From Echinicola strongylocentroti (GTDB lineage Bacteria > Bacteroidota > Bacteroidia > Cytophagales > Cyclobacteriaceae), in NCBI RefSeq assembly GCF_003260975.1, contig NZ_CP030041.1:1091001-1155000 (forward strand): DNA of 64,000 nt, in the 5' to 3' direction. The notes beneath the pieces were generated by a model, which was given only the letters and a program-made list of their open reading frames with translations, was not told the DNA's origin and made no database searches. Positions 1 through 64,000 of this stretch are shown piece by piece. How positions within the stretch are numbered: position 1 is the stretch's first letter; every line of letters starts with the position of its first letter. Both the position numbers and the translations under genes were made by a program.

Positions 1-306
1 ATTAAGACTTCTTAGAATATTGATCATAAAATAAGCATCACCTGCATTTCTGCTAAACCTGTCCCATTTTGTAAACAGGATAAGATCTACTTTTCCTTTC
101 TTTCTTCCTTTAAGATCAGTCAAAAGTCTTTGCCACTCTGGTCGATCAAAAGTCTTGGCACTATGGTCTTCATAAATAACCTGCCTTACCTTTATATCGT
201 TAACAAGGCAATACCTTTTCAATACCTCTTCTTGATTACGTTGAGAATAACCTTTATCAGCCTGCTCGTCTGTACTTACTCTAATATATAAATCAGCAAT
301 TTTCAT
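1..306 (-). CDS. Serine site-specific recombinase, N-terminal part (cut by window edge)
   Basis: Only the first 102 codons are inside the window. The reading starts MKIADLYIRVSTDEQ, the classic resolvase N-terminus in which the serine of RVSTDEQ is the DNA-attacking nucleophile. It continues with the domain's conserved segments (YSQRNQEE, DHSAKTFDRPEWQRLL, VDLILFTKWDRFSRN). Family knowledge: serine recombinases integrate, excise or resolve mobile elements, so this is probably the integrase/excisionase of this ICE or of a nested element. Large C-terminal domains would lie outside the window. The ATG overlaps the end of the small gene just upstream, which implies translational coupling. A 25-bp motif shared with the tra operon lies upstream of this pair. 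Confidence 0.9.
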   Translation of the reverse strand, partial: MKIADLYIRVSTDEQADKGYSQRNQEEVLKRYCLVNDIKVRQVIYEDHSAKTFDRPEWQRLLTDLKGRKKGKVDLILFTKWDRFSRNAGDAYFMINILRSLN

Positions 307-463
307 TGGTAAAAATTTGGTTTACAGCTAATTTACAAAATAGGTGGATAGTGTCAAACAAATGTTCAGCATCAGCATAGGAGATTTCCTGACCATCTTT
401 TCTCAATAATTTTATCAGCTTTTTAATTTTTTCCTGCCTCTTTTTCCCTTTAAGTTGTACCAT
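293..463 (-). CDS. Small protein translationally coupled to the recombinase
   Basis: A 56-residue reading starting MVQLKGKKRQEKIKKL and ending FTNENC. It is rich in lysine at the N-terminus and mostly helical in character, with the acidic stretch SYADAEHLFDTIHLF in the middle. Its stop overlaps the first 14 bases of the recombinase gene, an arrangement typical of coupled genes and the main reason to accept it. I do not recognise a named family. A small basic partner just ahead of a recombinase could be a directionality factor or simply an accessory DNA-binding protein; both are inference. Confidence 0.6.
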   Translation of the reverse strand: MVQLKGKKRQEKIKKLIKLLRKDGQEISYADAEHLFDTIHLFCKLAVNQIFTNENC

Positions 464-511
464 ATTATTAATCTGATAGAGGCTTAATTAAATTTACATT
501 CATTACAAATA

Positions 512-536
512 TTCACCAGTTTAACCCTACTGGGGT
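512..536. promoter_or_regulatory. Shared 25-bp motif, copy 1 (upstream of recombinase operon)
   Basis: Reads TTCACCAGTT on one side and ACCCTACTGGGGT on the other, with two variable bases between. A second copy, identical at 23 of 25 positions, lies at 23887-23911 upstream of the tra operon. Arms CACC/AGT and ACT/GGTG make an imperfect inverted repeat, as expected of a regulator-binding site. It sits about 50 bp upstream of the small gene's start. Confidence 0.5.
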
Positions 537-622
537 ATAATATAAAAGCAATTATGAAATGACATTTCTCTTTTAATTAGCCCGACCTATCATCAGCTTA
601 AATAATCAGCAAAAAAAAGGGC

Positions 623-1093
623 TTATAGCCCTCCTTCATCAGCAAAGGAATAATAACTTTCCGCAGTGAGGATGATATGGTCCATTACCGGCAAATCCAA
701 AAGTTTGCCTGCTTTGACCATTTTATCGGTCAGGCGGTTGTCCTGTTCACTTGGCCGAAGGGTTCCGGAAGGGTGGTTGTGTGCTAGGATAATACAGGAA
801 GCAGACGCCTTCATGGCTGCAGCAAAGATCACTTTCAGATCCACTATGGTTCCACATGTCCCCCCGGAAGAGGCGTTTACTATGCCCAATACACGGTTTG
901 CCCGGTTGAGCAAGATTACTTTGAACTCTTCGATGAACTCCAATTTCGATTTTTCCCAGTTTGCCCTGAGCACCTTACTGGCACCAAGAGAAGAGACGAT
1001 CTGGGGTTTTTCGGAGACTTTTGAGTTAGGACGATAGCTTAACGTGATTTCGGCTACTTGGCTGGGAACGAAATTTGTGTTGTTGGTATCCAT
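623..1093 (-). CDS. radC: RadC-like JAB/JAMM domain protein of mobile elements
   Basis: A 156-residue protein carrying the JAMM metal-binding motif HNHPSGTLRPSEQD at residues 105-118, with the upstream conserved glutamates near residues 55-56 (FIEEFKVILLN). It consists of the RadC JAB domain without the helix-hairpin-helix part of chromosomal RadC, as is usual for copies on Bacteroidota conjugative elements and plasmids. The biochemical role of the family is unsettled (a metal-dependent hydrolase fold; association with DNA repair or incoming DNA is inferred). Its upstream region holds a ~128-bp element also found 44 bp upstream of ardC, so the two may be expressed together on entry into a new cell. 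Confidence 0.9.
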   Translation of the reverse strand: MDTNNTNFVPSQVAEITLSYRPNSKVSEKPQIVSSLGASKVLRANWEKSKLEFIEEFKVILLNRANRVLGIVNASSGGTCGTIVDLKVIFAAAMKASASCIILAHNHPSGTLRPSEQDNRLTDKMVKAGKLLDLPVMDHIILTAESYYSFADEGGL

Positions 1094-1134
1094 AACATTT
1101 CATGTTTTAGGTTAGAAATTAATTATGGACGCCT

Positions 1135-1262
1135 CCCAGCTTGAGGGCAACCAAGGCCAAGTGGCAACGGAATAAATGAAGGCACTGTGGGAAGCCCTGT
1201 GCTTATGCCGTAAGCTCATGGCCGCTCGGCAGGCCGAAAGCTAACTTTGTGGAGTGATTAAT
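1135..1262. repeat. Leader-like element, copy 1 (upstream of radC)
   Basis: A ~128-bp non-coding element starting 42 bp upstream of the radC ATG. Copies lie at 9773-9901 (about 85-90% identical by eye) and 59723-59850 (more diverged, upstream of ardC). Conserved blocks include CGGAATAAA, TTATGCCG and CTAACTTTG. A GGCA...TGCC arm pair is kept in all three copies although the sequence between the arms differs, which points to a folded RNA or single-stranded DNA structure. No convincing protein is encoded. Confidence 0.7.
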
Positions 1263-1371
1263 GATTGAAATAATTAATTTTTGAAATTTAGAATGGAACC
1301 CTTTCCCCTTTTCAGTTAATGTCCACTTTTCAATTCCGGCACGCTGTCTGGCGCGCTTCGGCCAAAGGTGA

Positions 1372-1639
1372 CAGAATTTCGGACTGTGGATCAAGACTCA
1401 GGTTTGGGTAGCCCTGATCGCCAACCTGTTACAAAAAATGCAGGAAAGCCGAAATATTCACCACGCTCGTGAGTTTGGCCGCCGTAAACATGGGATCATA
1501 TATTTACCTGATACAGATAGTAAAATCCGGAAGGATGGGTGCCATAAACCGTGACCTTAAAATAGTTCAATTGGAAATCTTCCAGAATAGCAAAGGGGTT
1601 GTTTTTCAAAAACCGGAAAATCGCCCTAGATGCACTTGA
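1372..1639 (+). pseudogene. Remnant of an IS4-type transposase C-terminus
   Basis: The plus strand first reads WIKTQVWVALIANLLQKMQ. After a frameshift near 1445 it reads AEIFTTLVSLAAVNMGSYIYL, then a degenerate tail ending at a TGA. Together these match the well-known C-terminal block of IS4-family (DUF4372-associated) transposases, where a KTQxWxALIANLL segment is followed by a helical FTTLVxLA segment. The N-terminal catalytic region is absent and no terminal inverted repeats were identified. It is therefore a dead fragment. It adjoins copy 1 of the leader-like element at the left edge of the cargo island. Confidence 0.7.
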
Positions 1640-1978
1640 AAGGACTATAACCTTTTCGTTTAAAATTTTATCGGGTGACAATAAAAAAGCACCATGCTGG
1701 ACATGTAAAGGACATCTTGTCTTGTTGGTTTGTTAAAATATTGATTTCATTAGTAGAAACCTGAGCTCGACTTAATTTTAGTATTAAAACCGTCACGCGA
1801 ACCCCTTTTAGGAGGATGTGGGTTGGAAAAGGGTGTGGCAACTCGCCGCGGCGAGCTGCCACGGCTTCCACCCGTTCAGACCTCCCTCTAAGCCCTGTTT
1901 GGATACAGACAGGCTCGCAGAGCATGTTCCGACCCATGTACGGAAACGCCCTTATAATCGAACTGAGGTTATAAACCA
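1640..1978. other. Intergenic stretch with a long palindrome
   Basis: No convincing gene in either direction; short open frames here lack any family signature. The stretch contains a 28-bp near-perfect palindrome at 1835-1862 and, close by, smaller inverted repeats (CCTGT...ACAGG, and TTATAA on both sides of a short spacer near 1952-1974). It probably represents recombination or insertion scars between the transposase remnant and the DUF2703 gene. Confidence 0.4.
1835..1862. repeat. 28-bp GC-rich palindrome
   Basis: Arms GTGGCA-ACTCGCCG and CGGCGAGC-TGCCAC pair at 13 of 14 positions with no loop (centre CGCCGCGGCG). Its GC content is far above the surrounding AT-rich cargo. No T-run follows on either strand, so it is not an ordinary terminator. 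A protein-binding or recombination site is possible. Confidence 0.6.
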
Positions 1979-2443
1979 TCAGCTGCATCTACAATCTGAA
2001 TTCGTTAATTTATTTTCTTCAAGGTATTTAAGAACATATGGAGAGATTTCTTTTTTATATTGTTCTTCCTTTAGGAGGTAACCTTTCAACAAAATCTCTA
2101 TCAGCATTTCCTTTGTGGGTTCAGGTTTTGTCAATCCATTCCAAATCCATTCTCTTATATCAGAATTACCCGTTGAATGATTAGGATAAAAGTAAAAATT
2201 GCCCACCTTTATGGTTGGTGACGCTATAATTTGTGCTTTTTCAGCCTCTTCAATTGTCTTAACTGTTGTTGACTTGAATAATATCTTACAATCCAAATTA
2301 TCAAAAAGTTTTTGTACGTCCTGAATTGCCGAAACAAGCTCATCATGCACGTTATCACAGGCTGAACAAGAGTTGTTTTCATTAGAGGGCATTTCTACTT
2401 GAAATAGTTCTACTTTCAACACTTTTTTTGTTGCTGTTTCCAT
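1979..2443 (-). CDS. DUF2703 (thioredoxin-fold) cytosolic protein
   Basis: A 154-residue protein with a CxxC pair (C26, C29 in NSCSACDNVHDEL), a segment IIASPTIKVG containing the cis-proline-like SPT of thioredoxin folds, and a C-terminal CRC (C151, C153). This layout matches DUF2703, which often sits beside arsenic/mercury genes or SigZ-type sigma factors. It lies 77 bp downstream of the SigZ-like gene on the same strand, so the two likely form an operon. A thiol-based metal or redox role is inferred; no substrate can be assigned. Confidence 0.7.
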   Translation of the reverse strand: METATKKVLKVELFQVEMPSNENNSCSACDNVHDELVSAIQDVQKLFDNLDCKILFKSTTVKTIEEAEKAQIIASPTIKVGNFYFYPNHSTGNSDIREWIWNGLTKPEPTKEMLIEILLKGYLLKEEQYKKEISPYVLKYLEENKLTNSDCRCS

Positions 2444-2520
2444 TTTTCTTAATGATTTAAAATTATTGTTTATTTCTTAGACTTTGGAAACACTAAAAAG
2501 ATGCAAACTATTTAATTCAA

Positions 2521-3084
2521 TTATTCAAGGCAACAAGTTTTGGTGATACTATATGACATAAATTGATTTTCTGAAGCTTCCATTTTGCCACATTCATCAA
2601 ACTTATCACGAAGCATTATTCTAGCTCTTTGAATTCTTGATTTAGTTGCTGATAATGTTAAACCGAGCTGTTTTGCAACTTCCTTTTGAGGCTTTCCTTT
2701 TATATCAAAAAGATGTAATGGCAAGGCATATTTGCTTGGTAGCGTCTTTATAAATTTATTTAGCCACACATAAATGTTTTCATCATAATCTTGAAAGCTT
2801 GGAAAGTCTAAATTTTCTAAACTCACCTCAGTTGTTGTTTGATCTGACTTTTTATAATAGTCAACAATTGTATTCTGTGTGATTCTGTATAGCCAAGCCC
2901 TTATATGTGTTACATTGTTTTTTCGCTCGCAATAAGACGTAATTTTTATAAGTACCGACTGCACAATATCATCGGCATCTTCTACATTTGACACTCGTTT
3001 CCTTACATAAGCTCTTAGGTCATTTTGATAAGTTTGCCAAATGGTGTAAATATCACATTTCATATTGTGTTTTTTTATGTACAA
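2521..3084 (-). CDS. sigZ: ECF sigma factor, SigZ family
   Basis: A 187-residue protein with sigma-70 region 2 (RKRVSNVEDADDIVQSVLIK, then AWLYRITQNTIVDYYKK) and region 4 (LPLHLFDIKGKPQKEVAKQLGLTLSATKSRIQRAR). The tail carries cysteines at CGKMEAS and at the very end (TCCLE); a cysteine-containing tail is usual for SigZ and suggests direct redox or metal sensing instead of an anti-sigma factor. A second ATG (MKCDIYTIW, start at 3063) fits the family N-terminus better than the upstream one. The DUF2703 gene downstream is the obvious candidate target or partner. Confidence 0.85.
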   Translation of the reverse strand: MYIKKHNMKCDIYTIWQTYQNDLRAYVRKRVSNVEDADDIVQSVLIKITSYCERKNNVTHIRAWLYRITQNTIVDYYKKSDQTTTEVSLENLDFPSFQDYDENIYVWLNKFIKTLPSKYALPLHLFDIKGKPQKEVAKQLGLTLSATKSRIQRARIMLRDKFDECGKMEASENQFMSYSITKTCCLE

Positions 3085-3087
3085 AAT

Positions 3088-3486
3088 CTATCCCAAATTC
3101 AACTGCCAAGAAACCCCGAACCTATCCTCAACAAAAGCAAATCGTCTGCTAAAACCGTAGTTGTCCAACGGCATTTTAACATCACCATTTTCTGATAAAT
3201 GTCTGAAAACGTGTTTAAGTTCTTCTTCTGTTTCGCATTCTACCCAATTAGACACTGCAGGTGTGAAATTCCAATCGTGTTTTATAAAACTGTCACTACA
3301 CATAAACAGTGCTCCATTCAATTCAAAAATGGCTTTTACAATCGTCCCTTCCCTACCAGGACCATCTTTACCATATCGTTGCACATCAATTACTCTAGAG
3401 TTGTCGAACAAATCAACATAAAAGTCCATGGCTTCTTCGGCCCTATTATCCTGAAATGTCAAAAAGGTTGTAATCTGTTTTTTCAT
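3088..3486 (-). CDS. VOC-superfamily (PhnB/glyoxalase-like) protein
   Basis: A 132-residue protein: MKKQITTFLTFQDNRAEEAM, with FYVDLFDNSRV and ending FGVSWQLNLG. This matches the PhnB-like branch of the vicinal-oxygen-chelate fold (often labelled 3-demethylubiquinone methyltransferase-like, a misleading name). The family binds small molecules or carries out metal-dependent chemistry, and the substrate here is unknown. It ends 3 bases from the sigma-factor gene start on the same strand. It belongs to a run of small stress-type genes (VOC, SRPBCC, quinone reductase) in this AT-rich island. Confidence 0.8.
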   Translation of the reverse strand: MKKQITTFLTFQDNRAEEAMDFYVDLFDNSRVIDVQRYGKDGPGREGTIVKAIFELNGALFMCSDSFIKHDWNFTPAVSNWVECETEEELKHVFRHLSENGDVKMPLDNYGFSRRFAFVEDRFGVSWQLNLG

Positions 3487-3534
3487 ACCCTTATACTTTA
3501 TAAATAAATTGGTTCTGGTGAAGCATGGTTTTTC

Positions 3535-4003
3535 TTAGCTGCTAAAACTTTGAATATACATGAGAACCCATTTTAAGAAGGTCTGTACCGGTTTCCCAGT
3601 AATTTTTTCAACCATTGGAGTTACCTTATAACCTTGTTCTGGTGTATTTCCATACCATTCATAGAGATAGTCCATTGTCTTTTAGGTAAACACCATTCTT
3701 TCCAACGGGTTTTGGCTGTTCTTCATTTAGCTCTTGAAAGGTCACTTCTTTTTTTAGTACTTTAGCTATTTCTTCAACTGGTTTCCGAGGTGTTAAAGTT
3801 TCAAGCCCGGCTAAAGTGTGTTTTTTTTGATTGTGGCCACCATTAATTAAAATTGAGGTAATTACCTTACCTACATCGTTTTCATGTATTGCCGCGGTTG
3901 GCCTGCCACCAAAAGGTTCTTTTACTTCGCTTTTATGAATTATGGATGCTGCCCAACCGTCCCTGTTCCTCCAGCAATTATGTAAACTTTATTTTTGTTT
4001 TCT
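3535..4003 (-). pseudogene. Broken NmrA-like NAD(P)H-binding SDR gene
   Basis: On the minus strand three pieces of one protein family can be read in different frames: a Rossmann start (KVYIIAGGTGT), a middle part (WAASIIHKSEVKEPFGGRPT then AAIHENDVGKV) and a C-terminal part (EWYGNTPEQGY then MVEKITGKPVQTF). These match NmrA-type atypical short-chain dehydrogenases. Most of the N-terminal half is missing between the first two pieces, and in-frame stops and frameshifts interrupt the rest. It is a decayed gene with no likely product. Confidence 0.7.
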
Positions 4004-4054
4004 ATTTATTCGACACCTAATGAAAAAGCTGTGCTTGAAACGCAAAGCACCCTT

Positions 4055-4450
4055 CTATTTTTCACAATAAGACTTTAACCTATTTAAAAACATTGCCCAA
4101 TTATAACTGCACCAACGGTAATAGTCGGTGCGTTCTCTCCAGTGGTAATGCTTTAAAGATACGGTTGTGATGCTGTCTTTTTCAGTGAGTTCAAAAGACA
4201 CTTTAGTTCCAATCCATTCTTCATCAGAAACAACACACTCCCAAACAATCTTATTATTTTCAATAAGTTCTATAATCTTAAATTTCGTGGTATAGCCTTC
4301 ATCAAAATCAAACTCATTGACGAAATCAATTTCAGGTTTCACTTTAAGTTTTTTAGTCCAAATCTCGCTTAATCCGCTTTCTGTGACAAGCGCATTATAA
4401 ACTGTTTCAATAGGTGTTTTTATGTAGTTGATTTGTTCTATGCTTTCCAT
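4055..4450 (-). CDS. SRPBCC/AHSA1-like START-fold protein
   Basis: A 131-residue protein beginning MESIEQINYIKTPIETVYNAL, with FKIIELIENNKIVWEC and a C-terminal helix (YYRWCSYNWAMFLNRLKSY). This is the Activator-of-Hsp90 homologue 1-like (AHSA1) branch of the SRPBCC ligand-binding fold. Small proteins of this kind bind hydrophobic ligands or act in stress responses; the ligand is unknown. It lies 11 bp downstream of another VOC gene on the same strand, so both probably share a transcript. Confidence 0.8.
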   Translation of the reverse strand: MESIEQINYIKTPIETVYNALVTESGLSEIWTKKLKVKPEIDFVNEFDFDEGYTTKFKIIELIENNKIVWECVVSDEEWIGTKVSFELTEKDSITTVSLKHYHWRERTDYYRWCSYNWAMFLNRLKSYCEK

Positions 4451-4461
4451 AAAATAGGTAC

Positions 4462-4845
4462 TTATTTCATTGAGTGAAAACCAATTGAATTTCCTTCGAT
4501 GTCCTTAATTACGGAAACAAAACCATGCTCTCCTATAGACATTTTAGGTTGAATGATTTCAGCACCACTTTCTGCTGCTCTATTTTCCAAGATTTCACAA
4601 TCCTCACAACCAAAATAAACTAGACTACCATCGGTGGAGGGCTTTACCTTTTCCATTTTCACCAAGGCCCCAGAAGCTCCATAATATTCCATATCGCTCG
4701 GGAAGCATTTCATTTGAATAGACGGATTTGTCGGGTCGCTTATATCTTCCATGGCTATTTGAAGTACTTTTTCGTAAAACTCAGCAGCTCTATCCATATC
4801 GCTTACGTATATTTCGAACCACACTACGGGATTAATTTTTTTCAT
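4462..4845 (-). CDS. VOC-family (glyoxalase/bleomycin-resistance-like) protein
   Basis: A 127-residue single VOC domain: INPVVWFEIYVSDMDRAAEF, then FYEKVLQIAMEDI, ending VIKDIEGNSIGFHSMK. The early WFEIYVSDMDRA and late EGNSIGFHS segments are the usual ends of the fold. Such proteins act as dimers, in enzymes or as binding proteins; no substrate can be read from the sequence. It is probably first in a short transcript with the SRPBCC gene. A minus-strand terminator lies just upstream at about 4891-4918, separating it from the preceding genes. Confidence 0.8.
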   Translation of the reverse strand: MKKINPVVWFEIYVSDMDRAAEFYEKVLQIAMEDISDPTNPSIQMKCFPSDMEYYGASGALVKMEKVKPSTDGSLVYFGCEDCEILENRAAESGAEIIQPKMSIGEHGFVSVIKDIEGNSIGFHSMK

Positions 4846-4890
4846 CTTTGAACCTTTTAATTGTTGGCATTACAAAAGTGAAAAAAGGAA

Positions 4891-4918
4891 GTCAAAAAAA
4901 TCTTGTCCTATGACAAGT
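4891..4918 (-). terminator. Rho-independent terminator
   Basis: On the minus strand CTTGTC-ATAG-GACAAG forms a perfect 6-bp stem with a 4-base loop followed by ATTTTTTTG. It would end transcription coming from the Crp-like gene at 5296-5865 before the VOC gene. Confidence 0.6.
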
Positions 4919-4919
4919 T

Positions 4920-5228
4920 TTAATGCCCTCCTATTACCTGTCTGATTCTTACGCTAGTACCTATGATTAAAACAACCGCTATAACCAGGACCGAACTCAT
5001 TGACTCCTTAAAGAAAATAGTGCCAATCAATGCAAGTAAGCTAATGTCTATTGCCCCCTCCCTCCTATAAACCAAATACATCATCATTCCGTGTTTTCAA
5101 GACAAGGATAATAAATAGTAAGCACCAAGCGCAGCAAGCAGTGGAAGGTATCAGCTTTGGAAAATCAACCAATTGCCTTGTAGCCATTGCTCCTATGAGT
5201 TCTGCTGCTATTATTGCACCGGATAAGT
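4920..5228 (-). pseudogene. Decayed small membrane protein, possibly a DMT-type transporter
   Basis: The minus strand can be read in shifted frames as hydrophobic segments SGAIIAAELIGAMATRQLV and LLALIGTIFFKESMSSVLVI followed by AVVLIIGTSVRIRQVIGGH and a stop. The last part resembles the final helices of drug/metabolite transporters. Frameshifts and stops between the segments rule out an intact product. The family assignment is tentative. Confidence 0.4.
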
Positions 5229-5295
5229 AAATCCTTTATAAAACTCATTCTAAACCCTCACCTTGAACACTGTGGATATACATGCAAATTAATTT

Positions 5296-5865
5296 TCATA
5301 GCTCTTTTCTTATCCTACTCAAAGAAGTGTCCGTAATCCCTAGGTAAGTAGCAATATGTTTAAGTGGGACTTCTTTTATAATTTGTGGCTTCTCCTTCAT
5401 CAGTTCCAAATATCGTTGCAAGGCACTTTGTGTATGCATTGTAACGGCACGCTGTTTTGCCATAAAGAGTTGGTGGGACATCCAGTTTCGACCCCATTCA
5501 GTAAAACCGTCAATGGTACTGTACAGATATTGGAAATCTTTGAAATCAATTTTGTACATCTCACAATCTGTTAAGGCTTGAATGGTTTCTTTTGAAGGAA
5601 TACGAAGAAATAAAGAAGCCACTTCAATGAGAATATCGTTAGGACCAAAAAAATCGGTAGTAATTTCGTTTCCTTTATAATCTATCACAAAAGAACGAAA
5701 CAGCCCTTTTTTTATTAAATAGTAGGCGTTACTGACTTTACCTTCATTAAGTACGGTTTCATTTTTAAAAAAATCGACTTTTGTATGGGCATCAATTATT
5801 CTTTTATATTCCTCATTTTTAATATTGGAATGGCTATATATTTGTTTGAAAAAGGAATGATCCAT
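5296..5865 (-). CDS. Crp/Fnr-family transcriptional regulator
   Basis: A 189-residue protein with an N-terminal cyclic-nucleotide-binding-like domain (ETVLNEGKVSNAYYLIKKGL, then FGPNDILIEVASLF) and a C-terminal winged helix (PLKHIATYLGITDTSLSRIRKEL) serving as the DNA-binding helix-turn-helix. The ligand-pocket RxS/T arginine of true cAMP receptors is not obvious, as is common in Bacteroidota Crp-like proteins. Neighbouring small redox/detoxification genes suggest a local stress regulator; targets are not evident. Confidence 0.85.
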   Translation of the reverse strand: MDHSFFKQIYSHSNIKNEEYKRIIDAHTKVDFFKNETVLNEGKVSNAYYLIKKGLFRSFVIDYKGNEITTDFFGPNDILIEVASLFLRIPSKETIQALTDCEMYKIDFKDFQYLYSTIDGFTEWGRNWMSHQLFMAKQRAVTMHTQSALQRYLELMKEKPQIIKEVPLKHIATYLGITDTSLSRIRKEL

Positions 5866-5936
5866 TATTTTAAAATTTGTTTTAAAAATAAGGAAAAATG
5901 AAACACGAGGAACAATGTTATTTTTTATCTGACTAA

Positions 5937-6077
5937 CTACTTCACTGGAACAGGATGCCTTACATAATCAATCCCATTCGGGTCGATAACTTCAAAAGGT
6001 CAGTCTTTCCATGACTAGTCTCGGATATTAATCTCTATATGAAGACCTTTTTCTTTCTTTGGTTTGTAAATCTCCAT
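5937..6077 (-). pseudogene. C-terminal remnant of a VOC-family protein
   Basis: The minus strand reads MEIYKPKKEKGLHIEINIRD, then two stops, then FEVIDPNGIDYVRHPVPVK and a stop. The final part is the typical ending of glyoxalase/VOC proteins (a DPNG turn followed by a strand). Only about 45 codons survive and they are interrupted. Confidence 0.55.
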
Positions 6078-6143
6078 TACAAGTTTTTTATGATTACCAC
6101 CATAGAACAAGCTAAGCAACAAAATAAAATTCTAAAGCAGTAA

Positions 6144-6944
6144 TCATTTTTTAGGGTCATCTTTAAAATTGTGATTTAAGTGTATCGATAAGCCACTTGC
6201 ACCATTTATCAGTTCATTCCTTAATTTTTGTTCATCATCATAATCGCCTTTGTTTTGATATCTAAATGGGATTATTGGTGTACTATTTAAAGTTGAAAGC
6301 CTATTCTTAAAAATATTTAATTGTTGACTAAATCGGGATTCATCTATACTGTCAGCTTGATAAATGATATTTGGAGGAATAACACTTATCCCAGGATACC
6401 ATAGCATTCCGTGATGAATAGGGAAAAGTAAATCGAAAATATAACCGTTGATTCCGCATTCTTGGTATTGGGGCTCCCTACCACCTATGGTAATGGATAG
6501 CATTGCTTTTTTTCCCTGTAAGTTACCTTCACCATAGCGGTTTCCCCAATATTTCCCTCCGTATTTACCGGTACCGTATGCAAATCCAAAAGCATAAACC
6601 CTATCAATCCACCCTTTTAGAATGGCAGGCATTCCAAACCACCAAAAAGGAAATTGAAAAATAATAAAATCTGCCCATAATAACTTTTCCTGTTCCTTGG
6701 CGATATCTTCGGTTTGCGTACCATTATGATAGGCCTCATTGGAAGATTTCATATAGCGCAGTCGTTCCTCTGGGTTAGATTTTTGAAAATCACTTTTATC
6801 GGCAACCGCTTTCCAATCCATTTTATATAAATCGGAAACTATCACTTCGTGTCCCAAACTTTCAAGGTGTGAAACAGCTACATCTTTTAATGTGCCGTTA
6901 AGGGACTTTGGCTCGGGGTGTGCATAAACTATAAATATTTTCAT
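6144..6944 (-). CDS. NAD(P)H:quinone oxidoreductase of the flavodoxin fold
   Basis: A 266-residue protein starting MKIFIVYAHPEPKSLNGTLK, with the NQO1/MdaB hallmark FQFPFWWFGMPAILKGWIDR and the flavin-contact segment VYAFGFAYGTGKYGG. The family uses FAD to reduce quinones or azo/nitro compounds by two electrons, avoiding semiquinone radicals. It is slightly longer than bacterial MdaB (about 195 residues), with a C-terminal extension of unclear role. It follows the membrane-protein gene at 6959-7573 after 14 bp, so both are likely cotranscribed. Confidence 0.85.
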   Translation of the reverse strand: MKIFIVYAHPEPKSLNGTLKDVAVSHLESLGHEVIVSDLYKMDWKAVADKSDFQKSNPEERLRYMKSSNEAYHNGTQTEDIAKEQEKLLWADFIIFQFPFWWFGMPAILKGWIDRVYAFGFAYGTGKYGGKYWGNRYGEGNLQGKKAMLSITIGGREPQYQECGINGYIFDLLFPIHHGMLWYPGISVIPPNIIYQADSIDESRFSQQLNIFKNRLSTLNSTPIIPFRYQNKGDYDDEQKLRNELINGASGLSIHLNHNFKDDPKK

Positions 6945-6958
6945 CTTCTATTAAACAG

Positions 6959-7573
6959 TTAATTATCTGAGAATTTATTTAAAACGGCATTCCACCTTTT
7001 TTTTATAGCTTTAAAAATTAAAGCCGTATGTAATAGTCCCATCATAACAGCCCCAGGGATTAAATTTTGGACAAACCATACAAAAGTTGGATAGTTTGAT
7101 ATATTATCTGCATTATGAACTATTTCAATTCCATTTTCATTTATTTTTAATTTTAATACTAGAAAAACCGATATTGCCGCAAAATGAAATCCGTTTACAA
7201 ACAGATGTAAAATATATTCCCTTTGAGGTAAACCGCCCATAAAATTCCTACTTTCTTTTTCTGAATAGGCGTCTATTCCTAAGGCCAAAATATCCAGAAG
7301 GATAAGCACCAAGCCTATATAGAAAAAAAGATCCCCCCTTGACAGGTAGAAGAATATTAAAGTGAGGGGAAATAAAATAGCTCTGACCGTATGTGTGATA
7401 TGTTCAAACCTACTATCGGCGTGCTCATAAAGCCGATATTTCACTAAGTGCAAGTAAAGGCCATCATAGGTAGCAAGTAAAGCAAACAGAATTAATAAAA
7501 TTAGAGTTGTAATTATAGCTGCTTCCATATGTCTTGTTTTTTGTTTGGACAAAATTAAATTGACCATACACAA
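6959..7573 (-). CDS. Multi-span membrane protein of unknown function
   Basis: Up to 204 residues with about five or six hydrophobic segments (IITTLILLILFALLATYDGL, AILFPLTLIFFYLS, LFFYIGLVLILLDILALGI, FAAISVFLVLKL and a final one near VMMGLLHTAL). Conserved-looking polar residues (YDGLYLHLVKYRLYEH, FEHITHTVRA, HLFVNGFHF) include several histidines that could bind metal or haem. The start may be the internal ATG giving MEAAIITTL, since the first 15 residues are not hydrophobic. I cannot name the family. It precedes the quinone reductase gene in what looks like one operon, so a link to redox chemistry is possible. Confidence 0.65.
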   Translation of the reverse strand: MCMVNLILSKQKTRHMEAAIITTLILLILFALLATYDGLYLHLVKYRLYEHADSRFEHITHTVRAILFPLTLIFFYLSRGDLFFYIGLVLILLDILALGIDAYSEKESRNFMGGLPQREYILHLFVNGFHFAAISVFLVLKLKINENGIEIVHNADNISNYPTFVWFVQNLIPGAVMMGLLHTALIFKAIKKRWNAVLNKFSDN

Positions 7574-7655
7574 CTCTATTTGACATATGTCACATAATTA
7601 CTATACCGGCAAATAATTAAGAACATTCATTCTTTAATTAGAAGAGATTAAATCA

Positions 7656-8027
7656 TTAAAGTATAACCTTAAAATTTTTATCTGTAGCCAGCCCAATTAA
7701 GCAAGCAGCACAGCAAAACAAGGCGGTATAGAAGAATGTATAATCCTTATATGCAAAATGAACCATTAATGCCCCTATTGCAAAAGGAAATAACCACATT
7801 ACTGAAAGGTTTTTTACTTGATGCACCCAAAAACCAGCAATTAAACCAATTACCCCCAACAATTCACCATACCCAATAAATAAAGTCCATACTTTTCCGA
7901 AACCAAAATTGCTCATATTTTCCATCATACTATGTTTTTGAAAAACTTTGAAAAGACTCGCATAACCAAATGCATATAATAAGTATCCATATGCAATCCA
8001 ATGTATGACCTGTACTAACATTTTCAT
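7656..8027 (-). CDS. DoxX-like membrane protein
   Basis: A 123-residue protein with four predicted membrane helices (VIHWIAYGYLLYAFGYASLF, WTLFIGYGELLGVIGLIAGF, VMWLFPFAIGALMVHFAY, FYTALFCCAACLIGLA). The GYGELLGVIGL segment and overall plan match the DoxX-like family of small quinone/thiol-linked membrane proteins. The ATG at 8027 is chosen because a longer reading would run into the divergent promoter region and the HxlR gene. The divergent HxlR regulator next door is the likely controller. Confidence 0.75.
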   Translation of the reverse strand: MKMLVQVIHWIAYGYLLYAFGYASLFKVFQKHSMMENMSNFGFGKVWTLFIGYGELLGVIGLIAGFWVHQVKNLSVMWLFPFAIGALMVHFAYKDYTFFYTALFCCAACLIGLATDKNFKVIL

Positions 8028-8115
8028 ATCCCTTATAGTTTTTTCAAAATTAAGGGTTACATTCAAATATTGAAAGTACATACAAAAATGTAGGGTACTA
8101 ACAAAAAAGTAAGAA

Positions 8116-8478
8116 ATGAGAAAAACGAGTTCTACAAACACAATAAACAAAAAACAATTAGAAGAAAATTGCGGTATAGCTTATACAAATTCAGTTTTAA
8201 GTGGTCGATGGAAGTTAAGTATACTTACTTTCTTATTAGATGAAAAAAAACTACGGTATAGCGAATTGAAAAGCAGACTTATTGGTATTTCTGAAAGAAT
8301 GCTTATAGCACAGCTTAAGGAATTACAAACAGATGATTTAATAAAACGGATTTCTTATCCCGAAGTTCCACCTAGGGTTGAGTATGAACTCACGCAGAAA
8401 GGTAGGTCACTTGAAAATATCCTAATACAAATGTCAGATTGGGGAACAAAAAACGCAGTGAAAAACAAAAACCTATAA
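8116..8478 (+). CDS. HxlR-family winged-helix regulator
   Basis: A 120-residue protein with the HxlR core: NSVLSGRWKLSILTFLL, then ELKSRLIGISERMLIAQLKE, and a wing ending RVEYELTQKGRSLENIL. The N-terminal cysteine (EENCGIAY, residue 19) occupies the usual position of the redox- or aldehyde-sensing cysteine in this family. It is divergent from the DoxX-like gene with an 88-bp gap, the standard arrangement for an HxlR regulator and its target. A role in sensing electrophiles or disulfide stress is inferred. Confidence 0.88.
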   Translation: MRKTSSTNTINKKQLEENCGIAYTNSVLSGRWKLSILTFLLDEKKLRYSELKSRLIGISERMLIAQLKELQTDDLIKRISYPEVPPRVEYELTQKGRSLENILIQMSDWGTKNAVKNKNL

Positions 8479-8596
8479 AAACCGATTAACACCCCTATTG
8501 GTTATACAATTCTATATTCTGATAGTTTATACCTAAATCAGCAAGGACCTCCATCTATTAATTTGTTTTTTTGATTGGACAAAATTAATCGCCCTT

Positions 8597-9205
8597 TCAA
8601 AAACCTGTTGGATTTAGGTCAGGTAACTGAGCAAGATTTTTTCTAATACGGCTAAGTGTTTCACGTTTAATTCCGAGATACGATGCGATGTGTTGAACAG
8701 GTGCTTTATTTACTATTTCTGGCTGCGACTCCAATAGATTTAAATAACGTTCTTGTGCTTGTTGCGAATTTAAACTATGTGCATAATTCCATAAAGAAAT
8801 GTATTCTTTTTCTATTTGGACCCTTACGATCCGTTCCCAAATAGGCTTCAACTTATATAGTTTTTGTAAACTGTCGTAATCGATAATAAAAAGTTCAGAC
8901 GCTTCTATGGCTTGTATTTGTATATTTGAAGGTGTTTGAGCAATAAAACTTTTAAAAGAGGAAGCCATTGAATTTGAAACACAGAAACAAGAAGTAATTT
9001 CATTTCCATTACTATCAAAATAAGAGCTTCGTAAAAGCCCTTTTTTAATATAGGCCATATGACGACAGGTTTTGTTATTTTCTACCCAAACTTCATTTTT
9101 CTTTAAATATCTATGGTTAAAAAACGGATGACTTTCTTCCCAATCCAAATCTGTGAATTCTGCATTAGACTTTAGGAATTCATGGAATTTATTTATGCTC
9201 TCCAT
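8597..9205 (-). CDS. Crp/Fnr-family transcriptional regulator (second copy)
   Basis: A protein of about 202 residues from the ATG at 9205 (MESINKFHEFLKS); a longer upstream start is possible but not supported by family length. It has a sensor domain (NNKTCRHMAYIKKGLL, SNGNEITSCFC) and a C-terminal helix-turn-helix (VQHIASYLGIKRETLSRIRKNL). It resembles the 5296-5865 regulator in plan and is probably a diverged paralogue. Three cysteines in the sensor part are noticeable, but no cluster motif can be claimed. Confidence 0.85.
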   Translation of the reverse strand: MESINKFHEFLKSNAEFTDLDWEESHPFFNHRYLKKNEVWVENNKTCRHMAYIKKGLLRSSYFDSNGNEITSCFCVSNSMASSFKSFIAQTPSNIQIQAIEASELFIIDYDSLQKLYKLKPIWERIVRVQIEKEYISLWNYAHSLNSQQAQERYLNLLESQPEIVNKAPVQHIASYLGIKRETLSRIRKNLAQLPDLNPTGF

Positions 9206-9772
9206 ATTTAGGTAATTTAAAATTTGGCTCTTTGCTACTTTGCAAATAAATGTAAATTGCCGCAACAATTATTCTGTCAAACAATTTGCCCCCGAAATAT
9301 CTTTTGTTGAACTTATAAATAAACTCAACCAAAATTAAACTGTATATATTTCCTGTTGCCAAGCGATCAATATCCAACAGGTTCGTTTTTAATTATTGAT
9401 TGCTGTTTGTAAACATTACGGTTTTGCAAGTCATTCAGTTTCCATTTATCAGCAAGCTCTTTATCAAATCCTTCTCCTTGCATGGGTGACAGGTTCTCCC
9501 TTGTCTGTGGGTATTAACGAGTAGGGACTGTTGTTTATCATTATCCCAACCGTCCCTGCACACTTCTTAGTATTCGTGGTTTTTTATTAGTCCTTCCGGG
9601 ATTGGAAAAAGGTAAGCTATATACAATCACCTTCCTAAGGAATATCAAATACTCGCTTTTTTCCGATCCTTTCATCGTTGTCTTCAACAAAATTGAAACG
9701 GCTTTCCAAGACTTCACATACTACCTTTTAATGAGGCACCAGCTCTATGACCATAATTTTACACAAGTGCAC
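9206..9772. other. Intergenic stretch, mostly featureless
   Basis: No gene is supported. Minus-strand fragments such as FDKELADKWKLNDLQNR followed by a stop near 9373 may be the tail of a lost gene, but I do not recognise it. An inverted repeat with CCTGTTG/CAACAGG arms lies at 9352-9381. Confidence 0.35.
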
Positions 9773-9901
9773 CCCAGCTTGAGGGCAATCAAGGCCATGT
9801 GGCAACGGAATAAATGAAGGCAATGTGGGAAGCCCCGCGTTTATGCCGGAATCTCATGGCCGCCCCTGCAGCCCGAAAGCTAACATTGTGGAATGATTAA
9901 T
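9773..9901. repeat. Leader-like element, copy 2 (right border of cargo island)
   Basis: A ~129-bp copy of the element at 1135-1262 in the same orientation, differing at roughly 15 positions by eye. The GGCA...TGCC arms and the inner GGG/CCC stem are kept. Unlike copies 1 and 3 it has no gene 40 bp away, and only unassigned sequence lies on its left. With copy 1 it brackets the 8.5-kb cargo. Confidence 0.7.
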
Positions 9902-10056
9902 AAATAAATCAAATCCCCAAGAAGCCATACTTAGGTTTAACTGTACCTCCCATAACCCCGCCTTTCCCAGTATCAGTTCATTCAACACCTCATTTAGATT
10001 ACCCTACCTTTAAGAGATGGGATGTTCGAACGACCAGAACACAAAATTATTATCTG

Positions 10057-10251
10057 TCATTTTCTCTTTTTCAAAACTCGGTAATTACAAGCTTTATTTT
10101 CCGCATATTCAATTTTATGTTCGGACATAAGTTGAACTATTGTTTTCATTGTTTCGTTTTCACAAAGGCCAATTTTTTCCCCAAGGTCAATTTCATTTAG
10201 TTGACCGTTGTTTTCATTCAAGGCCATGTAATATCTATCTTTATTTTTCAT
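10057..10251 (-). CDS. Small hypothetical protein coupled to a methyltransferase
   Basis: A 64-residue protein, MKNKDRYYMALNENNGQLNE through LKKRK. It has a possible winged-helix-like layout (IDLGEKIGLCENETMKTIVQ then a basic tail YRVLKKRK). It starts 7 bp downstream of the methyltransferase stop on the same strand. No named family is recognised. Its size and basic end suggest nucleic-acid or partner binding, but this is inference. Confidence 0.5.
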   Translation of the reverse strand: MKNKDRYYMALNENNGQLNEIDLGEKIGLCENETMKTIVQLMSEHKIEYAENKACNYRVLKKRK

Positions 10252-10258
10252 AAATCAT

Positions 10259-11080
10259 TTACTTTTTTACTGCTATCATCATGTGTGGGCTAAATGGTAA
10301 AAGGTAGGGGTCGTTTTCTGTAACCTGGATAAGTTCTAATAATGTCTTTTTTCGTTTATCATTTAACATATTGGCAAAGTAATCCTTATCTAACCAAGCC
10401 ATCCCTTCTATTGCATACATATTAATATAAATCAGTCCTTGATTTATAAATTCCTCTTTTAATTGTTCAGGTTTGTGATAATATGCTTCGGCTAATAGCC
10501 AAGGAAAATCGTCCGGTGGATTATGTTTTCCCGTTGTCAGTTCTTCCATGCACATCTCAAGAAATGTACTTTTATGAATTAGTCCATTTAAAAGTCCAAC
10601 CAAAGTCGATGCTGTATAATTAATGGCGAAAGCCAGTATAATTCCATTATTTTTCAAAACTCTTTTAGCTTCTTGAATGGATAAATCCCTATCCTCCTTT
10701 TTCTGAAGGTGATAAAGTGGTCCGTGCAAGATTATTAAGTCTGCATAATTATTTGGAAATTTCAATTTTCGTGATTCACCATAATGAACCGAAAATTTGT
10801 TTTTCAATTTATCCGCTCTGTTTTGGGCTATCTTTATATGTTTTGAAACAGGGTCCACCAAATGAACTTGATGCCCATTTTTAGCTAACCATTCCGAATA
10901 TTTTCCTGTTCCTCCCCCAACATCGATTATTTTTGTATTTGATCCTGGTGTATATTTTTCTATGAGTAATTTAATTCTTTCAAATTCAAATATCCCCATC
11001 CCTTTGTTGAGTCTGTTTTCTTCGGATACTTTTTCGTAAAAAATTTCTATGTTTCTGCTTATTATCTGTTTACTATTCAT
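10259..11080 (-). CDS. Class I SAM-dependent methyltransferase
   Basis: A 273-residue protein with the SAM-binding motif I (IIDVGGGTGKYSEWLAKNG, from residue 51), an acidic motif II end (VHLVDPVSKHI), and motif IV/post-IV (ADLIILHGPLYHLQKKEDR then LKNNGIILAFAINY). This is the UbiE/BioC-type fold. The long C-terminal part could cap a small-molecule substrate; the substrate is unknown. It is followed closely by a small basic protein in the same direction. Confidence 0.85.
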   Translation of the reverse strand: MNSKQIISRNIEIFYEKVSEENRLNKGMGIFEFERIKLLIEKYTPGSNTKIIDVGGGTGKYSEWLAKNGHQVHLVDPVSKHIKIAQNRADKLKNKFSVHYGESRKLKFPNNYADLIILHGPLYHLQKKEDRDLSIQEAKRVLKNNGIILAFAINYTASTLVGLLNGLIHKSTFLEMCMEELTTGKHNPPDDFPWLLAEAYYHKPEQLKEEFINQGLIYINMYAIEGMAWLDKDYFANMLNDKRKKTLLELIQVTENDPYLLPFSPHMMIAVKK

Positions 11081-11424
11081 AATTAAATTTTATACATCAC
11101 TATCACATTTAAGATGTCGAATACATCACAAAGCGATGAAACAATTGATTTGAAAATCAACTGGTTTTGTTTAAGATTTGATGAAATAAAAGGGTATTAT
11201 TATCCATGCATTGAAATAAAAAGTCTTCAATGCATTATTTACTCGTTTTTTATCGAGTTGGTCTTTTAGAGAAAGACATGGATAATATGTCAGCAATAGT
11301 ATAACAGATTACCAAGGTAGGAATTCTGAGTGATATTTTTTCTGGTTTGTTGGTTTTTCTAAATGCCAGGTAAAGGTTTTGTGCATGGATTCGATGCGTG
11401 AACATGGATAAAAAAATCTTCACC
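11081..11424. other. Intergenic stretch with two hairpins
   Basis: AT-rich and without a supported gene. It has a perfect 10-bp inverted repeat (ATGCATTGAA at 11206-11215 and TTCAATGCAT at 11226-11235) followed by a short ACTCG/CGAGT hairpin at about 11241-11258. They lie downstream of the TlpA-type gene and may end its transcript, though only weak T-runs follow. Confidence 0.45.
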
Positions 11425-12909
11425 TTAATTGTCCTGTAATTGTTTTTCCAACGTTTCAATTTCAGTGGAACCACCCGCATATTTTTCAATCACATTTCCA
11501 TTCCCGTCAGTCAAAATATGCCAAGGGATTCCAAAAGTATCCTTTCCTCGTAACCGCCTCAAATCTTTGTAAAGATCTTTATTGGCTATAAGGTGATACC
11601 CCTCCAATTGGTAATATTTTATCATTTCCCTCCACTTTTCCACTTTATCATCTTTATCGACAGAAATATAAAGCATAGTGGTTTTTTCATTGCTCAATAG
11701 ATCATATAACCTGTCATTGTGCTTGAATTCCTGCTTGCACGGCCCACACCAGGTGGCCCAAATATCAACATAAATCTTCTGGGAATTGATGGATTTCACG
11801 GCTTCTTTAAGCGAGTTTATACTGTTTACATCTTCCAGAAAATGAATATTCTCATTTAACACTTCATCCTGCTTTCTGTGAAAAGCAATGATGGGTATTA
11901 TTTCGGACTCTATATAGGGTATATATTCACTGGATGGATTTTCTTTTTCAAATTGTTCAAAGAGCGTAACCAGTTCTTTTTCATAGTTTTTGCTGATAGC
12001 TTCCATATAAATATATGCAGCACAATAATACTCAAGCTGCTTTCCTGTCAAATACTTTTTGGCCAAATCTATGTGACGGGTGTGAATCAACCTTTGTTTT
12101 TTGGTTTCGGACAAGTCTTCGGGGTTTACCTTGCCTTCCACAAAATCCTTATACCATAGATATGATTTCACGTAATAAAAAAACCATGGTGAACGCATTA
12201 AATTCGGATCGCCAACGGAGAATTCCTTAAAAGTGTCCCCCCATAGTCGGCTATATTCCTCTTCGGTTAAAATAATTTTATTGCGCTCGCTCAATAGATA
12301 GTTCATTAAAGCGATACTCGTTCGGGCCCCAGCATAAAAATAAATCTGATCAGCGATCACCAACTCATGGAACCTTTTTGAGATTATGCCTGCATCAAGT
12401 AAACTATCGTACTTTGCAACATTCCTTAATCTGCTTTTTCCTAGGCCCTGCATGATTTCAGCAGGTACGGAGTCTTCACTGTACTTCCTGGCTTCCAGCT
12501 CAAAGTGACCTGACAACATACTTCGGTTGGGATTCTGATTATATAATTCTTGCCCTTTACTGTTCTTTGATTTAACGGTAAATTGGACATCTCCCTTCTT
12601 TTGCTTGATCTGAACCCTATAGAGCATTCCTGGCTCTGCAACTATGGTCCCATATGGCTCATGGCCATTTGATAACTCTATAAAACTTGCTTTGTCCAGC
12701 GACAAGGATATTTTGAAATGACCTAGTGAATCAGGTTGAACGGAATTTTCAAATCCGAAGTAGCTGATTCCGTTGAGCGGAACAGTATATTCAATTTTCC
12801 CAGGCACGTTACCCGAAATCATTCCCTCTATGGTCATTTTTTCGTCATTCTCTTTCTGGCAACAACAGCCCAATAGCATTAGAGATACAAAGGTCAAGAA
12901 TTGTTTCAT
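11425..12909 (-). CDS. TlpA-type thiol:disulfide lipoprotein
   Basis: A 494-residue exported protein. A signal peptide ends in a lipobox-like LLGCCC (cysteines 15-17), so it is probably a lipoprotein. An N-terminal DUF4369-like beta domain covers roughly residues 25-110, a helical middle region follows, and a C-terminal thioredoxin domain carries the active WCGPC at residues 387-391. Bacteroidota TlpA-like proteins of this plan reduce or isomerise disulfides in the cell envelope. Unlike the TlpA-like protein at 34222-35586, its active-site cysteines are intact. It stands alone upstream of the methyltransferase pair. Confidence 0.85.
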   Translation of the reverse strand: MKQFLTFVSLMLLGCCCQKENDEKMTIEGMISGNVPGKIEYTVPLNGISYFGFENSVQPDSLGHFKISLSLDKASFIELSNGHEPYGTIVAEPGMLYRVQIKQKKGDVQFTVKSKNSKGQELYNQNPNRSMLSGHFELEARKYSEDSVPAEIMQGLGKSRLRNVAKYDSLLDAGIISKRFHELVIADQIYFYAGARTSIALMNYLLSERNKIILTEEEYSRLWGDTFKEFSVGDPNLMRSPWFFYYVKSYLWYKDFVEGKVNPEDLSETKKQRLIHTRHIDLAKKYLTGKQLEYYCAAYIYMEAISKNYEKELVTLFEQFEKENPSSEYIPYIESEIIPIIAFHRKQDEVLNENIHFLEDVNSINSLKEAVKSINSQKIYVDIWATWCGPCKQEFKHNDRLYDLLSNEKTTMLYISVDKDDKVEKWREMIKYYQLEGYHLIANKDLYKDLRRLRGKDTFGIPWHILTDGNGNVIEKYAGGSTEIETLEKQLQDN

Positions 12910-13129
12910 AATATTTAAAGTTCATCCGGCCCTTACCAAGGATACAATACTATCAGGTATACATTAAGGCTAAAGTGGTTTTGACCTATCTTTATAAGTT
13001 GTCCTGCTTATTTTGTCCCGTCACAATTTCAGCTATTTATGGTCTATTAGTGCTCAAGGGCACTATTTGGTAAAATCCCTGCCAGTCCAAGGTAGTAATT
13101 TTCTATAAATTCAAAAACTAAGGTTGTAG

Positions 13130-13164
13130 AAAAGAAAAACACCTCCAATCAACTTGAAGGTGCC
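13130..13164 (-). terminator. Terminator of the tra operon
   Basis: On the minus strand a stem (GGCACCTTCAAG pairing with the GGAGGTG side, one mismatch) is followed by TTTTTCTTTT. It lies 29 bp after the stop of the last tra-operon gene. Confidence 0.75.
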
Positions 13165-13190
13165 TCTATTTTATCAAAGTCAAACTACGA

Positions 13191-13970
13191 CTACATCTTC
13201 GCCCCTTTCCCCTTTTTGGGTTCCTTAGGAGTGTTCTTCACCTTCGGGGCCTGTTGCTTTTTTTCCTGCTGGCCCTGCTTTTCCTCCTTTCCCTGCTCTT
13301 TGGCAAGGAGCAGATCCTTGGTCTTGACCATTTTCATTTCCGCATCATAGACGTTGACCGATTTGAACTTGGGATTGGCCGATACGTACATGATCTCTTC
13401 CCTGCCGCCCTTTTCCATGGTCACCGGATAGACATTCCCCTTTTCGAAGGCCTTCACCATCCATTCGGTCTTGGTAGGGTCCTGAAGCTCCTTGATCGGG
13501 AGTTTGGACAGGGCCTCCTTACTGTCAAAGCCATAGTTCTCATGGTAGGACTCTATCCTGAAATTGTTGTTCTTGTCCTTCTGGGAAAAGTCCAGCTGCA
13601 TCCATGCCTGGTAGGGCTCGTTTTCCTGGTTGAGCATACCCTTTTTCACCGCCCTTCCTTCCAAAAGGTTAAAGGCCTCCTTGGCCGTTACCGACTGGTT
13701 GTTGTAAAAAGTGTGCTGCTTGGGGGCAATTTCAGGGTTGGGATTGTGCAGGCTTGCATCGTACTTGTTTAGAAAATACCGCTCCGAAGTATTGGACTTT
13801 CTGAAATAAAGCGAAAAGTCCATTTTCCTGCCCTCTATTTCCATTTGGTGTGGCAATTGGAAGGCTTCGTTACCTGCCTTGATCTGCTTTTCCAGCGCGG
13901 CGTTCATGTCGGTATCAAAACCGGTGTACTTTAGTTTTTCCTTGAGGTACGCTAAATTTTCCTGGTCCAT
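13191..13970 (-). CDS. DUF3945-like accessory protein at the end of the tra operon
   Basis: A 259-residue cytosolic protein. It has an N-terminal helical part (ENLAYLKEKLKYTGFDTDM), a middle with FSLYFRKSNTSERYFLNKYD and TFYNNQSVTAKEAFNLLEGR, and a lysine/glutamine-rich low-complexity tail (about residues 225-259). This matches the DUF3945/DUF4099-like proteins common on Bacteroidota conjugative elements, whose function is unknown. The basic tail suggests nucleic-acid binding. It starts 3 bp after the TraN stop and is followed by the operon terminator, so it is the last gene of the tra operon. A TraO gene, expected after traN in CTnDOT-like operons, is absent here. Confidence 0.65.
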   Translation of the reverse strand: MDQENLAYLKEKLKYTGFDTDMNAALEKQIKAGNEAFQLPHQMEIEGRKMDFSLYFRKSNTSERYFLNKYDASLHNPNPEIAPKQHTFYNNQSVTAKEAFNLLEGRAVKKGMLNQENEPYQAWMQLDFSQKDKNNNFRIESYHENYGFDSKEALSKLPIKELQDPTKTEWMVKAFEKGNVYPVTMEKGGREEIMYVSANPKFKSVNVYDAEMKMVKTKDLLLAKEQGKEEKQGQQEKKQQAPKVKNTPKEPKKGKGAKM

Positions 13971-13973
13971 GGT

Positions 13974-14861
13974 TTATTCGGTTTCAGGTTGAACATCGGT
14001 CAGGTTCCGTGTTTTCAGGATATCCCTGCCCCTGACCTTTAGGCGAAGGTTCCTGTCTCCGTTTTTCTCCTTGAGCTGTATGACCAACTGCTTGTTGTCC
14101 GAAAGGGTAAATTTTGGAAAGGCCGCTACCAGGGCATTGCTCCGGTGACCAGCAATCCCTTTCCCGTCCTGCCATTCGAGCAGGAGCGGGTCAAGGAATC
14201 CTTCGCGTAGTGAGGCATGTTTGGCCTGCTTCTTATCGGTGATGGTAAAAAGTAGGCCTTCCACGCTATAGGGCAACCTGGAGCGGTTGGCCACACGGAA
14301 CCTAAAGAAGAGCAATCCCTCCTTTTGGTAAATACCTTCCAGCCTGAATTTCATCCGGTAATCCTTGGACGTCCTTCTAAGGAACGCTTCTTCTTCCATC
14401 ACGGCATCTCCTGTCCTTTCCAGCTCATCAGCCGCCAGCCTGCTAGCGGCAAGCCGTACATTTTCCCAGAACCTCAGCTCCTGACGGGCAATGTTAATGG
14501 AAGATCGTGCCAGTGATTCATCATAGCTGATCCTGAAATGGTACAGCCGGGCATCGGCGGTGACCACATGTAGGTTGGTGGGGGAAAAGGAGCGCTTCCC
14601 GGCCTTTAGCAGTAACAGATTGGGTGCTTTTTCTTCTACTTTGGCCATGACACTGCCATGTCCCCTATCTACACTCACCACCTTCCCGGGAAAAACCAGT
14701 GCGGTGGTATGGTCCCAGCCAACACTGACCGGATAGGCCGGCAACACCGCATCTTTGGTTATGGGCCGTATTTTCAGTTGTTGCTGTGCGGACAGCGATC
14801 CTGTATGGAGTGAAAAAAGGATCGCAAAAATTATCATGGTGTTTTTCATTTGATTATGCAT
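13974..14861 (-). CDS. traN: Conjugal transfer protein TraN (VirB9-like)
   Basis: A 295-residue protein with a signal peptide (MKNTMIIFAILFSLHTGSLS then AQQQ). The early HTTALVFPGKVVSVDRG segment is the signature of Bacteroidota TraN, and beta-rich sequence follows. TraN is the outer-membrane-associated VirB9-like part of the conjugation channel, acting with TraM. Two starts are possible: MHNQ at 14861, overlapping traM by 8 bp, or MKNTM at 14849, which gives the cleaner signal peptide. It lies between traM and the terminal accessory gene. Confidence 0.88.
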   Translation of the reverse strand: MHNQMKNTMIIFAILFSLHTGSLSAQQQLKIRPITKDAVLPAYPVSVGWDHTTALVFPGKVVSVDRGHGSVMAKVEEKAPNLLLLKAGKRSFSPTNLHVVTADARLYHFRISYDESLARSSINIARQELRFWENVRLAASRLAADELERTGDAVMEEEAFLRRTSKDYRMKFRLEGIYQKEGLLFFRFRVANRSRLPYSVEGLLFTITDKKQAKHASLREGFLDPLLLEWQDGKGIAGHRSNALVAAFPKFTLSDNKQLVIQLKEKNGDRNLRLKVRGRDILKTRNLTDVQPETE

Positions 14862-16068
14862 TTTCGGTGTTGACCAATAAAATGGGATGTCCGGCCTTCA
14901 GTGTTATTTTGATGGCCTTGTTCTTTTTCCTGAAAAGCCCCTTCGCTGCGGACACCCCTGCCGAGGCCATTTGTGTTTCCAGGGTCATCCCCGAGGACAT
15001 GTTGGGCATTCCGGTCACCAGGGCATCACCGGCGCCCTGCTGGAGTTCTTTCCCAAGGTTTCCACCGATAGGAATGCCCGCCATGGCATCATGGTCATAG
15101 GCGTCCAGTGACACGGGCAATATATGGTTGCCCGACCGCAGGGAGCTGACCGTCAACTGCACACGGTCCCCGTCCAGGGAGGCCCTGCCATAAACAATGC
15201 TTCCCGAGGGGTATTCCATCCCGTTTACCCGCACCTTTTCCAATAATTTCAGCTTGATCCTCCCTTCCCTTTCCAGGACGGTTTCCTCTGCAATTTCTGC
15301 TGAGATGGCGGGTTCCAGGACATGTGCCATCGGTTGGTGTTGCTCCAGTCCGTAAAAGGCATTCTGTTCCTGCCGGCGGGTATCCATAGCTCCCCTTTTC
15401 TTAATTTCTGAAAGCCCTTTTGATTCCTTCTCGACGGTAAATCGTGTCTTTTCCAGCTGCTTGTTACGTAGGCGCTCCCTTACCCGTTCAGGATGCTGGA
15501 CATCCAGGATCTTTTCGAGCATGCCTTCCAGTTGCTGAATTTCGGGATCGGGACCGTTGGGCTGCATACGGTCCATCAGCCCTTCCAATTGGGCAATATC
15601 CCTTTCAAGGCCGCTGGGGATTTCTTTTTTGACCGGTGCTGGCCTATGTGGCGACCTTTCAGGTGTAAAATCTTCCCTTGGACGCACCAACTGCCGATCG
15701 AGCTGTTCCAGTTTTTCCATCAGCTCTGTCTCGCTGTGGTCGAGGCTTCCCTTTTTGGATAGCGGCAAGAGTTCGCTGGACTTGCCTGCCGTTGGTTGTT
15801 CCCGTTTCCTTAAATAGGGATCCATCCGTGCCATTTCCCGTTTACGCTGGTCTGCCTTGGCTTTCTTTTGGTAGAGTTCCATTTTGCCCAGTTCCCGTGT
15901 TTCCAGCTGGGGCCCGGGAAGGTCGGCCCGCAAGCGCATGGGCAATCGTTCAGCATCGTCTTTATTTCGTAATCCCTGCCCTGCCCAGGCAAATGCGAGG
16001 ACAAGGGGAAGGACAAACAGTGGAAGGACCAGCAGCAGGGTCCGTTGTCTTGTGTTGGGTCTTTTCAT
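14854..16068 (-). CDS. traM: Conjugative transposon protein TraM (VirB10-like)
   Basis: A 404-residue protein. It has a short cytosolic start, one membrane helix (LLLVLPLFVLPLVLAFAWAG, about residues 11-30), a long charged helical linker (residues 40-230, rich in K/E/R/Q), and a C-terminal beta domain beginning near YGLEQHQPM and containing VRVNGMEYPSGSIVYGRASL. This is the VirB10 plan, spanning from inner membrane to outer-membrane core. It overlaps the upstream TraL-like gene by 4 bp and the downstream traN start, showing tight coupling. Confidence 0.9.
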   Translation of the reverse strand: MKRPNTRQRTLLLVLPLFVLPLVLAFAWAGQGLRNKDDAERLPMRLRADLPGPQLETRELGKMELYQKKAKADQRKREMARMDPYLRKREQPTAGKSSELLPLSKKGSLDHSETELMEKLEQLDRQLVRPREDFTPERSPHRPAPVKKEIPSGLERDIAQLEGLMDRMQPNGPDPEIQQLEGMLEKILDVQHPERVRERLRNKQLEKTRFTVEKESKGLSEIKKRGAMDTRRQEQNAFYGLEQHQPMAHVLEPAISAEIAEETVLEREGRIKLKLLEKVRVNGMEYPSGSIVYGRASLDGDRVQLTVSSLRSGNHILPVSLDAYDHDAMAGIPIGGNLGKELQQGAGDALVTGMPNMSSGMTLETQMASAGVSAAKGLFRKKNKAIKITLKAGHPILLVNTENA

Positions 16069-16364
16069 GGTTTTTCTTTGTTTAATTGGTGAATAGTTGT
16101 ATCCATTACAGGCCTATATTCCCCTAGTGGATTATCAGGTGTGGCAGAAACCACTGCCACGTTCCCTCCGGCGGTCAGCTGTAGGACAATGGCCCCTGCC
16201 CAAAGGGCGAGTAAAAGGCCATATAGCAGGATGCGCTTCTGATTGGAGAGCCGTCGGTCCATTTTGTCCAAGTTATGGGCAAGCGATTTGGGTACATCCC
16301 TTATCAATTCCAACAGCTGTGATGTTTTCACTTTTGTGCCAAGGGCAATGGGGCATTGTTTCAT
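16065..16364 (-). CDS. Small membrane protein in the TraL position
   Basis: A 99-residue protein starting at MKQCPIALGTKVKTS, a start chosen because its ATG overlaps the traK stop. It has an amphipathic N-terminal half and one membrane helix (ILLYGLLLALWAGAIVLQL, about residues 43-61), then a short extracytoplasmic tail (PDNPLGEYRPVMDTTIHQL). Position and size match TraL of CTnDOT-like operons, a small transfer protein of poorly defined role, but sequence alone does not prove the family. Confidence 0.65.
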   Translation of the reverse strand: MKQCPIALGTKVKTSQLLELIRDVPKSLAHNLDKMDRRLSNQKRILLYGLLLALWAGAIVLQLTAGGNVAVVSATPDNPLGEYRPVMDTTIHQLNKEKP

Positions 16365-16978
16365 CTTTTTTCGATTTTGAGGTCCTTGTTTTCCAGTGTT
16401 TCCCATTTCTCGATAAGCAGGCCGTGGGGATTGTTGCGGGACCGGGCCATTTCCCGGAGCACACCGGTGGTGACCAGCCTTCTGGTCAGCTTGGAAGTGG
16501 GCCTGGTGATGACCTGGGATCCATAGTACCAGAAGCGATAAGGGCTTTGCCCCATGTCCAGTGCTATGCTGTCGGCATAAATTTCCTGGCTGATGTTGCC
16601 GGTCACCAGCCTGTCGTAATAGCCCTGCTCCCGCAGCACCTGGTAGGCATCCCGGACTGACCCATCGCCAAGGTACATGGCCTCGGCGAGCCTTTGTTCG
16701 ATAAGGTCATCATCCGGGGAAAGCCCAAAGAAACGGTCATGGAAACGGATGACATGCTCCCTTGCTTCCACATTTAGGTTGCCTTGTCTACTATCGGCAA
16801 GGGCCTCCATTACCTTCCCGTCCAAAAGGATGTATACCCGCTCTGCGGCCTGCTGCTGGAAGCGGTAGGAAAGCAATATTGCCCCAAGGGCCAGCAGTAC
16901 CGCCCCGATGGACAGCACCAAGCTAAAGCGTTTCACATGCTGGAAGGCAGTTTCGATATTGGTCAGGTGTTCGAACAT
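16361..16978 (-). CDS. traK: Conjugative transposon protein TraK (VirB8-like)
   Basis: A 205-residue protein starting MFEHLTNIETAFQHVKRFSL, followed by one membrane helix (VLSIGAVLLALGAILLSY) and a soluble periplasmic domain (RFHDRFFGLSPDDDLIEQRL, FWYYGSQVITRPTSK). The NIETAFQ(H/K)V start and the HxRFFxLxPD segment are typical of Bacteroidota TraK. TraK corresponds to the VirB8-like assembly factor of the channel. It begins 2 bp before the end of the traJ gene region and overlaps the following TraL-like gene by 4 bp. Confidence 0.9.
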   Translation of the reverse strand: MFEHLTNIETAFQHVKRFSLVLSIGAVLLALGAILLSYRFQQQAAERVYILLDGKVMEALADSRQGNLNVEAREHVIRFHDRFFGLSPDDDLIEQRLAEAMYLGDGSVRDAYQVLREQGYYDRLVTGNISQEIYADSIALDMGQSPYRFWYYGSQVITRPTSKLTRRLVTTGVLREMARSRNNPHGLLIEKWETLENKDLKIEKR

Positions 16979-16979
16979 A

Positions 16980-18020
16980 TCAGGTAAGGGTCTTGGCGGC
17001 CGCAACGGGTGCAGAGGTCACCATGCTGCTGGTCTTGTGGAGCAGTGTGTCCCGGCCTGCTGAATAGACTATGTAGTTGGCCACCGAGGGGACGGTAAAG
17101 TAGCCGATAATGGCAATGACCAGAAAGATCAGGTAGGCCGTATCGGTGGAAGAAAAGAAGGTCTTGCCCGCATTCTCCACCTGGCCGATATCGATCAGGA
17201 TCATGTTCTCCTGGATCTTCCCGATGATGGCCCCGAAGATATTGGCCACGGGGAGCCACATGTACACGTTGATATAGCGGGCTATCCAGGAGCGGAGGGT
17301 TTGCTGGAAACCGTCGAATACGGAGATGCCCATCACGATCGGCCCCAATATGGAGAGCACGATCAAATAGAACACCCTGATGGTATTGATGCACAGGGCT
17401 GCGGCCTGATAGAGCACTTCAAGGACTTCGCTCATCCATTTTTTTATGGAGTTGGAGAAGTTGAAGGAGGCCTTTTCCATGGCAAACTTGATGTCGTTGC
17501 CCAGCCCGTCCCAAAAACCCTCTTCACTGCCCTCGGGATGGGTGTATTCGTACCAGCTATCCCGGTCACCACTGCCGCTTTCCCCCACGTACATTTCCCA
17601 ATATTGGGTGGATTCCAAGGCCCGTTGTTTCTCGGCAAGGAGCCTTTCGATGGCCGCATTGGATCCTTCCACCATTTTTCCGGTGGCTCCTGCCAGTGGG
17701 GAAAGTACTGCGTTCATCAAATGGAGCACGGAAGGGAAGAGCATGATGGCCATGCCCAGGGCAAAGGGGCGCAACAGCGGATAGAAGTCCACCGCCTCTG
17801 CCCGTGCGATATGTCCCCATACCCTGCTTCCGATATAAAATATTGCCGCAAACCCCGCAAGTGCCCTGCCCGCCCCGATCAGCTCGGATGCCAGCGGTAC
17901 CATGTCCACATAGAGGCGGTCCAACACTTGATGGAGCCCCCCTGCCCCTCCGCTCACGCCTTGGGCCTGAACGCCCACGGCCATTAGGGCAAACAATAAT
18001 GTGATGGCAGCCTTTTTCAT
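16980..18020 (-). CDS. traJ: Conjugative transposon protein TraJ (VirB6-like)
   Basis: A 346-residue polytopic membrane protein with a signal-like start (MKKAAITLLFALMAVGVQAQ) and about six or seven hydrophobic segments, among them LAGFAAIFYIGSRVWGHIAR, FALGMAIMLFPSVLHLMNAV and the C-terminal YLIFLVIAIIGYFTVPSVAN. The GGLHQVLDRLYVDMVPLASE start and TVPSVANYIVYSAG block are TraJ hallmarks. It forms the inner-membrane VirB6-like platform. It overlaps the upstream TraI-like gene by 4 bp. Confidence 0.92.
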   Translation of the reverse strand: MKKAAITLLFALMAVGVQAQGVSGGAGGLHQVLDRLYVDMVPLASELIGAGRALAGFAAIFYIGSRVWGHIARAEAVDFYPLLRPFALGMAIMLFPSVLHLMNAVLSPLAGATGKMVEGSNAAIERLLAEKQRALESTQYWEMYVGESGSGDRDSWYEYTHPEGSEEGFWDGLGNDIKFAMEKASFNFSNSIKKWMSEVLEVLYQAAALCINTIRVFYLIVLSILGPIVMGISVFDGFQQTLRSWIARYINVYMWLPVANIFGAIIGKIQENMILIDIGQVENAGKTFFSSTDTAYLIFLVIAIIGYFTVPSVANYIVYSAGRDTLLHKTSSMVTSAPVAAAKTLT

Positions 18021-18646
18021 GGCTGTAGGGATTTGATGGTTTCAAGATTTGCAGAAGCCTGTTTCCGCTGGCGGTTCAGTACCGCCGCTTCATTATTGAA
18101 GATGCGCACAAATACATAGCGGTCCTTTATCTCATCAAAGATCCGGTCGATGGCCGCCATCCTTTCCTCATCGGTCATCTGCAGTTTCCCTCCGGTGACC
18201 ACCAGCAGCAGCTCTTCGATATTGCGGGCACTCATGTCCAGCAGGTTGCCGTACACCATGGCCAGGTAGTCAAGCTCCCCACGGTTAAAGTTCCCCCTGT
18301 TGATGAACTGGCGGTAGGCCCTGCGGTATTCCTCCAGGACAAGCTTTTGGTAATTGATGATCCCGCCTACTTTATGGTAGCGTTTCACCACGGGACTGAC
18401 AGCGGAGAGCCCATCGATAAAGAGCTTGTGCAGGGAGAAATTGCCCGAGGCAATGTCCCTTACCGCATTATAGCCACGGCTCAAAGTCCGGTAGCCCGTG
18501 TACATATCATCGAGGATCTGCTTGAACTGGTTCAGCTTTTCCACGTTGAGCAGCAACTGGGCGGATTCGCCGACCTGTGACACCGCCACCCGCGGCAAGC
18601 CACACAGGCTGCCCATAAGCAATAGCATGGTCAAATAGTGTTTCAT
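18017..18646 (-). CDS. TraI-like periplasmic conjugation protein, paralogue 3
   Basis: A 209-residue protein with signal peptide (MKHYLTMLLLMGSLCGLP) and an otherwise helical body containing LNQFKQILDDMYTGYRTLSRG then YNAVRDIASGNFSLHK and MTDEERMAAIDRIFDEIKDR. The repeating plan (a YxTLxxGYxxV segment, a GxFxLH segment, then L(S/T)xxERxxxIDR and a closing NRQRKQAxxxLExI) is shared with the genes at 18643-19305 and 19734-20423. Some databases label such proteins TerB-like, without experimental basis. It probably works in the periplasm with the channel. Confidence 0.75.
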   Translation of the reverse strand: MKHYLTMLLLMGSLCGLPRVAVSQVGESAQLLLNVEKLNQFKQILDDMYTGYRTLSRGYNAVRDIASGNFSLHKLFIDGLSAVSPVVKRYHKVGGIINYQKLVLEEYRRAYRQFINRGNFNRGELDYLAMVYGNLLDMSARNIEELLLVVTGGKLQMTDEERMAAIDRIFDEIKDRYVFVRIFNNEAAVLNRQRKQASANLETIKSLQP

Positions 18647-19305
18647 GGTGTTTTCAATTGATGTAGTTGCCGAATGGTCTCCAAGTCCCCCGCATGCCAG
18701 GCACGGTGCCGCAGCTGCTGGTAATTTTCCCGGTTAAAGGAACGGACAAAGCGGTCCAGGCCCTGCAGCTGCTGGTAAAGCCGGTCGATGAGTTTTAGCC
18801 GCTCCCCTTCGGAAAGCTCCAGTCCCGGTTGTAGCGCCACTGCCATCAGCTCGTCCAACAGCTTCGATGCAGTGGCAACCGTCTTATCAAATACCGCCCC
18901 GAGATATTCACTCTCATTCGGTTTCAGCCGGACATGGGCGGCAAACAGCTTTCGGGCCGTTTTCATACGGTCCAGCAAGCGGAGCTGCAGGGCGATAAAT
19001 TCCGGCACAACCCGGTAATTTCTGACAATAGGACTGATCGAGGCAAGACCGCCAAAGAAATCCCCGTGCAGGTTGAATTCCCCATTACGCAGCATCTGTA
19101 CCGTATTCCACCCGGTACGGAGCGTTTCATAGCCTTTTCGGGCATAGCCGATGTAGAGCTGCAGGCCGGTGATCTGTTTGGCCAGGTATTCCTTTTGGGT
19201 CTTTTTCTGCCGGAACCATTCACTGAAGGTCTGGGCTTTTGCCGTGGCAGTAAATGACAGCAGAAAAACCACCAGTAATCCCATTTTTGTCCTTTTAAAT
19301 TCCAT
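18643..19305 (-). CDS. TraI-like periplasmic conjugation protein, paralogue 2
   Basis: A 220-residue protein with signal peptide (MGLLVVFLLSFTATAKAQ). Its body shows the same landmarks as the following gene: LQLYIGYARKGYETLRTGWN, MLRNGEFNLHGDFF, LSEGERLKLIDRLYQQLQGL and RAWHAGDLETIRQL. It clearly arose by duplication with 18017-18646. It overlaps that gene by 4 bp and the upstream accessory gene by 11 bp, so all are translationally coupled. Function beyond the conjugation apparatus is unknown. Confidence 0.72.
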   Translation of the reverse strand: MEFKRTKMGLLVVFLLSFTATAKAQTFSEWFRQKKTQKEYLAKQITGLQLYIGYARKGYETLRTGWNTVQMLRNGEFNLHGDFFGGLASISPIVRNYRVVPEFIALQLRLLDRMKTARKLFAAHVRLKPNESEYLGAVFDKTVATASKLLDELMAVALQPGLELSEGERLKLIDRLYQQLQGLDRFVRSFNRENYQQLRHRAWHAGDLETIRQLHQLKTP

Positions 19306-19741
19306 ATCGTCTTGATTTTTGTTGTTCCATCGGGTTGACCATTGAAATGGCCAGTTTTCGGGAAGGGATGTCGTGGATATCCTTGGGGGACAGCCTTTTT
19401 TCCTTTATGGTCCATCCAAACCGGTCCTGGTGGCAAAGCTCCATGTGGGCAAGTCTCCAGTTCCCTTTTTCATTGGGCTCCAATTTCAGGTAGGCCGTGG
19501 TATAGGGGTGGCCTTCTCCCTGCCATTGCAGGTAGGTGCTCATTAGCAGTCCATCGGAGGGATAATCCTCCTCTCCTTTCAAATAGGCTTTGATAAACTC
19601 CCTGATCGAAGTGGTAAACTTGCCGGGATAGGCTCCCTTGCAATGGTATGCGCTGTCATAGCCCTTGGATTTCAATATCGGCATCCAGGCATGTGCGGTA
19701 TCCAGGAGTTGCCGGAGTCTTTTGATAGGTTGCTTATTCAT
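19295..19741 (-). CDS. Hypothetical protein inside the tra operon
   Basis: A 148-residue cytosolic protein starting MNKQPIKRLRQLLDTAHAWM. It contains the features YHCKGAYPGKFTTSIREFIK, YLQWQGEGHPYTTAYLKLE and LCHQDRFGWTIKEKRL. There is no signal peptide or membrane segment, unlike the periplasmic proteins on both sides. I do not recognise a family. The ATG at 19741 overlaps the TraI-like gene stop by 8 bp, which supports this start. Its place between two TraI-like paralogues suggests a transfer-specific role. Confidence 0.6.
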   Translation of the reverse strand: MNKQPIKRLRQLLDTAHAWMPILKSKGYDSAYHCKGAYPGKFTTSIREFIKAYLKGEEDYPSDGLLMSTYLQWQGEGHPYTTAYLKLEPNEKGNWRLAHMELCHQDRFGWTIKEKRLSPKDIHDIPSRKLAISMVNPMEQQKSRRYGI

Positions 19742-20423
19742 GGATTTCCTTAAGTGTTTTGATTGCTCCCTTGGCATGGCTGCGCTGCCGTGTGATCAAT
19801 AGGTTCCGTTCATTGAACCGCATCAGGTCGTTGAGGTTGAAGCGGACCTTCTTTTCTACCCGGTCGATCAGGGCAAGCCGCTCGCCGTCGTTCATTTTCA
19901 GGTTAAAGGCGCTGACCACGCCGAGCACCTGTTCGAGGTTCCGCACCGAATGGTCAAGAATACCCAAATACACCTCTTCCATCCATCGCAGCTCATCTGC
20001 CGAGAACTGCCCGCTTGCCGTGATGTGCTGCCAAGCCTTTTGGTATTCGCCCACCAGTCGCCCCTGCATTTCGGCAATGTCCCTGACCTTTTGGTACTGG
20101 CTTATGGCACTCTTCACCTTCCAGAGCCCTTCGTAATAATCCCCGTAGAGGGTTTTCTGTCGCTCTCCCCACTCGGCGATCTCTTCGAGCTTGAGCTTGT
20201 TCAGGGCATTTTCAAGCACCTTCTGCGCATTCTGCAGCCATATCGTATTGTTCTGCATCCGCTGGATCTTCAGATCGATCGCCACAATGGCCTTTTTCAC
20301 CCCTTTGCGGATGATTTCCAGGATATAGGCCGGTACTGCCGCTTCGGTGCGGGGCATTTGCGGAGCCCCAAAAAACAGCAGCCCGGCCAATAATCCTGCT
20401 TTCCATACTTTTGCAAACTTCAT
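19734..20423 (-). CDS. traI: Conjugal transfer protein TraI (CTnDOT type), paralogue 1
   Basis: A 229-residue protein with a signal peptide (MKFAKVWKAGLLAGLLFFGA). The core includes KIQRMQNNTIWLQNAQKVLE, EIAEWGERQKTLYGDYYEGL and MNDGERLALIDRVEKKVRFN, the DUF4141-type TraI signature of Bacteroidota conjugative transposons. This is the periplasmic TraI of CTnDOT nomenclature, unrelated to the F-plasmid relaxase of the same name. It overlaps the end of traG by 4 bp. Two further diverged relatives follow in the same operon. Confidence 0.85.
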   Translation of the reverse strand: MKFAKVWKAGLLAGLLFFGAPQMPRTEAAVPAYILEIIRKGVKKAIVAIDLKIQRMQNNTIWLQNAQKVLENALNKLKLEEIAEWGERQKTLYGDYYEGLWKVKSAISQYQKVRDIAEMQGRLVGEYQKAWQHITASGQFSADELRWMEEVYLGILDHSVRNLEQVLGVVSAFNLKMNDGERLALIDRVEKKVRFNLNDLMRFNERNLLITRQRSHAKGAIKTLKEIHE

Positions 20424-22882
20424 CCCTGCCCTCCTTTCATTTCTGCGGCCACAGCCGCTATGCCTTTTTCCAATTTCCCGCCAAAGGCTTTGGCCCTTTC
20501 CTGCACCCTGAGCTTCTCCTTTTGCTCGGTGGTATAGGCCAAGTATTCCTCGGGCGACACCTCAGTGCGGTACACCTTGCCCACGGGGCCAAGGCCGATA
20601 AAGACTTCCTTGTACTTCCTGCCCGGCTCATTGGCCTTGTTGATCGACATGATCTGCATGGTCTCCTTTTCGGTAAGGCCCAACAGCTCCCGGATCCCGT
20701 CGAACTTGTTGCGGTATTTGGACTGGTCGAGTAGGATCTTGCAGTCGGAGTTGTTGATGATGGCCTGTTTGATAATGGGGCTGGAAATGATATCCTCTAC
20801 TTCCTGGGTCACCACTACGGCTTCGCCGAAGAACTTCCGGACCGTCTTGAACAAGTATTTTATATACTCGGCCATCCCCTCCTTGGCGATGGCCTTCCAG
20901 GCCTCTTCGATCAGGATCATCTTGCGCACGCCCTTTAACTTTCTCATCTTGGAAATGAAGATCTCCATGATGATCAGCGTCACCACCGGAAAAAGGATGG
21001 GATGGTCTTTTATATTGTCGAGCTCAAAGACGATAAAGCGCTGTTCGAGCAGGTCAAGGTTCTCTTTGGCATTGAGCAGGTAATCGAATTCCCCTCCCCT
21101 GTAATAGGGCCGGAGCACGTACAGGAAGTTGTCGATGTCAAAATCCCTGTCCTTTACGCCTTGCGCTTCCAACTGCTGTTTGAATCCGGTTGAACAGAAT
21201 TCAAAAAAGCTGTCAAAGCAGGGAAAGGTATCCAGCTGTTCATAATAGCTGCCAAGGGCATTGGAGATGGCCACGTACTCGCTGCGCGTAAAGGTCTCAT
21301 CGTCCTTTTTCCAGAGGGCCAAAAGCAGGGTCTTGATGCTTTCCTTTTTTTCGGTATCCAAGGGCCTTCCGCCCAGGTGGAAGGGATTGAAGCAGATGGG
21401 ATGGTCTTCTTCATAGGTAAAGTAATAACCGCCAGTCAGCTCACATAGGCCACGGTAGGAATGGCCCACGTCCACCAGCACCACATGGGCACCCTTGGCA
21501 TGGTAGCTGCGCACCATATGATTGGTAAAGAAGCTCTTGCCGCTGCCCGAGGGGCCGAGGATAAACTTGTTGCGATTCGTTATCCATCCCCGCTCCATGG
21601 GTTCATCGGAGAGGTCCACGTTGACAGGTTTTCCGGTCTGCCGGTCGCCCAGCCGCATACCGAATGGTGATGGACTGGAGATATAGCCCGTTTCCATGTT
21701 GAACAGGCAGCTTGCCTGTCGGCCAAAGGTCAGGAAAGTTTCTTCTATGGGAAGGGCTGCCGCATTGCCGGGGATCCCTGCCCAGAAGAGCTGCGGGGCG
21801 GCAAGGCTTTCCTCCTTGGCCACCGCATCGATCTTGGCAAAGGCCGCCCCGACCTTGTTGCGAATGGGTTTGGTCCCTTCCGGATCATCCGACCAGGCAA
21901 GGACATTGAAATGGGCCCTTACCGGCCGGCTGCCTTCGGTAATGCTTTCGTTCAGAAAGCCCTGTATCGCCTCTTTCGCATGCAGGTTGTCCCTGGAATA
22001 ATTGGCCAGGCTCTGCATGCGCAGGGCCCTGCTTTCGAGTTGTTTTGCCACCGCCTGACGGTTTTCCACGATCACATACTGGTTGTAGACATGGTCAATG
22101 TCCAGCAACTGCCCCAATGGAGCCGCCTGCCCGATGGCATAGGCCTGCTTGTCGCTGCTGTATTCTCCATAGGTGGTCCGATCGTGCAGCACATTGGGGA
22201 GGCTGTCCATTTCCGAAAGGGAAAACACCTTCACCTTGGAAGATCCAATCTGCAGTTCCGGCTTGAAGGCAATGTCCTTTACCCGTGGCTTTGCAGCAAA
22301 GGGATCCAAGAAAAGGTACCTTTCCAATAGCCCTGGCATATTGGAAGTGCCCAGGTAGTCGGTTTTGTCCAAGCGCTGGATTTCCATCCCGTTATCGGAG
22401 ACCAATTGGACAAATTGTCCCAGCACGTTTTCAAATTCCTCCAGTCTTTTGGTATCCAATAGCTCCGCGGAAAGAAATCTTGAGGAAAGCAGGTTGGAAG
22501 TGGCCAGGTCCGTTGGCCGCTTTCCTTTTCTTGGCAGGGTGAGGAACAGGTAGCAATGGTGTTCGAGATAGGGGCGTTCATGGAAGAACAGCCCACTGCT
22601 CCTGTCCAGGAAGCCTTGGTCTTCCTTTCGGACAAGCCCGTCGAACCGCTTTCTTGCAAACCAGTCCTGCTTGTGCAGCACCGTACCCTCCGGAAGGAGC
22701 CTGATCGCCTTGGCCCACCCCGATTGTAGGCCAGCATAGCCCGGGCCGTCATGGGTAAAGATTTCCGGCAGCTGCACTTCATGACCGGCGGTGATGTCCC
22801 CTGCCCCCGAGAGCAGGAACCCTTTTTCCAGCTTACTGATCGGAAACCAGGTGTTGATCTCTTTTACATTGGTGCTATCCAT
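20420..22882 (-). CDS. traG: Conjugation ATPase TraG (VirB4-like)
   Basis: About 820 residues from MDSTNVKEINTWFPISK; this start overlaps the traF end by 8 bp and matches the family N-terminus, while a reading 13 codons longer is possible. Walker A GPSGSGKS lies at residues 443-450, Walker B/DExx-like KMILIEEAWK near residue 650, and a conserved VTQEVEDIISSPIIKQAIIN sensor region follows. The N-terminal part (SKLEKGFLLSGAGDITAGHE) is typical of Bacteroidota TraG. It energises assembly and transport of the type IV channel at the inner membrane. In this nomenclature it is not the VirD4 coupling protein, which is encoded at 60225-62207. Confidence 0.95.
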   Translation of the reverse strand: MDSTNVKEINTWFPISKLEKGFLLSGAGDITAGHEVQLPEIFTHDGPGYAGLQSGWAKAIRLLPEGTVLHKQDWFARKRFDGLVRKEDQGFLDRSSGLFFHERPYLEHHCYLFLTLPRKGKRPTDLATSNLLSSRFLSAELLDTKRLEEFENVLGQFVQLVSDNGMEIQRLDKTDYLGTSNMPGLLERYLFLDPFAAKPRVKDIAFKPELQIGSSKVKVFSLSEMDSLPNVLHDRTTYGEYSSDKQAYAIGQAAPLGQLLDIDHVYNQYVIVENRQAVAKQLESRALRMQSLANYSRDNLHAKEAIQGFLNESITEGSRPVRAHFNVLAWSDDPEGTKPIRNKVGAAFAKIDAVAKEESLAAPQLFWAGIPGNAAALPIEETFLTFGRQASCLFNMETGYISSPSPFGMRLGDRQTGKPVNVDLSDEPMERGWITNRNKFILGPSGSGKSFFTNHMVRSYHAKGAHVVLVDVGHSYRGLCELTGGYYFTYEEDHPICFNPFHLGGRPLDTEKKESIKTLLLALWKKDDETFTRSEYVAISNALGSYYEQLDTFPCFDSFFEFCSTGFKQQLEAQGVKDRDFDIDNFLYVLRPYYRGGEFDYLLNAKENLDLLEQRFIVFELDNIKDHPILFPVVTLIIMEIFISKMRKLKGVRKMILIEEAWKAIAKEGMAEYIKYLFKTVRKFFGEAVVVTQEVEDIISSPIIKQAIINNSDCKILLDQSKYRNKFDGIRELLGLTEKETMQIMSINKANEPGRKYKEVFIGLGPVGKVYRTEVSPEEYLAYTTEQKEKLRVQERAKAFGGKLEKGIAAVAAEMKGGQG

Positions 22883-23201
22883 TTTTTTTACGGTTTGATT
22901 TCCTGATAAATTCCCTGTCACGCACCTTGATCCCCATGGGCACCCTGCGGTGGGCCATCCGCTTTTTCAGGCCATGTTCCCCGTATTTCAGGTTCATCCT
23001 GAATACTCCTTCGACAAGCAAATAGCCCATAAAGCCACAGGCCACCCCGTTGATCCAAAAGGATAGGCCCAGCACATAGCCCATCGCAAATACCAACAGC
23101 AATACCACCAGGCCAACGCCCAGGTAGAGGATATACTGTGCCTGCAGGCCTTTAAAGGAAATCGGCCTGTTGACGCCCTTGTTGACCGTATAGCGCTTCA
23201 T
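22875..23201 (-). CDS. traF: Conjugative transposon protein TraF (DUF4133, VirB3-like)
   Basis: A 108-residue membrane protein starting MKRYTVNKGVNRPISFKGLQ, the highly conserved TraF opening. Two helices follow (YILYLGVGLVVLLLVFAMGY, GVACGFMGYLLVEGVF) and then a basic tail (HGLKKRMAHRRVP). An upstream ATG giving a longer reading is rejected because it lies inside traE and lacks family similarity. TraF is the small inner-membrane partner of the TraG ATPase. It starts one base after the traE stop and overlaps traG. Confidence 0.92.
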   Translation of the reverse strand: MKRYTVNKGVNRPISFKGLQAQYILYLGVGLVVLLLVFAMGYVLGLSFWINGVACGFMGYLLVEGVFRMNLKYGEHGLKKRMAHRRVPMGIKVRDREFIRKSNRKKNG

Positions 23202-23202
23202 A

Positions 23203-23508
23203 TCAACCAAAGAAGCTGGTGAGTACCGTGGCCACGATGACCAGAAACACGCAGCTGCCGAACCATGCTGCGGCCACTTTTCCGGTATCCGGTTCACCTG
23301 AATTCCACTTGTTGAAGACCTTTACGGCCCCTATCAGGCCGACGATGGCACCGATGGCGTACATCAGGTTCACGCCCGACTGGAAGTAGCTCCGCACCTT
23401 GGTGGTGGCTTCCATAATGCCGGCATTGCCGTCCTGCCCGATTGCTGGCAATGAAATGCCCGTAAGCATTAGTACAAGCATCCCTTTACTGAGTTGGTTG
23501 TTTGTCAT
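23203..23508 (-). CDS. traE: Conjugal transfer protein TraE (DUF4134, pilin-like VirB2 position)
   Basis: A 101-residue protein with a signal peptide ending near LPAIGQDG. It has two hydrophobic helices around a conserved loop: GVNLMYAIGAIVGLIGAVKV, FNKWNSGEPDT, AAWFGSCVFLVIVATVL, ending SFFG. This is the DUF4134/TraE family, taken as the VirB2 pilin equivalent of Bacteroidota conjugation systems. It overlaps the upstream small membrane gene by 23 bp. Confidence 0.93.
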   Translation of the reverse strand: MTNNQLSKGMLVLMLTGISLPAIGQDGNAGIMEATTKVRSYFQSGVNLMYAIGAIVGLIGAVKVFNKWNSGEPDTGKVAAAWFGSCVFLVIVATVLTSFFG

Positions 23509-23833
23509 GTTGTGAAGGTTTAGTTTTTTCCCTTTCCACCGCCCGGCGGAATGGGTCTTTTAATAGCAAGTCCAATTGGATATGGGAAGGGACGATCAGT
23601 TTGCCCTTTTTGAACCTGGGTGGGTCAAGGCCCGCATGGATTTTGGCATACTCCTGGAATGCCCGGCAGAGGGTTTCTTCCTTTGGCATGGGGACGGTTT
23701 TCTGCTTACGGCCTATCCATCTGGTCAGGGCAAAGGGTCCGAACAATACCGCTAACACAGTCAAATAATACAGGAGAAGGACTCCGGCCAATGCTGACCA
23801 GAACCCGGGGCTGAACGAGATCCATTCCGGCAT
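23486..23833 (-). CDS. First gene of the tra operon, single-span membrane protein
   Basis: A 115-residue protein. One hydrophobic segment (ALAGVLLLYYLTVLAVLFGP, about residues 14-33) is followed by a basic cytosolic domain (RWIGRKQKTV, PPRFKKGKLIVPSHIQLDLL, RAVEREKTKPSQHDKQ). I cannot assign it to a named Tra family. Its place just before traE corresponds to where traD or traC would lie in CTnDOT-type operons. The promoter region upstream holds the second copy of the 25-bp shared motif. Confidence 0.6.
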   Translation of the reverse strand: MPEWISFSPGFWSALAGVLLLYYLTVLAVLFGPFALTRWIGRKQKTVPMPKEETLCRAFQEYAKIHAGLDPPRFKKGKLIVPSHIQLDLLLKDPFRRAVEREKTKPSQHDKQPTQ

Positions 23834-24003
23834 ATCCTTTTTTGGTTTGATGATGGGTCAAATCTCAAAAAGGCGGGAATAAAAATTTCACCAGTTGTAC
23901 CCTACTGGGGTGAAAAATGTTTGAAAACTTTATCTTGAAAGAGGCAATTACCTTTCAAGGGAAACATTTCATGGGCATTGGTCAAATTGAAAAAACAAAA
24001 AAA
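23834..24003 (-). promoter_or_regulatory. Upstream region of the tra operon
   Basis: A 170-bp gap between the lipoprotein gene and the first tra gene, both on the minus strand. It contains the 25-bp shared motif and AT-rich sequence on both sides. A CTTTCAAG...CTTTCAAG direct repeat-like pattern near 23936-23960 is also seen. The transcription start is not identified. Confidence 0.5.
23887..23911. promoter_or_regulatory. Shared 25-bp motif, copy 2 (upstream of tra operon)
   Basis: Same sequence as 512-536 except for two bases in the central spacer. It lies 54 bp upstream of the first tra start codon; copy 1 lies about 49 bp upstream of the recombinase-operon start. Conserved sequence, orientation and distance suggest one regulator controls both operons. 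Confidence 0.55.
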
Positions 24004-24540
24004 TCACGGACTGTATTTTATATCAAATCGTCCGTCCGTTATCCGTACAGTATCACAGGTTCCACTAACAGTAGAAAACTCAAATGTCCCTGAAACAATA
24101 AAGTTGGTCTTGTCAATTCTTGAAAAATTAATTAATCCATCAAAAGTATCTTCTGCCTCATAGCGACACTCGTTATGGTCGTTGTATTTCAAATATTTGG
24201 CTCTATTCGAAGGTGCTTCACCTGAAAGATTATAATCAATGTATTCCTCGAAAGGATCAGGGATAATTATACTAACATTTTGTGTGGTATCACCAATATC
24301 CATACTGCTATGGATTTGTATAAATCCTCCCTGGTATATGGCCGTAGCAAATAAGGTGTTTTTAGAAAACATTGCCTTCCCCTTTACTAAACAACCAAAG
24401 GTATTTTCTCCGGTTTGGGTAATAGGGGGAAGCTTTTCCAATTCCGTTTTTGGCTCGCTTTCCTTGCCGAAAAAATTTAGGTCACATGCAGTACACATGG
24501 CAAAAACCAGTAAAATAATAAGGTAGAGGATACTTTTCAT
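24004..24540 (-). CDS. Lipoprotein resembling the DUF6252 family
   Basis: A 178-residue protein with a lipoprotein signal (MKSILYLIILLVFAMCTACD; lipid attachment probably at the cysteine of TAC). The mature part begins with an acidic linker, then TGENTFGCLVKGKAMFSKNT, which resembles the FGCxVNG start of DUF6252 proteins. Paired cysteines (HNECRYEAED and SGTCDTVRI) may form a disulfide. It sits between RteC and the tra operon. Entry exclusion is a common job for such lipoproteins on conjugative elements, but nothing here proves it. Confidence 0.6.
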   Translation of the reverse strand: MKSILYLIILLVFAMCTACDLNFFGKESEPKTELEKLPPITQTGENTFGCLVKGKAMFSKNTLFATAIYQGGFIQIHSSMDIGDTTQNVSIIIPDPFEEYIDYNLSGEAPSNRAKYLKYNDHNECRYEAEDTFDGLINFSRIDKTNFIVSGTFEFSTVSGTCDTVRITDGRFDIKYSP

Positions 24541-24985
24541 ATATTTAAAATTTAGGTTTATGAAAATAAAATGAATAATTTAAATATAAATATTAATTAT
24601 TTGAATTATTGTTTAAATATTTTTATCAGGAACCATTTGTATTTTACCATGGGTAGGGCAGATTTATCTTTGGTGAAATTTAGCCCATCTTATCGCCCAA
24701 ATCTGCGCAATTTGCATGAATTGTAATCAAAAATCATTTACGTCATCCCATCCCCTTCCTCCTTATACCCTTCCAATTTTCCCCACAGGCTGCCCAAAGA
24801 TACCTTACTCTTGAATAGCGATGTTTTTTTATATGGTGATTACTGTAAATTCATAGTGATTTTGTTCCAATTCCACCGACCCAATTTTCAGGGGCTGGCC
24901 TATGTGCATTTTGTTTTGTTATATCATACGCTGCGCCACCGGTCAGGGCATGGGAATTGTTTGAAATTCATGTATCTTTGGAATT
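24541..24985. other. Intergenic stretch with an rteC 3'-end fragment
   Basis: AT-rich leader at 24541-24650, then a short minus-strand fragment matching the end of rteC (listed separately), then the probable promoter of mntA. No other gene is supported. A short plus-strand reading in 24811-24993 has no family signature. Confidence 0.4.
24740..24815 (-). pseudogene. Fragment duplicating the C-terminus of RteC
   Basis: The minus strand reads KVSLGSLWGKLEGYKEEGDG and a stop shortly after. It matches the intact RteC ending (VFLDSLREKLEGYMEEGDGM) at about 15 of 20 positions. The DNA is also visibly related (CTTATACCCTTCCAATTT versus CATATACCCTTCCAATTT). The two copies bracket the mntA-hepT pair in direct orientation. 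Confidence 0.7.
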
Positions 24986-25294
24986 ATGATTGAATTGGTT
25001 CAAAATAAACTTGAGGAAATAATAACAGCGTGTAAACAGCACCACGTTGAGTCCATTTCCTTATTTGGGTCAGCTGCAAAAAACGCCCTGCATGAGAACA
25101 GCGATATCGATCTGCTCGTTGTTTTTTCAGATGATATCGATGTGTTGGAATATGCCGACAATTACTTTTCATTGTTGGACAAGCTTCAGGAAATCCTGAA
25201 CAGAAAGGTAGACCTTGTGTCAAGCAAATCTATTAAGAACCCAGTACTCAAGAATGAAGTTTATAAATCAAAAGTAGATTTGTATGCAGCCTAA
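24986..25294 (+). CDS. mntA: MntA-type nucleotidyltransferase antitoxin
   Basis: A 102-residue minimal nucleotidyltransferase with the motif GS-x10-DxD: G28-S29 (LFGSAAKNALHENSD) and D40-I-D42 (SDIDLLVVFSDD). In characterised MNT/HEPN pairs the MntA enzyme adds AMP to the HepT toxin near its RNase site and so inactivates it. It overlaps hepT by 11 bp on the plus strand, opposite to rteC on both sides. The pair forms a compact toxin-antitoxin module able to stabilise the element or act in defence. Confidence 0.88.
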   Translation: MIELVQNKLEEIITACKQHHVESISLFGSAAKNALHENSDIDLLVVFSDDIDVLEYADNYFSLLDKLQEILNRKVDLVSSKSIKNPVLKNEVYKSKVDLYAA

Positions 25295-25622
25295 ACTACT
25301 CAAATACATTTTGGACATTGAAAGTGTTATTGAGGAGATCGAATTTATAAAGCAAAAAACCCAAAACAATTTTAAAAATTTTTCTGATAACATCATTTTG
25401 CAGCGCGCAGTTGAGCGGGATTTGGAAATTATCGGGGAAGCGGTGCGAAAAATGATCGAAATTGCCCCCAATATCACCATTACAGCTTCCAAAAACATTA
25501 TTGGATTAAGAAATATAATTTCACATGCTTATGACTCGGTCGAACCTGAAATGTTGTGGGGAATAATTCAAAAGAACATTCCTGTTTTGGCCGAGGAAAT
25601 CCGAAGTTTGAAAGGTACATAA
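25284..25622 (+). CDS. hepT: HepT-type HEPN RNase toxin
   Basis: A 112-residue helical protein of the HEPN fold. The catalytic RX4HXY motif is R76-N-I-I-S-H81-A-Y83 (GLRNIISHAYDSV), and the conserved ERDLEIIGEAVRKM helix is typical of HepT. It is expected to be a metal-independent RNase toxin neutralised by the MntA partner encoded just upstream. It ends 38 bp before the convergent rteC stop. No internal damage is seen, so the module is probably functional. Confidence 0.88.
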   Translation: MQPKLLKYILDIESVIEEIEFIKQKTQNNFKNFSDNIILQRAVERDLEIIGEAVRKMIEIAPNITITASKNIIGLRNIISHAYDSVEPEMLWGIIQKNIPVLAEEIRSLKGT

Positions 25623-25660
25623 TCCGGTATTTATTGGGCAACTGCTTTCTCCCAAAACAC

Positions 25661-26500
25661 CTACATGCCATCCCCCTCCTCCATATACCCTTCCAATTTC
25701 TCCCGGAGGCTGTCCAAGAACACCGTCCTGCCTTTTTTACGGATACGGATTTCCTGGAATATCCGGTAGATATCCCCTATTTTGGTTCCCAACAATTGCT
25801 CCAGGTTCCGGGCAAGTTCCTTGATACCGATCTCCCCGTTGTTGAACACGTTGCACACTTTTAGGGCGTAGATCAGTTCTACCAATTGGACTTTCTGGGC
25901 GGTCCATTTGAGTTTGGAGGGAGATTGCTCAGGCGGTTTTATCCCATCCAGTTCCTGCAGCATTTCCTGGATATAGGCATTGATCCGTAACACGGCCTGT
26001 AGCGTACTTACCTGTATACTGTGCACGGTGCAGCAGCGATTGTCGATGGTACTATGGTACCCGTGGGGCATGCTCACATCGCTTCTGGCCCTACGTAGAA
26101 AATACTGTGCATCAAAATGGCGCTGGTCGAGCAGCATGTAATTGTGCAATGCCCGGTGCCTGTCCATATAACCTTTAAGGCTTCGCTGCTCCTCCAGAAA
26201 GTAGTCCTTTTGTGTTTGCTTACCGGTGAGCGGCCGGTTGGATTCGAGGATAAACAGTTCTGCATAATAGATGGATTCGGACTGGAATTGTGGTTTTATA
26301 CGTTTGAAAAAATGGATTTCTTCAGCTGTGGACTCGAATTGATACCCACAAACGAATACGTTCAATTCCTCCAGGATTTTCTCGGCCTGCTGAAAAGCGG
26401 ATTCCAACTGGATAAGCTTGTCCCGCCCCTGTAGGTTGATCAATGAAAGTTCATTGTCCAGCTGTTGACGTAGCTGCTGGGTATAGTTTTCAATTGCCAT
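25661..26500 (-). CDS. rteC: RteC-family regulator of conjugative transfer
   Basis: About 279 residues from MAIENYTQQLRQQL (an upstream ATG lies inside the preceding gene). The RteC signature FFKRIKPQFQSESIYYAELF followed by YFLEEQRSLKGYMDRHRALH is present, and the C-terminal part contains GEIGIKELARNLEQLLGTKI. In CTnDOT, RteC activates the excision genes in response to the upstream RteAB system. No rteA/rteB is seen here; instead its start overlaps the large Crp-like gene, which may take that upstream role. Its 3' end is next to the inserted mntA-hepT pair. Confidence 0.9.
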   Translation of the reverse strand: MAIENYTQQLRQQLDNELSLINLQGRDKLIQLESAFQQAEKILEELNVFVCGYQFESTAEEIHFFKRIKPQFQSESIYYAELFILESNRPLTGKQTQKDYFLEEQRSLKGYMDRHRALHNYMLLDQRHFDAQYFLRRARSDVSMPHGYHSTIDNRCCTVHSIQVSTLQAVLRINAYIQEMLQELDGIKPPEQSPSKLKWTAQKVQLVELIYALKVCNVFNNGEIGIKELARNLEQLLGTKIGDIYRIFQEIRIRKKGRTVFLDSLREKLEGYMEEGDGM

Positions 26501-28043
26501 AGCTTCGGTAGTTTTTCGTTTCAACTTTCCTGGACAGCACCTTACTGTACCATTCCGGCCAAGCGGCCAACTGTAATTCGACCAAGCGCATAAAATCCAT
26601 TAACTGTTTCTTGGCAGTACCATGGCTTTGGTCCATCAACACTTTTTTCTGGTGGACCATTTCAGCATGGATTTCCCCATAGGATTGCCAAAGCCTCTCC
26701 AAAACTTCCTTCCGGGAAATCTCGTTGATCCTGGATTCCAAGGCCACCAAATTATGTGGCAGGTGTTTGAATACAACCGCATTTTCCACCATCATCTCAT
26801 TGGAGATCGAGATCAGGCAAATGGCATTTTCCAGCAATTGATCCATTCCCTTTTGGTGTGGACCTAGACTGGCCCATAGTTCCTTGTGCACGATTTTAAG
26901 GCAGGCCAAGGTCAACCGTCCTTCGGAGAATTGCGTTCTAAGACTTTTGAGTCGGAACAGGTCTGTGGAAGAGGTTGCTGTTTGGCTTCCTGCTTTCCAT
27001 TGTCTTTCTTCCAAATAACTTTTGATCAAAAGACATATCATCAACTCCTCTTCTTTGCTTAGCATGGTCCTTGCCTCTTCCATGAGGTCTCCTAAGGCTG
27101 AAAAATAGGCATTCAATCGCGGGACATGTTCATGGTTCCGTTTCCCTAATAAAATCCGCTCAAACCCGTTTTTTATCTTTTCCCAATACATGGGGCCTTC
27201 ACCATAGTAAAATTGGTACATAAAAAGATCCACGGCGGTCAACAGGGCCATAAGTTTCCCTGCCCATTCTACCCTGTCTTCTTTCCCCATGGAAAAGACA
27301 TGGACGATAAGAAAGGGCAGGTTCATTAACTGCATTTGGCCTGCCGTCTCGGTATCTGCCAGCAAGGGATAATAATTCACCCATGAAGTAACCTTACGCC
27401 TTATCCTTACTTTGGCTGGATGTGAAAGCGGTGTAACACCGAGTTTTTCCAAAAAGGGCACCTTGGAGGTACGTCCTGACATTTTCAAATCAAACCGCAA
27501 TATGGTCTTGGTGGACTTCCCAAAAAGTTCTGCAAATCTTTTTCGGGAAAGCCTTTCCTCCAACTGTCCACAGTTTTCCCGGAAAAGGGGTATAGCAGAT
27601 CCATATTCCAGCATCTGGAGGTGTTCATAAAAACGGTCGAGGTCCTGAAAATCGCGGTACAAGCGTTTTGACATCTCCTTAAAAACAGGAACCTTTTCCA
27701 TGATGACCTTCTCCCAATCTTTTTCCCAAAAAACCACCAGGCTGTCTTCCATGGCTTCAATGGCATAGATGCTGGGACTTTCCATTGCGCCACTTGCCCT
27801 GTCCATACAAAGGGACCCTTCGGGAAAGACCTTCTCCAATTTGCCTTTAAGGGTTATCCCGGCCATTCCTTTCATGACCAGGTAACAATACCGCTCCTTT
27901 ATACCGGCAGACCTGATCAGCTGGCGTTTTTTAAAATGTTGGAAGGAAAGGTTCTCCTTTAATTTAAGGTAGTGTTCCCACTCCACCCGCAGCACTCCAT
28001 CCAAAAGGTTCTTCAGTAGTTTCAAATTAGTTAGTTTATTCAT
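26490..28043 (-). CDS. Crp-like sensor domain fused to a long helical domain (possibly terpene-synthase-like)
   Basis: A 517-residue protein. Residues about 25-130 look like a cyclic-nucleotide-binding fold (FKKRQLIRSAGIKERYCYLV, VFPEGSLCM). No clear DNA-binding helix follows; instead there are some 300 residues of mostly helical sequence. In it, WVNYYPLLADTETAGQMQLM, VDLFMYQFYY (271-280), RQWKAGSQTATSSTDLFRLK and SNEMMVENAVVFKHLPHNLV (414-433) fall in the order and spacing of bacterial class I terpene synthases. However, the DDxxD motif is lost (VDLFMYQ), so catalysis is doubtful. This similarity is my reading and needs a fold search. Its 3' end overlaps the rteC start by 11 bp, implying joint expression and a role in transfer control. 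Confidence 0.6.
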   Translation of the reverse strand: MNKLTNLKLLKNLLDGVLRVEWEHYLKLKENLSFQHFKKRQLIRSAGIKERYCYLVMKGMAGITLKGKLEKVFPEGSLCMDRASGAMESPSIYAIEAMEDSLVVFWEKDWEKVIMEKVPVFKEMSKRLYRDFQDLDRFYEHLQMLEYGSAIPLFRENCGQLEERLSRKRFAELFGKSTKTILRFDLKMSGRTSKVPFLEKLGVTPLSHPAKVRIRRKVTSWVNYYPLLADTETAGQMQLMNLPFLIVHVFSMGKEDRVEWAGKLMALLTAVDLFMYQFYYGEGPMYWEKIKNGFERILLGKRNHEHVPRLNAYFSALGDLMEEARTMLSKEEELMICLLIKSYLEERQWKAGSQTATSSTDLFRLKSLRTQFSEGRLTLACLKIVHKELWASLGPHQKGMDQLLENAICLISISNEMMVENAVVFKHLPHNLVALESRINEISRKEVLERLWQSYGEIHAEMVHQKKVLMDQSHGTAKKQLMDFMRLVELQLAAWPEWYSKVLSRKVETKNYRSYGN

Positions 28044-28350
28044 GTCCGTAAAATTTATGGGCCATCTGTAAGCCCGTCCTAAAAATGGCCTGAAAAATTT
28101 TGGCCTTCACCTTTGCCCTGTACAGCTATACCATTGTATGACAACAGGTTAATAGTTCCTTACATGCGTTGAATCTACTTTTTGAAAGTAATTAAAGTCA
28201 AGTTTTTGGCTGACAAAATGAAAAATTCCAAGCTTTTTAGGACAAATTCCTTCACTCCTTGGGACATTTTCAAAATACCACTACAAAATATTGACTTATA
28301 AACACTTACCCTCCTACCTTGATCCCCAACAAACCGGAAGTAAGAAATCC
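28044..28350. other. Divergent intergenic region
   Basis: 307 bp between the Crp-like gene (minus) and the MauE-like gene (plus). No gene is supported. It presumably holds both promoters. A plus-strand upstream extension of the MauE reading from 28291 is considered less likely than the ATG at 28351. Confidence 0.4.
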
Positions 28351-28806
28351 ATGGCAACAACAAGCCCCATAAAAGCAACCTCCAAGACAACGGAACAGTT
28401 GACAGTTACGGTCATCTCTGTCCTACTACTGGGAATATGGAGTTATTCGGGCCTGGAAAAGTTGATAAACTGGGACGGCTCCCTTGCTGCTTTCCACAAT
28501 CAACCATTCCCCGATGGATTGGCCGAACGGCTTGCTTACGCTGTCCCTGTTATTGAACTCGTACTGGCTGTCCTGTTACTGACCTCAACGCTAAGGTGGT
28601 GGGGACTTTTGGGATCAGTAATGGTGCTTTCGGTTTTCACCACCTATATTGGCCTGGTCTGGTGGAATGTATTTGAAAGGGTGCCCTGCAACTGTGCAGG
28701 GTTCTTGGAATCCATGGGCTGGACGGGACATTTATATTTCAATGGCCTTATGCTGCTGCTGGGAACAATTGCCCTTAAACTAGCAAGCCATATATCCCCA
28801 ACTTAA
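28351..28806 (+). CDS. MauE/DoxX-family redox-associated membrane protein
   Basis: A 151-residue protein with four membrane helices (VISVLLLGIWSYSGLEKLIN, AVPVIELVLAVLLLTST, LLGSVMVLSVFTTYIGLVWW, LYFNGLMLLLGTIALKLA). A conserved cysteine pair lies in the loop VPCNCAGFLESMGW (C113, C115). This matches the MauE-like family, thought to pass reducing power or help disulfide formation across the membrane. Downstream lies a DUF6520 gene, then the SusD/SusC/TlpA genes on the other strand. In Bacteroidota these families commonly travel together, suggesting one envelope system. Confidence 0.8.
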   Translation: MATTSPIKATSKTTEQLTVTVISVLLLGIWSYSGLEKLINWDGSLAAFHNQPFPDGLAERLAYAVPVIELVLAVLLLTSTLRWWGLLGSVMVLSVFTTYIGLVWWNVFERVPCNCAGFLESMGWTGHLYFNGLMLLLGTIALKLASHISPT

Positions 28807-29075
28807 ATCAACGCTGCTCCATGTATGGTCGATAAACGAAATTTGCACAAGGTCCCAGCCTTTGGCCAGGGCCAAGGGATCGACTACCGTCTCTCCCATG
28901 TCCGGAAGTTTGGGAGACCGGGCAACACTTGACGGTAGACGGGGAATGGACAGTCCCTATGCAGTATCCCTGTCCGTTGTTTTCTGGAATCCCCAATAGC
29001 AAAATCGGGAAACCAGAAGGCTGCTATAATCGATGTTTAACCATGGCAATCACTGCCATACAACCAAAAATTGAT

Positions 29076-29357
29076 ATGAAAAAGCTCATAAAAAGGCTGC
29101 CCGTGCTGGGGTTGGCATTGGCAGCAACAGCGGCATTTGCATTCAACATGCCGATTGAAGAGGAATCCATGGCCACTAGGGTCTGGACGCCGGACGCTTC
29201 GCAGCCTGACGGCTACCGGGATGTGACGGCCATTGCCGAGGAAGGCAACTACGATTGTAACCTCTCCTCCGATGAGTGCCTGGTCGAGTTCAGCAATGAT
29301 GATCCGGCCAGCGGTACCAAGACCATCCTACAGGATGGTGAATTCGAAGCGCAATAA
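29076..29357 (+). CDS. DUF6520 family small exported protein
   Basis: A 93-residue protein with signal peptide (MKKLIKRLPVLGLALAATAA then FAFN). The mature part contains RVWTPDASQPDGYRDVT and a closing YDCNLSSDECLVEFSNDDP followed by KTILQDGEF. The two cysteines (DC...EC) are a fixed feature of DUF6520. The ATG at 29076 is chosen because it begins the signal peptide. Function is unknown. It may be a secreted peptide handled by the neighbouring MauE/TlpA/SusCD proteins. A perfect hairpin terminator follows. Confidence 0.75.
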   Translation: MKKLIKRLPVLGLALAATAAFAFNMPIEEESMATRVWTPDASQPDGYRDVTAIAEEGNYDCNLSSDECLVEFSNDDPASGTKTILQDGEFEAQ

Positions 29358-29369
29358 GCGCCAAAACTT

Positions 29370-29393
29370 ACCCAAGGCCGATCGGCCTTGGGT
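29370..29393. terminator. Bidirectional terminator between DUF6520 and susD genes
   Basis: A perfect 24-bp palindrome (ACCCAAGGCCGA joined to TCGGCCTTGGGT) lies 13 bp after the DUF6520 stop and 11 bp from the convergent SusD stop. Only a short ATTT follows, so its strength is uncertain. Confidence 0.65.
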
Positions 29394-29403
29394 ATTTACC
29401 TTG

Positions 29404-30768
29404 CTATCGGGGATTCTGCTCAATGCCCGATTCCCTGATCTCTTCAGGTGGAATGGGAAAAATGTATTTTTCACTTTTTGGTTCCAATATAAACTCCTGA
29501 CCTTCCAATGTACGCTGCAAGGTCTTTGCGGTAATGGGATCTTGGTTAAGTCTTCTAAGGTCAAACCAGCGCAGCCCTCTGCCCACCAATTCCTTTCTCC
29601 TTTCATCAAGAATAAAAACCAACAGGTTCTCGTCGTCCACCCCTTCCAAGGAAGGAGCTTTTCCTTTTTCATATCGGTTTTCCATCAATTGCTCCAAATA
29701 GGTCTTGGCCCTGCTCCCATCCCCTGTACGGTAGCTGGCCTCAGCGGCCACCAAGAGCATCTCGCCAACGGAAATCCCACCGAAAAAACGGCTGTTGCCC
29801 GTCAGTTTTCCAGTAAACTGGTAGTCCCCCTCTTCGGTAAGGGTGTAATAGAGTTGTTTTCTAAGGTCCCCTTCTCCATAACTCCCCATTAACCCTGGAT
29901 CGACAAAGGTCAAGTTGGCATTCATAAAGCTGTAATTTTGCAGGTGGGCATAAAAAACCACTTCCTCATTGAAATCCTCAAAGGGTCGGGATGCGGTCAT
30001 ATCCAGGGTATTAAAATCCAGCGGGACTGTATGTCGACCAAGCACTTCGGAGGCAGCCTCCCGGGCCAAAGAATAATCCTGCATCATCATGGCCACCCTT
30101 GCCTGCAATCCATAGGCTGCTGCTTTTGTAGGCCTGCTTGCGATGGACGATTGTTCGGGAAGGTATTCCATGGCCATTTGCAGATCGTCCAATAGTGCAT
30201 TGAAGCTTCTGGCCAAACTGGCCCGCCGCGGAGTCACCTGGACATCTGGCCCTGCCCGAAGGACAATTCCCAAAGCATCTTCATTGCTGCCATCCGGCCG
30301 GTGGAGCGCTGTGAACACCTGCAACAATTGGCTGTAGGCATAGGCCTTGTGAAAATGTGCCGTTCCCATCAGTTCGTAGTATTCATTCACTTTTTCCCCG
30401 CCCAGCTCTTGGAGTGCCTGTAGGGCTACATTGGCATAAAAGACCTGTTCGTAAGGTCCTGTCCACACATTGGTCACCCCGCCCTGGTAGGGATCGCCCC
30501 CCCAAAGGTAGGTGGCCTGTTCTGCGGGGTTGGAAAGGGCTTCCCAACCTTCATCGGTAGTATAAAACTCATCGGTGGCAATGGTGGGCAATCCGGGCTG
30601 GAGGTTAAACACCACGGTATTGTCCAACAGGGCGCGGATATCCTCTAGGGTTTCGGGCACCACGACATTACGGTCCGGCCTGGGATCCAAAAAGGCATCA
30701 CAGGAATTCAACAGGTGTATCAGGGCTATGATCATAATTTTATGGAAATGGTTTATTCGATGTTTCAT
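29404..30768 (-). CDS. RagB/SusD-family outer-membrane lipoprotein
   Basis: A 454-residue protein from MKHRINHFHKIMIIAL; the much longer upstream reading is rejected because it precedes the lipoprotein signal. Lipobox HLLNSC places the lipid on C23. A SusD-type start (DAFLDPRPDRNVVVPETLED), TPR-like helices (TAHFHKAYAYSQLLQVFTAL) and the typical ending (RRKELVGRGLRWFDLRRLNQ, YIFPIPPEEIRESG) are present. It caps the SusC transporter and binds ligand at the cell surface. The ligand is probably a peptide or other non-glycan, given the TlpA partner, but that is inference. Confidence 0.92.
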   Translation of the reverse strand: MKHRINHFHKIMIIALIHLLNSCDAFLDPRPDRNVVVPETLEDIRALLDNTVVFNLQPGLPTIATDEFYTTDEGWEALSNPAEQATYLWGGDPYQGGVTNVWTGPYEQVFYANVALQALQELGGEKVNEYYELMGTAHFHKAYAYSQLLQVFTALHRPDGSNEDALGIVLRAGPDVQVTPRRASLARSFNALLDDLQMAMEYLPEQSSIASRPTKAAAYGLQARVAMMMQDYSLAREAASEVLGRHTVPLDFNTLDMTASRPFEDFNEEVVFYAHLQNYSFMNANLTFVDPGLMGSYGEGDLRKQLYYTLTEEGDYQFTGKLTGNSRFFGGISVGEMLLVAAEASYRTGDGSRAKTYLEQLMENRYEKGKAPSLEGVDDENLLVFILDERRKELVGRGLRWFDLRRLNQDPITAKTLQRTLEGQEFILEPKSEKYIFPIPPEEIRESGIEQNPR

Positions 30769-31015
30769 AACTGGAATGGTTAAGGTTAAGCAGAAAGGCG
30801 CCAAGGTCACCTTTCCCCTAATTGTAAAAAGATAAAAGCCCCTGTTTCCCGTCTGGAAACTTGTCCCGCGGCTATGAATGATCACATATGAAGAAAGTGT
30901 GCGGTAAGGGGCTTTTGGATAATTCATATGATGAAGGAAAACATAGGCCCCGCCCTCTACCTTTTTAGTATAACCCGATAAATGATAGATGACAGGCGGA
31001 GCACTATGCAATTCC
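30769..31015 (-). promoter_or_regulatory. SusC-SusD intergenic region with stem structures
   Basis: 247 bp between the end of susC and the start of susD. AAAAGCCCC (30834-30842) and GGGGCTTTT (30908-30916) can pair around a smaller GTTTCC/GGAAAC hairpin (30844-30860). On the minus strand the last arm is followed by ATCTTTTT, so it could act as a partial terminator between the two genes. Confidence 0.4.
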
Positions 31016-34000
31016 TCAGAAATCCAGGTTAATCCCCACGGCAATGCTCCGTAGGGGCTTGGAAGTACCGTAATCAGGATCCCAGTTCCCCTCTGCTGCC
31101 TGCCAGATCATCACCACATTATTGGCGTACAGGTACAGTTGGGCACGACGCACGGAAGCTTTGGACAGCCACCCCTTGGGCAGTGCATAGCCCAGCCTGA
31201 TATCCTGCAGGCGCACATGGTCCCCGCTTTCCACAAGTACCGCACTGTTGCGGTAAAAGGTATCCCGAAAGGTGTTCCGGGCCTCCGGTTGGGAAGGTAT
31301 ATGGGTATGCCCTTCATCACCGGGTTCCTGCCATCGGTCACCATAATCCCGGTGTCCTCCCCTGCCCAGCATGATGGAGTTGTACTGCACAGAAGTCTTC
31401 TTGAAATAATACCCCAGTCTAAAGGATATATTGGCCGACAGGCTAAAGCCTTTATAGCTCACTGTATTTCTGAATGCCCCAAAGGTGGTGGGACGCGCAG
31501 GCCCATTATAGATGATGGATTCCAAGCTCGCCTCATTGACCAAGGAGGCGTAATCCTGGCTCTTCTCCCCGTCCAACAGTCCAATGGGTGCCCCCGTATC
31601 CGGGTCAAGCCCTGCCCAGGGAAGGGAATACACGCCGAACAAAGGCCTTCCTTCGATGGGAAAATACTGCCCGCCCTGCCCGGAAGCACTGTAGTCCAAT
31701 AAAGTGGTGACCGGAATTTCATTTTCATAGGATACCACCTCTTCTTTAAGGCCACTCCATAACAGCACCGATGACCATTGCCAGTTGCCAAAGGCCTTCC
31801 TGTACTCCAGGTTCAGGTCATAACCTGTAGTCAGGGTGGAGGCGTTATTTCCCGTAAAGAGTGTTATTCCGGTGGAAGGGGCAAAGGAACTGGTCCCGAT
31901 AAGGTCAAGGCCTTCTTTTCGGTAAAACTCCAGGCTTCCTTTAAAGCTTCCCGATCGACTTTCAAAATCCAGTCCTGCATTGACGATCTTGATCCGCTCC
32001 CATCGCAGTTCACTGTTGGGTGGATTGATGATCTGGGCATAGGGAATGCGGGTAATGGGGTTGAAGCTTACCATCCTGGCGGTGGTAAAGGCGGTGAGGC
32101 TTCGGTCCACATTTCCATTATAGCCGTAGCTGAGCCGCAATTTGAGGAAAGGAAATTGTTCCCAACCATAAAAATCTTCCTCACTGATGGTCCAGCCAAG
32201 TCCTGCAGACCACAGGGGAACCGCCCGTTGGTTGGCATTCACCCCAAAGAGGTTACTGGCATCCTTTCGGGCACTTACGGTAAGCAGGTACTTTTTTTGG
32301 TACTCCAGGGAGGCATTGCCATAAAAGGAATAAAAGCGGTCCTGCGTAAGGGAGTGACCGTCCACATTGGCAATTTGTGCCGTCCCAAAGGGATTGTCAT
32401 ACACGGGAAAACGGCTGATATAATCCACTGGTTGGCTGATGGCCCTGTTTTCATTATAACCATAATAGCGGGTATTGTGTCCTTCTGATCTCACCGCCTT
32501 TAGTTCGGTCCCCAGTAGGCCATGAAGCTCCCAGCCTTTCTGCCATTGGTGGCCATATTTGGCCTGTATCCTGGCCGAATGGCTATGCGATCCCCGGACA
32601 CTGTTGTCCAAGATCCCGCCATCAGGAACGGCCTTGTCCAGGTTTCCACTTTCATCCACCGCCGTAAACCGATTGACCATATTACGTACCATATAACTCT
32701 CTGGTGCATATTGGGATTCCCTGTGTTGCTGGTCGGTCCAGTATTGGTAGAGGCCATCCACGGACAGGTCCTTGTTCAGCTGGTAGGAAATGGTGGTGTT
32801 CAACCGCCATACATTGGAAAGGGTCACCTCGGGCATTCTGCCGATTTCCTCCAAGGGCACAAAGTCCCAGTTGTGCAGCCCTGCGGCCTCAGCCTCCTGC
32901 TTAAACTGTTGGCGGTACTCCCGGTAGATCGGCAATGGATTCCCACTGTCATCGGCCAACTGCGCATAGGGATAAACGGCCCCAACGGGATCAAACACCA
33001 GATCGGAAATGCCCATCTGTTGGTCTTCCTTCCGGTTCCTTACTCCGTTGATGCCCATTCCAATGGTCAGTTTGTCGTCCATCAGGCCAAAGGTATTCTT
33101 CAGGTCAAGGGTCATCCGGCTGTTGTCATTGCCAACGGTCCCCTCCCGGTTTTGGTCCAGCCCCAGACCAATGCGGTAGGCATGGCGTTTGGCTCCCCCG
33201 CTGATGCCCAGGCTGTATTGCTGGTTCAGCTGTGGCCGGAGCATGTATTGGGAGATGTCCTCCCTTAGGTCGACATCCCGGTATCCTTGAATAAGGCTGT
33301 TGGCTTCCTGCGAGCCGATGATGCCATCCCGTTCCAATATCAAGGTTTCCACCACTGGGCTCAGTACTGGATTGCGCACGTTATTTTCCGAGGACGTGTA
33401 AAAACCCTCTTCAAACAGTTGCTGCTCCACATCGATATAATCGTCCACCGAAAGTACGGGGTTCCAATAGGGATCCATGGCCTGGATCCAATTGGCATTG
33501 GCCGAAAAACTCACTTGGGTAGGCGAATCGCGACTGCCCGACTTGGTGGTGACCACGATCACCCCGTTACCGGCCCTGGCCCCATAAATGGAAGCTGCTG
33601 CGGCATCCCGCATCACGGTAATGCTTTCCACATCATTGGGGTTGATATCGGACAGCTCCCCGTCATAAGGGAAGTTGTCCACCACGATAAGGGGTGATGC
33701 ATATGCACCAAGGGTACTCCTGCCCCGGATGGAAATGGGGTCACGCCCGACATCGCCGGAACGGTTGATGATCAGTCCAGAGGTAACATCTTCAAGGCGG
33801 TCGACCAGGTTGGTACTTACCCGGCGCTGGACCAGCTCCTCGTCCAGGCTCACAAAAGAACCCGAAGCCCTTGATTTGGGGATTTCCTGATAGCCCGTGG
33901 CCAGTACTTCCACTCCCGCCAGTGCGATTTCTTCCTGCACCAACGCCACTGTAAATCCATCAACAGGAATGTCCACGTCCAAGGTCTGCGTCTGGTAGCC

Positions 34001-34225
34001 CAATCCCCCAAACCTGATCTCGTACTCTCCATCTGCAAGGTCCAGTGAAAACTCCCCTGCCCTATCACTGACGGTGGAAAGTGGCCTGTCCACCACTTTG
34101 ATCCAAGCGCCCGGTATTGGCGCAGCCGTCCCACTGTCCAATACAGTTCCCGAAAGCCCTTGCCCAAAAGCTAGGTTCAGTCCCATTAACCAATAAAGGC
34201 CCATTAACAGTAAATATCTCCTCAT
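31016..34225 (-). CDS. SusC/RagA-family TonB-linked outer-membrane transporter
   Basis: A 1069-residue protein. It has a signal peptide (YLLLMGLYWLMGLNLAFGQ), a carboxypeptidase-like regulatory domain (GLSGTVLDSGTAAPIPGAWI, residues about 22-95), a plug with the SusC hallmark (SITVMRDAAAASIYGARAGN then GVIVVTTKSG, about residues 190-230), and a long beta barrel ending in the aromatic GINLDF. It imports ligands in concert with SusD using TonB energy. The stop is about 250 bp before susD, and the start overlaps the TlpA-like gene stop by 4 bp. The order TlpA-SusC-SusD implies one transcript. Confidence 0.95.
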   Translation of the reverse strand: MRRYLLLMGLYWLMGLNLAFGQGLSGTVLDSGTAAPIPGAWIKVVDRPLSTVSDRAGEFSLDLADGEYEIRFGGLGYQTQTLDVDIPVDGFTVALVQEEIALAGVEVLATGYQEIPKSRASGSFVSLDEELVQRRVSTNLVDRLEDVTSGLIINRSGDVGRDPISIRGRSTLGAYASPLIVVDNFPYDGELSDINPNDVESITVMRDAAAASIYGARAGNGVIVVTTKSGSRDSPTQVSFSANANWIQAMDPYWNPVLSVDDYIDVEQQLFEEGFYTSSENNVRNPVLSPVVETLILERDGIIGSQEANSLIQGYRDVDLREDISQYMLRPQLNQQYSLGISGGAKRHAYRIGLGLDQNREGTVGNDNSRMTLDLKNTFGLMDDKLTIGMGINGVRNRKEDQQMGISDLVFDPVGAVYPYAQLADDSGNPLPIYREYRQQFKQEAEAAGLHNWDFVPLEEIGRMPEVTLSNVWRLNTTISYQLNKDLSVDGLYQYWTDQQHRESQYAPESYMVRNMVNRFTAVDESGNLDKAVPDGGILDNSVRGSHSHSARIQAKYGHQWQKGWELHGLLGTELKAVRSEGHNTRYYGYNENRAISQPVDYISRFPVYDNPFGTAQIANVDGHSLTQDRFYSFYGNASLEYQKKYLLTVSARKDASNLFGVNANQRAVPLWSAGLGWTISEEDFYGWEQFPFLKLRLSYGYNGNVDRSLTAFTTARMVSFNPITRIPYAQIINPPNSELRWERIKIVNAGLDFESRSGSFKGSLEFYRKEGLDLIGTSSFAPSTGITLFTGNNASTLTTGYDLNLEYRKAFGNWQWSSVLLWSGLKEEVVSYENEIPVTTLLDYSASGQGGQYFPIEGRPLFGVYSLPWAGLDPDTGAPIGLLDGEKSQDYASLVNEASLESIIYNGPARPTTFGAFRNTVSYKGFSLSANISFRLGYYFKKTSVQYNSIMLGRGGHRDYGDRWQEPGDEGHTHIPSQPEARNTFRDTFYRNSAVLVESGDHVRLQDIRLGYALPKGWLSKASVRRAQLYLYANNVVMIWQAAEGNWDPDYGTSKPLRSIAVGINLDF

Positions 34226-35586
34226 GGCATAAAGGCTTTAGGGGTTCCTGTTTTCTTCAATACAAGCACTGGAATGATGGCCTTTTGCCTGACCAGTTCC
34301 AGCCCAATCGCATTAAGGCCTTCCCGAAGGCTTTCCAGATTGGCCAGAGAGGCCTTTACCTCAAAGTCGATGGGATAGTCGATGCCCGTAAGGTCCATGA
34401 CCGGATAGGCACTATTCTGCATAAAATACAGGTTGAGGTAGTAAACAAAACCAGTGAGGGTGGATTTGTCAACACGGATACCGGTAGGTTTGACATCATA
34501 CCATACTTTCTCGGCAGTAGAGGGCGGAAAATTGGCCCCTTCTTTTTTGACGATTGCCCAGACTTCACGCTCCCTGTTTTCCACCCGGGCTTCGATATGC
34601 GGAAAATAGCGGTCAAGGTCCTCCCGCATCATGGCAAACTTGTCCATGCCCGGTGGACTCAACTGTTCGTAGCCATAAACATGGCCTCCTGCTTCCATCC
34701 ATTCCAGGTAATCAATACCCGTGCGATCGGTAAACAGCTCTTCTTCCCCAAACCCTTCGGCAATGATCCTGTTATCACCAAAATAATTGGCCAGGTCCTT
34801 TCCGGAATAGGCCACACGGTACAGTTTATAAAGCGGCACATTGACCAATTGGATATGGCCACCGCGCTCATCGGATACCATTTGGGCACCACGGACACCG
34901 GGAATATAACGGGTCAGCGCTGACTGGAAGCCAATATTCTTATCGGGAATCTGTTCATTGCCACTGATCAGGCCCTCGGAGTTCTCAAAAGGGATACGTA
35001 TATCCTCCTTCAGCCGAAAAGAGGTCTCACCGGTAGCCAATAGCGTATCGAGATTTTTAGCAGTGAGGTCTTCCAGTCCCGTAATGGCCACCACCTCCCT
35101 ATCGGCATCCAATACCACAAAATGCGGTAAAGTGCTGTGCGGAAAACTGCGCAACAGGCCCCGCTCGCCCACTACCATCGGTAGGTCCACGGCCTGGAGA
35201 TTGGGATAGCCTTCCAGTATTTCGGCCACCTTCCTGGACTCATCCATGGTGACAGGCAAAAACTGGATTTTATCCGCATATTCTTCTTGTAATCCTTCCA
35301 GATTTGCCAGCGCATGGGTACTACTGCTACAGACCGATGACCAAAAGGCCAGCACTATATATTGCCCTTCAAAATCATCCAGCGACAACCTTTTGCCACC
35401 ATGGTTATAGGTACGATTGAAGGACTTGCCAAAGGGCAGCCTATCCCCTATTTCAAGGGTGTCGGAAGGGAGAGCAGGATATCCCACTCCCCCGGGTGAT
35501 CCGGCCGCAACTTTAGCGTACAGTTCCAAATGGCTTCCAAAAAGGCACAGCAATGCCAGGAAGCACAAAAACGTTCTTTTTTTCAT
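34222..35586 (-). CDS. TlpA-like protein with altered active site, DUF3738-like C-terminus
   Basis: A 454-residue exported protein. A signal peptide (FLCFLALLCLFGSHLELYA) is followed by a thioredoxin-like domain at about residues 45-185 (GDRLPFGKSFNRTYNHGGKR, IVLAFWSSVCSSSTHALANL, LPHFVVLDADREVVAI). The usual CxxC is C86-S-S-S89, so the resolving cysteine is missing. The C-terminal half (DFEVKASLANLESLREGLNA then LELVRQKAIIPVLVLKK) resembles DUF3738. It overlaps the susC start. Without a second cysteine it may act as a monothiol binder or structural partner instead of an oxidoreductase. Confidence 0.8.
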   Translation of the reverse strand: MKKRTFLCFLALLCLFGSHLELYAKVAAGSPGGVGYPALPSDTLEIGDRLPFGKSFNRTYNHGGKRLSLDDFEGQYIVLAFWSSVCSSSTHALANLEGLQEEYADKIQFLPVTMDESRKVAEILEGYPNLQAVDLPMVVGERGLLRSFPHSTLPHFVVLDADREVVAITGLEDLTAKNLDTLLATGETSFRLKEDIRIPFENSEGLISGNEQIPDKNIGFQSALTRYIPGVRGAQMVSDERGGHIQLVNVPLYKLYRVAYSGKDLANYFGDNRIIAEGFGEEELFTDRTGIDYLEWMEAGGHVYGYEQLSPPGMDKFAMMREDLDRYFPHIEARVENREREVWAIVKKEGANFPPSTAEKVWYDVKPTGIRVDKSTLTGFVYYLNLYFMQNSAYPVMDLTGIDYPIDFEVKASLANLESLREGLNAIGLELVRQKAIIPVLVLKKTGTPKAFMP

Positions 35587-36016
35587 GCTTTGTTAGGTTG
35601 TGTAGAAAGGAATGGAAAGGCCTGGCGAAATTCTAATAAGAGGTCTAACCTATCAACTTAGCCCTCCTAGCCTCCCCATGAATTGGAGAGGAATCATATA
35701 GTGTATTGAGGAGCGTAACCCAATTCTACGAGGGTTGTTAGGTCAAGTATCCTTCGAGGCTTTCCTCTTTCTACAGGTTATAAGAAATTGATTGAATCTT
35801 GCTGCACCTTCCGATATCCCGGGCGACCGGAAAAGTCATCAGCAATGCGTAGCCTCCCGCAGGCGGCCAAAAATCACTTGCCGAAAAGCAGACAAGGATG
35901 AGGTGGGAAAGGGAAACGCCCAGCAACAGCAAACCGCTGACGCCTCCCCAATAGGTTATATAGGGTTTTTCGGCTTCGTCTTGATGACGAGGTCGTAGAT
36001 GGTGATTTCTATCAAC
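35587..36016. other. Intergenic stretch at the module boundary
   Basis: 430 bp with no supported gene. Translations show only short unconvincing pieces. It marks the passage from the GC-richer SusCD module to the AT-rich restriction module and probably contains the susC/tlpA promoter near its left end. Confidence 0.35.
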
Positions 36017-36220
36017 TTAATGACTTTCATGATTATTCAAGGCATAATTTAGCTGATCTAAAAGGTCATAAACATTTTTCAGGTTTTCTTTCATTTGAGG
36101 TTTGCAATTTCTGATTTTGATTTGATCTAAAATTCCCAATAGACCATTTCTAATTCTTTTTCCTTCATCTAGATTGTCAAATGAAATCACAATTTTTGTT
36201 GAATTACTGGTATTGCTCAT
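36017..36220 (-). CDS. Small hypothetical protein divergent from the Xre regulator
   Basis: A 67-residue protein, MSNTSNSTKIVISFDNLDEG to the C-terminal YDLLDQLNYALNNHESH, mostly charged and helical. No family is recognised. It faces a small Xre-type regulator across a 106-bp gap containing AGGTATA repeats, so the regulator may control it. It could be part of the control unit of the restriction locus. Confidence 0.45.
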   Translation of the reverse strand: MSNTSNSTKIVISFDNLDEGKRIRNGLLGILDQIKIRNCKPQMKENLKNVYDLLDQLNYALNNHESH

Positions 36221-36239
36221 AATGAGTTATACTGTTATC

Positions 36240-36267
36240 AGGTATAAATATACCTATTTTAGGTATA
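36240..36267. promoter_or_regulatory. Probable operator for the Xre regulator
   Basis: AGGTATA-AA-TATACCT (36240-36255) is a perfect inverted repeat of 7-bp arms with a 2-bp spacer. A third half site AGGTATA follows at 36261-36267. It lies between the divergent small gene and the Xre gene, the expected place for autoregulation. Confidence 0.6.
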
Positions 36268-36326
36268 TATCAAAAAGAAGAAAGAAAACTTTTTAAAAAT
36301 TTATACTTAGTTGTTACATTAATATC

Positions 36327-36569
36327 ATGAAGAAAGGTACAAATAGAACCAAATTAGGTAAACTCTTCGATGAAAACTCGGTTAACCAAGCGGAGGTTTC
36401 AAGGAAAACAGGTATTGGTCAAAATAGAATAGGTCAATATGCTACGAAAGATGATAAACTTAAAAACCTTAAAGCAAATGAACTTTACTTAATTGCCTTG
36501 GCTATCGGAATGAAACCTAGCGAATTATTGGAAGTTGTTTGTGAAGGATTAACCTTACCTCACCAATAA
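36327..36569 (+). CDS. Xre-type helix-turn-helix regulator of the restriction locus
   Basis: An 80-residue protein with a single HTH domain: GKLFDENSVNQAEVSRKTGI, GQNRIGQYATKDDKLKNLKA, then ELYLIALAIGMKPSELLEVV. Its size matches controller (C) proteins that time restriction and methylation genes. It is 118 bp upstream of hsdR in the same direction and next to a palindromic candidate operator. Control of the hsd genes is inferred from position. Confidence 0.75.
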   Translation: MKKGTNRTKLGKLFDENSVNQAEVSRKTGIGQNRIGQYATKDDKLKNLKANELYLIALAIGMKPSELLEVVCEGLTLPHQ

Positions 36570-36687
36570 GATTAAATTCCTTGTTGAAAGCTTGGTAATA
36601 ATTAGTAAATTCATATTAGTTTTTTAAGGTTCAATAATTAAAACTGAGCGGTTAAAATCCCCCTAAATTTCTTATACGCAACAATTA

Positions 36688-39654
36688 ATGACCAAAGAAT
36701 TTCAAATAGAAGAATCGTTAGTTAATCAGCTCAAAGCACAAAAATACAATCACAGACCTGATATTACCAATAGACGAACCCTCGAAGAAAACTTCAAATC
36801 CAAGTTTGAAGCACTTAACCGTGTGCGGTTGTCGGATAGTGAGTTCAAGCGATTGCGGGAAGACATTATTGAGCCAGATGTATTTATAGCTTCCAAGAAA
36901 CTGAGGGAACAACAGTTTTTCCAACGTGAAGATGGAACACCGTTGCATTACACTTTGGTGAACAACAAAGATTGGTGTAAAAATGATTTTGAAGTCATCA
37001 GCCAGTTGCGGATGAATACCGAAAACAGCAATCAACGGTATGACATCATTCTGCTGATAAACGGATTGCCTGTGGTTCAGGTGGAATTGAAACGCTTGGA
37101 CATTTCCCCACGAAAAGCCATGCAGCAAATCGTGGACTATAAAAATGAACCTAGCAATAGCTATGCCAATTCGTTGATGTGCTACATGCAGTTGTTCATT
37201 GTGAGCAACCGTTCCAATACTATCTATTTTGCCAATAACAAAAAGCAGCATTTCCAATTCAATGCCGATGAACAGTTTTTACCCATCTATCATTTAGCAG
37301 ATGAGAATAACAACAAAATCAAGCATCTGGAAGACTTTACCGAACGCTTCCTGAAAAAGTGTACGCTTGGTGAAATGATCAGCAAATACATGGTGCTGGT
37401 GGAGACGGAGCAGAAACTGTTGGTGATGCGTCCGTACCAAATCTATGCAGTAAAAGCAATTGATGATTGTGTAAGACAAAGCCGTGGGAATGGCTATATC
37501 TGGCATACTACGGGAAGTGGTAAAACATTGACTTCTTTTAAAGCTTCTACCCTTTTAAAAGACAATAGGAAGATTGAAAAATGCCTCTTTGTGGTGGACA
37601 GAAAAGACCTTGACCGCCAAACACGCGAAGAATTCAACAAATTTCAGGAAGGCAGTGTAGAAGAAAACACCAATACCGAAACCTTGGTAAGGCGGTTGCT
37701 TTCAACCGACTATGCCGATAAGGTGATTGTAACCACCATCCAAAAATTGGGACTGGCACTGGATGGCACCAACAAACGAAACTACAAGGAACGCTTAGAG
37801 CCACTGCGTGACAAACACATGGTATTCATTTTTGATGAGTGCCATCGTTCGCAGTTTGGCGAGAACCACAAGGCCATCAAAGAGTTCTTCCCCTATGCGC
37901 AGCTGTTTGGATTCACAGGTACGCCCATTTTCGAAGACAATGCAACATATTTTGAGGTTAATGGAAATGAGAAAACGCTAAAAACCACAAAAAGTATATT
38001 TCAACATGAATTGCCAAAATATACGATAACCCATGCGATAGACGACCGCAACGTGCTTAAGTTCCATATCGACTATTATAAGGGTGAAGGTGCCGTAAAT
38101 GCCAAGGCTGGAGAAGCCATAGCTCAAAAAGCCGTTGCAGAAGCTATTTTTGACAAACACGATAAGGCCACTAACCAACGAAAGTTCAATGCCGTGCTGG
38201 CGACTGCCTCTATCAATAACGCGATAGAGTATTACCGTTTGTTCAAAGAACTGCAAAAGCAAAAGCAGGCGGAGAACCCTGATTTTATTCCCCTGAATAT
38301 TGCTTGTGTGTTTTCGCCACCTGCAGAAGGAAATAAAGACATTCAGCAGATTCAGGAAGATTTGGCTCAGGAAAAGGAAGACAACAAACAGAATCCTGAA
38401 GAGAAAAAAGCAGCCTTGAAGGAAATCATTGCGGATTACAATACGCAATTCGGCACCAACCACAACATCAACAATTTTGACCTGTACTATCAGGATGTGC
38501 AAAGCCGCATCAAAAACCAAAAGTACAGCAACAAGGACTATCCGCACAAAAACAAGATTGACATCACCATTGTGGTGGACATGCTGCTCACGGGTTTTGA
38601 CAGCAAGTACCTGAACACTTTGTACGTGGATAAAAACCTGAAATATCACGGACTGATTCAAGCATTTTCACGAACTAACCGTGTACTTAACGACACCAAG
38701 CCTTACGGTAATATTTTGGATTTCCGTTCACAACATGAAGCCGTAAACCAAGCTATTACGCTCTTCTCTGGCGAAGAAGACGGCAAGGCCAAAGAAATTT
38801 GGATGGTGGATCCTGCGCCTGTGGTGATTGACAAATACCAGGAAGCGGTGGAAAAACTCGGTGTGTTTATGGAAGAGCACAATTTGGTAAGTGAACCGCA
38901 GGAAGTGTACAACCTGAAAGGAGATGCCGCTCGCATTGCTTTTGTGAAAAACTTCAAAGAAGTACAGCGGATTAAAACCCAACTCGACCAATACACCGAT
39001 TTGGATGAAACACAGCAAGAAAAAATTGAAAAAATCTTGCCCAAAGAAACCTTGCAGGAGTTCCGCAGCTCGTACTTGGAAACCGCTAAGCAACTGCGGG
39101 AAATTCAGCAAAAAGAAGGTGAAGGCGCACCGGATGACATTCAGCAACTGGATTTTGAATTTGTACTCTTTGCTTCTGCCGTGATTGATTACGACTACAT
39201 CATGAGCCTGATTGCCGACAGCACCCAAAAGAAGCCGAGTAAGCAGAAAATGACAAAGACGCAGGTGATTAGCTTGCTGAAATCCAATGCCAACCTTATG
39301 GACGAAGAAGAAGACCTGACCGACTATATTGAGCAGGTGGATTGGACTATAGGGCAAACTGCCGAAGAGCTGAAAAATAACTTTGAAACCTATAAAGTAG
39401 AGAAGTACGACAAAGAATTGGCAGACATTGCCAATAAGCACGGTCTGCAAACGGCAGACCTGAAAACATTTGTAGAGAAAATTATGGGGCGAATGATTTT
39501 TGATGGGGAAAAACTCACCGATTTATTGGAGCCTTTGGAATTGAGCTGGAAAGAACGCAGGACAAAAGAACTGGCTTTGATGGAAGACGTGGTTCCCCAA
39601 TTAAAAAAATTAGCCCAAGGGCGTGAAATATCAGGATTAGCCGCTTATGAATAA
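36688..39654 (+). CDS. hsdR: Type I restriction enzyme, R subunit
   Basis: A 988-residue protein with all parts of HsdR. The N-terminal nuclease has the PD-(D/E)xK-type motif ending VVQVELKR near residue 135. The translocase motor has Walker A (WHTTGSGKT, from about residue 272), the DECH box (FDECHRSQ, about 382) and GFTGTPI (about 409), later motifs such as VVDMLLTGFDSKYLNTLYVD, and a helical C-terminal part for binding the methylase. It cuts unmodified DNA after ATP-driven translocation. It overlaps hsdS by 8 bp. Gene order hsdR-hsdS-prrC-hsdM is unusual. Confidence 0.95.
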   Translation: MTKEFQIEESLVNQLKAQKYNHRPDITNRRTLEENFKSKFEALNRVRLSDSEFKRLREDIIEPDVFIASKKLREQQFFQREDGTPLHYTLVNNKDWCKNDFEVISQLRMNTENSNQRYDIILLINGLPVVQVELKRLDISPRKAMQQIVDYKNEPSNSYANSLMCYMQLFIVSNRSNTIYFANNKKQHFQFNADEQFLPIYHLADENNNKIKHLEDFTERFLKKCTLGEMISKYMVLVETEQKLLVMRPYQIYAVKAIDDCVRQSRGNGYIWHTTGSGKTLTSFKASTLLKDNRKIEKCLFVVDRKDLDRQTREEFNKFQEGSVEENTNTETLVRRLLSTDYADKVIVTTIQKLGLALDGTNKRNYKERLEPLRDKHMVFIFDECHRSQFGENHKAIKEFFPYAQLFGFTGTPIFEDNATYFEVNGNEKTLKTTKSIFQHELPKYTITHAIDDRNVLKFHIDYYKGEGAVNAKAGEAIAQKAVAEAIFDKHDKATNQRKFNAVLATASINNAIEYYRLFKELQKQKQAENPDFIPLNIACVFSPPAEGNKDIQQIQEDLAQEKEDNKQNPEEKKAALKEIIADYNTQFGTNHNINNFDLYYQDVQSRIKNQKYSNKDYPHKNKIDITIVVDMLLTGFDSKYLNTLYVDKNLKYHGLIQAFSRTNRVLNDTKPYGNILDFRSQHEAVNQAITLFSGEEDGKAKEIWMVDPAPVVIDKYQEAVEKLGVFMEEHNLVSEPQEVYNLKGDAARIAFVKNFKEVQRIKTQLDQYTDLDETQQEKIEKILPKETLQEFRSSYLETAKQLREIQQKEGEGAPDDIQQLDFEFVLFASAVIDYDYIMSLIADSTQKKPSKQKMTKTQVISLLKSNANLMDEEEDLTDYIEQVDWTIGQTAEELKNNFETYKVEKYDKELADIANKHGLQTADLKTFVEKIMGRMIFDGEKLTDLLEPLELSWKERRTKELALMEDVVPQLKKLAQGREISGLAAYE

Positions 39655-40918
39655 GGAGAAAGTATTACTACCTAGTTTGCGTTTTCCTAAATTCAAGGAG
39701 AATAGAGAATGGATTAAGAAAAGCATAGGATCTATTGCAAAAGTAAGTGCAGGCGGAACCCCCAGTAGTGGTGAAACTAAATATTGGGGTGGAAATATTC
39801 CGTGGATGAATTCTGGAGAACTTAATTTAAAAAGGGTCTATGCCGTGGAAAACAAAATAACTGAAATAGGTTTAAAGGAATCGAGCACAAAAAAAATCCC
39901 ACCATTGTGTGTATTAATTGGATTAGCTGGCCAAGGAAAAACAAGAGGTACAGCAGCTATCAATTATATTGAGCTATGTACAAACCAGTCGATTGCCGCC
40001 ATTCATCCAAACCAGAAAAAATTTGATAGCGAGTTCTTATTTCACAAGATTGACTCATTGTATCAAAAACTTAGAAGTCTATCCACAGGACAAGGAGGTA
40101 GAGGAGGACTGAATTTGTCAATTATAAGAGAAATAGAAATTCCACTTCCATCAATCCCAGAACAACAAGAAATCGCCTCCTGCCTTTCCTCTTTAGATGA
40201 GCTGATAGCAGCCCACAAGGACAAGCTTCTAGCCCTCAAAGACCATAAAAAAGGCTTGCTGCAAAACCTTTTCCCACAAGAAGGCGCGACTGTTCCTAAA
40301 GTTTGTTTTCCTGAGTTTGAAGGTGATGGGGAGTGGGAACTAAAGCAGTTTTCGAAATTCATCAAGCTTTATCGTGGAAGTTCACCACGCCCAATTAAAG
40401 AGTTCTTAACCCAAAGCGAATCAGGTGTTAATTGGATTAAAATCGGAGACACAAGTTCTGTAACTGACTTTGTATTAAGAAGTGTTTCAGAAAAAATTAC
40501 ACCTAAAGGAGCCAAAAAATCAAGACCTGTAAAAAAGGGAGAATTGATTCTAGCAAACTCAATGAGTTATGGTAGTACATATATATTGGAAGTTGAAGGC
40601 TGTATTTATGATGGATGGTTTGTCTTGAGAGAGTACGAAGATTTCTTTGACAAGCAATTTTTATTGCAATTACTTAATTCAGAATACACTCAAAGTCAAT
40701 ATAAAAAATATGCAGCAGGTGGCATTGTGCAAAATATAAGCAGTGAAATAGTCTATAGTATCATTTTACCTAAAACATCGAAAAAAGAACAACAAAAAAT
40801 TGCTTCCTGTCTTTCGGCTGTAGATGAACTCATATCCGCCCAGCGGGAGAAAATCGAGCAATTGCAGCAGCATAAAAAGGGCTTGATGCAAGGCTTGTTT
40901 CCAAAAATTGAGAATTAA
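39647..40918 (+). CDS. hsdS: Type I restriction-modification specificity subunit S
   Basis: A 423-residue protein with two target-recognition domains (about residues 20-160 and 215-365). Each is followed by a similar helical repeat, SLDELIAAHKDKLLALKDHK then KGLLQNLFPQ, and SAVDELISAQREKIEQLQQH then KKGLMQGLFP. This internal repeat is characteristic of HsdS and sets the spacing between half sites. It determines the DNA sequence recognised by both R and M. It lies 3 bp before the anticodon-nuclease-like gene. The target sequence cannot be predicted here. Confidence 0.95.
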   Translation: MNKEKVLLPSLRFPKFKENREWIKKSIGSIAKVSAGGTPSSGETKYWGGNIPWMNSGELNLKRVYAVENKITEIGLKESSTKKIPPLCVLIGLAGQGKTRGTAAINYIELCTNQSIAAIHPNQKKFDSEFLFHKIDSLYQKLRSLSTGQGGRGGLNLSIIREIEIPLPSIPEQQEIASCLSSLDELIAAHKDKLLALKDHKKGLLQNLFPQEGATVPKVCFPEFEGDGEWELKQFSKFIKLYRGSSPRPIKEFLTQSESGVNWIKIGDTSSVTDFVLRSVSEKITPKGAKKSRPVKKGELILANSMSYGSTYILEVEGCIYDGWFVLREYEDFFDKQFLLQLLNSEYTQSQYKKYAAGGIVQNISSEIVYSIILPKTSKKEQQKIASCLSAVDELISAQREKIEQLQQHKKGLMQGLFPKIEN

Positions 40919-40921
40919 GAG

Positions 40922-42202
40922 ATGGCAATAATAACAAATTTTAATAAACTAGCGGACGTAGCTTCCGAATTCCGAAAGTATCTTACAGGAGATCATAGAA
41001 AGCAAAAGGACGTGATTCTTTTCTATGCTCACAATGGAACTGGAAAGACACGTTTATCCATGGAGTTTAAAAAAATGGGTAAAGAAACAGTCCAGAACAA
41101 CCTAGTTGATGAAGAAGATAATATTATAACAGATGAAGAGGGCAGTGCATTTACAACCGAAGAATTAAAGCGTGATACCTTATACTTTAATGCTTTTACG
41201 GAAGATTTATTCTCTTGGGATAATGATTTAGATAGCGATGAACATAGAGTACTTTTGCTGAACAAGCACTCTAAGTTTTTCGGTGGTATTGAGAATTTAG
41301 ATATAGACAACAAAATTCGCCCTATACTTCATAATTACAGTGACTTCAACTTTGTGACAGACTTTAATTACGTAAAACCAACTGATGCTGGTCAAGAAAA
41401 TCCCGAAACTTACTGGGCGATTAGGTTTATAAGAGAAGAATTGGTAGATGGAGTAGCGCAGAATGTTGAAAATATAAAAATATCCAGAGGTGAAGAGAAT
41501 CTATTTATTTGGTGTTTTTTTCTCGCTATTTATGAATTAGCCATTGATGGTGCTGAAGGCTATGACTGGGTAAAGTATGTTTACATTGACGACCCTATTT
41601 CTTCGTTAGACGAAAATAATGCCATTGCATTAGCCTGTGGTTTAGCAACAATTATGGAAAGTGGGATATATAAGGAAATTGAGGAAGCTGGGGAGAAAAA
41701 GAAAGTTGAAAGAGATCGAAAGGTAAAAGTAGTCTTGTCGACTCACCACAGTCTTTTTTTTAATGTGATGTATAATGAACTAAAGATGAAGCGGAAAACA
41801 TATTTCCTTCATTCAAATGGCCTACTGGATTATAAATTGCAAGACACAGAAGACACACCGTTTTTTCACCACATTGCTTTATTGAGCGAACTGAAAAGAG
41901 TTGCTGAATCAGATGTTATTCATACCTATCACTTCAATGGATTAAGGACTGTAATGGAAAAAGCCGTAAGCTTTTTTGGTTACAGAAAGATTGATGAAGT
42001 TATTCATGGGTTGGAAGATGATATCCTTTTTCACAGAGCAGTACAATTACTCAGTCACGGTAAGTATTCCATATTTGCTCCTTCACCAATGACACCCGAC
42101 ACTAAAGATTTATTCAAAAAAATACTAAAAGGGTTTACAGATAAGTACCAATTCAGATTCCCTGAAATATTTAACGAAGTTATTCCAACAGAAGAAGTAT
42201 GA
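40922..42202 (+). CDS. prrC: PrrC-like anticodon nuclease associated with the type I RM system
   Basis: A 426-residue protein with an ABC-type ATPase part: Walker A AHNGTGKT (36-43), signature ISRGEEN (187-193), Walker B YVYIDDPISSLD (219-230) and a H-loop STHH (273-276). The C-terminal part carries R342-x3-E346 (LRTVMEK) and H379 (LLSHGKYS). The spacing R to E is 4 and R to H 37, very close to the R320/E324/H356 triad known for E. coli PrrC, itself 396 residues and encoded inside an hsd locus. PrrC cuts tRNA-Lys anticodons when a phage disables the restriction complex. It overlaps hsdM by 4 bp. It lacks the zinc-hook coiled coil of RloC. Confidence 0.85.
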   Translation: MAIITNFNKLADVASEFRKYLTGDHRKQKDVILFYAHNGTGKTRLSMEFKKMGKETVQNNLVDEEDNIITDEEGSAFTTEELKRDTLYFNAFTEDLFSWDNDLDSDEHRVLLLNKHSKFFGGIENLDIDNKIRPILHNYSDFNFVTDFNYVKPTDAGQENPETYWAIRFIREELVDGVAQNVENIKISRGEENLFIWCFFLAIYELAIDGAEGYDWVKYVYIDDPISSLDENNAIALACGLATIMESGIYKEIEEAGEKKKVERDRKVKVVLSTHHSLFFNVMYNELKMKRKTYFLHSNGLLDYKLQDTEDTPFFHHIALLSELKRVAESDVIHTYHFNGLRTVMEKAVSFFGYRKIDEVIHGLEDDILFHRAVQLLSHGKYSIFAPSPMTPDTKDLFKKILKGFTDKYQFRFPEIFNEVIPTEEV

Positions 42203-43938
42203 CACAAAAAGATCAAGATAGATTAGGGAAAACCCTTTGGGCCATAGCAGACAACCTGCGTGGTGCTATGAATGCGGATTCCTTCCGCGATTATATGCTC
42301 TCGTTTTTGTTTTTGCGCTATTTGTCTAAAAACTATGAAGAATCGGCCAAAAGAGAACTTGGAAGAGACTATCCAACAGAAAATTTATTTGTTACGATTG
42401 AAAAATCTGATTTTGAAATAGAATTCGAAAAAAGAATGCGTTCTCATGAAAACCTTGAGAACTCAATAGATTTGGAAAAAACAAAGAGTATTCCTGTTTC
42501 TCCTTTGGCTAAATGGTACCATGAAAATTCAACTGATGTATCTGAATTTGAAAAACAGATGCGTAGAAAGGTGCATTACGTCATTAAACCTGAGCATTTG
42601 TGGAGTAACATCACCGAACTCGCAAGAACGCAAAGCCCTGATTTGCTTATCACCTTAGAAGAAGGTTTCCGTTATATAGAGAATGAATCCTTTGCTAATT
42701 CTTTCCAGGGATTATTTTCCGAAATCAACTTGAATTCAGAAAAGCTTGGCAGGACACCAGCAGACCGGAATAAAAAGCTCTGCACCATCATCCAAAAGAT
42801 TTCAGAAGGAATAGCCGAGTTCTCTACCGATACAGACACGCTTGGAGATGCTTACGAATACCTAATTGGACAGTTTGCCGCAGGCTCAGGGAAAAAAGCC
42901 GGAGAATTTTATACTCCCCAACAGATTTCTACTATTCTTTCTAAGATAGTAACGCTTGATAGTCAAGATCCATCCACTGGCCCAAAACAAAAGTTGGATA
43001 AAGTATTGGATTTTGCCTGTGGTTCGGGTTCACTTCTCCTGAATGTGCGCAATCAGCTCAAGGAACAAACAGATGGCAAAGGCACGATTGGTAAGATCTA
43101 CGGACAGGAAAATAACATCACCACCTACAACCTGGCAAGAATGAACATGCTCTTACATGGTATGAAGGACACCGAATTTGAAATCTACCATGGGGACACC
43201 TTAAAAAACCAATGGGACATTTTGAATGAAATGAACCCATCCAAAAAAACAGAGTTTGACGCGATTGTTGCCAATCCGCCTTTCAGCTTGCGTTGGGAAC
43301 CCAATGAAGCCATGGGAGAAGATTTCCGTTACAAGAGCTACGGTTTAGCACCCAAGTCAGCCGCTGATTTTGCATTCTTGTTGCACGGTTTTCACTTCCT
43401 AAGTCAAGAAGGTACCATGGCCATCATTTTGCCCCATGGTGTCCTGTTCCGTGGTGGAGCAGAAGAACGCATCCGTACCAAACTACTCAAAGACAATCAT
43501 ATTGACACGGTCATTGGCTTGCCTTCCAATCTGTTCTATTCTACTGGTATACCCGTTTGTATTCTAGTCTTGAAGAAATGCAAGAAAGAGGATGATGTGC
43601 TGTTCATCAACGCCACTGAGCACTATGTGAAAGGAAAACGTCAAAATATACTTGGAGACGGGAAGGACGGCAAAGCTAATCACATTCAGAAAATTGTAGA
43701 TGTTTATGCAACTCGACCAACTAAAATGGAGCGTTATGCCCGCAGGGTTCCAATGGAAGAAATCGAAAGGAACGGGTACAATCTGAATATCTCGAGATAT
43801 GTGAGCACAGCAGAAGATGAAATTAAAATTGATTTAAAGGGCGTCAACAAAAAACTTGTAGAAATTAATAAAACTATCGAAGAGGCTACTTCTACGCATA
43901 ATGAATTTTTGAAGGAATTGGGATTACCGCCGATATAA
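42199..43938 (+). CDS. hsdM: Type I restriction-modification methyltransferase subunit M
   Basis: A 579-residue protein with the HsdM N-terminal helical domain (LWAIADNLRGAMNADSFRDY), a GEFYTPQQISTILSKI segment, the SAM-binding FACGSGS (about residues 272-278), and the catalytic NPPF motif (IVANPPFSLR, residues 356-365) of N6-adenine methylases. It methylates the sites recognised by HsdS. The ATG overlaps the PrrC-like gene stop. No terminator is obvious in the 133 bp downstream. Confidence 0.95.
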   Translation: MTQKDQDRLGKTLWAIADNLRGAMNADSFRDYMLSFLFLRYLSKNYEESAKRELGRDYPTENLFVTIEKSDFEIEFEKRMRSHENLENSIDLEKTKSIPVSPLAKWYHENSTDVSEFEKQMRRKVHYVIKPEHLWSNITELARTQSPDLLITLEEGFRYIENESFANSFQGLFSEINLNSEKLGRTPADRNKKLCTIIQKISEGIAEFSTDTDTLGDAYEYLIGQFAAGSGKKAGEFYTPQQISTILSKIVTLDSQDPSTGPKQKLDKVLDFACGSGSLLLNVRNQLKEQTDGKGTIGKIYGQENNITTYNLARMNMLLHGMKDTEFEIYHGDTLKNQWDILNEMNPSKKTEFDAIVANPPFSLRWEPNEAMGEDFRYKSYGLAPKSAADFAFLLHGFHFLSQEGTMAIILPHGVLFRGGAEERIRTKLLKDNHIDTVIGLPSNLFYSTGIPVCILVLKKCKKEDDVLFINATEHYVKGKRQNILGDGKDGKANHIQKIVDVYATRPTKMERYARRVPMEEIERNGYNLNISRYVSTAEDEIKIDLKGVNKKLVEINKTIEEATSTHNEFLKELGLPPI

Positions 43939-44071
43939 AAATTAAAGAAAAAAATATTTGGCATGTTAAGAGGGGAAATACATGCTATGACTATTCGGTA
44001 TGTTCCACGGTAAGAGGGAGTGTATAGGTTACAGTCTCAATATTAAGAATTACATATACTACTTACTCTAA

Positions 44072-45055
44072 ATGAAGACACTACTACTCACCATACTTTT
44101 ATTGATTCAATTCTCCTTAGCAAATGGCCAAGATGATGCATCAGTCCTTTTAGGAAACTGGGTCAAGGTAAATGCAACCTATAGCACTGGGAAGCCACTA
44201 CCGGAAGGCCATATTTTAAAATCCAGTTATCTAAGGTTCACCTTTAAAGAAAACGGTATTGCCTTTAAGACCTCTGATCCCCTCAGCAACGGCCTCCGCT
44301 TCAACTTTAATGAGCAAGGAGAAAGCCTTCAAATTGGGTTCATTAACTATAAAATCCTATCTGTGGCCAAGGACACCTTGACTGTTCTGGAAGAAGGACT
44401 TTCCGGTTTTGACGGGAATGCGGTAAAGTTAGAATTGGTTAAGGAGAACATATACCAAAACAGCCTCCCATTGGAGAAGGAAACCATCATTAGCGATACT
44501 CCAAAGGTCTATAAGGAGAGTGAAAAAATAAGGGCCATATTTAATGCAGATGAAAACTTTCAGGAATTCTTAAGAATGCAGATCCCTTCCTATGATCAAC
44601 ACCAATCAAAAAATGGCTTCCTTCTTGCTACCTTCATTGTCAGTGAAAATGGTAAGATTGATAGTCTGACAATCCATATGGGAATTGACAAAAAGTTTGA
44701 TCGCCAGTTCACCAAAGCTGTGTATAAAGCTGAAAATTATTTTTTACCGGCACAGTTGAATGGTCAAAACATAGGGGTGCTACGCACATTTGAGTTTAAA
44801 TTTATTTCCAGCAATGACTTCCTGAATTTCTATTCCAGCTTTAGAGCGGGGTTAGAGGAAATGGGAAAAAGGAACTTCCATGCGGCCATAAGATACTTTG
44901 ACAGCAGTCTGGAAACAAAAGACAGTGACGATGCCCTGTTTAACCGAGGACTTTGTTATTTCCATTTGGGCCTCCTGGAAAAGGCCTGTGAAGATTGGAA
45001 CCGTATAAAATCCAACAAAAGAGCTGATGAAATGCTATCGACGTATTGTAAATAG
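44072..45055 (+). CDS. Exported protein with TonB-C-like and TPR-like regions
   Basis: A 327-residue protein with a signal peptide (MKTLLLTILLLIQFSLANGQ). Residues about 22-125 form a beta-rich lipocalin-like start (VLLGNWVKVNATYS). About 175-255 reads like a TonB C-terminal fold (FLLATFIVSENGKIDSLTIH, then a strand ending VLRTFEFKF). About 262-325 contains TPR-like helices (RNFHAAIRYFDSSLETKDSD and ALFNRGLCYFHLGLLEKACE). It is probably periplasmic. Function is unknown; the link to the hsd genes is position only. Confidence 0.65.
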   Translation: MKTLLLTILLLIQFSLANGQDDASVLLGNWVKVNATYSTGKPLPEGHILKSSYLRFTFKENGIAFKTSDPLSNGLRFNFNEQGESLQIGFINYKILSVAKDTLTVLEEGLSGFDGNAVKLELVKENIYQNSLPLEKETIISDTPKVYKESEKIRAIFNADENFQEFLRMQIPSYDQHQSKNGFLLATFIVSENGKIDSLTIHMGIDKKFDRQFTKAVYKAENYFLPAQLNGQNIGVLRTFEFKFISSNDFLNFYSSFRAGLEEMGKRNFHAAIRYFDSSLETKDSDDALFNRGLCYFHLGLLEKACEDWNRIKSNKRADEMLSTYCK

Positions 45056-45480
45056 CATACGCTTCAATGATAAAGACCACGGGGCCTCATAGGTTTAATC
45101 TCCAACCTCGAACACAACAGGTATTTGGTCCATATTGGATCCGGTATTATCTAAAAGATAAACGAAGTGACCTAAATAGCGCATAGTTCTCTAACCGAAA
45201 GCACTTAGTCTTTCAAGGATAAACATTAATCCGCTCCATTTCAACTACTTACATATTATTTAATTTCACACCTAAATAACCTTTTTTCAACTACATTATC
45301 ATATTTACGATATATTTTTTATACGAAATATTATATTTTTACTAAACGAAACATTTTTTTTTAATTATTCACAAACATCTGAATCAACAGAAAAACTTTT
45401 TTATGCCAGATGGGCATAGATCTCGTTTTTTGTCCCAATCCATGGAATTAACCTTTTCCCATAACCAAACCATATAACTT
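45056..45480. other. Intergenic stretch, strongly AT-rich at the right end
   Basis: 425 bp with no supported gene. The right half (about 45290-45375) is very AT-rich with poly-T runs and probably contains the promoter of the FISUMP lipoprotein gene. Confidence 0.4.
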
Positions 45481-46842
45481 ATGAAAAAACAGTTCATTCT
45501 TTTCGCCATGTTGATCGCAGTTGCCACGGGCTGCGTGCAGGAAGGTACGGAAACCCCTTCCATGGGATCCGTCAGTATAACCGGCATAAATATCGCACCT
45601 TTTGGAAGCAGTTCCCCAAACCAGCGCCAGGCCGTTACCAGTGAATGGGAACATATCTTCCCGGATTCGGCCGCTTTCATCATTACCAATGAAGAAACGG
45701 GCCAAGAATACATTTTGGGCTATGACCCCAATGATTTCTCCACCCCTCCCCAGATCCAGTTGCCCATGGGTTCCTACACCATCCTTACCCAAGTGGAAGG
45801 TACTGATATGGAGTATTTTCTCCCCTATGAGGTCTGGTCCGACTTTGAGGTCAGCTCCACCAGTCAGGACATCGCCTTGGAAGGCCACACCTATTTTGGG
45901 CTGGTGACCGTAAAAAAAGACCATGTCCTGAGTGCAAAACTTGATGGCACGGACCTGGTGCTGGATCCTGAGACCAACACCTATTATATCTACGCTTGGG
46001 AAAATGACTTCCAGGACATAACGGGAAGGACCTTGGAGGTGCAGGAGGATTTTACCCAGCAGACCTTGCGAAAGCATTTCTTCATCAATAGCAGGGACCA
46101 TTATCACTTTAATGTCTTGGTCCCCCAAGGAGAGGTCAATTTTATCGAACTTGCTTTGGGTGAATTCCGCTTGATGGAATATGATTTTGACCTGCAGCAC
46201 GGCACGGTCACCGATGCCTCCGGCCACACCTATACCACTGTCAAAATCGGTGACCAATATTGGATGGCCCAAGATCTTCGGTCCACGCAATTCTGTAATG
46301 GTGACAGCATCACCATAGGCTATTCCAGTGGCTTGGATATGAACGAAGATTCCTATCTTCGAACCTTGAACGGGGAATATCCATTATACAGTGCTGCTGT
46401 TCTGTCAGACGAGCGGAACATCTGCCCTTGTGGTTGGCACATCTCCACTGACCAGGACTGGAAAGCGCTTGAAAGTGAATTGGGAATTACTGCGCCGGAA
46501 CTGGATGCTTTCGAATACGGGTCCACTAGAGGAGCAGATGTCTTTGCCGGCACCCAATTAAAAGATCCTTATACCTGGCCTTTGGATACAGCCTCATCAC
46601 TGGCAAATGCTTCAGGATTATCCGCTATCCGGGGAACCTACATGTACATGGAAGGAGATTACTTCCAATCTGATTGGCCCAACGAGCACTATATGGCTTA
46701 TTTCTGGTCTCCAAACTACAGTGATTCAATTGATGTGCAAAAAATCTACCGAAATATCAATGGTGATATCCATGGCATAACCAGAAGAATGGCACCCGAA
46801 AACGGAGAATATGGTTACCCTATCAGGTGCGTAAAAGATTAA
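45481..46842 (+). CDS. FISUMP-domain lipoprotein
   Basis: A 453-residue protein with a lipoprotein signal (FILFAMLIAVATGC; C18). A beta-rich N-terminal half (about residues 25-240) precedes the Fibrobacter succinogenes major paralogous domain: DASGHTYTTVKIGDQYWMAQ then DLRSTQFCNG, LYSAAVLSDERNICPCGWHI, and the ending YGYPIRCVKD. The domain occurs in secreted or surface proteins of Bacteroidota and Fibrobacteres and is not enzymatically defined. Cysteines in NICPCGWH and IRCVKD probably form disulfides. A strong hairpin terminator follows. Confidence 0.8.
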   Translation: MKKQFILFAMLIAVATGCVQEGTETPSMGSVSITGINIAPFGSSSPNQRQAVTSEWEHIFPDSAAFIITNEETGQEYILGYDPNDFSTPPQIQLPMGSYTILTQVEGTDMEYFLPYEVWSDFEVSSTSQDIALEGHTYFGLVTVKKDHVLSAKLDGTDLVLDPETNTYYIYAWENDFQDITGRTLEVQEDFTQQTLRKHFFINSRDHYHFNVLVPQGEVNFIELALGEFRLMEYDFDLQHGTVTDASGHTYTTVKIGDQYWMAQDLRSTQFCNGDSITIGYSSGLDMNEDSYLRTLNGEYPLYSAAVLSDERNICPCGWHISTDQDWKALESELGITAPELDAFEYGSTRGADVFAGTQLKDPYTWPLDTASSLANASGLSAIRGTYMYMEGDYFQSDWPNEHYMAYFWSPNYSDSIDVQKIYRNINGDIHGITRRMAPENGEYGYPIRCVKD

Positions 46843-46855
46843 CAACCATTTATTT

Positions 46856-46883
46856 AAGCAGGCGGCACGGAGACCGCCTGCTT
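46856..46883. terminator. Bidirectional terminator
   Basis: A perfect 10-bp stem AAGCAGGCGG/CCGCCTGCTT with an 8-base loop, with TTATTT on the right and A/T-rich sequence on the left. It serves the convergent FISUMP and dnaE genes and touches the dnaE stop codon. Confidence 0.75.
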
Positions 46884-49807
46884 TATTTCCTTAACCCTAC
46901 CCCTCTCATGTCCCTCACCTCTACTGCATACACCCCAAACTCCTCTGTCACCTTGCCATATATCCGGTAAAAACCTCCGGTGTGGAAAGGGTATTTCTTT
47001 AGCACGAGTGGAAAATGTACCGTATCCAGCCAATCCCCCTTTTCATCCAGAAAGGTGCCGAATGCCATATAATCTCCCCTTACCGTCCTGACGGGCTTGG
47101 TGGTCACCAGGTGTCCCAACAGGCAGACCTGCCGGCCCACCAGCTTGGGAAGCTCATGGACATAGACCACCCCTGTCCTGTCATCATCGGCCAACTCAAA
47201 TGGATCGCCCAGGGTAAAACCGATCAGCTCGATCTCGTCATAGGCATCCTCCAGGGGTTTCTTGGGAAACCGGGGCAAGCTAAAGTCCAAGGCTTCCTCT
47301 TCAAACATGACTGCACTTGTTGGTACTTTCTCCATGCGTTTGTGCTTAAAATTGGCATGCCAGAGCAGTTCCTTTTTATCCATACCTGTAAACCTGAGTG
47401 CCCCTACCCTGATCAGGACATTGAGCTGCTCGGCATCCACTTGGATACGGTTCATAAAATCCACTAATCCCAGATATTCCCCATTCCTTTCCCGTTCGGC
47501 CAGTAAGTGGTCAATGGTCTTCCGTTCGAGGTTCTGCACATGTACAAAGCCCACCGTTACCTGGTCCCCTGCAATGGATGTCAGGTATTGGCCTGTATTC
47601 AAGCAGGGAGGCAAGACCTTTCCCCCTGCCTTTTTGAGCTCATGGAAGTAAAACTGGGTACCATAAAAGCCACCAAAGTTATTGATCACCGCCACCATGA
47701 ACTCCAGGGGATAATAGGTCTTCAGGTACAGGCTCTGGTAACTTTCCACGGCGAAGGAGGCAGAGTGGGCCTTGGAAAAGGAATAGCCACCGAAGGATTC
47801 CATCTGCCTCCAGACCTCCTTGCTGATGTGCTCGGGATGGCCAAGGGCACGACAGTTGGCAAAGAACTTCTCCTCGATCAGCTTGAAGCGGTTGTGCGAG
47901 CGGTACTTGCCCGACATGGCCCGCCGCAGGATGTCTGCCTCGCCCATATCAAGCCCCGCAAAATGGTGGGCAACCTTGATCACGTCCTCCTGGTAGACCA
48001 TCACCCCATAGGTTTCCTTCAAGAGTCCCTCCATCTTGGGGTGCAGGTAGGGAATGTTTCCAGGGTTGTGGAAGCGCTCGATGTACTGCTTCATCATGCC
48101 CGATTGTGCCACGCCCGGACGTATAATGGAGCTTGCCGCCACCAGTGTCAGGTAGTCGTCGCACTTGAGCTTGGTTAGCAGCTGCCGCATCGCAGGGCTT
48201 TCGATATAAAAGCAGCCTATGGTATCTGCCCTCCTGATCTGGTCGGCCACTTTCGGATCCCGAAAGAACTTCTCCACCTGGCGGATGTCCACTTCCTCCC
48301 CTCGATTGTCCCTGATCAGCCCAATGGCATCCTTTATATGCGCCAGTCCCCGCTGGCTGAGGATATCGAGCTTGAACAGCCCGATCTTTTCTGCCAGGAA
48401 CATGTCCACCTGTGCCGTGTTGAAGCCCTTTGGTGGCCGCTCCATGGCGGTATATCGGAATATCGGCCGTTCACTGATCAGCATGCCTCCCGGGTGGATG
48501 CTCTGGTAGTTGGGAAAGTCCTGCATCAATGCCCCATACTTGAGAATGGCCCGCTGGATACGGTCTTCGGGCGGTGCAGCATCCTTTCTGCGGCTGACCA
48601 GTTGGTCGATCTCCGGCTTGGGCAGGCCAAAGACCTTTCCCAGCTCCCTGATGATGGCCCGTCCCTGAAAGGTAGAGAACATACCCAACAGGGCAACGTG
48701 GTTGCGGCCGTAGCGCTTGAAGATATAGTCGATCACCTCGTCACGGTCCTGCCAGCTGAAGTCCATATCAAAGTCGGGGGGCGAGGTGCGGTGCGGGTTC
48801 AGGAAACGTTCGAAGTACAGGTCCAGCTTTATGGGGTCCACATCGGTAATCTTCAGGCAATAGGCCACGATCGAATTGGCCCCTGATCCCCTGCCGACAT
48901 AGAAGAATTCCCGGTGCTGGGCGTAGCGCACCACGTCGAGCACGATCAGGAAATAGGCATTGAAATCCAGCTCATTGATGATCCGCAGTTCCTTTTTTAC
49001 CCGTTCCAGGGCCGGTGTATTGTCCCGTCCATAGCGCAGGGCAAGCCCTTCCATGGCCAACTTCTCCAACAGGATGCGGTCGTCCTCCTTGGAGGAGGTA
49101 AAATATTTCTTGTTCTTGTCGGTGTGCAGTTCCATGTCCACCGAGCAGCTTTCCATGACACGCAGGGTATTCTGCAGCATTTCAGGATATTCGCCAAAGG
49201 CGTTCCACAGCTCCAGTTTAGTAGGAAAATGCTCCCCTTCCCCTGCAATGTCACCGGAACCAAGCTTGGAAAGCAGCGTGTTCCCATCGATGGCCCGAAG
49301 GATCCTGTGCAGGTTGTACCTTGTCCTGTCCTGGTAGGTCACCGGCTGGAGCACGACCCACTTGTCCGGGTGGCGTTCAGGGTGACATCCGTAGAGCCGG
49401 GACAGTTCTTCCCTCCTTACCCCTATCAGTTCACAGTTCCCAAGGTCCTCGGGGCCAAGGCTGCCAAAGGGATAGATGGTCCAGACTTCCTGTACGTCCG
49501 GCCTTTTGGGAAAGTCCCTTTTTTCCATCAGGTGTTCAGAAAGAAAGCGGTTGACCTGCATCAGCCCTTCATCGTTTTTGGCCAGCAGCACGTACAGCAG
49601 CCTGTTGCCATTGCGGATCTCCGCTCCGAGGACGGGCCTGATGCCCGATTTCCTGCAGAAGTCCACAAAGTCCCAGGCATCGGCCGTACTGTTGATATTG
49701 GTCAGTGCGAGTGATCTTACCTTTCGTGCCACGGCCATGTCCACCAGCTCTTGGGTGCCGATGGTACCGTAACGGTAGCTGAAATAGGTCTTGCAGTTCA
49801 GGTACAT
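46883..49807 (-). CDS. dnaE: DNA polymerase III alpha-like subunit of mutasome type (DnaE2/ImuC-like)
   Basis: A 974-residue C-family polymerase, shorter than the replicative enzyme (about 1160 or more). It has a PHP domain whose first metal motif is changed (LNCKTYFSYRYG in place of the usual HxH). The palm carries GRGSGANS (306-313) and the catalytic PDFDMDF (344-350). Further landmarks are HPGGMLIS, SKAHSASFA and an OB-fold C-terminus (LVGRQVCLLGHLV). It lies 2 bp downstream of dinB and presumably shares its damage-inducible promoter. A role in error-prone synthesis is inferred from family, size and partners. Confidence 0.92.
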   Translation of the reverse strand: MYLNCKTYFSYRYGTIGTQELVDMAVARKVRSLALTNINSTADAWDFVDFCRKSGIRPVLGAEIRNGNRLLYVLLAKNDEGLMQVNRFLSEHLMEKRDFPKRPDVQEVWTIYPFGSLGPEDLGNCELIGVRREELSRLYGCHPERHPDKWVVLQPVTYQDRTRYNLHRILRAIDGNTLLSKLGSGDIAGEGEHFPTKLELWNAFGEYPEMLQNTLRVMESCSVDMELHTDKNKKYFTSSKEDDRILLEKLAMEGLALRYGRDNTPALERVKKELRIINELDFNAYFLIVLDVVRYAQHREFFYVGRGSGANSIVAYCLKITDVDPIKLDLYFERFLNPHRTSPPDFDMDFSWQDRDEVIDYIFKRYGRNHVALLGMFSTFQGRAIIRELGKVFGLPKPEIDQLVSRRKDAAPPEDRIQRAILKYGALMQDFPNYQSIHPGGMLISERPIFRYTAMERPPKGFNTAQVDMFLAEKIGLFKLDILSQRGLAHIKDAIGLIRDNRGEEVDIRQVEKFFRDPKVADQIRRADTIGCFYIESPAMRQLLTKLKCDDYLTLVAASSIIRPGVAQSGMMKQYIERFHNPGNIPYLHPKMEGLLKETYGVMVYQEDVIKVAHHFAGLDMGEADILRRAMSGKYRSHNRFKLIEEKFFANCRALGHPEHISKEVWRQMESFGGYSFSKAHSASFAVESYQSLYLKTYYPLEFMVAVINNFGGFYGTQFYFHELKKAGGKVLPPCLNTGQYLTSIAGDQVTVGFVHVQNLERKTIDHLLAERERNGEYLGLVDFMNRIQVDAEQLNVLIRVGALRFTGMDKKELLWHANFKHKRMEKVPTSAVMFEEEALDFSLPRFPKKPLEDAYDEIELIGFTLGDPFELADDDRTGVVYVHELPKLVGRQVCLLGHLVTTKPVRTVRGDYMAFGTFLDEKGDWLDTVHFPLVLKKYPFHTGGFYRIYGKVTEEFGVYAVEVRDMRGVGLRK

Positions 49808-49809
49808 TC

Positions 49810-50961
49810 CTACCTCCCTTCCAATTTCCCCACTGCCCTCATGACCGCATGCGACCCGTGCTTCCTCCTTATCGTGTCCATGGCCTGGTAAAGCCGCACG
49901 TTCTCCTCGGTATCCTCGAACAGGCTTATCTGCTGGAACCCGCCCACCAGGTGGCTGACCTTTACCCCGATCAGGCGTACCAGCATCCTTCGATCATAGA
50001 GCTTGGCAAAGAGCTCCTTGGCCTTTGCCAGCAGCACATCATCATTGGCCGTATAGGGAAGCACGGCCTGCCGGCTCACGGTATCAAAATTGGCATAGCG
50101 CAGCTTGACGGTAATGCAGCCACAGAGCCGCTGCTGTTTGCGCAACAGAAAGGCCACCCTTTCGGTCAGTCTTACCAGTTCCCCGCCCAGGAAGCCCATG
50201 TTGATCGTATCGCTTTCGAAGGTCTCTTCCTTTCCTATGCTCTTCTGTTCTGTATAGGGTACTACCGGGCTGTCGTCCTTCCCGTTGGCCTTTTTGGAAA
50301 GGGCAATTCCGCTTTTGCCCAGCAGGTTCCGCATCATGGGCTCGGGGATTTCGGAGAGCAGCTTGATGGTTTCCACTCCCATCCGCCGCAACAGCGAAGA
50401 GGTCTTCAGCCCGATGCCCGGCATCCGTTCTACGGCCAATGGTGCCAGGTAGCCCTTCTCAAAACCGAAGGGTATCTCCATCTGTCCGTTGGGCTTGGCA
50501 TCCTCTGTGGCCACCTTGCTGACCAGCTTATTGGAGGCCAGCGCATAGCTGATGGGAAGGCCCGATTCGCGGAGGATCTTCTTCTTGAGCTCGGCCGTAT
50601 AGCTGCTGCAGCCGAAGAAGCGGTCCATACCCGTCAGGTCAAGGTAGAACTCATCGATGGAGGCCTTCTCCACGACGGGCACCTCGCTGCGGATGATGTC
50701 GGTCACCACACGGCTGTGATAGCTGTAGCTGTCCATGTCACCCTGCAGGTACACTGCCGACGGACAGAGCCTTCGGGCCAGCTTCATGGGCATGGCACTG
50801 TGCACGCCAAACTTCCGTGCCTCATAGCTGCAGGAGGCCACCACCCCACGGTCGGAGTGTCCGCCGATGATCACCGGTTTGTCCTTTAGGGCACTGTTGC
50901 CCAGCCTTGCCACACTTACAAAGAAGGTGTCCAGATCAAAATGCACCACATTCCTTTTCAT
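49810..50961 (-). CDS. dinB: Y-family DNA polymerase IV (DinB)
   Basis: A 383-residue protein with the Y-family catalytic motifs FDLDTFFVSV (residues 8-17) and KASIDEFYLDLTGMD (D103/E104). Helix-hairpin-helix contacts (AVERMPGIGLKTSSLLRRMG) and a little-finger domain follow. The clamp-binding sequence QISLF lies at about residues 344-348, followed by 35 more residues (RRKHGSHAVMRAVG) as in other Bacteroidota copies. It copies past damaged template bases. Divergent from the LexA-like gene across a 70-bp region with repeated TTGGTA half sites, and directly followed by dnaE. Confidence 0.94.
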   Translation of the reverse strand: MKRNVVHFDLDTFFVSVARLGNSALKDKPVIIGGHSDRGVVASCSYEARKFGVHSAMPMKLARRLCPSAVYLQGDMDSYSYHSRVVTDIIRSEVPVVEKASIDEFYLDLTGMDRFFGCSSYTAELKKKILRESGLPISYALASNKLVSKVATEDAKPNGQMEIPFGFEKGYLAPLAVERMPGIGLKTSSLLRRMGVETIKLLSEIPEPMMRNLLGKSGIALSKKANGKDDSPVVPYTEQKSIGKEETFESDTINMGFLGGELVRLTERVAFLLRKQQRLCGCITVKLRYANFDTVSRQAVLPYTANDDVLLAKAKELFAKLYDRRMLVRLIGVKVSHLVGGFQQISLFEDTEENVRLYQAMDTIRRKHGSHAVMRAVGKLEGR

Positions 50962-51031
50962 TTGTCCGAACGTTTTGGTATAATTGGTAACAATTACGAC
51001 ATTATTATGTTTTAAATATTACCAATAAATC
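50962..51031. promoter_or_regulatory. dinB/lexA-like divergent promoter-operator region
   Basis: TTGGTA occurs at 50975-50980 and 50984-50989 (9-bp period), and its inverse TACCAA at 51020-51025. Related TACCAA/ACCA repeats with 8-9-bp spacing lie at 52559-52580 upstream of the SRAP gene. These are candidate binding sites for the LexA-like repressor. Confidence 0.5.
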
Positions 51032-51847
51032 ATGGACAATACAAGCTTTTTTTGGTCTTCCAATATTAAATTCCTCCGTAAGCGCAAGAAAATGAGCCAG
51101 ATGTCGCTGGCAGAAAAATTGGACATTTCCCGTCCCAAGGTGAACACCCATGAAAACGGCCATGTCAAGAACCCGCCCATGGCCGATATGGTGCTGTTCT
51201 CCGACTTCTTCCGCATGAGCATCGATACACTGGTGAAGGTGGACCTGTCAACACTCTCCGAGCTAAAGCTGCGGGACCTGGAGGCGGGCAATGACGTATA
51301 CCTGAAAGGAGGCAGTATGCGCATCCTGGCCACTACTGTCAACAACGACAACCAGGAAAATGTGGAACTCGTCCCGGTCAAGGCCAAGGCAGGCTACCTG
51401 TCGGGGCACAGTGACCCGGGGTTTATCAGTAAACTGCCGGTGTTCAACCTGCCCCAGTTGGACGTAAACCGAAAATACCGCATGTTCCCCACCGAAGGGG
51501 ACTCGATGCTTCCCGTGCCCGAGGGGGCCTTTGTGATTGCCGAGTTCCTGCAGGACTGGAGCGGGATAAAGGAGAAAACAGCCTGTATCGTGGTGACCAA
51601 AGAGGAAGGCATCAGTTTTAAACTGGTCACCGACCGCATAGAAAAAAACAGGAGTTTGTTGCTGGAATCTCTCAACAGCCTGTACGAGCCCTATGAAGTG
51701 GATGTGATGGAAGTATTGGAAGTATGGAAGTTCCACAGTTATTTCACCGAAAACATCCCCGGCCCGATGAGCTCCATGGAGCAGATGGGCAGGGATGTCA
51801 GGGAGATCAAGGCAACCCTCCATACTTTGGCGAAAAAGGAAAAGTAG
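51032..51847 (+). CDS. LexA/CI-like repressor with S24 peptidase domain
   Basis: A 271-residue protein. The N-terminal Xre-type HTH (IKFLRKRKKMSQMSLAEKLD then ISRPKVNTHENG, about residues 12-45) is followed by a linker. The C-terminal S24 domain has a probable self-cleavage site A120-G121 (KAKAGYLSG), nucleophile S158 (TEGDSMLP) and general base K197 (GISFKLV). Spacing is close to LexA (Ala84-Gly85, Ser119, Lys156). RecA-stimulated self-cleavage would release the mutagenesis genes. The HTH type is phage-CI-like and not that of LexA itself. It faces dinB-dnaE. Confidence 0.88.
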   Translation: MDNTSFFWSSNIKFLRKRKKMSQMSLAEKLDISRPKVNTHENGHVKNPPMADMVLFSDFFRMSIDTLVKVDLSTLSELKLRDLEAGNDVYLKGGSMRILATTVNNDNQENVELVPVKAKAGYLSGHSDPGFISKLPVFNLPQLDVNRKYRMFPTEGDSMLPVPEGAFVIAEFLQDWSGIKEKTACIVVTKEEGISFKLVTDRIEKNRSLLLESLNSLYEPYEVDVMEVLEVWKFHSYFTENIPGPMSSMEQMGRDVREIKATLHTLAKKEK

Positions 51848-51859
51848 AGGAGCCTGTCC

Positions 51860-52537
51860 CTAAATTGGTTGGAGCACTTCGGGCACGTTGGTATTGACGC
51901 GGGAATTGGTCACCCCGTCGATCACCCGGTAGCCTTCCATCTTGCTGTCATCGGGGTAGGGTACCATCAGGTCGGACATTTCGTCCTTGTCCAGGTCCTG
52001 TAAGAGCCAAGCTTCTGCCTGTTCCCCGTCCAACACCAATGGCATGCGTTTTTTTTCGTTGTGGATCCCTTCCAACAGCGGATTGGCCGGAACGGTAATG
52101 ATGCTGAAAGTGGGCATGTCCTTCCACACGGAATAAATGGCGCCAAGGGTAAAATAGTCCCCTTCTTTGGGCCTGATAAAATAGGACTGGGCTTTTTTCT
52201 GTCCGTCCGGATGGTGGGGCTCAAAAAAACCGTTACAGACCACCAGGCAACGGCTCTTCCAGTAGGCCTTGTAGGAACCCTTCTCAAAGAGCTCTTCGCC
52301 CTTGGCATTGAGGGTATTGGCCTTCCAGGCGGATTCTTCCTTTACCCAGTGGGGAAAGAGCTTCCATCGGTACATGTGGATGGCATTCTGGTCTGCCGTA
52401 CTCAGTACGGGAAGGAAGGGTTGTGCAAAGCCGTTGAGGTCGTAGCCCGGCTCGAACAGGTCCGGTTCGGCCACTTTCTTTCCAAAGTCCTTTTCTACGG
52501 CCTTGATGTCCTTGTGCAGGGAAACATGGTAACACAT
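51860..52537 (-). CDS. SRAP/HMCES-family abasic-site shield protein (YedK-like)
   Basis: A 225-residue protein starting MCYHVSLHKD. The start at 52537 is decided by C2, which becomes the N-terminal catalytic cysteine that crosslinks to abasic sites. Other SRAP landmarks: ANTLNAKGE (near 73-81), NGFFEPHH with E106, and H159 in IHNEKKRMPLVL. The family forms a protective thiazolidine link with abasic sites in single-stranded DNA, preventing breaks and translesion errors. It is encoded tail-to-tail with the LexA-like gene (12 bp apart) and close to the polymerases, so it belongs to this SOS cassette. Confidence 0.9.
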   Translation of the reverse strand: MCYHVSLHKDIKAVEKDFGKKVAEPDLFEPGYDLNGFAQPFLPVLSTADQNAIHMYRWKLFPHWVKEESAWKANTLNAKGEELFEKGSYKAYWKSRCLVVCNGFFEPHHPDGQKKAQSYFIRPKEGDYFTLGAIYSVWKDMPTFSIITVPANPLLEGIHNEKKRMPLVLDGEQAEAWLLQDLDKDEMSDLMVPYPDDSKMEGYRVIDGVTNSRVNTNVPEVLQPI

Positions 52538-52639
52538 GGGCTTAAAAAGATGGTGAAGTACCAATATAACCATAAAACCAACAACTCCCTATGCGGATCT
52601 TGTGGAAAATTTCGGTTATTTTAAAGTGCACTATCTTCC

Positions 52640-53089
52640 TTGCCCATGCTTTTTTCCATTGATTTTGACCATACACATTTCATCAACCTGTGCCACAACT
52701 TCAGGACCTTTGCACAGCGGGAACCCACGCATGAAGAAATGGAGGAAATTTATCGCATCGCCCTGCTATTGGACAGTTACGGCATGTTGGCCCCCACCTA
52801 TCCCCTTTCTGATTTTTATGTCGTCAGCAGGGCCCTGTTGGGCACCGATGTTGAAATGGGGTTCAGCAACCGGGCCACCCGGGCCACCTGCTGGATCGGG
52901 ATCTATGAATGGGAGGACGACCTTTTCTTGGTCTATTCCATAAAGGACGGCAAACATCCCGTCATGGAGGTGAACCACTTGGGAAGCTGTCCCTTGAATG
53001 CCCTGTTAATGATGTGCAACAAATCACTTTTTGGGGAATCCCGGGTATTTGAGGGAATTTTCAACGCAGTTTATCCTACAAAAAGCTGA
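52640..53089 (+). CDS. Unknown protein of the mutagenesis cassette
   Basis: A 149-residue protein, probably cytosolic (MLFSIDFDHTHFINLCHNFR, EEMEEIYRIALLLDSYGMLA, CWIGIYEWEDDLFLVYSIKD, CPLNALLMMCNKSLFGESRV). No signal peptide, membrane segment or recognised motif. It is divergent from the SRAP gene with about 100 bp between, a region carrying the ACCA repeats proposed as an operator. Constant association with dnaE/dinB/SRAP would make it a new member of the system; here that is only positional. Confidence 0.55.
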   Translation: MPMLFSIDFDHTHFINLCHNFRTFAQREPTHEEMEEIYRIALLLDSYGMLAPTYPLSDFYVVSRALLGTDVEMGFSNRATRATCWIGIYEWEDDLFLVYSIKDGKHPVMEVNHLGSCPLNALLMMCNKSLFGESRVFEGIFNAVYPTKS

Positions 53090-53249
53090 ACCTAAGGTAT
53101 AAATATTCGACTGCTCCCTTGCTTAGGCTCGGACACCTAATAAACTACCCCGAGGCAGAGCCATCGAGGAATTCTTATTGATTAAAATCCCATTTCATTA
53201 CCTGAGGTTTCTTGGGATAATCACCTATATTTATCGAAAAGGTTGGTAA

Positions 53250-53597
53250 ATGGAAAAGTCAAGAACGGTCCAACCCGGAGAACTGCTAAAACTGGAATTT
53301 ATGGATCCATTCGAACTTTGTATTGCAGAACTTTCTACAAAATCCGGAATAGCAGAGCAACAACTCTCCACGATCATTAGAGGAGAAGGTAAGATCACTT
53401 TAGGGCTGGCCAAAAACTGGGACTACTTTGGTACCACCATTGCCATTCATACAGAGCAAGGATACCTGACTTTTCAATGGCCAAATGAAGTACAAACCAA
53501 AGGAGCTTTTTTTTGTCGCCAAACTTCAAAGACTCTACTGATGGACAAAAAACTTTATAGCGCCCTACTGACATTGGAGGACATGCTTCCTAACTAG
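53250..53597 (+). CDS. HigA-like antitoxin or Xre regulator without a visible toxin partner
   Basis: A 115-residue protein with the HigA-type layout: a VQPGELLKLEFMDPFEL start, an HTH (CIAELSTKSGIAEQQLSTII, RGEGKITLGLAKNWDYFGTT) and a C-terminal extension (TEQGYLTFQWPNEV, LTLEDMLPN). HigA antitoxins usually follow a HigB toxin gene. Upstream, 53090-53249 holds no toxin, only possible debris. It may be a solitary regulator or a leftover antitoxin. Confidence 0.6.
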   Translation: MEKSRTVQPGELLKLEFMDPFELCIAELSTKSGIAEQQLSTIIRGEGKITLGLAKNWDYFGTTIAIHTEQGYLTFQWPNEVQTKGAFFCRQTSKTLLMDKKLYSALLTLEDMLPN

Positions 53598-53612
53598 CTA
53601 TTTTCTGTCCCT

Positions 53613-53908
53613 TTATTTCCCCAATACTTTCCAGCTTCCACCCTTATCAGGGCCGATTCTTTCAATCCTACCTTCCTCATTTAATTTTTTAATATTGTAT
53701 TCCACTCCTTGTCTAGTCAATCCTGTTAGCTTACCAAGTTCTTTTATGGCTATTTTGGCATTTCCTGCATTGCTGACAGGATTATCCCCACAGTTTTCTC
53801 CACAGTCCTGCACAGTACTACTGTAAACATCCCCTCGGTTTTGAAGCTGGGCTCCGGAAGTTTGGCATTTTTCATCAAGTCCCTTATTCTACCAATCCCC
53901 GAACCAAA
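53613..53908 (-). pseudogene. C-terminal remnant of a COG2865-type ATP-binding/winged-helix regulator
   Basis: The minus strand reads GSGIGRIRDLMKNAKLPEPS then FKTEGMFTVVLCR in one frame. After a shift it reads AIKELGKLTGLTRQGVEYNI then KKLNEEGRIERIGPDKGGSW. Both pieces belong to the end of COG2865 (AlbA_2-domain) regulators: a GxGIxRI segment followed by a winged helix ending IGxxKGGxW. The N-terminal two-thirds are gone and the frame is broken near 53815. The piece abuts a histidine-kinase fragment on the opposite strand at about 53910. Confidence 0.65.
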
Positions 53909-53910
53909 AC

Positions 53911-54201
53911 AGCCTGGAAATGGTAAACGGTATTTTGGAATATTCCAAAACCACCGTAATGTCCAGGGCGCAGGAAAAGATCGCTTTGAAGGAGTTGTGT
54001 TCCGGCATCGTCGATAGCCTATCCATTGTCCAGCCGGTAAGCATATCCTAAAAATATCTACAACCTTTCTTTCGCCTGAACAGGGACAAACAACCTCCAA
54101 ATTATAAAACCATCCTCTCGGAATACAATGGAAGGATACGGACAGCGTCCCCTGTGGGAGAAGGCACCATTTTCCATTTTACCGTACCCTTGGAGCAATA
54201 A
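53911..54201 (+). pseudogene. Remnant of a sensor histidine kinase
   Basis: The plus strand reads SLEMVNGILEYSKTTVMSRA then QEKIALKELCSGIVDSLSIV, the region after the phospho-histidine helix, then a stop near 54050. It resumes with ILSEYNGRIRTASPVGEGTI followed by FHFTVPLEQ and a stop, the typical end of a HATPase domain. The middle of the ATPase domain is missing. It is a dead fragment fused to the COG2865 remnant. Confidence 0.65.
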
Positions 54202-54607
54202 TGGACGTGTCCATACTAATTGGCATTCAAACGCACCCGTTTTTGGTTCCTGAGGGTCATAATCTGGGGGCTCTTAGTCGCCCAGGATTTCATTAAAATC
54301 AGTCGCTGAACCATTAACCCAAATTATATCTCTCCGGCGTACCAGATGACAATCCCCTGGCCAATAATCTCATTAAGTTCCAAGATAAATATTGATTCCC
54401 CGTGAACTTAGCTGGTTTAATTGAGCCACTCCTACTACCCATTCGTGTAATGGCAGTTTCTTTGTAATCCCCTCCTCTTTTATCAGCCATTCTTACGATA
54501 TGGTCCAGTTTATTGGGATACATAAACATTCTGGTTCAGACAATAAAAAGTAAGGTTTCACAATTTTGTAATAGCAATATCGCTGAAATTAATTTGTTCT
54601 TAAAACT
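54202..54607. other. Intergenic stretch
   Basis: 406 bp with no gene I can support. A 71-codon minus-strand reading (54314-54529) has no recognisable features. The right end presumably contains the promoter of the small CPVC protein. Confidence 0.35.
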
Positions 54608-54835
54608 ATGGCAAAGTCAACATTCTACCATGCAGGATGTCCTGTATGTGTAAACGCAGAAGAAGAATTATTGGGGCTGATCGACAAATCAGAGGTGGAC
54701 ATCATCCATTTGGGTGAGTCAAAAAACCGGATAGCTGATGCAGAAAAAGCTGGCGTAAAATCAGTGCCTGCACTTGTTACTCCAACAGGGAACGTTTTAC
54801 ACATCAACTTTGGTGCAAGCCTTGAAGATGTCTAA
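54608..54835 (+). CDS. Small thioredoxin-fold protein with CPVC motif
   Basis: A 75-residue protein: MAKSTFYHAGCPVCVNAEEE, then VDIIHLGESKNRIADAEKAG and VKSVPALVTPTGNVLHIN. C11-P-V-C14 is an active-site-type CxxC, and SVPAL supplies the cis-proline loop of a thioredoxin/glutaredoxin fold. It is cytosolic and much shorter than thioredoxin (about 105 residues). It lies divergent to nothing close but convergent with the MocR gene, separated by a good terminator. A role in thiol reduction is likely; a partner is unknown. Confidence 0.75.
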   Translation: MAKSTFYHAGCPVCVNAEEELLGLIDKSEVDIIHLGESKNRIADAEKAGVKSVPALVTPTGNVLHINFGASLEDV

Positions 54836-54843
54836 AACCAAGT

Positions 54844-54874
54844 GGAGAGGGAGCGATCCCTCTCCATTGTTATT
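54844..54874 (+). terminator. Terminator after the CPVC thioredoxin-like gene
   Basis: A perfect 9-bp stem GGAGAGGGA/TCCCTCTCC closed by a GCGA tetraloop, followed by ATTGTTATT, 8 bp after the stop codon. Confidence 0.75.
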
Positions 54875-54959
54875 CAACTGAAACCGTACAACTTCATGCA
54901 ATCCATTAAATACGTTTTTTTTATCTTTATATAATACAGCTAATCCTAGTATTAAAATT

Positions 54960-56384
54960 TCATTTTTCCCTCAGCTCCGTGGCAATAGCTTTGACACCAA
55001 TTTCCAACTGCTCTTCATTCAATGAACCAAAGCCAAGTCGCAACCCGTTAATTGGCTGTCCATAGCTGAATTTATCAGGGGTAATGACCTGAATGCCTTT
55101 GTGCATAAGGCTTTCGAACAACCCAAACAAGTCCACATCTTCATTAAAGCTGACCCAATAGGATAAACCACCATCTGGCTTCACAAAACCTGCCTTACCT
55201 TCAAGATATTTGGTAAGGATTTGATGCAGCATGTCCCGTTTCATCCTGTAATGGTTGGTCGCCTTTCTGAGGTGCCTTTTTATTTCACCTGATGTAATTA
55301 ATTCAAGGACAGCCAGCTCCATAATAACATCCCCCTGGACATCAATAATACTTCTTAGTTGACCAATTTTTTTTATCATTTCCTGACTGCCAGCAAGATA
55401 ACCAACCCTTAATGCAGGCGCTACTACTTTACTCAGGCTTCCAACATACAGGAAGCTATCGAGCTCTTTGTAACTGCTCAAGGGGAGCAATGGTCTTTGC
55501 TGGTAATGGAACTCATGATCGTAATCGTCTTCTATCAGCGTAATTCCAAAGGTATTACAGAGCTCAATAATCCTTAACCTTCTTGGTAATGATAGGGAAA
55601 CGGTAGTAGGGTATTGATGGTGTGGCGTAACATAAATGGCCTTGATTGGTCGTTTCATTGCAATGGACATTACCTGCTCTACATTTATGCCTTCGGCATC
55701 CACCTCAACCGGAACGATAGTTGCCCCACTAGCTTCAAAAGCCCTCCATGCCGGTTTATATCCTGGATTCTCAACAATGACCGCATCTTTGGGCCTTAGC
55801 AGCACCTGAGCAGCCAAATACATCCCCATTTGACTGCCCCTCGTTACGCAAAGCTGTTCAGTAGAAAGGTGCATTCCCCTGTTGAAATTCAACATCTGCA
55901 CCAGTGCTTCCCTGAACCGCAAATCCCCGAGGGGATTTGCATATCCCATCATCTTCCACCGTGCAGTTCGGTTGAATATCTGACGGTAAGCCCTGGATAA
56001 TGCCTCTATCGGTGCCAGTTTACTGTCCGGGAAACCATCGTCGAAAACAATCGTAGGTTTGGTCTTTTGGACTGGATCCTGAATTGGGTTGTTCCTCACG
56101 GAATTTTTTGCTTTGGTGGTTTCCTGTAGTGAATCCGAAACAAAAGTCCCCTTGCGCGCTTTGGACGTTAACCACCCTTCGGCCAACAAAACATCGAGTG
56201 CCTGTACAATGGTATTCCTGTTGACTTTCAGTGATCCCGCCAATAGTCGACTGCCAGGCAAAGCATCTCCGGGTTTCAGTTTTCCTTCCCGAATGTCCAC
56301 AATAATGGCATCCGCAATTTGAAGGTACACGGCTTTGTCACAGTCAAAGTTGGGTTCTATCTGTAGTTTCCATGGACGGAGCAT
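54960..56384 (-). CDS. MocR-type GntR regulator with aminotransferase domain
   Basis: A 474-residue fusion. The N-terminal winged helix (IVDIREGKLKPGDALPGSRL then LAGSLKVNRNTIVQALDVLL, about residues 25-80) is followed by a class I aminotransferase-like domain (about 110-470). This has the PLP lysine in VGSLSKVVAPALRVG and the landmark VTPHHQYPTTVSLSLPRR, LIEDDYDHEF. MocR/PdxR proteins sense PLP or an amino compound. It is divergent from the cupin-dapA genes with a 99-bp gap, so it likely controls them. Confidence 0.9.
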   Translation of the reverse strand: MLRPWKLQIEPNFDCDKAVYLQIADAIIVDIREGKLKPGDALPGSRLLAGSLKVNRNTIVQALDVLLAEGWLTSKARKGTFVSDSLQETTKAKNSVRNNPIQDPVQKTKPTIVFDDGFPDSKLAPIEALSRAYRQIFNRTARWKMMGYANPLGDLRFREALVQMLNFNRGMHLSTEQLCVTRGSQMGMYLAAQVLLRPKDAVIVENPGYKPAWRAFEASGATIVPVEVDAEGINVEQVMSIAMKRPIKAIYVTPHHQYPTTVSLSLPRRLRIIELCNTFGITLIEDDYDHEFHYQQRPLLPLSSYKELDSFLYVGSLSKVVAPALRVGYLAGSQEMIKKIGQLRSIIDVQGDVIMELAVLELITSGEIKRHLRKATNHYRMKRDMLHQILTKYLEGKAGFVKPDGGLSYWVSFNEDVDLFGLFESLMHKGIQVITPDKFSYGQPINGLRLGFGSLNEEQLEIGVKAIATELREK

Positions 56385-56483
56385 CTGGACTATCTGGTTT
56401 TATGAAATCTGTACTAGTACGATAGTCCAAATATAAGGTTTATTTGTAATGCAATTTCGCATAACACCAAAAAAAACAATCCA

Positions 56484-56945
56484 ATGGAAACAACGGAGAA
56501 AAAGTACTCATCAAAAGATTTTCACCGGACATTTGCCCGGCCCAATTACGAAAAGGTGGGAAAACTCATTCACAGGGATGTGGAACACTCAGGTGAGCAT
56601 GATCAGTTTTCAACCGAACGAAAACACCCTGTTTTCTTTGTAGACCTGCCCACCAAAAATGTCAGCATGACACTGGGCGGACTGCTTCCCGGGCAGGTGA
56701 CCAACAGGCACCGTCACACCTATGAAACAATCCTTTTTGTGATAGAAGGCAGCGGCTGGACCGAGATCGAGGGAGAAAGGGTAGAATGGAAAGCAGGCGA
56801 CGCAGTATATATTCCATGTTGGGCTTGGCACAGCCATGGCAATTTAAGCGGAAAAGGAAGGGCCAGATACATTGCATGTGAAAATGCCCCGCAACTACAA
56901 AACCTGGGTGTGGCCCTTAGGGAAGAAGAGGGACGCGACCTATAA
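56484..56945 (+). CDS. Cupin-domain protein
   Basis: A 153-residue protein with one cupin barrel. The first metal motif lies in GQVTNRHRHTYETILFVIEG and the second in GDAVYIPCWAWHSHGNLSG, giving four candidate metal-binding histidines. The start at METTEKKYSSKDF is preferred over an upstream out-of-frame reading. It may be a small dioxygenase or isomerase. It lies 58 bp upstream of the DapA-family gene in the same direction and is divergent from the MocR regulator, suggesting a short catabolic unit. Confidence 0.8.
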   Translation: METTEKKYSSKDFHRTFARPNYEKVGKLIHRDVEHSGEHDQFSTERKHPVFFVDLPTKNVSMTLGGLLPGQVTNRHRHTYETILFVIEGSGWTEIEGERVEWKAGDAVYIPCWAWHSHGNLSGKGRARYIACENAPQLQNLGVALREEEGRDL

Positions 56946-56950
56946 TTTAA

Positions 56951-56972
56951 CAGCCCCTGTTCCAAGGGGCTG
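56951..56972 (+). terminator. Hairpin between cupin and dapA-like genes
   Basis: A perfect 8-bp stem CAGCCCCT/AGGGGCTG with a 6-base loop and no real T-run. It may act as a weak terminator or RNA-stabilising structure, lowering dapA-like expression relative to the cupin. Confidence 0.45.
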
Positions 56973-57003
56973 CCCATATATTTAAACCCATAAATTTACT
57001 ACA

Positions 57004-57909
57004 ATGAATGTACCCTTCAATGGCATCATTGCCTATCCAATCACCCCCTTTGATGAGAAGGAAAGAGTGGACATTACAGTATTCAAAAAGCAAGTGGAAA
57101 GACTTGTAACCAGCGGGACTCATGGTATAGCACCTTTGGGGAGTACCGGGGTACTGCCCTATCTATCCGATGAGGAAAAAGAGGCAGTTACCGAAGCAAC
57201 CATCAAACAGGTCAATAAACGTGTCCCGATTCTCGTGGGTGTTTCCAGCCTTACCACTGAACGTACTATTTATCATGCCAAGTTTGCAGAATCGGCGGGA
57301 GCTACTGCGGTTATGGTCATACCAATGAGCTATTGGAAACTGACCGATGAGGAGATATTCAGCCACTATGATGCTGTGGCAAGTAAAATAACCATCCCGA
57401 TCATGGCCTATAACAATCCTGCCACAGCTGGGATTGATATGTCTCCAAATTTACTCAGGCGCCTTTTGGAAATTCCAAATGTAACGATGATCAAGGAAAG
57501 TACTGGAGATGTCCAGCGAATGCACTATTTGAGGAAAGAAATTGGAGAAGAGGTGGCTTTCTTTAACGGAGCCAACCCCTTGGCGCTGGCGGCATTTGCA
57601 GCAGGGGCAAAAGGCTGGTGTACAGCTGCACCCAATTTGATTCCTGAATTAAATCTCGGTTTGTACGCAGCAATCCGGGACAACGATCTGGTCCGGGCAC
57701 AAGGAACTTTTTACAAACAGGTAAAGCTGCTAAGGTTTATCGTTGAGAAAGGATTGCCCAGGAGTATAAAAGAGGGGTTGAACTTACTTGGTGAAGAAGG
57801 TGGTCAGTTGAGGTCTCCCCTAAAACAACTATCCCAAATGGAAATCAACGAGCTAGCTTCATTGTTGGGTGAATGTGGAAAGGACATAAAACCTACTGCT
57901 ATGGTTTAA
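57004..57909 (+). CDS. DapA/NAL-family aldolase-type lyase
   Basis: A 301-residue (beta/alpha)8 protein with the family landmarks GIIAYPITPFDEKERVD, LGSTGVLPYLSDEEK (GSTG in place of the usual GTTGE), the YNNPATAG tyrosine segment (residue about 138) and the Schiff-base lysine in VTMIKESTGD (about 163). The family condenses or splits pyruvate adducts (dihydrodipicolinate synthase, N-acetylneuraminate lyase and several sugar-acid or hydroxyproline enzymes). The altered first motif argues against true DapA. The MocR regulator suggests an amino-compound substrate. A good terminator follows. Confidence 0.88.
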   Translation: MNVPFNGIIAYPITPFDEKERVDITVFKKQVERLVTSGTHGIAPLGSTGVLPYLSDEEKEAVTEATIKQVNKRVPILVGVSSLTTERTIYHAKFAESAGATAVMVIPMSYWKLTDEEIFSHYDAVASKITIPIMAYNNPATAGIDMSPNLLRRLLEIPNVTMIKESTGDVQRMHYLRKEIGEEVAFFNGANPLALAAFAAGAKGWCTAAPNLIPELNLGLYAAIRDNDLVRAQGTFYKQVKLLRFIVEKGLPRSIKEGLNLLGEEGGQLRSPLKQLSQMEINELASLLGECGKDIKPTAMV

Positions 57910-57916
57910 CAATTCA

Positions 57917-57942
57917 GCCCCGCTGTTTTTGGCGGGGTTTTA
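57917..57942 (+). terminator. Terminator after the dapA-like gene
   Basis: Stem CCCCGC/GCGGGG with an 8-base loop followed by TTTTA, 9 bp after the stop codon. Confidence 0.75.
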
Positions 57943-57990
57943 CCACCGAGGTCAATGTATATTGTACAAGGATGTAGACCATATTACCCC

Positions 57991-58704
57991 ATGAAACAAT
58001 TACGAATTCATTATCTTCAACATGTCCACTTTGAAGGTTTGGGCCTAATCAAAAATTGGATTGGAGAACATCAACATATATTAACAGCTACGCGCTTTTA
58101 CAAAAACGAAAAACTCCCTACTATCGACTCTTTTGATTGGCTTATCATAATGGGAGGCCCCATGGGTGTTAATGATGAGAAGGACTATCCCTGGTTAATA
58201 AAAGAAAAATCCTATATCAGGAAAGCAATCGATATGGACAAAACGGTGATTGGGATATGCCTGGGAGCCCAATTGATTGCATCTTCCCTGGGGGCAAGGG
58301 TATACCAAAACCCAGTGAAAGAGATCGGTTGGTTTCCTGTCCAAAAATCCAAGGAAGCTATAGGGAACCCACTTGTTGGGTCCTTGTGTGATACCTTTAC
58401 CGTATTTCACTGGCATAGCGAAACATTTGAAATTCCACGGGGAGCAACAAGATTGTTTGAATCATCGGCCTGTAAAAATCAGGCTTTTTTGTACGGTGAA
58501 AAGATAATTGGTCTCCAGTTTCATCTGGAGATTTCACCAGAAGCAATAAGGAACATGGTGAGCAATGGTAAAGGTGAGCTGGCCATTGCTTCCGCTAATA
58601 TGCAGAAAGGAGATAGTATTATGGCTGAATTAAGGCATTACTCCAATTCCAATCAAGTCTTGAATAATATTTTGAACAAACTTCACACCAAGAAAATAAC
58701 ATAA
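57991..58704 (+). CDS. Class I glutamine amidotransferase (GMP-synthase-like)
   Basis: A 237-residue protein from MKQLRIHYLQHVHFEG (an ATG 12 codons upstream lies close to the previous terminator and is less likely). It has LIIMGGPMGVNDEKDYPWL, the nucleophile cysteine in GICLGAQLIA (residue about 88) and the catalytic histidine-glutamate in GLQFHLEISPEA. This is the stand-alone GATase1 type often annotated as GMP synthase-like; real substrates may be gamma-glutamyl compounds. It follows the metabolic group but has its own transcript judging from the terminator upstream. Confidence 0.85.
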   Translation: MKQLRIHYLQHVHFEGLGLIKNWIGEHQHILTATRFYKNEKLPTIDSFDWLIIMGGPMGVNDEKDYPWLIKEKSYIRKAIDMDKTVIGICLGAQLIASSLGARVYQNPVKEIGWFPVQKSKEAIGNPLVGSLCDTFTVFHWHSETFEIPRGATRLFESSACKNQAFLYGEKIIGLQFHLEISPEAIRNMVSNGKGELAIASANMQKGDSIMAELRHYSNSNQVLNNILNKLHTKKIT

Positions 58705-58748
58705 TGGCTATCAACAGCTTGAGACACAAAAACACAATAGACATGACC

Positions 58749-58772
58749 AAAAAAGGGGCATCCCCCTTTTTC
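58749..58772 (-). terminator. Terminator of the ardC gene
   Basis: On the minus strand AAAAAGGGG-GATG-CCCCTTTTTT forms a strong hairpin with a built-in T-run, directly after the ardC stop codon at 58774. Confidence 0.8.
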
Positions 58773-58773
58773 C

Positions 58774-59679
58774 TCAGGTCAAATTCCCGGTCAGGTAATC
58801 CACGGCTTTCTGTGCCTTTCCGGCAGCTTCCACCAATAGCCGTTTGTCGTTTTTAAGCTGTCCCAGCCAATGCTTGATATAGACCGAGGAATTCTCCTGT
58901 TGGTCTTCCTCCCATATCCCGCACAGGTTGCCCAGGTAGCTTGCGCCCATCTCGGCGGTCAGTTCTTCGCGTGCGTAGCAGCCCTTCCCCTTACAGGAGG
59001 TATCCCAAAGCTCCTTACGGTCAAGCCTTTTTGGATGTCCGGTTCCGTGGATGACCTCGTGGTACAGGCACTGGTAATAGTGTTTTTCACTGTGGAACAG
59101 CTCCTTTTTGGGCATGTTGATATAGTCCTTTCTGGGATGGTAATAGGCCTGCGCTTCCCCGTGCCTGATCGCTGGAAGGTCGGGGGCATTCTGCAGCAGC
59201 TTCTCACAGGCCGCGATGGTTTGGAAAGGTGTTTTCTTAACGGTTTCGGGCATGACCCATTTGGCCCCATCGATATCCCCGATATTGAACACATTGTAAT
59301 ATTTCAGAAAGGCCTTTCTGTCAACTGTCCCCTTGGGCAGTTTCCGTGCTTCGGCCTCCGTCAGCTTTTCCCCAGTCCCCTTATGGCGGTAGACAAAGTT
59401 CCAATAGACCACCGGGACCGATTTGGCCCCTTTCCTGATTTTTGCGCCATAACCTTCGGCCTGTTTGAAGGTGAGGTAATACGGATAGGCATGGCCACAG
59501 CTGAGCAACAGCCACAGGTTGATGCCCTTGTAGACCTTTCCGGAATGGAAGTTTTTGGGAAGTCCCATCACTGACCAAGGCTGCTTCCATGGGACAATGC
59601 CCTTTTCAAGGCTGGCCATGATCCTTTCGTTGACGATCTGGTAAACATCTGTACGGGATTTTTTGCTTTGTCGCTTCAT
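58774..59679 (-). CDS. ardC: ArdC-like antirestriction protein (zincin-like)
   Basis: A 301-residue protein. The N-terminal ssDNA-binding-type domain (DVYQIVNERIMASLEKGIVP then WKQPW, landmark NLWLLLSCGHAYPYYLTFKQ) is followed by a metalloprotease-like domain with the zinc motif HEVIHGTGH (H207, E208, H211) and a downstream EELTAEMGASYL. ArdC proteins coat incoming single strands and protect conjugated DNA from restriction. It lies downstream of the mob genes on the same strand, as expected of a leading-region gene. The 44 bp before its start are preceded by copy 3 of the leader-like element. Confidence 0.9.
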   Translation of the reverse strand: MKRQSKKSRTDVYQIVNERIMASLEKGIVPWKQPWSVMGLPKNFHSGKVYKGINLWLLLSCGHAYPYYLTFKQAEGYGAKIRKGAKSVPVVYWNFVYRHKGTGEKLTEAEARKLPKGTVDRKAFLKYYNVFNIGDIDGAKWVMPETVKKTPFQTIAACEKLLQNAPDLPAIRHGEAQAYYHPRKDYINMPKKELFHSEKHYYQCLYHEVIHGTGHPKRLDRKELWDTSCKGKGCYAREELTAEMGASYLGNLCGIWEEDQQENSSVYIKHWLGQLKNDKRLLVEAAGKAQKAVDYLTGNLT

Positions 59680-59722
59680 AACGTTATCGTTTTTAAGTTG
59701 AAAGATTCAATTATGAAGCACC

Positions 59723-59850
59723 CCCAGGCTGCAGGGGACATTAAAGGCAAGGAGGATCGGAATAAACAAGCGGAGGAACGGCAAAGGCTTTATGCCGAAG
59801 TTCCTTGTCCTGTATGGAAACTGGCTGCCTAACTTTGCGGGATAACTGAA
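59723..59850. repeat. Leader-like element, copy 3 (upstream of ardC)
   Basis: Diverged copy of 1135-1262, keeping CGGAATAAA, TTTATGCCG and CTAACTTTG in order. The arms CGGCA/TGCCG pair here around a 9-base loop, and CCCC/GGGG arms sit at the gene-proximal end where copies 1 and 2 have CCC/GGG. It begins 44 bp from the ardC start; copy 1 begins 42 bp from the radC start. Confidence 0.65.
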
Positions 59851-60107
59851 TAAGGAATAAAAAATAGGTTTCTTTAATCCTTCATCGCTTATATTTACAT
59901 TGCATGAAAAAGTTATATGTCATAGCGAGCGGGATGTAATGGAGCTGGGAAAACCACTCCTTCTTATACCTTCCTTCATGAAATACTGGATTGTAAGAAA
60001 TATGTCAATGTAGACTAAATTGCCAAATGCCTATCACCTTTCCGGCCGGAAAAAACTTGTATACAGGCGGGAAAACTGATGCTCACCAGGATCAAAAAAT
60101 TGATCAA

Positions 60108-60224
60108 ATGGACAATACCAGAGACAAGATCATCAAGGGATTGGAAGAGACCTATAAAAAAATGGTCGAATTGAGTCCTTTCGATGCCAGTCCCACTACT
60201 AAATACGGGCATAAAACAAAATAG
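60108..60224 (+). CDS. Possible small protein (shortened)
   Basis: A 38-residue reading, MDNTRDKIIKGLEETYKKMV then ELSPFDASPTTKYGHKTK; an in-frame start further upstream (60027) is possible. The start and the PTTKY ending look like a family of short Bacteroidota proteins, with the middle apparently deleted. It is convergent with the coupling-protein gene and abuts its stop codon. It may not be expressed. Confidence 0.35.
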   Translation: MDNTRDKIIKGLEETYKKMVELSPFDASPTTKYGHKTK

Positions 60225-62207
60225 CTACCTTTTTTGGATTATATACCTGGCCAGTCCCGGACTGTCCATCATCCGTTCGAGTTCGGACTCGACAAGCTCA
60301 TTGACCTCTGCCTTGATCCTTTTATAATTGTCGAGCACTTCGCCATCATCCAGCTTTCTACAGGCAGGAATCTCAAGGTACCCCTCCTCTTCCCTTTTAA
60401 GCCCTTCATGGTCATTGATGATCCTTGCATGAAAGCCCTTCAGCTTCATGGGCTGATCCGGTGTATCGGCCACCAGTCCCACAAACTCCCCTGAAGACAG
60501 GGATGCAATGGTGGACTGGGGCACTGCCAGGTCCAGTTGTACCGAATGGCTGATGGAGGTATCGTTGGAATTGACCGAGCGGCTTTGCCTCGGCTGCCTA
60601 ATCTTCCCAAAACGGTCGGACAGCTGTTTGGCCGTATCGCCCAGCACCTGTCCGGAGAGGATATTGCCCACGGTGTTCATGACGACCTCTGCTTGCTCCC
60701 TGCCATAGTCCTTTTTGAGCTGGCTATAATCCTGCACGCCCAGGCAGGTGGCCACTTTATTGCTCCTTGCCGTAGCGATCAGGTTGTCGATACCATTGAA
60801 ATAGATCGTGGGAAATTCATCAAAGATAAGGCTGGACTTGAGCTTTCCCTTTTGGTTGACCAGCTTGGTGATCCTGGAAATATAGAGTGACAGCACTGCC
60901 CCATAGACCTGCTGTTTTTGTGGATTGTTGCCCATGCAGATGATCTTTGGCTTTTGGGGGTTGTTGACATCCAAGGTAAATTCGCTTTCCGATAGCACAT
61001 AGTAGAGCTGTGGAGAGGACAGCCTGGCCATGGTGATCTTGGCACTGGCAATCTGTCCTTCAAGCTGGTCGGTGGCACCTTGCATGAAGGCCGATACAAA
61101 TGGGTTGATCAGCACTTCGATTTCCGGTTCGCATCGCAGCACCGAAAACAGTTTATCATAATCGGTCTGCATCATTTCGATGACATGGGGAAGGGTACAG
61201 TATTTCCCTTGTTTGTACCGCTTCAGGAACCAGATTACCGCAGTGAGGAAGTTGATGGGCGACTCCACAAAAAAGTCCCCCTGCTTTTTGATCCATTCGC
61301 GGTTGAGGCCCATCATGATGGTCCGGGAGGATTCGCTGGCATCGGTAATGTCCAGCATGGTGGACGGTTCCAGTGGATTGCAACGATGGCTCCGTGACAG
61401 GTCATCGAAGTTGATGGTATAAAACTTAGGGGAAACCGCATAAGCCGACTTATTGCGCAACAGGGCATTATAGGCAATGCGGGAAAGGTCGTCGTACTTG
61501 AAGTCATAGACGAACATGGAAAAGCCCTTGGCAATATGCTGGGTGATCACATGACGGATAACAAAGTAGCTCTTCCCAGAACCGGGCGTCCCCAGGACCA
61601 AAAGGGCACGGAAGGGGTTGATGATATTGATCCAGCTATTCTTGATTTTCCGTTTTAACTGGTATTGTGCAGGAAGGTTAATGGAATATTCATTGACCAG
61701 TTTTCTTTCCTCCTGGGGAAAGGTTTCGTTTTCGTGGTTGAACACCTCACTGCTTCCCCTGTCCCTAAGGTAACGTGACAGCCTCCCCCCTCCGTACAGG
61801 ACCAACAGGTATCCCACAAGCATTGTCACGGCATAAGTATATTCGGCAGCCAGGGGGCGCTCCAAAATCAGGCTGATGTGCGCAGAAGCCATAAAAAGCA
61901 GACCGCCAACCATCATGGTCACGGAGGCTGCTATCCAGCTTATGCGGACATCCTTTTTGCCCTTTGCCCCCAAGAGGCTTACCAAAAGCAGGCCAAGGGA
62001 CAGGTATTTCGCATATGTGCCCACTCCGAGAAAGGGCAGTTTGGCCAGGTCCTGCAAAAAGTTATCCGATAAGGGCAGCACCAAGCCCCAGCTACCAAAC
62101 AGCTGGGGAAGTTCAAGGTAGGCATGTACCAGCAAAATGAGGATGCTGAGCTTTCGGGTCAGGTCTAATATCTGGCGCAATGCCTGGAGATTTTCCCCTG
62201 TCGCCAT
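60225..62207 (-). CDS. mobC: Type IV coupling protein (MobC/TraG-type, VirD4-like)
   Basis: A 660-residue protein with four membrane helices in the first 145 residues (LILLVHAYLELPQLFGSW, YLSLGLLLVSLLG, WIAASVTMMVGGLLFMASAH, YAVTMLVGYLLVLYGG). Walker A is GTPGSGKS (206-213) and Walker B LIFDEFPTIYF. The conserved IATARSNKVATCLGVQDYSQ and a C-terminal FHARIINDHEG region follow. It docks the relaxase-DNA complex and pumps DNA through the TraE-N channel. It corresponds to MobC of CTnDOT. It starts 2 bp after the relaxase stop. Confidence 0.93.
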   Translation of the reverse strand: MATGENLQALRQILDLTRKLSILILLVHAYLELPQLFGSWGLVLPLSDNFLQDLAKLPFLGVGTYAKYLSLGLLLVSLLGAKGKKDVRISWIAASVTMMVGGLLFMASAHISLILERPLAAEYTYAVTMLVGYLLVLYGGGRLSRYLRDRGSSEVFNHENETFPQEERKLVNEYSINLPAQYQLKRKIKNSWINIINPFRALLVLGTPGSGKSYFVIRHVITQHIAKGFSMFVYDFKYDDLSRIAYNALLRNKSAYAVSPKFYTINFDDLSRSHRCNPLEPSTMLDITDASESSRTIMMGLNREWIKKQGDFFVESPINFLTAVIWFLKRYKQGKYCTLPHVIEMMQTDYDKLFSVLRCEPEIEVLINPFVSAFMQGATDQLEGQIASAKITMARLSSPQLYYVLSESEFTLDVNNPQKPKIICMGNNPQKQQVYGAVLSLYISRITKLVNQKGKLKSSLIFDEFPTIYFNGIDNLIATARSNKVATCLGVQDYSQLKKDYGREQAEVVMNTVGNILSGQVLGDTAKQLSDRFGKIRQPRQSRSVNSNDTSISHSVQLDLAVPQSTIASLSSGEFVGLVADTPDQPMKLKGFHARIINDHEGLKREEEGYLEIPACRKLDDGEVLDNYKRIKAEVNELVESELERMMDSPGLARYIIQKR

Positions 62208-62209
62208 GA

Positions 62210-63496
62210 TCAGGATAGTTTACGTCTCTTTTTCTTCTTTTTCTTTTGGTCAAGGGGCATTGCCATTTCCTGGGATTCCGGCCTTACCATTGCCTGTACT
62301 ACGGAAAGGATTCCGGACAGGACGGGGCTCTTTTCTGATTTCCAAACGGCGCCCTGTCGTCGCTTTTCGTTTTCCCCCTGTCTGGGGATACTTTCCTGTG
62401 CAGTGGCTTTACTGGGAACTGGCCGTACTTGCATTTCTAGGTCCAGGACCTTTTCTCCCAGGTGCTGCGCGGTCTTTTTTCCGCTCCAGATCCGCGAAAG
62501 TTCCGAGGCTTTGCAGACGGTCCTGTTGACATGGTCAATAATGGTCAGCCCGAACACCTCCCCTGCGCTGCTGTAATGGAACTGTGCGGCAAGCCCCTTT
62601 TTCGTAAGTTCCTGTTGGAAGTGCTCCATGCCCTTTCCAGCTGAATGTTGCAGGGCATTTTCAACGCCCACTCTCATGGCCGCCATTCCTTTCAGCTTTG
62701 TACGCTGGTTACGCTCCATCCTTTTCTGCAGCCGTTCCATTGTGGGACGGGCATAAAGGGCACTGGCCTTGATGGGCACACCGAGCCTTCTTCCTTTGCT
62801 GTCCAAGACCGCGTAGGCAAGCCCGTTGTTTTCCTTCATACTGCTTCCTTCTTCCCCTTGGATCAGTCCCACGTTGAACTGTCCGAGGACAGCACTGAAT
62901 TCCCCCAGGGAAGTATAGGCATAGCTGCGCATCACTTCGGTGATGACATTTGACATGGCTGCCTTGGTTTCTTTTTTGCCGTACTCAATCGGTGCAAGGG
63001 GCTCCATCGGAAGCCGTTGTCCTTGTTGCCTTTCGGCCTTGACCAGTCCGAGTTCCTTCTCCAGCTGCTTTCTGGCCTTTTCCGACTTGTCCTTTCCCAG
63101 ATTGTGGGTCTCGATCCTTTTACCTTCCCGGGTGATATTGGTGGAAACGATATGGACATGGGGATGTGCCGCATCGTCATGGCGGTAGACCAGGCAGGGC
63201 TGTCCGCCAAAGCCGACCTGCTCCATATAGCTTTGGGCAATATAGCGCATCTGGTCATCGTCCAGTTTATCTTTAGGGGAAAAGTTCAGGGAGACATGGA
63301 AGGCGTTCAGTTTGGCCCTTTTGTTCCTATCGGTAAAGTACTTGAAACGGCGGTGTTTTTCCTTGATGGGAGCACCTGTTCCCCCAGCTCCGAAACCGGC
63401 AGCGGACAGGACTTTGGCCTTGCCCTGCCGGACCTTTTCCTCGTTATAGTGGAGCAGCCCAAGTATATTCCTTCCCAAGCTGATCCTGGCTACCAT
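62210..63496 (-). CDS. mobB: Relaxase (MobB/MOBP-type mobilization nuclease)
   Basis: A 428-residue protein. It has an N-terminal candidate tyrosine (LLHYNEEKV, Y17), the three-histidine metal motif in YRHDDAAHPHVHIVSTN (H111/H113/H115), and KAKVLSAAGF and NAFHVSLNFSPKD segments typical of Bacteroidota MobB. The C-terminal part ends in a poly-lysine stretch (DQKKKKKKRRKLS). It nicks one strand at oriT and stays attached to the 5' end. It overlaps the relaxosome gene by 7 bp. The oriT itself is expected close to this cluster but was not identified. Confidence 0.93.
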   Translation of the reverse strand: MVARISLGRNILGLLHYNEEKVRQGKAKVLSAAGFGAGGTGAPIKEKHRRFKYFTDRNKRAKLNAFHVSLNFSPKDKLDDDQMRYIAQSYMEQVGFGGQPCLVYRHDDAAHPHVHIVSTNITREGKRIETHNLGKDKSEKARKQLEKELGLVKAERQQGQRLPMEPLAPIEYGKKETKAAMSNVITEVMRSYAYTSLGEFSAVLGQFNVGLIQGEEGSSMKENNGLAYAVLDSKGRRLGVPIKASALYARPTMERLQKRMERNQRTKLKGMAAMRVGVENALQHSAGKGMEHFQQELTKKGLAAQFHYSSAGEVFGLTIIDHVNRTVCKASELSRIWSGKKTAQHLGEKVLDLEMQVRPVPSKATAQESIPRQGENEKRRQGAVWKSEKSPVLSGILSVVQAMVRPESQEMAMPLDQKKKKKKRRKLS

Positions 63497-63873
63497 CTTG
63501 GAAAATGTTGTTTGATCATTTTTTCCAGAATGTCCACTTTACTGCCTGTCTTCGTCAATTGGGCTTCCAGTTTTTTGACCAGCGCTTTCTTTCGCAACGG
63601 ATCGTTGAGCGAATTGAAATGCCGGGTCACCTGGTTGATATTGACACCGATGGCGTGGATCTCCATTTGGACGGCATGCATCCTGTCCAAGAGCAGGTCA
63701 AAGGTCTCGTCATGGGCCCTGCAGACGATTTCCTTACCGGAAAGGATGTCACGGATCAAGGAGCTCATCGTGGCATTCTGTGACCGGGAAAGCAGCTCCA
63801 GTAATTTCTTGTACCGGTCCATGGATATCCGGGACTCCACCTGTTTGAGGGTTGCTTTTTTTTGGTTGGACAT
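63490..63873 (-). CDS. mobA: Relaxosome accessory protein (MobA of CTnDOT type)
   Basis: A 127-residue basic helical protein: YKKLLELLSRSQNATMSSLI (ribbon-helix-helix-like), HAIGVNINQVTRHFNSLNDP (the NxNQxxxxxN segment of MobC/MbeC-type mobilization proteins) and a C-terminal helix (LEAQLTKTGSKVDILEKMIK). Such proteins bind oriT and load the relaxase. It overlaps the relaxase gene start. Confidence 0.85.
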   Translation of the reverse strand: MSNQKKATLKQVESRISMDRYKKLLELLSRSQNATMSSLIRDILSGKEIVCRAHDETFDLLLDRMHAVQMEIHAIGVNINQVTRHFNSLNDPLRKKALVKKLEAQLTKTGSKVDILEKMIKQHFPRW

Positions 63874-63879
63874 GGCCGT

Positions 63880-64000
63880 TCAGTTTTCAAGGTTGTAGAG
63901 CCAATCCTCTGCGGCCTCTTTCCAGTTATGGATGGGCATGCCACTTTCCGAATGCCAATCCAGGGACTGATAGTAATAGTAGAATACTTCGGCTTCTGCC
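63880..64000 (-). CDS. C-terminal end of a protein cut by the window edge
   Basis: About 40 codons, reading AEAEVFYYYYQSLDWHSESG then MPIHNWKEAAEDWLYNLEN and a stop, 6 bp from the mobA start. The FYxYYxSxxW...(G)MPIxNWKxAxxxW pattern is common at the C-terminus of DNA-binding or replication-associated proteins of mobile elements. The rest of the gene is outside the window. Confidence 0.6.
   Translation of the reverse strand, partial: AEAEVFYYYYQSLDWHSESGMPIHNWKEAAEDWLYNLEN

Follow-up and report, generated by a model that had tools for sequence, protein, structure and literature searches.

A covarying DNA hairpin upstream of radC and ardC is a candidate single-strand promoter of Bacteroidota conjugative elements

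Early gene expression from the strand that enters a new host is known for the plasmids F and ColIb-P9 (excerpts of PMC9849209). In these systems, a hairpin of the entering strand, Frpo or ssi, rebuilds both promoter boxes, and F carries two Frpo copies, each ahead of its own genes (excerpts of PMC9849209 and PMC11541004). The housekeeping sigma factor of Bacteroidota uses TAnnTTTG at -12 to -5 and TTTG near -33 (excerpts of PMC9723704 and PMC7366714). Since the published large-scale search for Frpo used known Frpo sequences and an E. coli consensus, as described in the available part of PMC11541004, it is not expected to find a Bacteroidota element. The word "Bacteroid-" is absent from the available portions of PMC11541004 and PMC12826799, and among the titles and abstract openings of the open-access literature we found no earlier report of a Bacteroidota single-strand promoter.

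Here, we describe an element of about 145 nt that, judged by the available descriptions of Frpo/ssi, resembles them as a putative box-reconstituting hairpin before ssb, anti-restriction and related establishment genes. Unlike Frpo, it has a TTG near -33 and TAnnTTTG at -7 instead of TTGACA/TATAAT, its -7 box is unpaired from -11 on, and it occurs in up to 15 copies per genome. With the conventional Bacteroidota promoter (sigma-ABfr) it shares TAnnTTTG at -7 and TTTG near -33 (excerpts of PMC7366714 and PMC9723704), whereas its -7 box lies on the opposite strand, at the far end of an inverted repeat, and would reach the gene by folding only.

The window, i.e. the whole 64,000-nt stretch of the Echinicola strongylocentroti genome that was analysed, is part of a 6.25-Mb chromosome and holds a conjugative element with a relaxase, a coupling protein, a TraG-like ATPase, ardC and radC. 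The hairpin element occurs in it three times, always on the minus strand, and stands upstream of both radC and ardC. A preliminary description of this DNA had placed it before these two genes, correctly: both copies point towards the start codons (ATG at 1093 and 59679) at nearly equal distances (41 and 43 bp, given earlier as 42-44 bp), keep three shared words in order, and share start-side sequence running on towards the ATG. The third copy that it counted is real as well. This copy looks like an orphan because its start-side sequence is lost and the nearest sizeable ORF (8597-9268) is about 490 bp off. All three were scored with a covariance model, R1, whose structure was written by hand. 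From 63 first copies, five without the core were dropped; the other 58 comprised 52 distinct sequences, and 29 of these, the three window copies included, entered R1. The window copies reach 140, 134 and 89 bits and the best other match 14.8 bits. The features of the window are as follows.

1118-1262, minus strand: radC element, whole hairpin, candidate single-strand promoter (R1 match 1118-1261, 140.3 bits)
1242-1249, plus strand: far-arm -7 box TAACTTTG of the radC element (sequence; motif and pairing statistics); the T at 1242 is -12 and paired, the remaining bases are unpaired
1238-1242, unstranded: far arm AAGCT of the radC base stem, pairing with 1138-1142 (covarying helices 1 and 2)
1138-1142, unstranded: gene-proximal arm of the radC base stem, 1138 being -12 (covarying helices 1 and 2)
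1158-1160, minus strand: -33 TTG on the gene-proximal arm of the radC element, positions -34 to -32 (modal TTG position -34)
1168-1176, plus strand: conserved core arm CGGAATAAA (sense TTTATTCCG) of the radC element, near-invariant stem with one C.T mismatch
1202-1210, plus strand: conserved core arm CTTATGCCG (sense CGGCATAAG) of the radC element, near-invariant stem
1126, minus strand: predicted transcription start A of radC, 33 nt 5' of the start codon, deduced from the box at -12 to -5
623-1093, minus strand: radC, RadC-like JAB domain (PF04002, E 7.8e-35), ATG at 1093
9756-9900, minus strand: putative orphan copy (R1, 134.5 bits) with -7 box TAACATTG, one change
20420-22921: TraG-like ATPase of the conjugative element
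58774-59679, minus strand: ardC, ArdC N-terminal domain (PF08401, E 3.7e-27) and zincin-like metallopeptidase (PF18818, E 2.9e-32), ATG at 59679
59706-59849, minus strand: ardC element, candidate single-strand promoter (R1, 88.9 bits)
59714, minus strand: predicted transcription start A of ardC, 35 nt 5' of the start codon
59726-59729, unstranded: gene-proximal arm of the ardC base stem, pairing with 59827-59830
59827-59830, unstranded: far arm of the ardC base stem, pairing with 59726-59729
59830-59837, plus strand: far-arm -7 box TAACTTTG of the ardC element (sequence; motif and pairing statistics)
60225-62207, minus strand: conjugative coupling protein, between relaxase and ardC (PF02534 and PF14293)
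62210-63496, minus strand: relaxase (PF03432, E 2.6e-30), on the strand common to all three elements

A separate inverted repeat, CCATAA..TTATGG (TCATAA..TTATGA at ardC), covers the predicted start site and the start codon at 1091-1127, at 59677-59715 and in many other copies. Its flanking base is complementary in 53 of 57 cases; since the copies mostly fall into two groups (C-G and T-A), this covariation is not independent.

Is the element a peculiarity of this genome? By blastn, 13 of 59 genomes (this one among them) contain it, with at most 11 copies each, two of the 13 resting on a match of 20-25 bases alone. Among relatives, R1 gave 102 matches; they are spread over 21 of 98 genomes, counting this one, and 13 of 81 genera, with as many as 15 copies in one genome. 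A phylum-wide sample had positives in 37 of 392 genomes (22 of 179 genera), all of them within the host's own class. A gene-blind DNA pattern derived from the core (CGGCATAAA, 8-38 bases, TTTATTCCGWTNC) matched at least 120 genome stretches and, in addition, 13 stretches of a viral collection. Among the 80 genome matches listed for this pattern, 75 carry names that we take to be Bacteroidota. The matches L225, L245, L268, L269 and L288 are metagenome bins labelled Chlorobiota, Proteobacteria, Pelotomaculum, Parvularcula and Planctomycetaceae, for which either horizontal transfer or a binning error may account. A blastn search of plasmids gave no match for the radC copy and two short ones for a Flavobacteriaceae copy, among them the one that pointed us to a second hairpin family described below.

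Structure and boxes were analysed in two alignments, both fitted to a model that includes the box columns. Alignment A3 draws on 79 sources, the window and 78 of 175 loci; short versions (L001-L051, L106-L135) and near-identical or partial copies (e.g. L064, L067-L069, L086, L089, L090, L092-L094, L097, L152, L154-L157) were left out. The antisense match L075 is counted among its 88 rows (87 distinct) for covariation and was dropped for the mismatch, gene, box, mispair, TTG and leader, pairing-break and gene-direction counts. Alignment A4 holds the 108 copies that R1 found on 93 pattern-found loci (the 80 listed genome stretches and the 13 viral ones); these loci lie outside R1, were picked regardless of genes, and provide the main independent test. 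Copies of A4 without letters at the helix edge were dropped, leaving 95 of 108 for the far-arm box count and 94 of 108 for the TTG, start and leader, and pairing-break counts. Too little upstream sequence removed 2 copies from the gene-direction box count and 10 of the 195 copies of both alignments from the count of outward genes.

In both alignments covariation, the check proposed in the preliminary description, is strong. In the 87 distinct rows of A3, 87.6% of cells pair and changes on both sides of a pair number 268, compared with 84.5 ± 6.7 in shuffles; the covariation score is 0.304 (0.111 in shuffles, at most 0.104 when slid). In the 104 distinct rows of A4, 86.5% pair, with 495 both-side changes (180.6 ± 11.8 in shuffles) and a score of 0.342 (shuffles 0.113, slid 0.089). 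Two measures are unremarkable or weak: in A3, 61 of 500 shuffles had as many pairs showing a both-side change, and in A4, 24 of 500 equalled the further pair types. The core stem CGG-ATAAA/TTTAT-CCG is near-invariant, with a fixed C.T mismatch in 86 of 87 copies, and the base stem and the -33 stem vary with compensating changes (e.g. AGCTT/AAGCT, CGCTT/AAGCG, CCGGTTA/TAACCGG, AGCCCCTTT/AAAGGGGCT). The apical part is variable; the GGCA...TGCC arms, which had earlier been taken for the conserved pairing, belong to this compared apical part, and that assignment was wrong. The covariation in two sets indicates that the single strand would fold into a conserved stem-loop. RNAalifold on a MAFFT alignment recovered the conserved core stem alone; misalignment of the base stem is the probable reason. 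In predicted stability as DNA folds, the three window copies do not significantly exceed shuffled sequences (z of -0.46, -0.52 and -1.13 on the presumed transferred strand), and minimum free energy, for which the window copies are ordinary, was set aside as too weak a form of evidence. An identity as an Rfam family was likewise rejected: the window gave no match at gathering scores, and below them the two elements gave none or chance-level matches.

Where the base stem ends, the far arm carries TAnnTTTG, in the reading direction opposite to that of the gene. The box is perfect in 35 of 87 copies (A3) and 45 of 95 (A4), compared with 0.1% in shuffles, with variation at both n positions. Searched likewise, the gene-proximal arm has no perfect box (0/87 and 0/95), and 2 and 10 boxes one letter short. 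Perfect boxes in the gene's direction are scarce throughout: 3/87 and 1/106 within 100 bp 5' of the element (shuffles expect 6.8 and 5.5), 1/87 and 0/106 inside it, and 0/87 and 0/106 between element and start codon, all below the shuffle means; none is present in the three window copies. By comparison, 38/87 and 49/106 copies contain one on the element's opposite strand. Folding would bring the promoter boxes of the host to the gene, in whose direction the duplex is nearly without them.

The position of the box relative to the helix is precise. Pairing is found in 79-87% (A3) and 68-91% (A4) of copies at -15 to -12 and in 6% and 17% at -11 (87 and 94 copies), where the columns are conservedly non-complementary and 4% (A3) and 13% (A4) would be expected from composition. 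Beyond -11, pairing is near or somewhat above expectation, and weak pairing returns at about +3 to +9. The helix breaks between -12 and -11 and therefore ends at the onset of promoter melting. On the gene-proximal arm a TTG has its mode at -34 (40/87 and 30/94) and is absent in 13 and 15 copies. The predicted start is an A in 52/87 (A3) and 40/94 (A4), and a predicted leader of 29-36 nt precedes 35 of 48 RadC and 13 of 15 ArdC genes in A3, and 11 of 22 RadC, 12 of 12 ParB and 4 of 7 short DUF932 genes in A4. For DUF6943, SSB and long DUF932, most start codons are farther off, at 43-117 nt.

Which genes follow the element? Gene families rest on single linkage by blastp to representatives that had been tested against Pfam. 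Behind the 195 copies stand RadC (74), ArdC (18), DUF6943 (15), DUF932 (14) and ParB (12), more rarely SSB (5), DUF6876 (3) and C5 DNA methylase (2); the other 52 have another gene or none, 12 of 87 in A3 and 40 of 108 in A4. In the gene-blind A4 alone, 68 of 108 copies precede a gene of these eight families. A check by phmmer with one representative each recovered 71 of 74 RadC, 17 of 18 ArdC and all members of the five other clusters tested. In the locus L359, elements stand in tandem, one per gene, before ParB-like, DUF932-like and 64-residue genes with an SSB-like ORF beyond, labels that rest on sequence likeness rather than on Pfam. The linkage to leading-region genes anticipated in the preliminary description is thus borne out in other elements by copies before ssb, ardC, parB, radC, DUF932 and methylase genes, and the element appears to be a companion of leading-region genes such as ssb and anti-restriction genes. 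The cluster of 15 downstream genes that proved to be DUF6943 includes, for example, L252:1439-1897. Being recurrent behind the element, DUF6943, DUF6876 and DUF932 are candidates for establishment or anti-defence functions.

The orientation of the element follows that of the relaxase. Within 30 kb, element and nearest relaxase share a strand in all 35 cases among close relatives (26 relaxases) and in 19 of 20 in the class-wide set (18 relaxases), together 54 of 55, and within 60 kb they do so in 52 of 53 among close relatives, all against a strand background that is not 50% (42 of 59 window ORFs lie on the relaxase strand, 10 of 22 in the last 30 kb). The lone class-wide exception within 30 kb has, by eye, a transposase-like ORF of 359 residues 0.7 kb further on. 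In the plasmid-borne element of Bacteroides ovatus, radC and ardA lie on the strand of mob and the tra genes on the opposite one. According to the available text of PMC11541004, the relaxase gene is usually in the part that enters last, and the orientation of leading genes allows them to be transcribed from the entering strand. By this rule and the co-orientation with the relaxase, we therefore infer that the template strand of the gene is the transferred strand. The side is less uniform: within 30 kb of the relaxase, 15 of 20 elements lie upstream of it class-wide, and among close relatives 11 of 35 lie upstream and 24 of 35 downstream. The ardC copies, 3-5 kb downstream of the relaxase, are on the side that usually comes in last and would enter late.

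Near the relaxase we also noted a conserved block, ACCCTACTGGGGT near AACTGGTGAAT, found in the window at 505-540 (minus strand) and 23899-23911. In eight loci (L176-L178, L181-L185) it lies about 690-730 bp upstream of the relaxase domain, and its orientation is constant, whether it stands before mob genes, near tra genes or directly behind radC. The block may be oriT or, since ACCCTACTGGGGT is present also at 524 and 23899, an operator.

The second hairpin family, with the core AAATCTCCAC..CGGGT.GTATTT, is unrelated in sequence to the R1 family. Its first member lies upstream of radC (annotated as a JAB-domain protein) in Bacteroides ovatus NZ_CP081918.1 (L361:14846-14995), a region in which R1 has no match; others are L375-L390. 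The B. ovatus hairpin folds with a z of -3.66 (opposite strand) and -3.38 (sense strand); it has TATTTTTG at the base and contains a three-base block that pairs as T.G on the opposite strand only. With one mismatch allowed, the core pattern occurs 16 times in 10 of 395 genomes, and the reversed pattern has no match among the matches listed for these 395 genomes. Like the R1 family, this one carries a far-arm TAnnTTTG, perfect within the 75-nt far arm in 13 of 16 copies (a raw count), and stands before ssb, ardA and DUF6943 genes as well as the radC of B. ovatus: by likeness, six SSB, two DUF6943, one ArdA and one RadC genes follow its copies. Pfam, run on 50-residue starts, confirmed one SSB, one DUF6943 and the ArdA, and gave no match for the RadC start at that length. 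Unlike in the R1 family, the -7 box itself is, by eye, largely paired in the ssb-type copies. The two families, the second less deeply examined, suggest a general design rather than one repeated sequence.

Could the conserved fold act in the RNA rather than in the DNA? The transcripts of radC, ardC and the other genes might carry a structured leader that acts as riboswitch, attenuator or translational control; the sense strand can form the same stems, and such a leader would be placed just where the element is found, directly upstream of start codons. RNA helices tolerate G.U pairs. Here, however, G.U is about as depleted as A.C: sense-strand mispairs amount to 63 G.U and 67 A.C cells in A3 and to 41 (of 173 expected) and 99 (of 251) in A4, where A.C is the better tolerated. 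The A3 base helix by itself leans to the sense strand (G.T 15 of 18.3 expected, A.C 5 of 12.3). The cluster-weighted ratio of G.U to A.C is 0.91 (0.71-1.14), that of the -33 stem 0.63 (0.37-1.06), and this weighted comparison does not separate the two DNA strands; the absence of an overall G.U excess over A.C disfavours selection on the mRNA. A leader would moreover need a promoter upstream, where perfect -7 boxes within 100 bp are no commoner than in shuffles, and the element is common to genes of unrelated function. We regard such a leader as improbable. The preliminary description had offered promoter and RNA leader side by side; the far-arm -7 box at the helix edge, the near absence of such boxes in the gene's direction and the lack of a G.U excess favour the promoter, and its reading as a Bacteroidota single-strand promoter is supported at the level of sequence.

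The far-arm box, which often has a TTG on the same strand (modal spacers of 22 in 37/87 and 20 in 26/94 copies), could also belong to an ordinary double-stranded promoter firing away from radC and ardC to yield antisense or divergent RNA. Such a promoter could do without a covarying stem ending at -12, however, and leaves the recurrent gene set on the other side unexplained. On its own side, 139 of 185 copies have no divergent ORF of at least 60 aa starting within 250 bp, and no gene family recurs much among the 185, the largest having 5 members; we give this reading very little credence. Somewhat different is the idea that the hairpin mainly recruits a polymerase or primase for second-strand priming, gene expression being secondary. 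Frpo also yields replication primers, to go by the title of Masai and Arai (1997), and copies occur on both sides of the relaxase, the gene-less orphan at 9756-9900 among them. Yet in 93 of 195 copies the distance from the end of the model to the start codon picked by script is 15-32 nt, and 143 of 195 precede a narrow set of gene families, neither of which priming alone would need, so that a role mainly as initiation site seems to us unlikely to a similar degree as an RNA leader.

We conclude that the element is probably a promoter for single-stranded DNA, and predict transcription from it. What the sequences show is that the hairpin covaries, that the box is present and where it lies, that the helix breaks between -12 and -11, which genes follow and that the strand is biased; which strand enters, its use by the polymerase, the timing and the shut-off are what we infer. 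The transferred strand, presumably the plus strand in the window, would fold into a hairpin of about 120 nt while single-stranded, and the arms of this hairpin would mimic the strands of a promoter, the gene-proximal arm acting as template and the far arm as non-template strand. The inner stem would supply the TTG at -33, the base stem would stop at -12, and the far-arm TAnnTTTG, unpaired from -11 on, would resemble a promoter that is already open. From there, an RNA polymerase carrying the housekeeping sigma factor of Bacteroidota would start about 30-36 nt before radC, ardC or parB. Because the gene's direction is without a -7 box, we propose that the gene is off in double-stranded DNA, and second-strand synthesis would shut it off after entry. 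The anti-restriction and establishment genes could in this way act first in the new host.

Beyond this locus, we think it likely, though with less confidence than for the element itself, that conjugative elements of Bacteroidota show a phylum-wide zygotic induction, in which at least two unrelated families of promoter-mimicking hairpins, built around the housekeeping -7 box and in the first family open from -11, switch on ssb, ardA, ardC, parB, radC, DUF932 and DUF6943 genes solely during the single-stranded phase of the incoming DNA; unknown genes behind such hairpins would then be candidates for a role in establishment or anti-defence. The hairpin would be a natural fork-junction substrate for the unusual polymerase of the Bacteroidota, and the element a sequence handle by which the first-expressed genes, including DUF6943, DUF6876 and DUF932, may be found. 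If true, this would account for the way in which Bacteroidota elements of the gut and the environment could produce anti-restriction and SSB proteins while still single-stranded.
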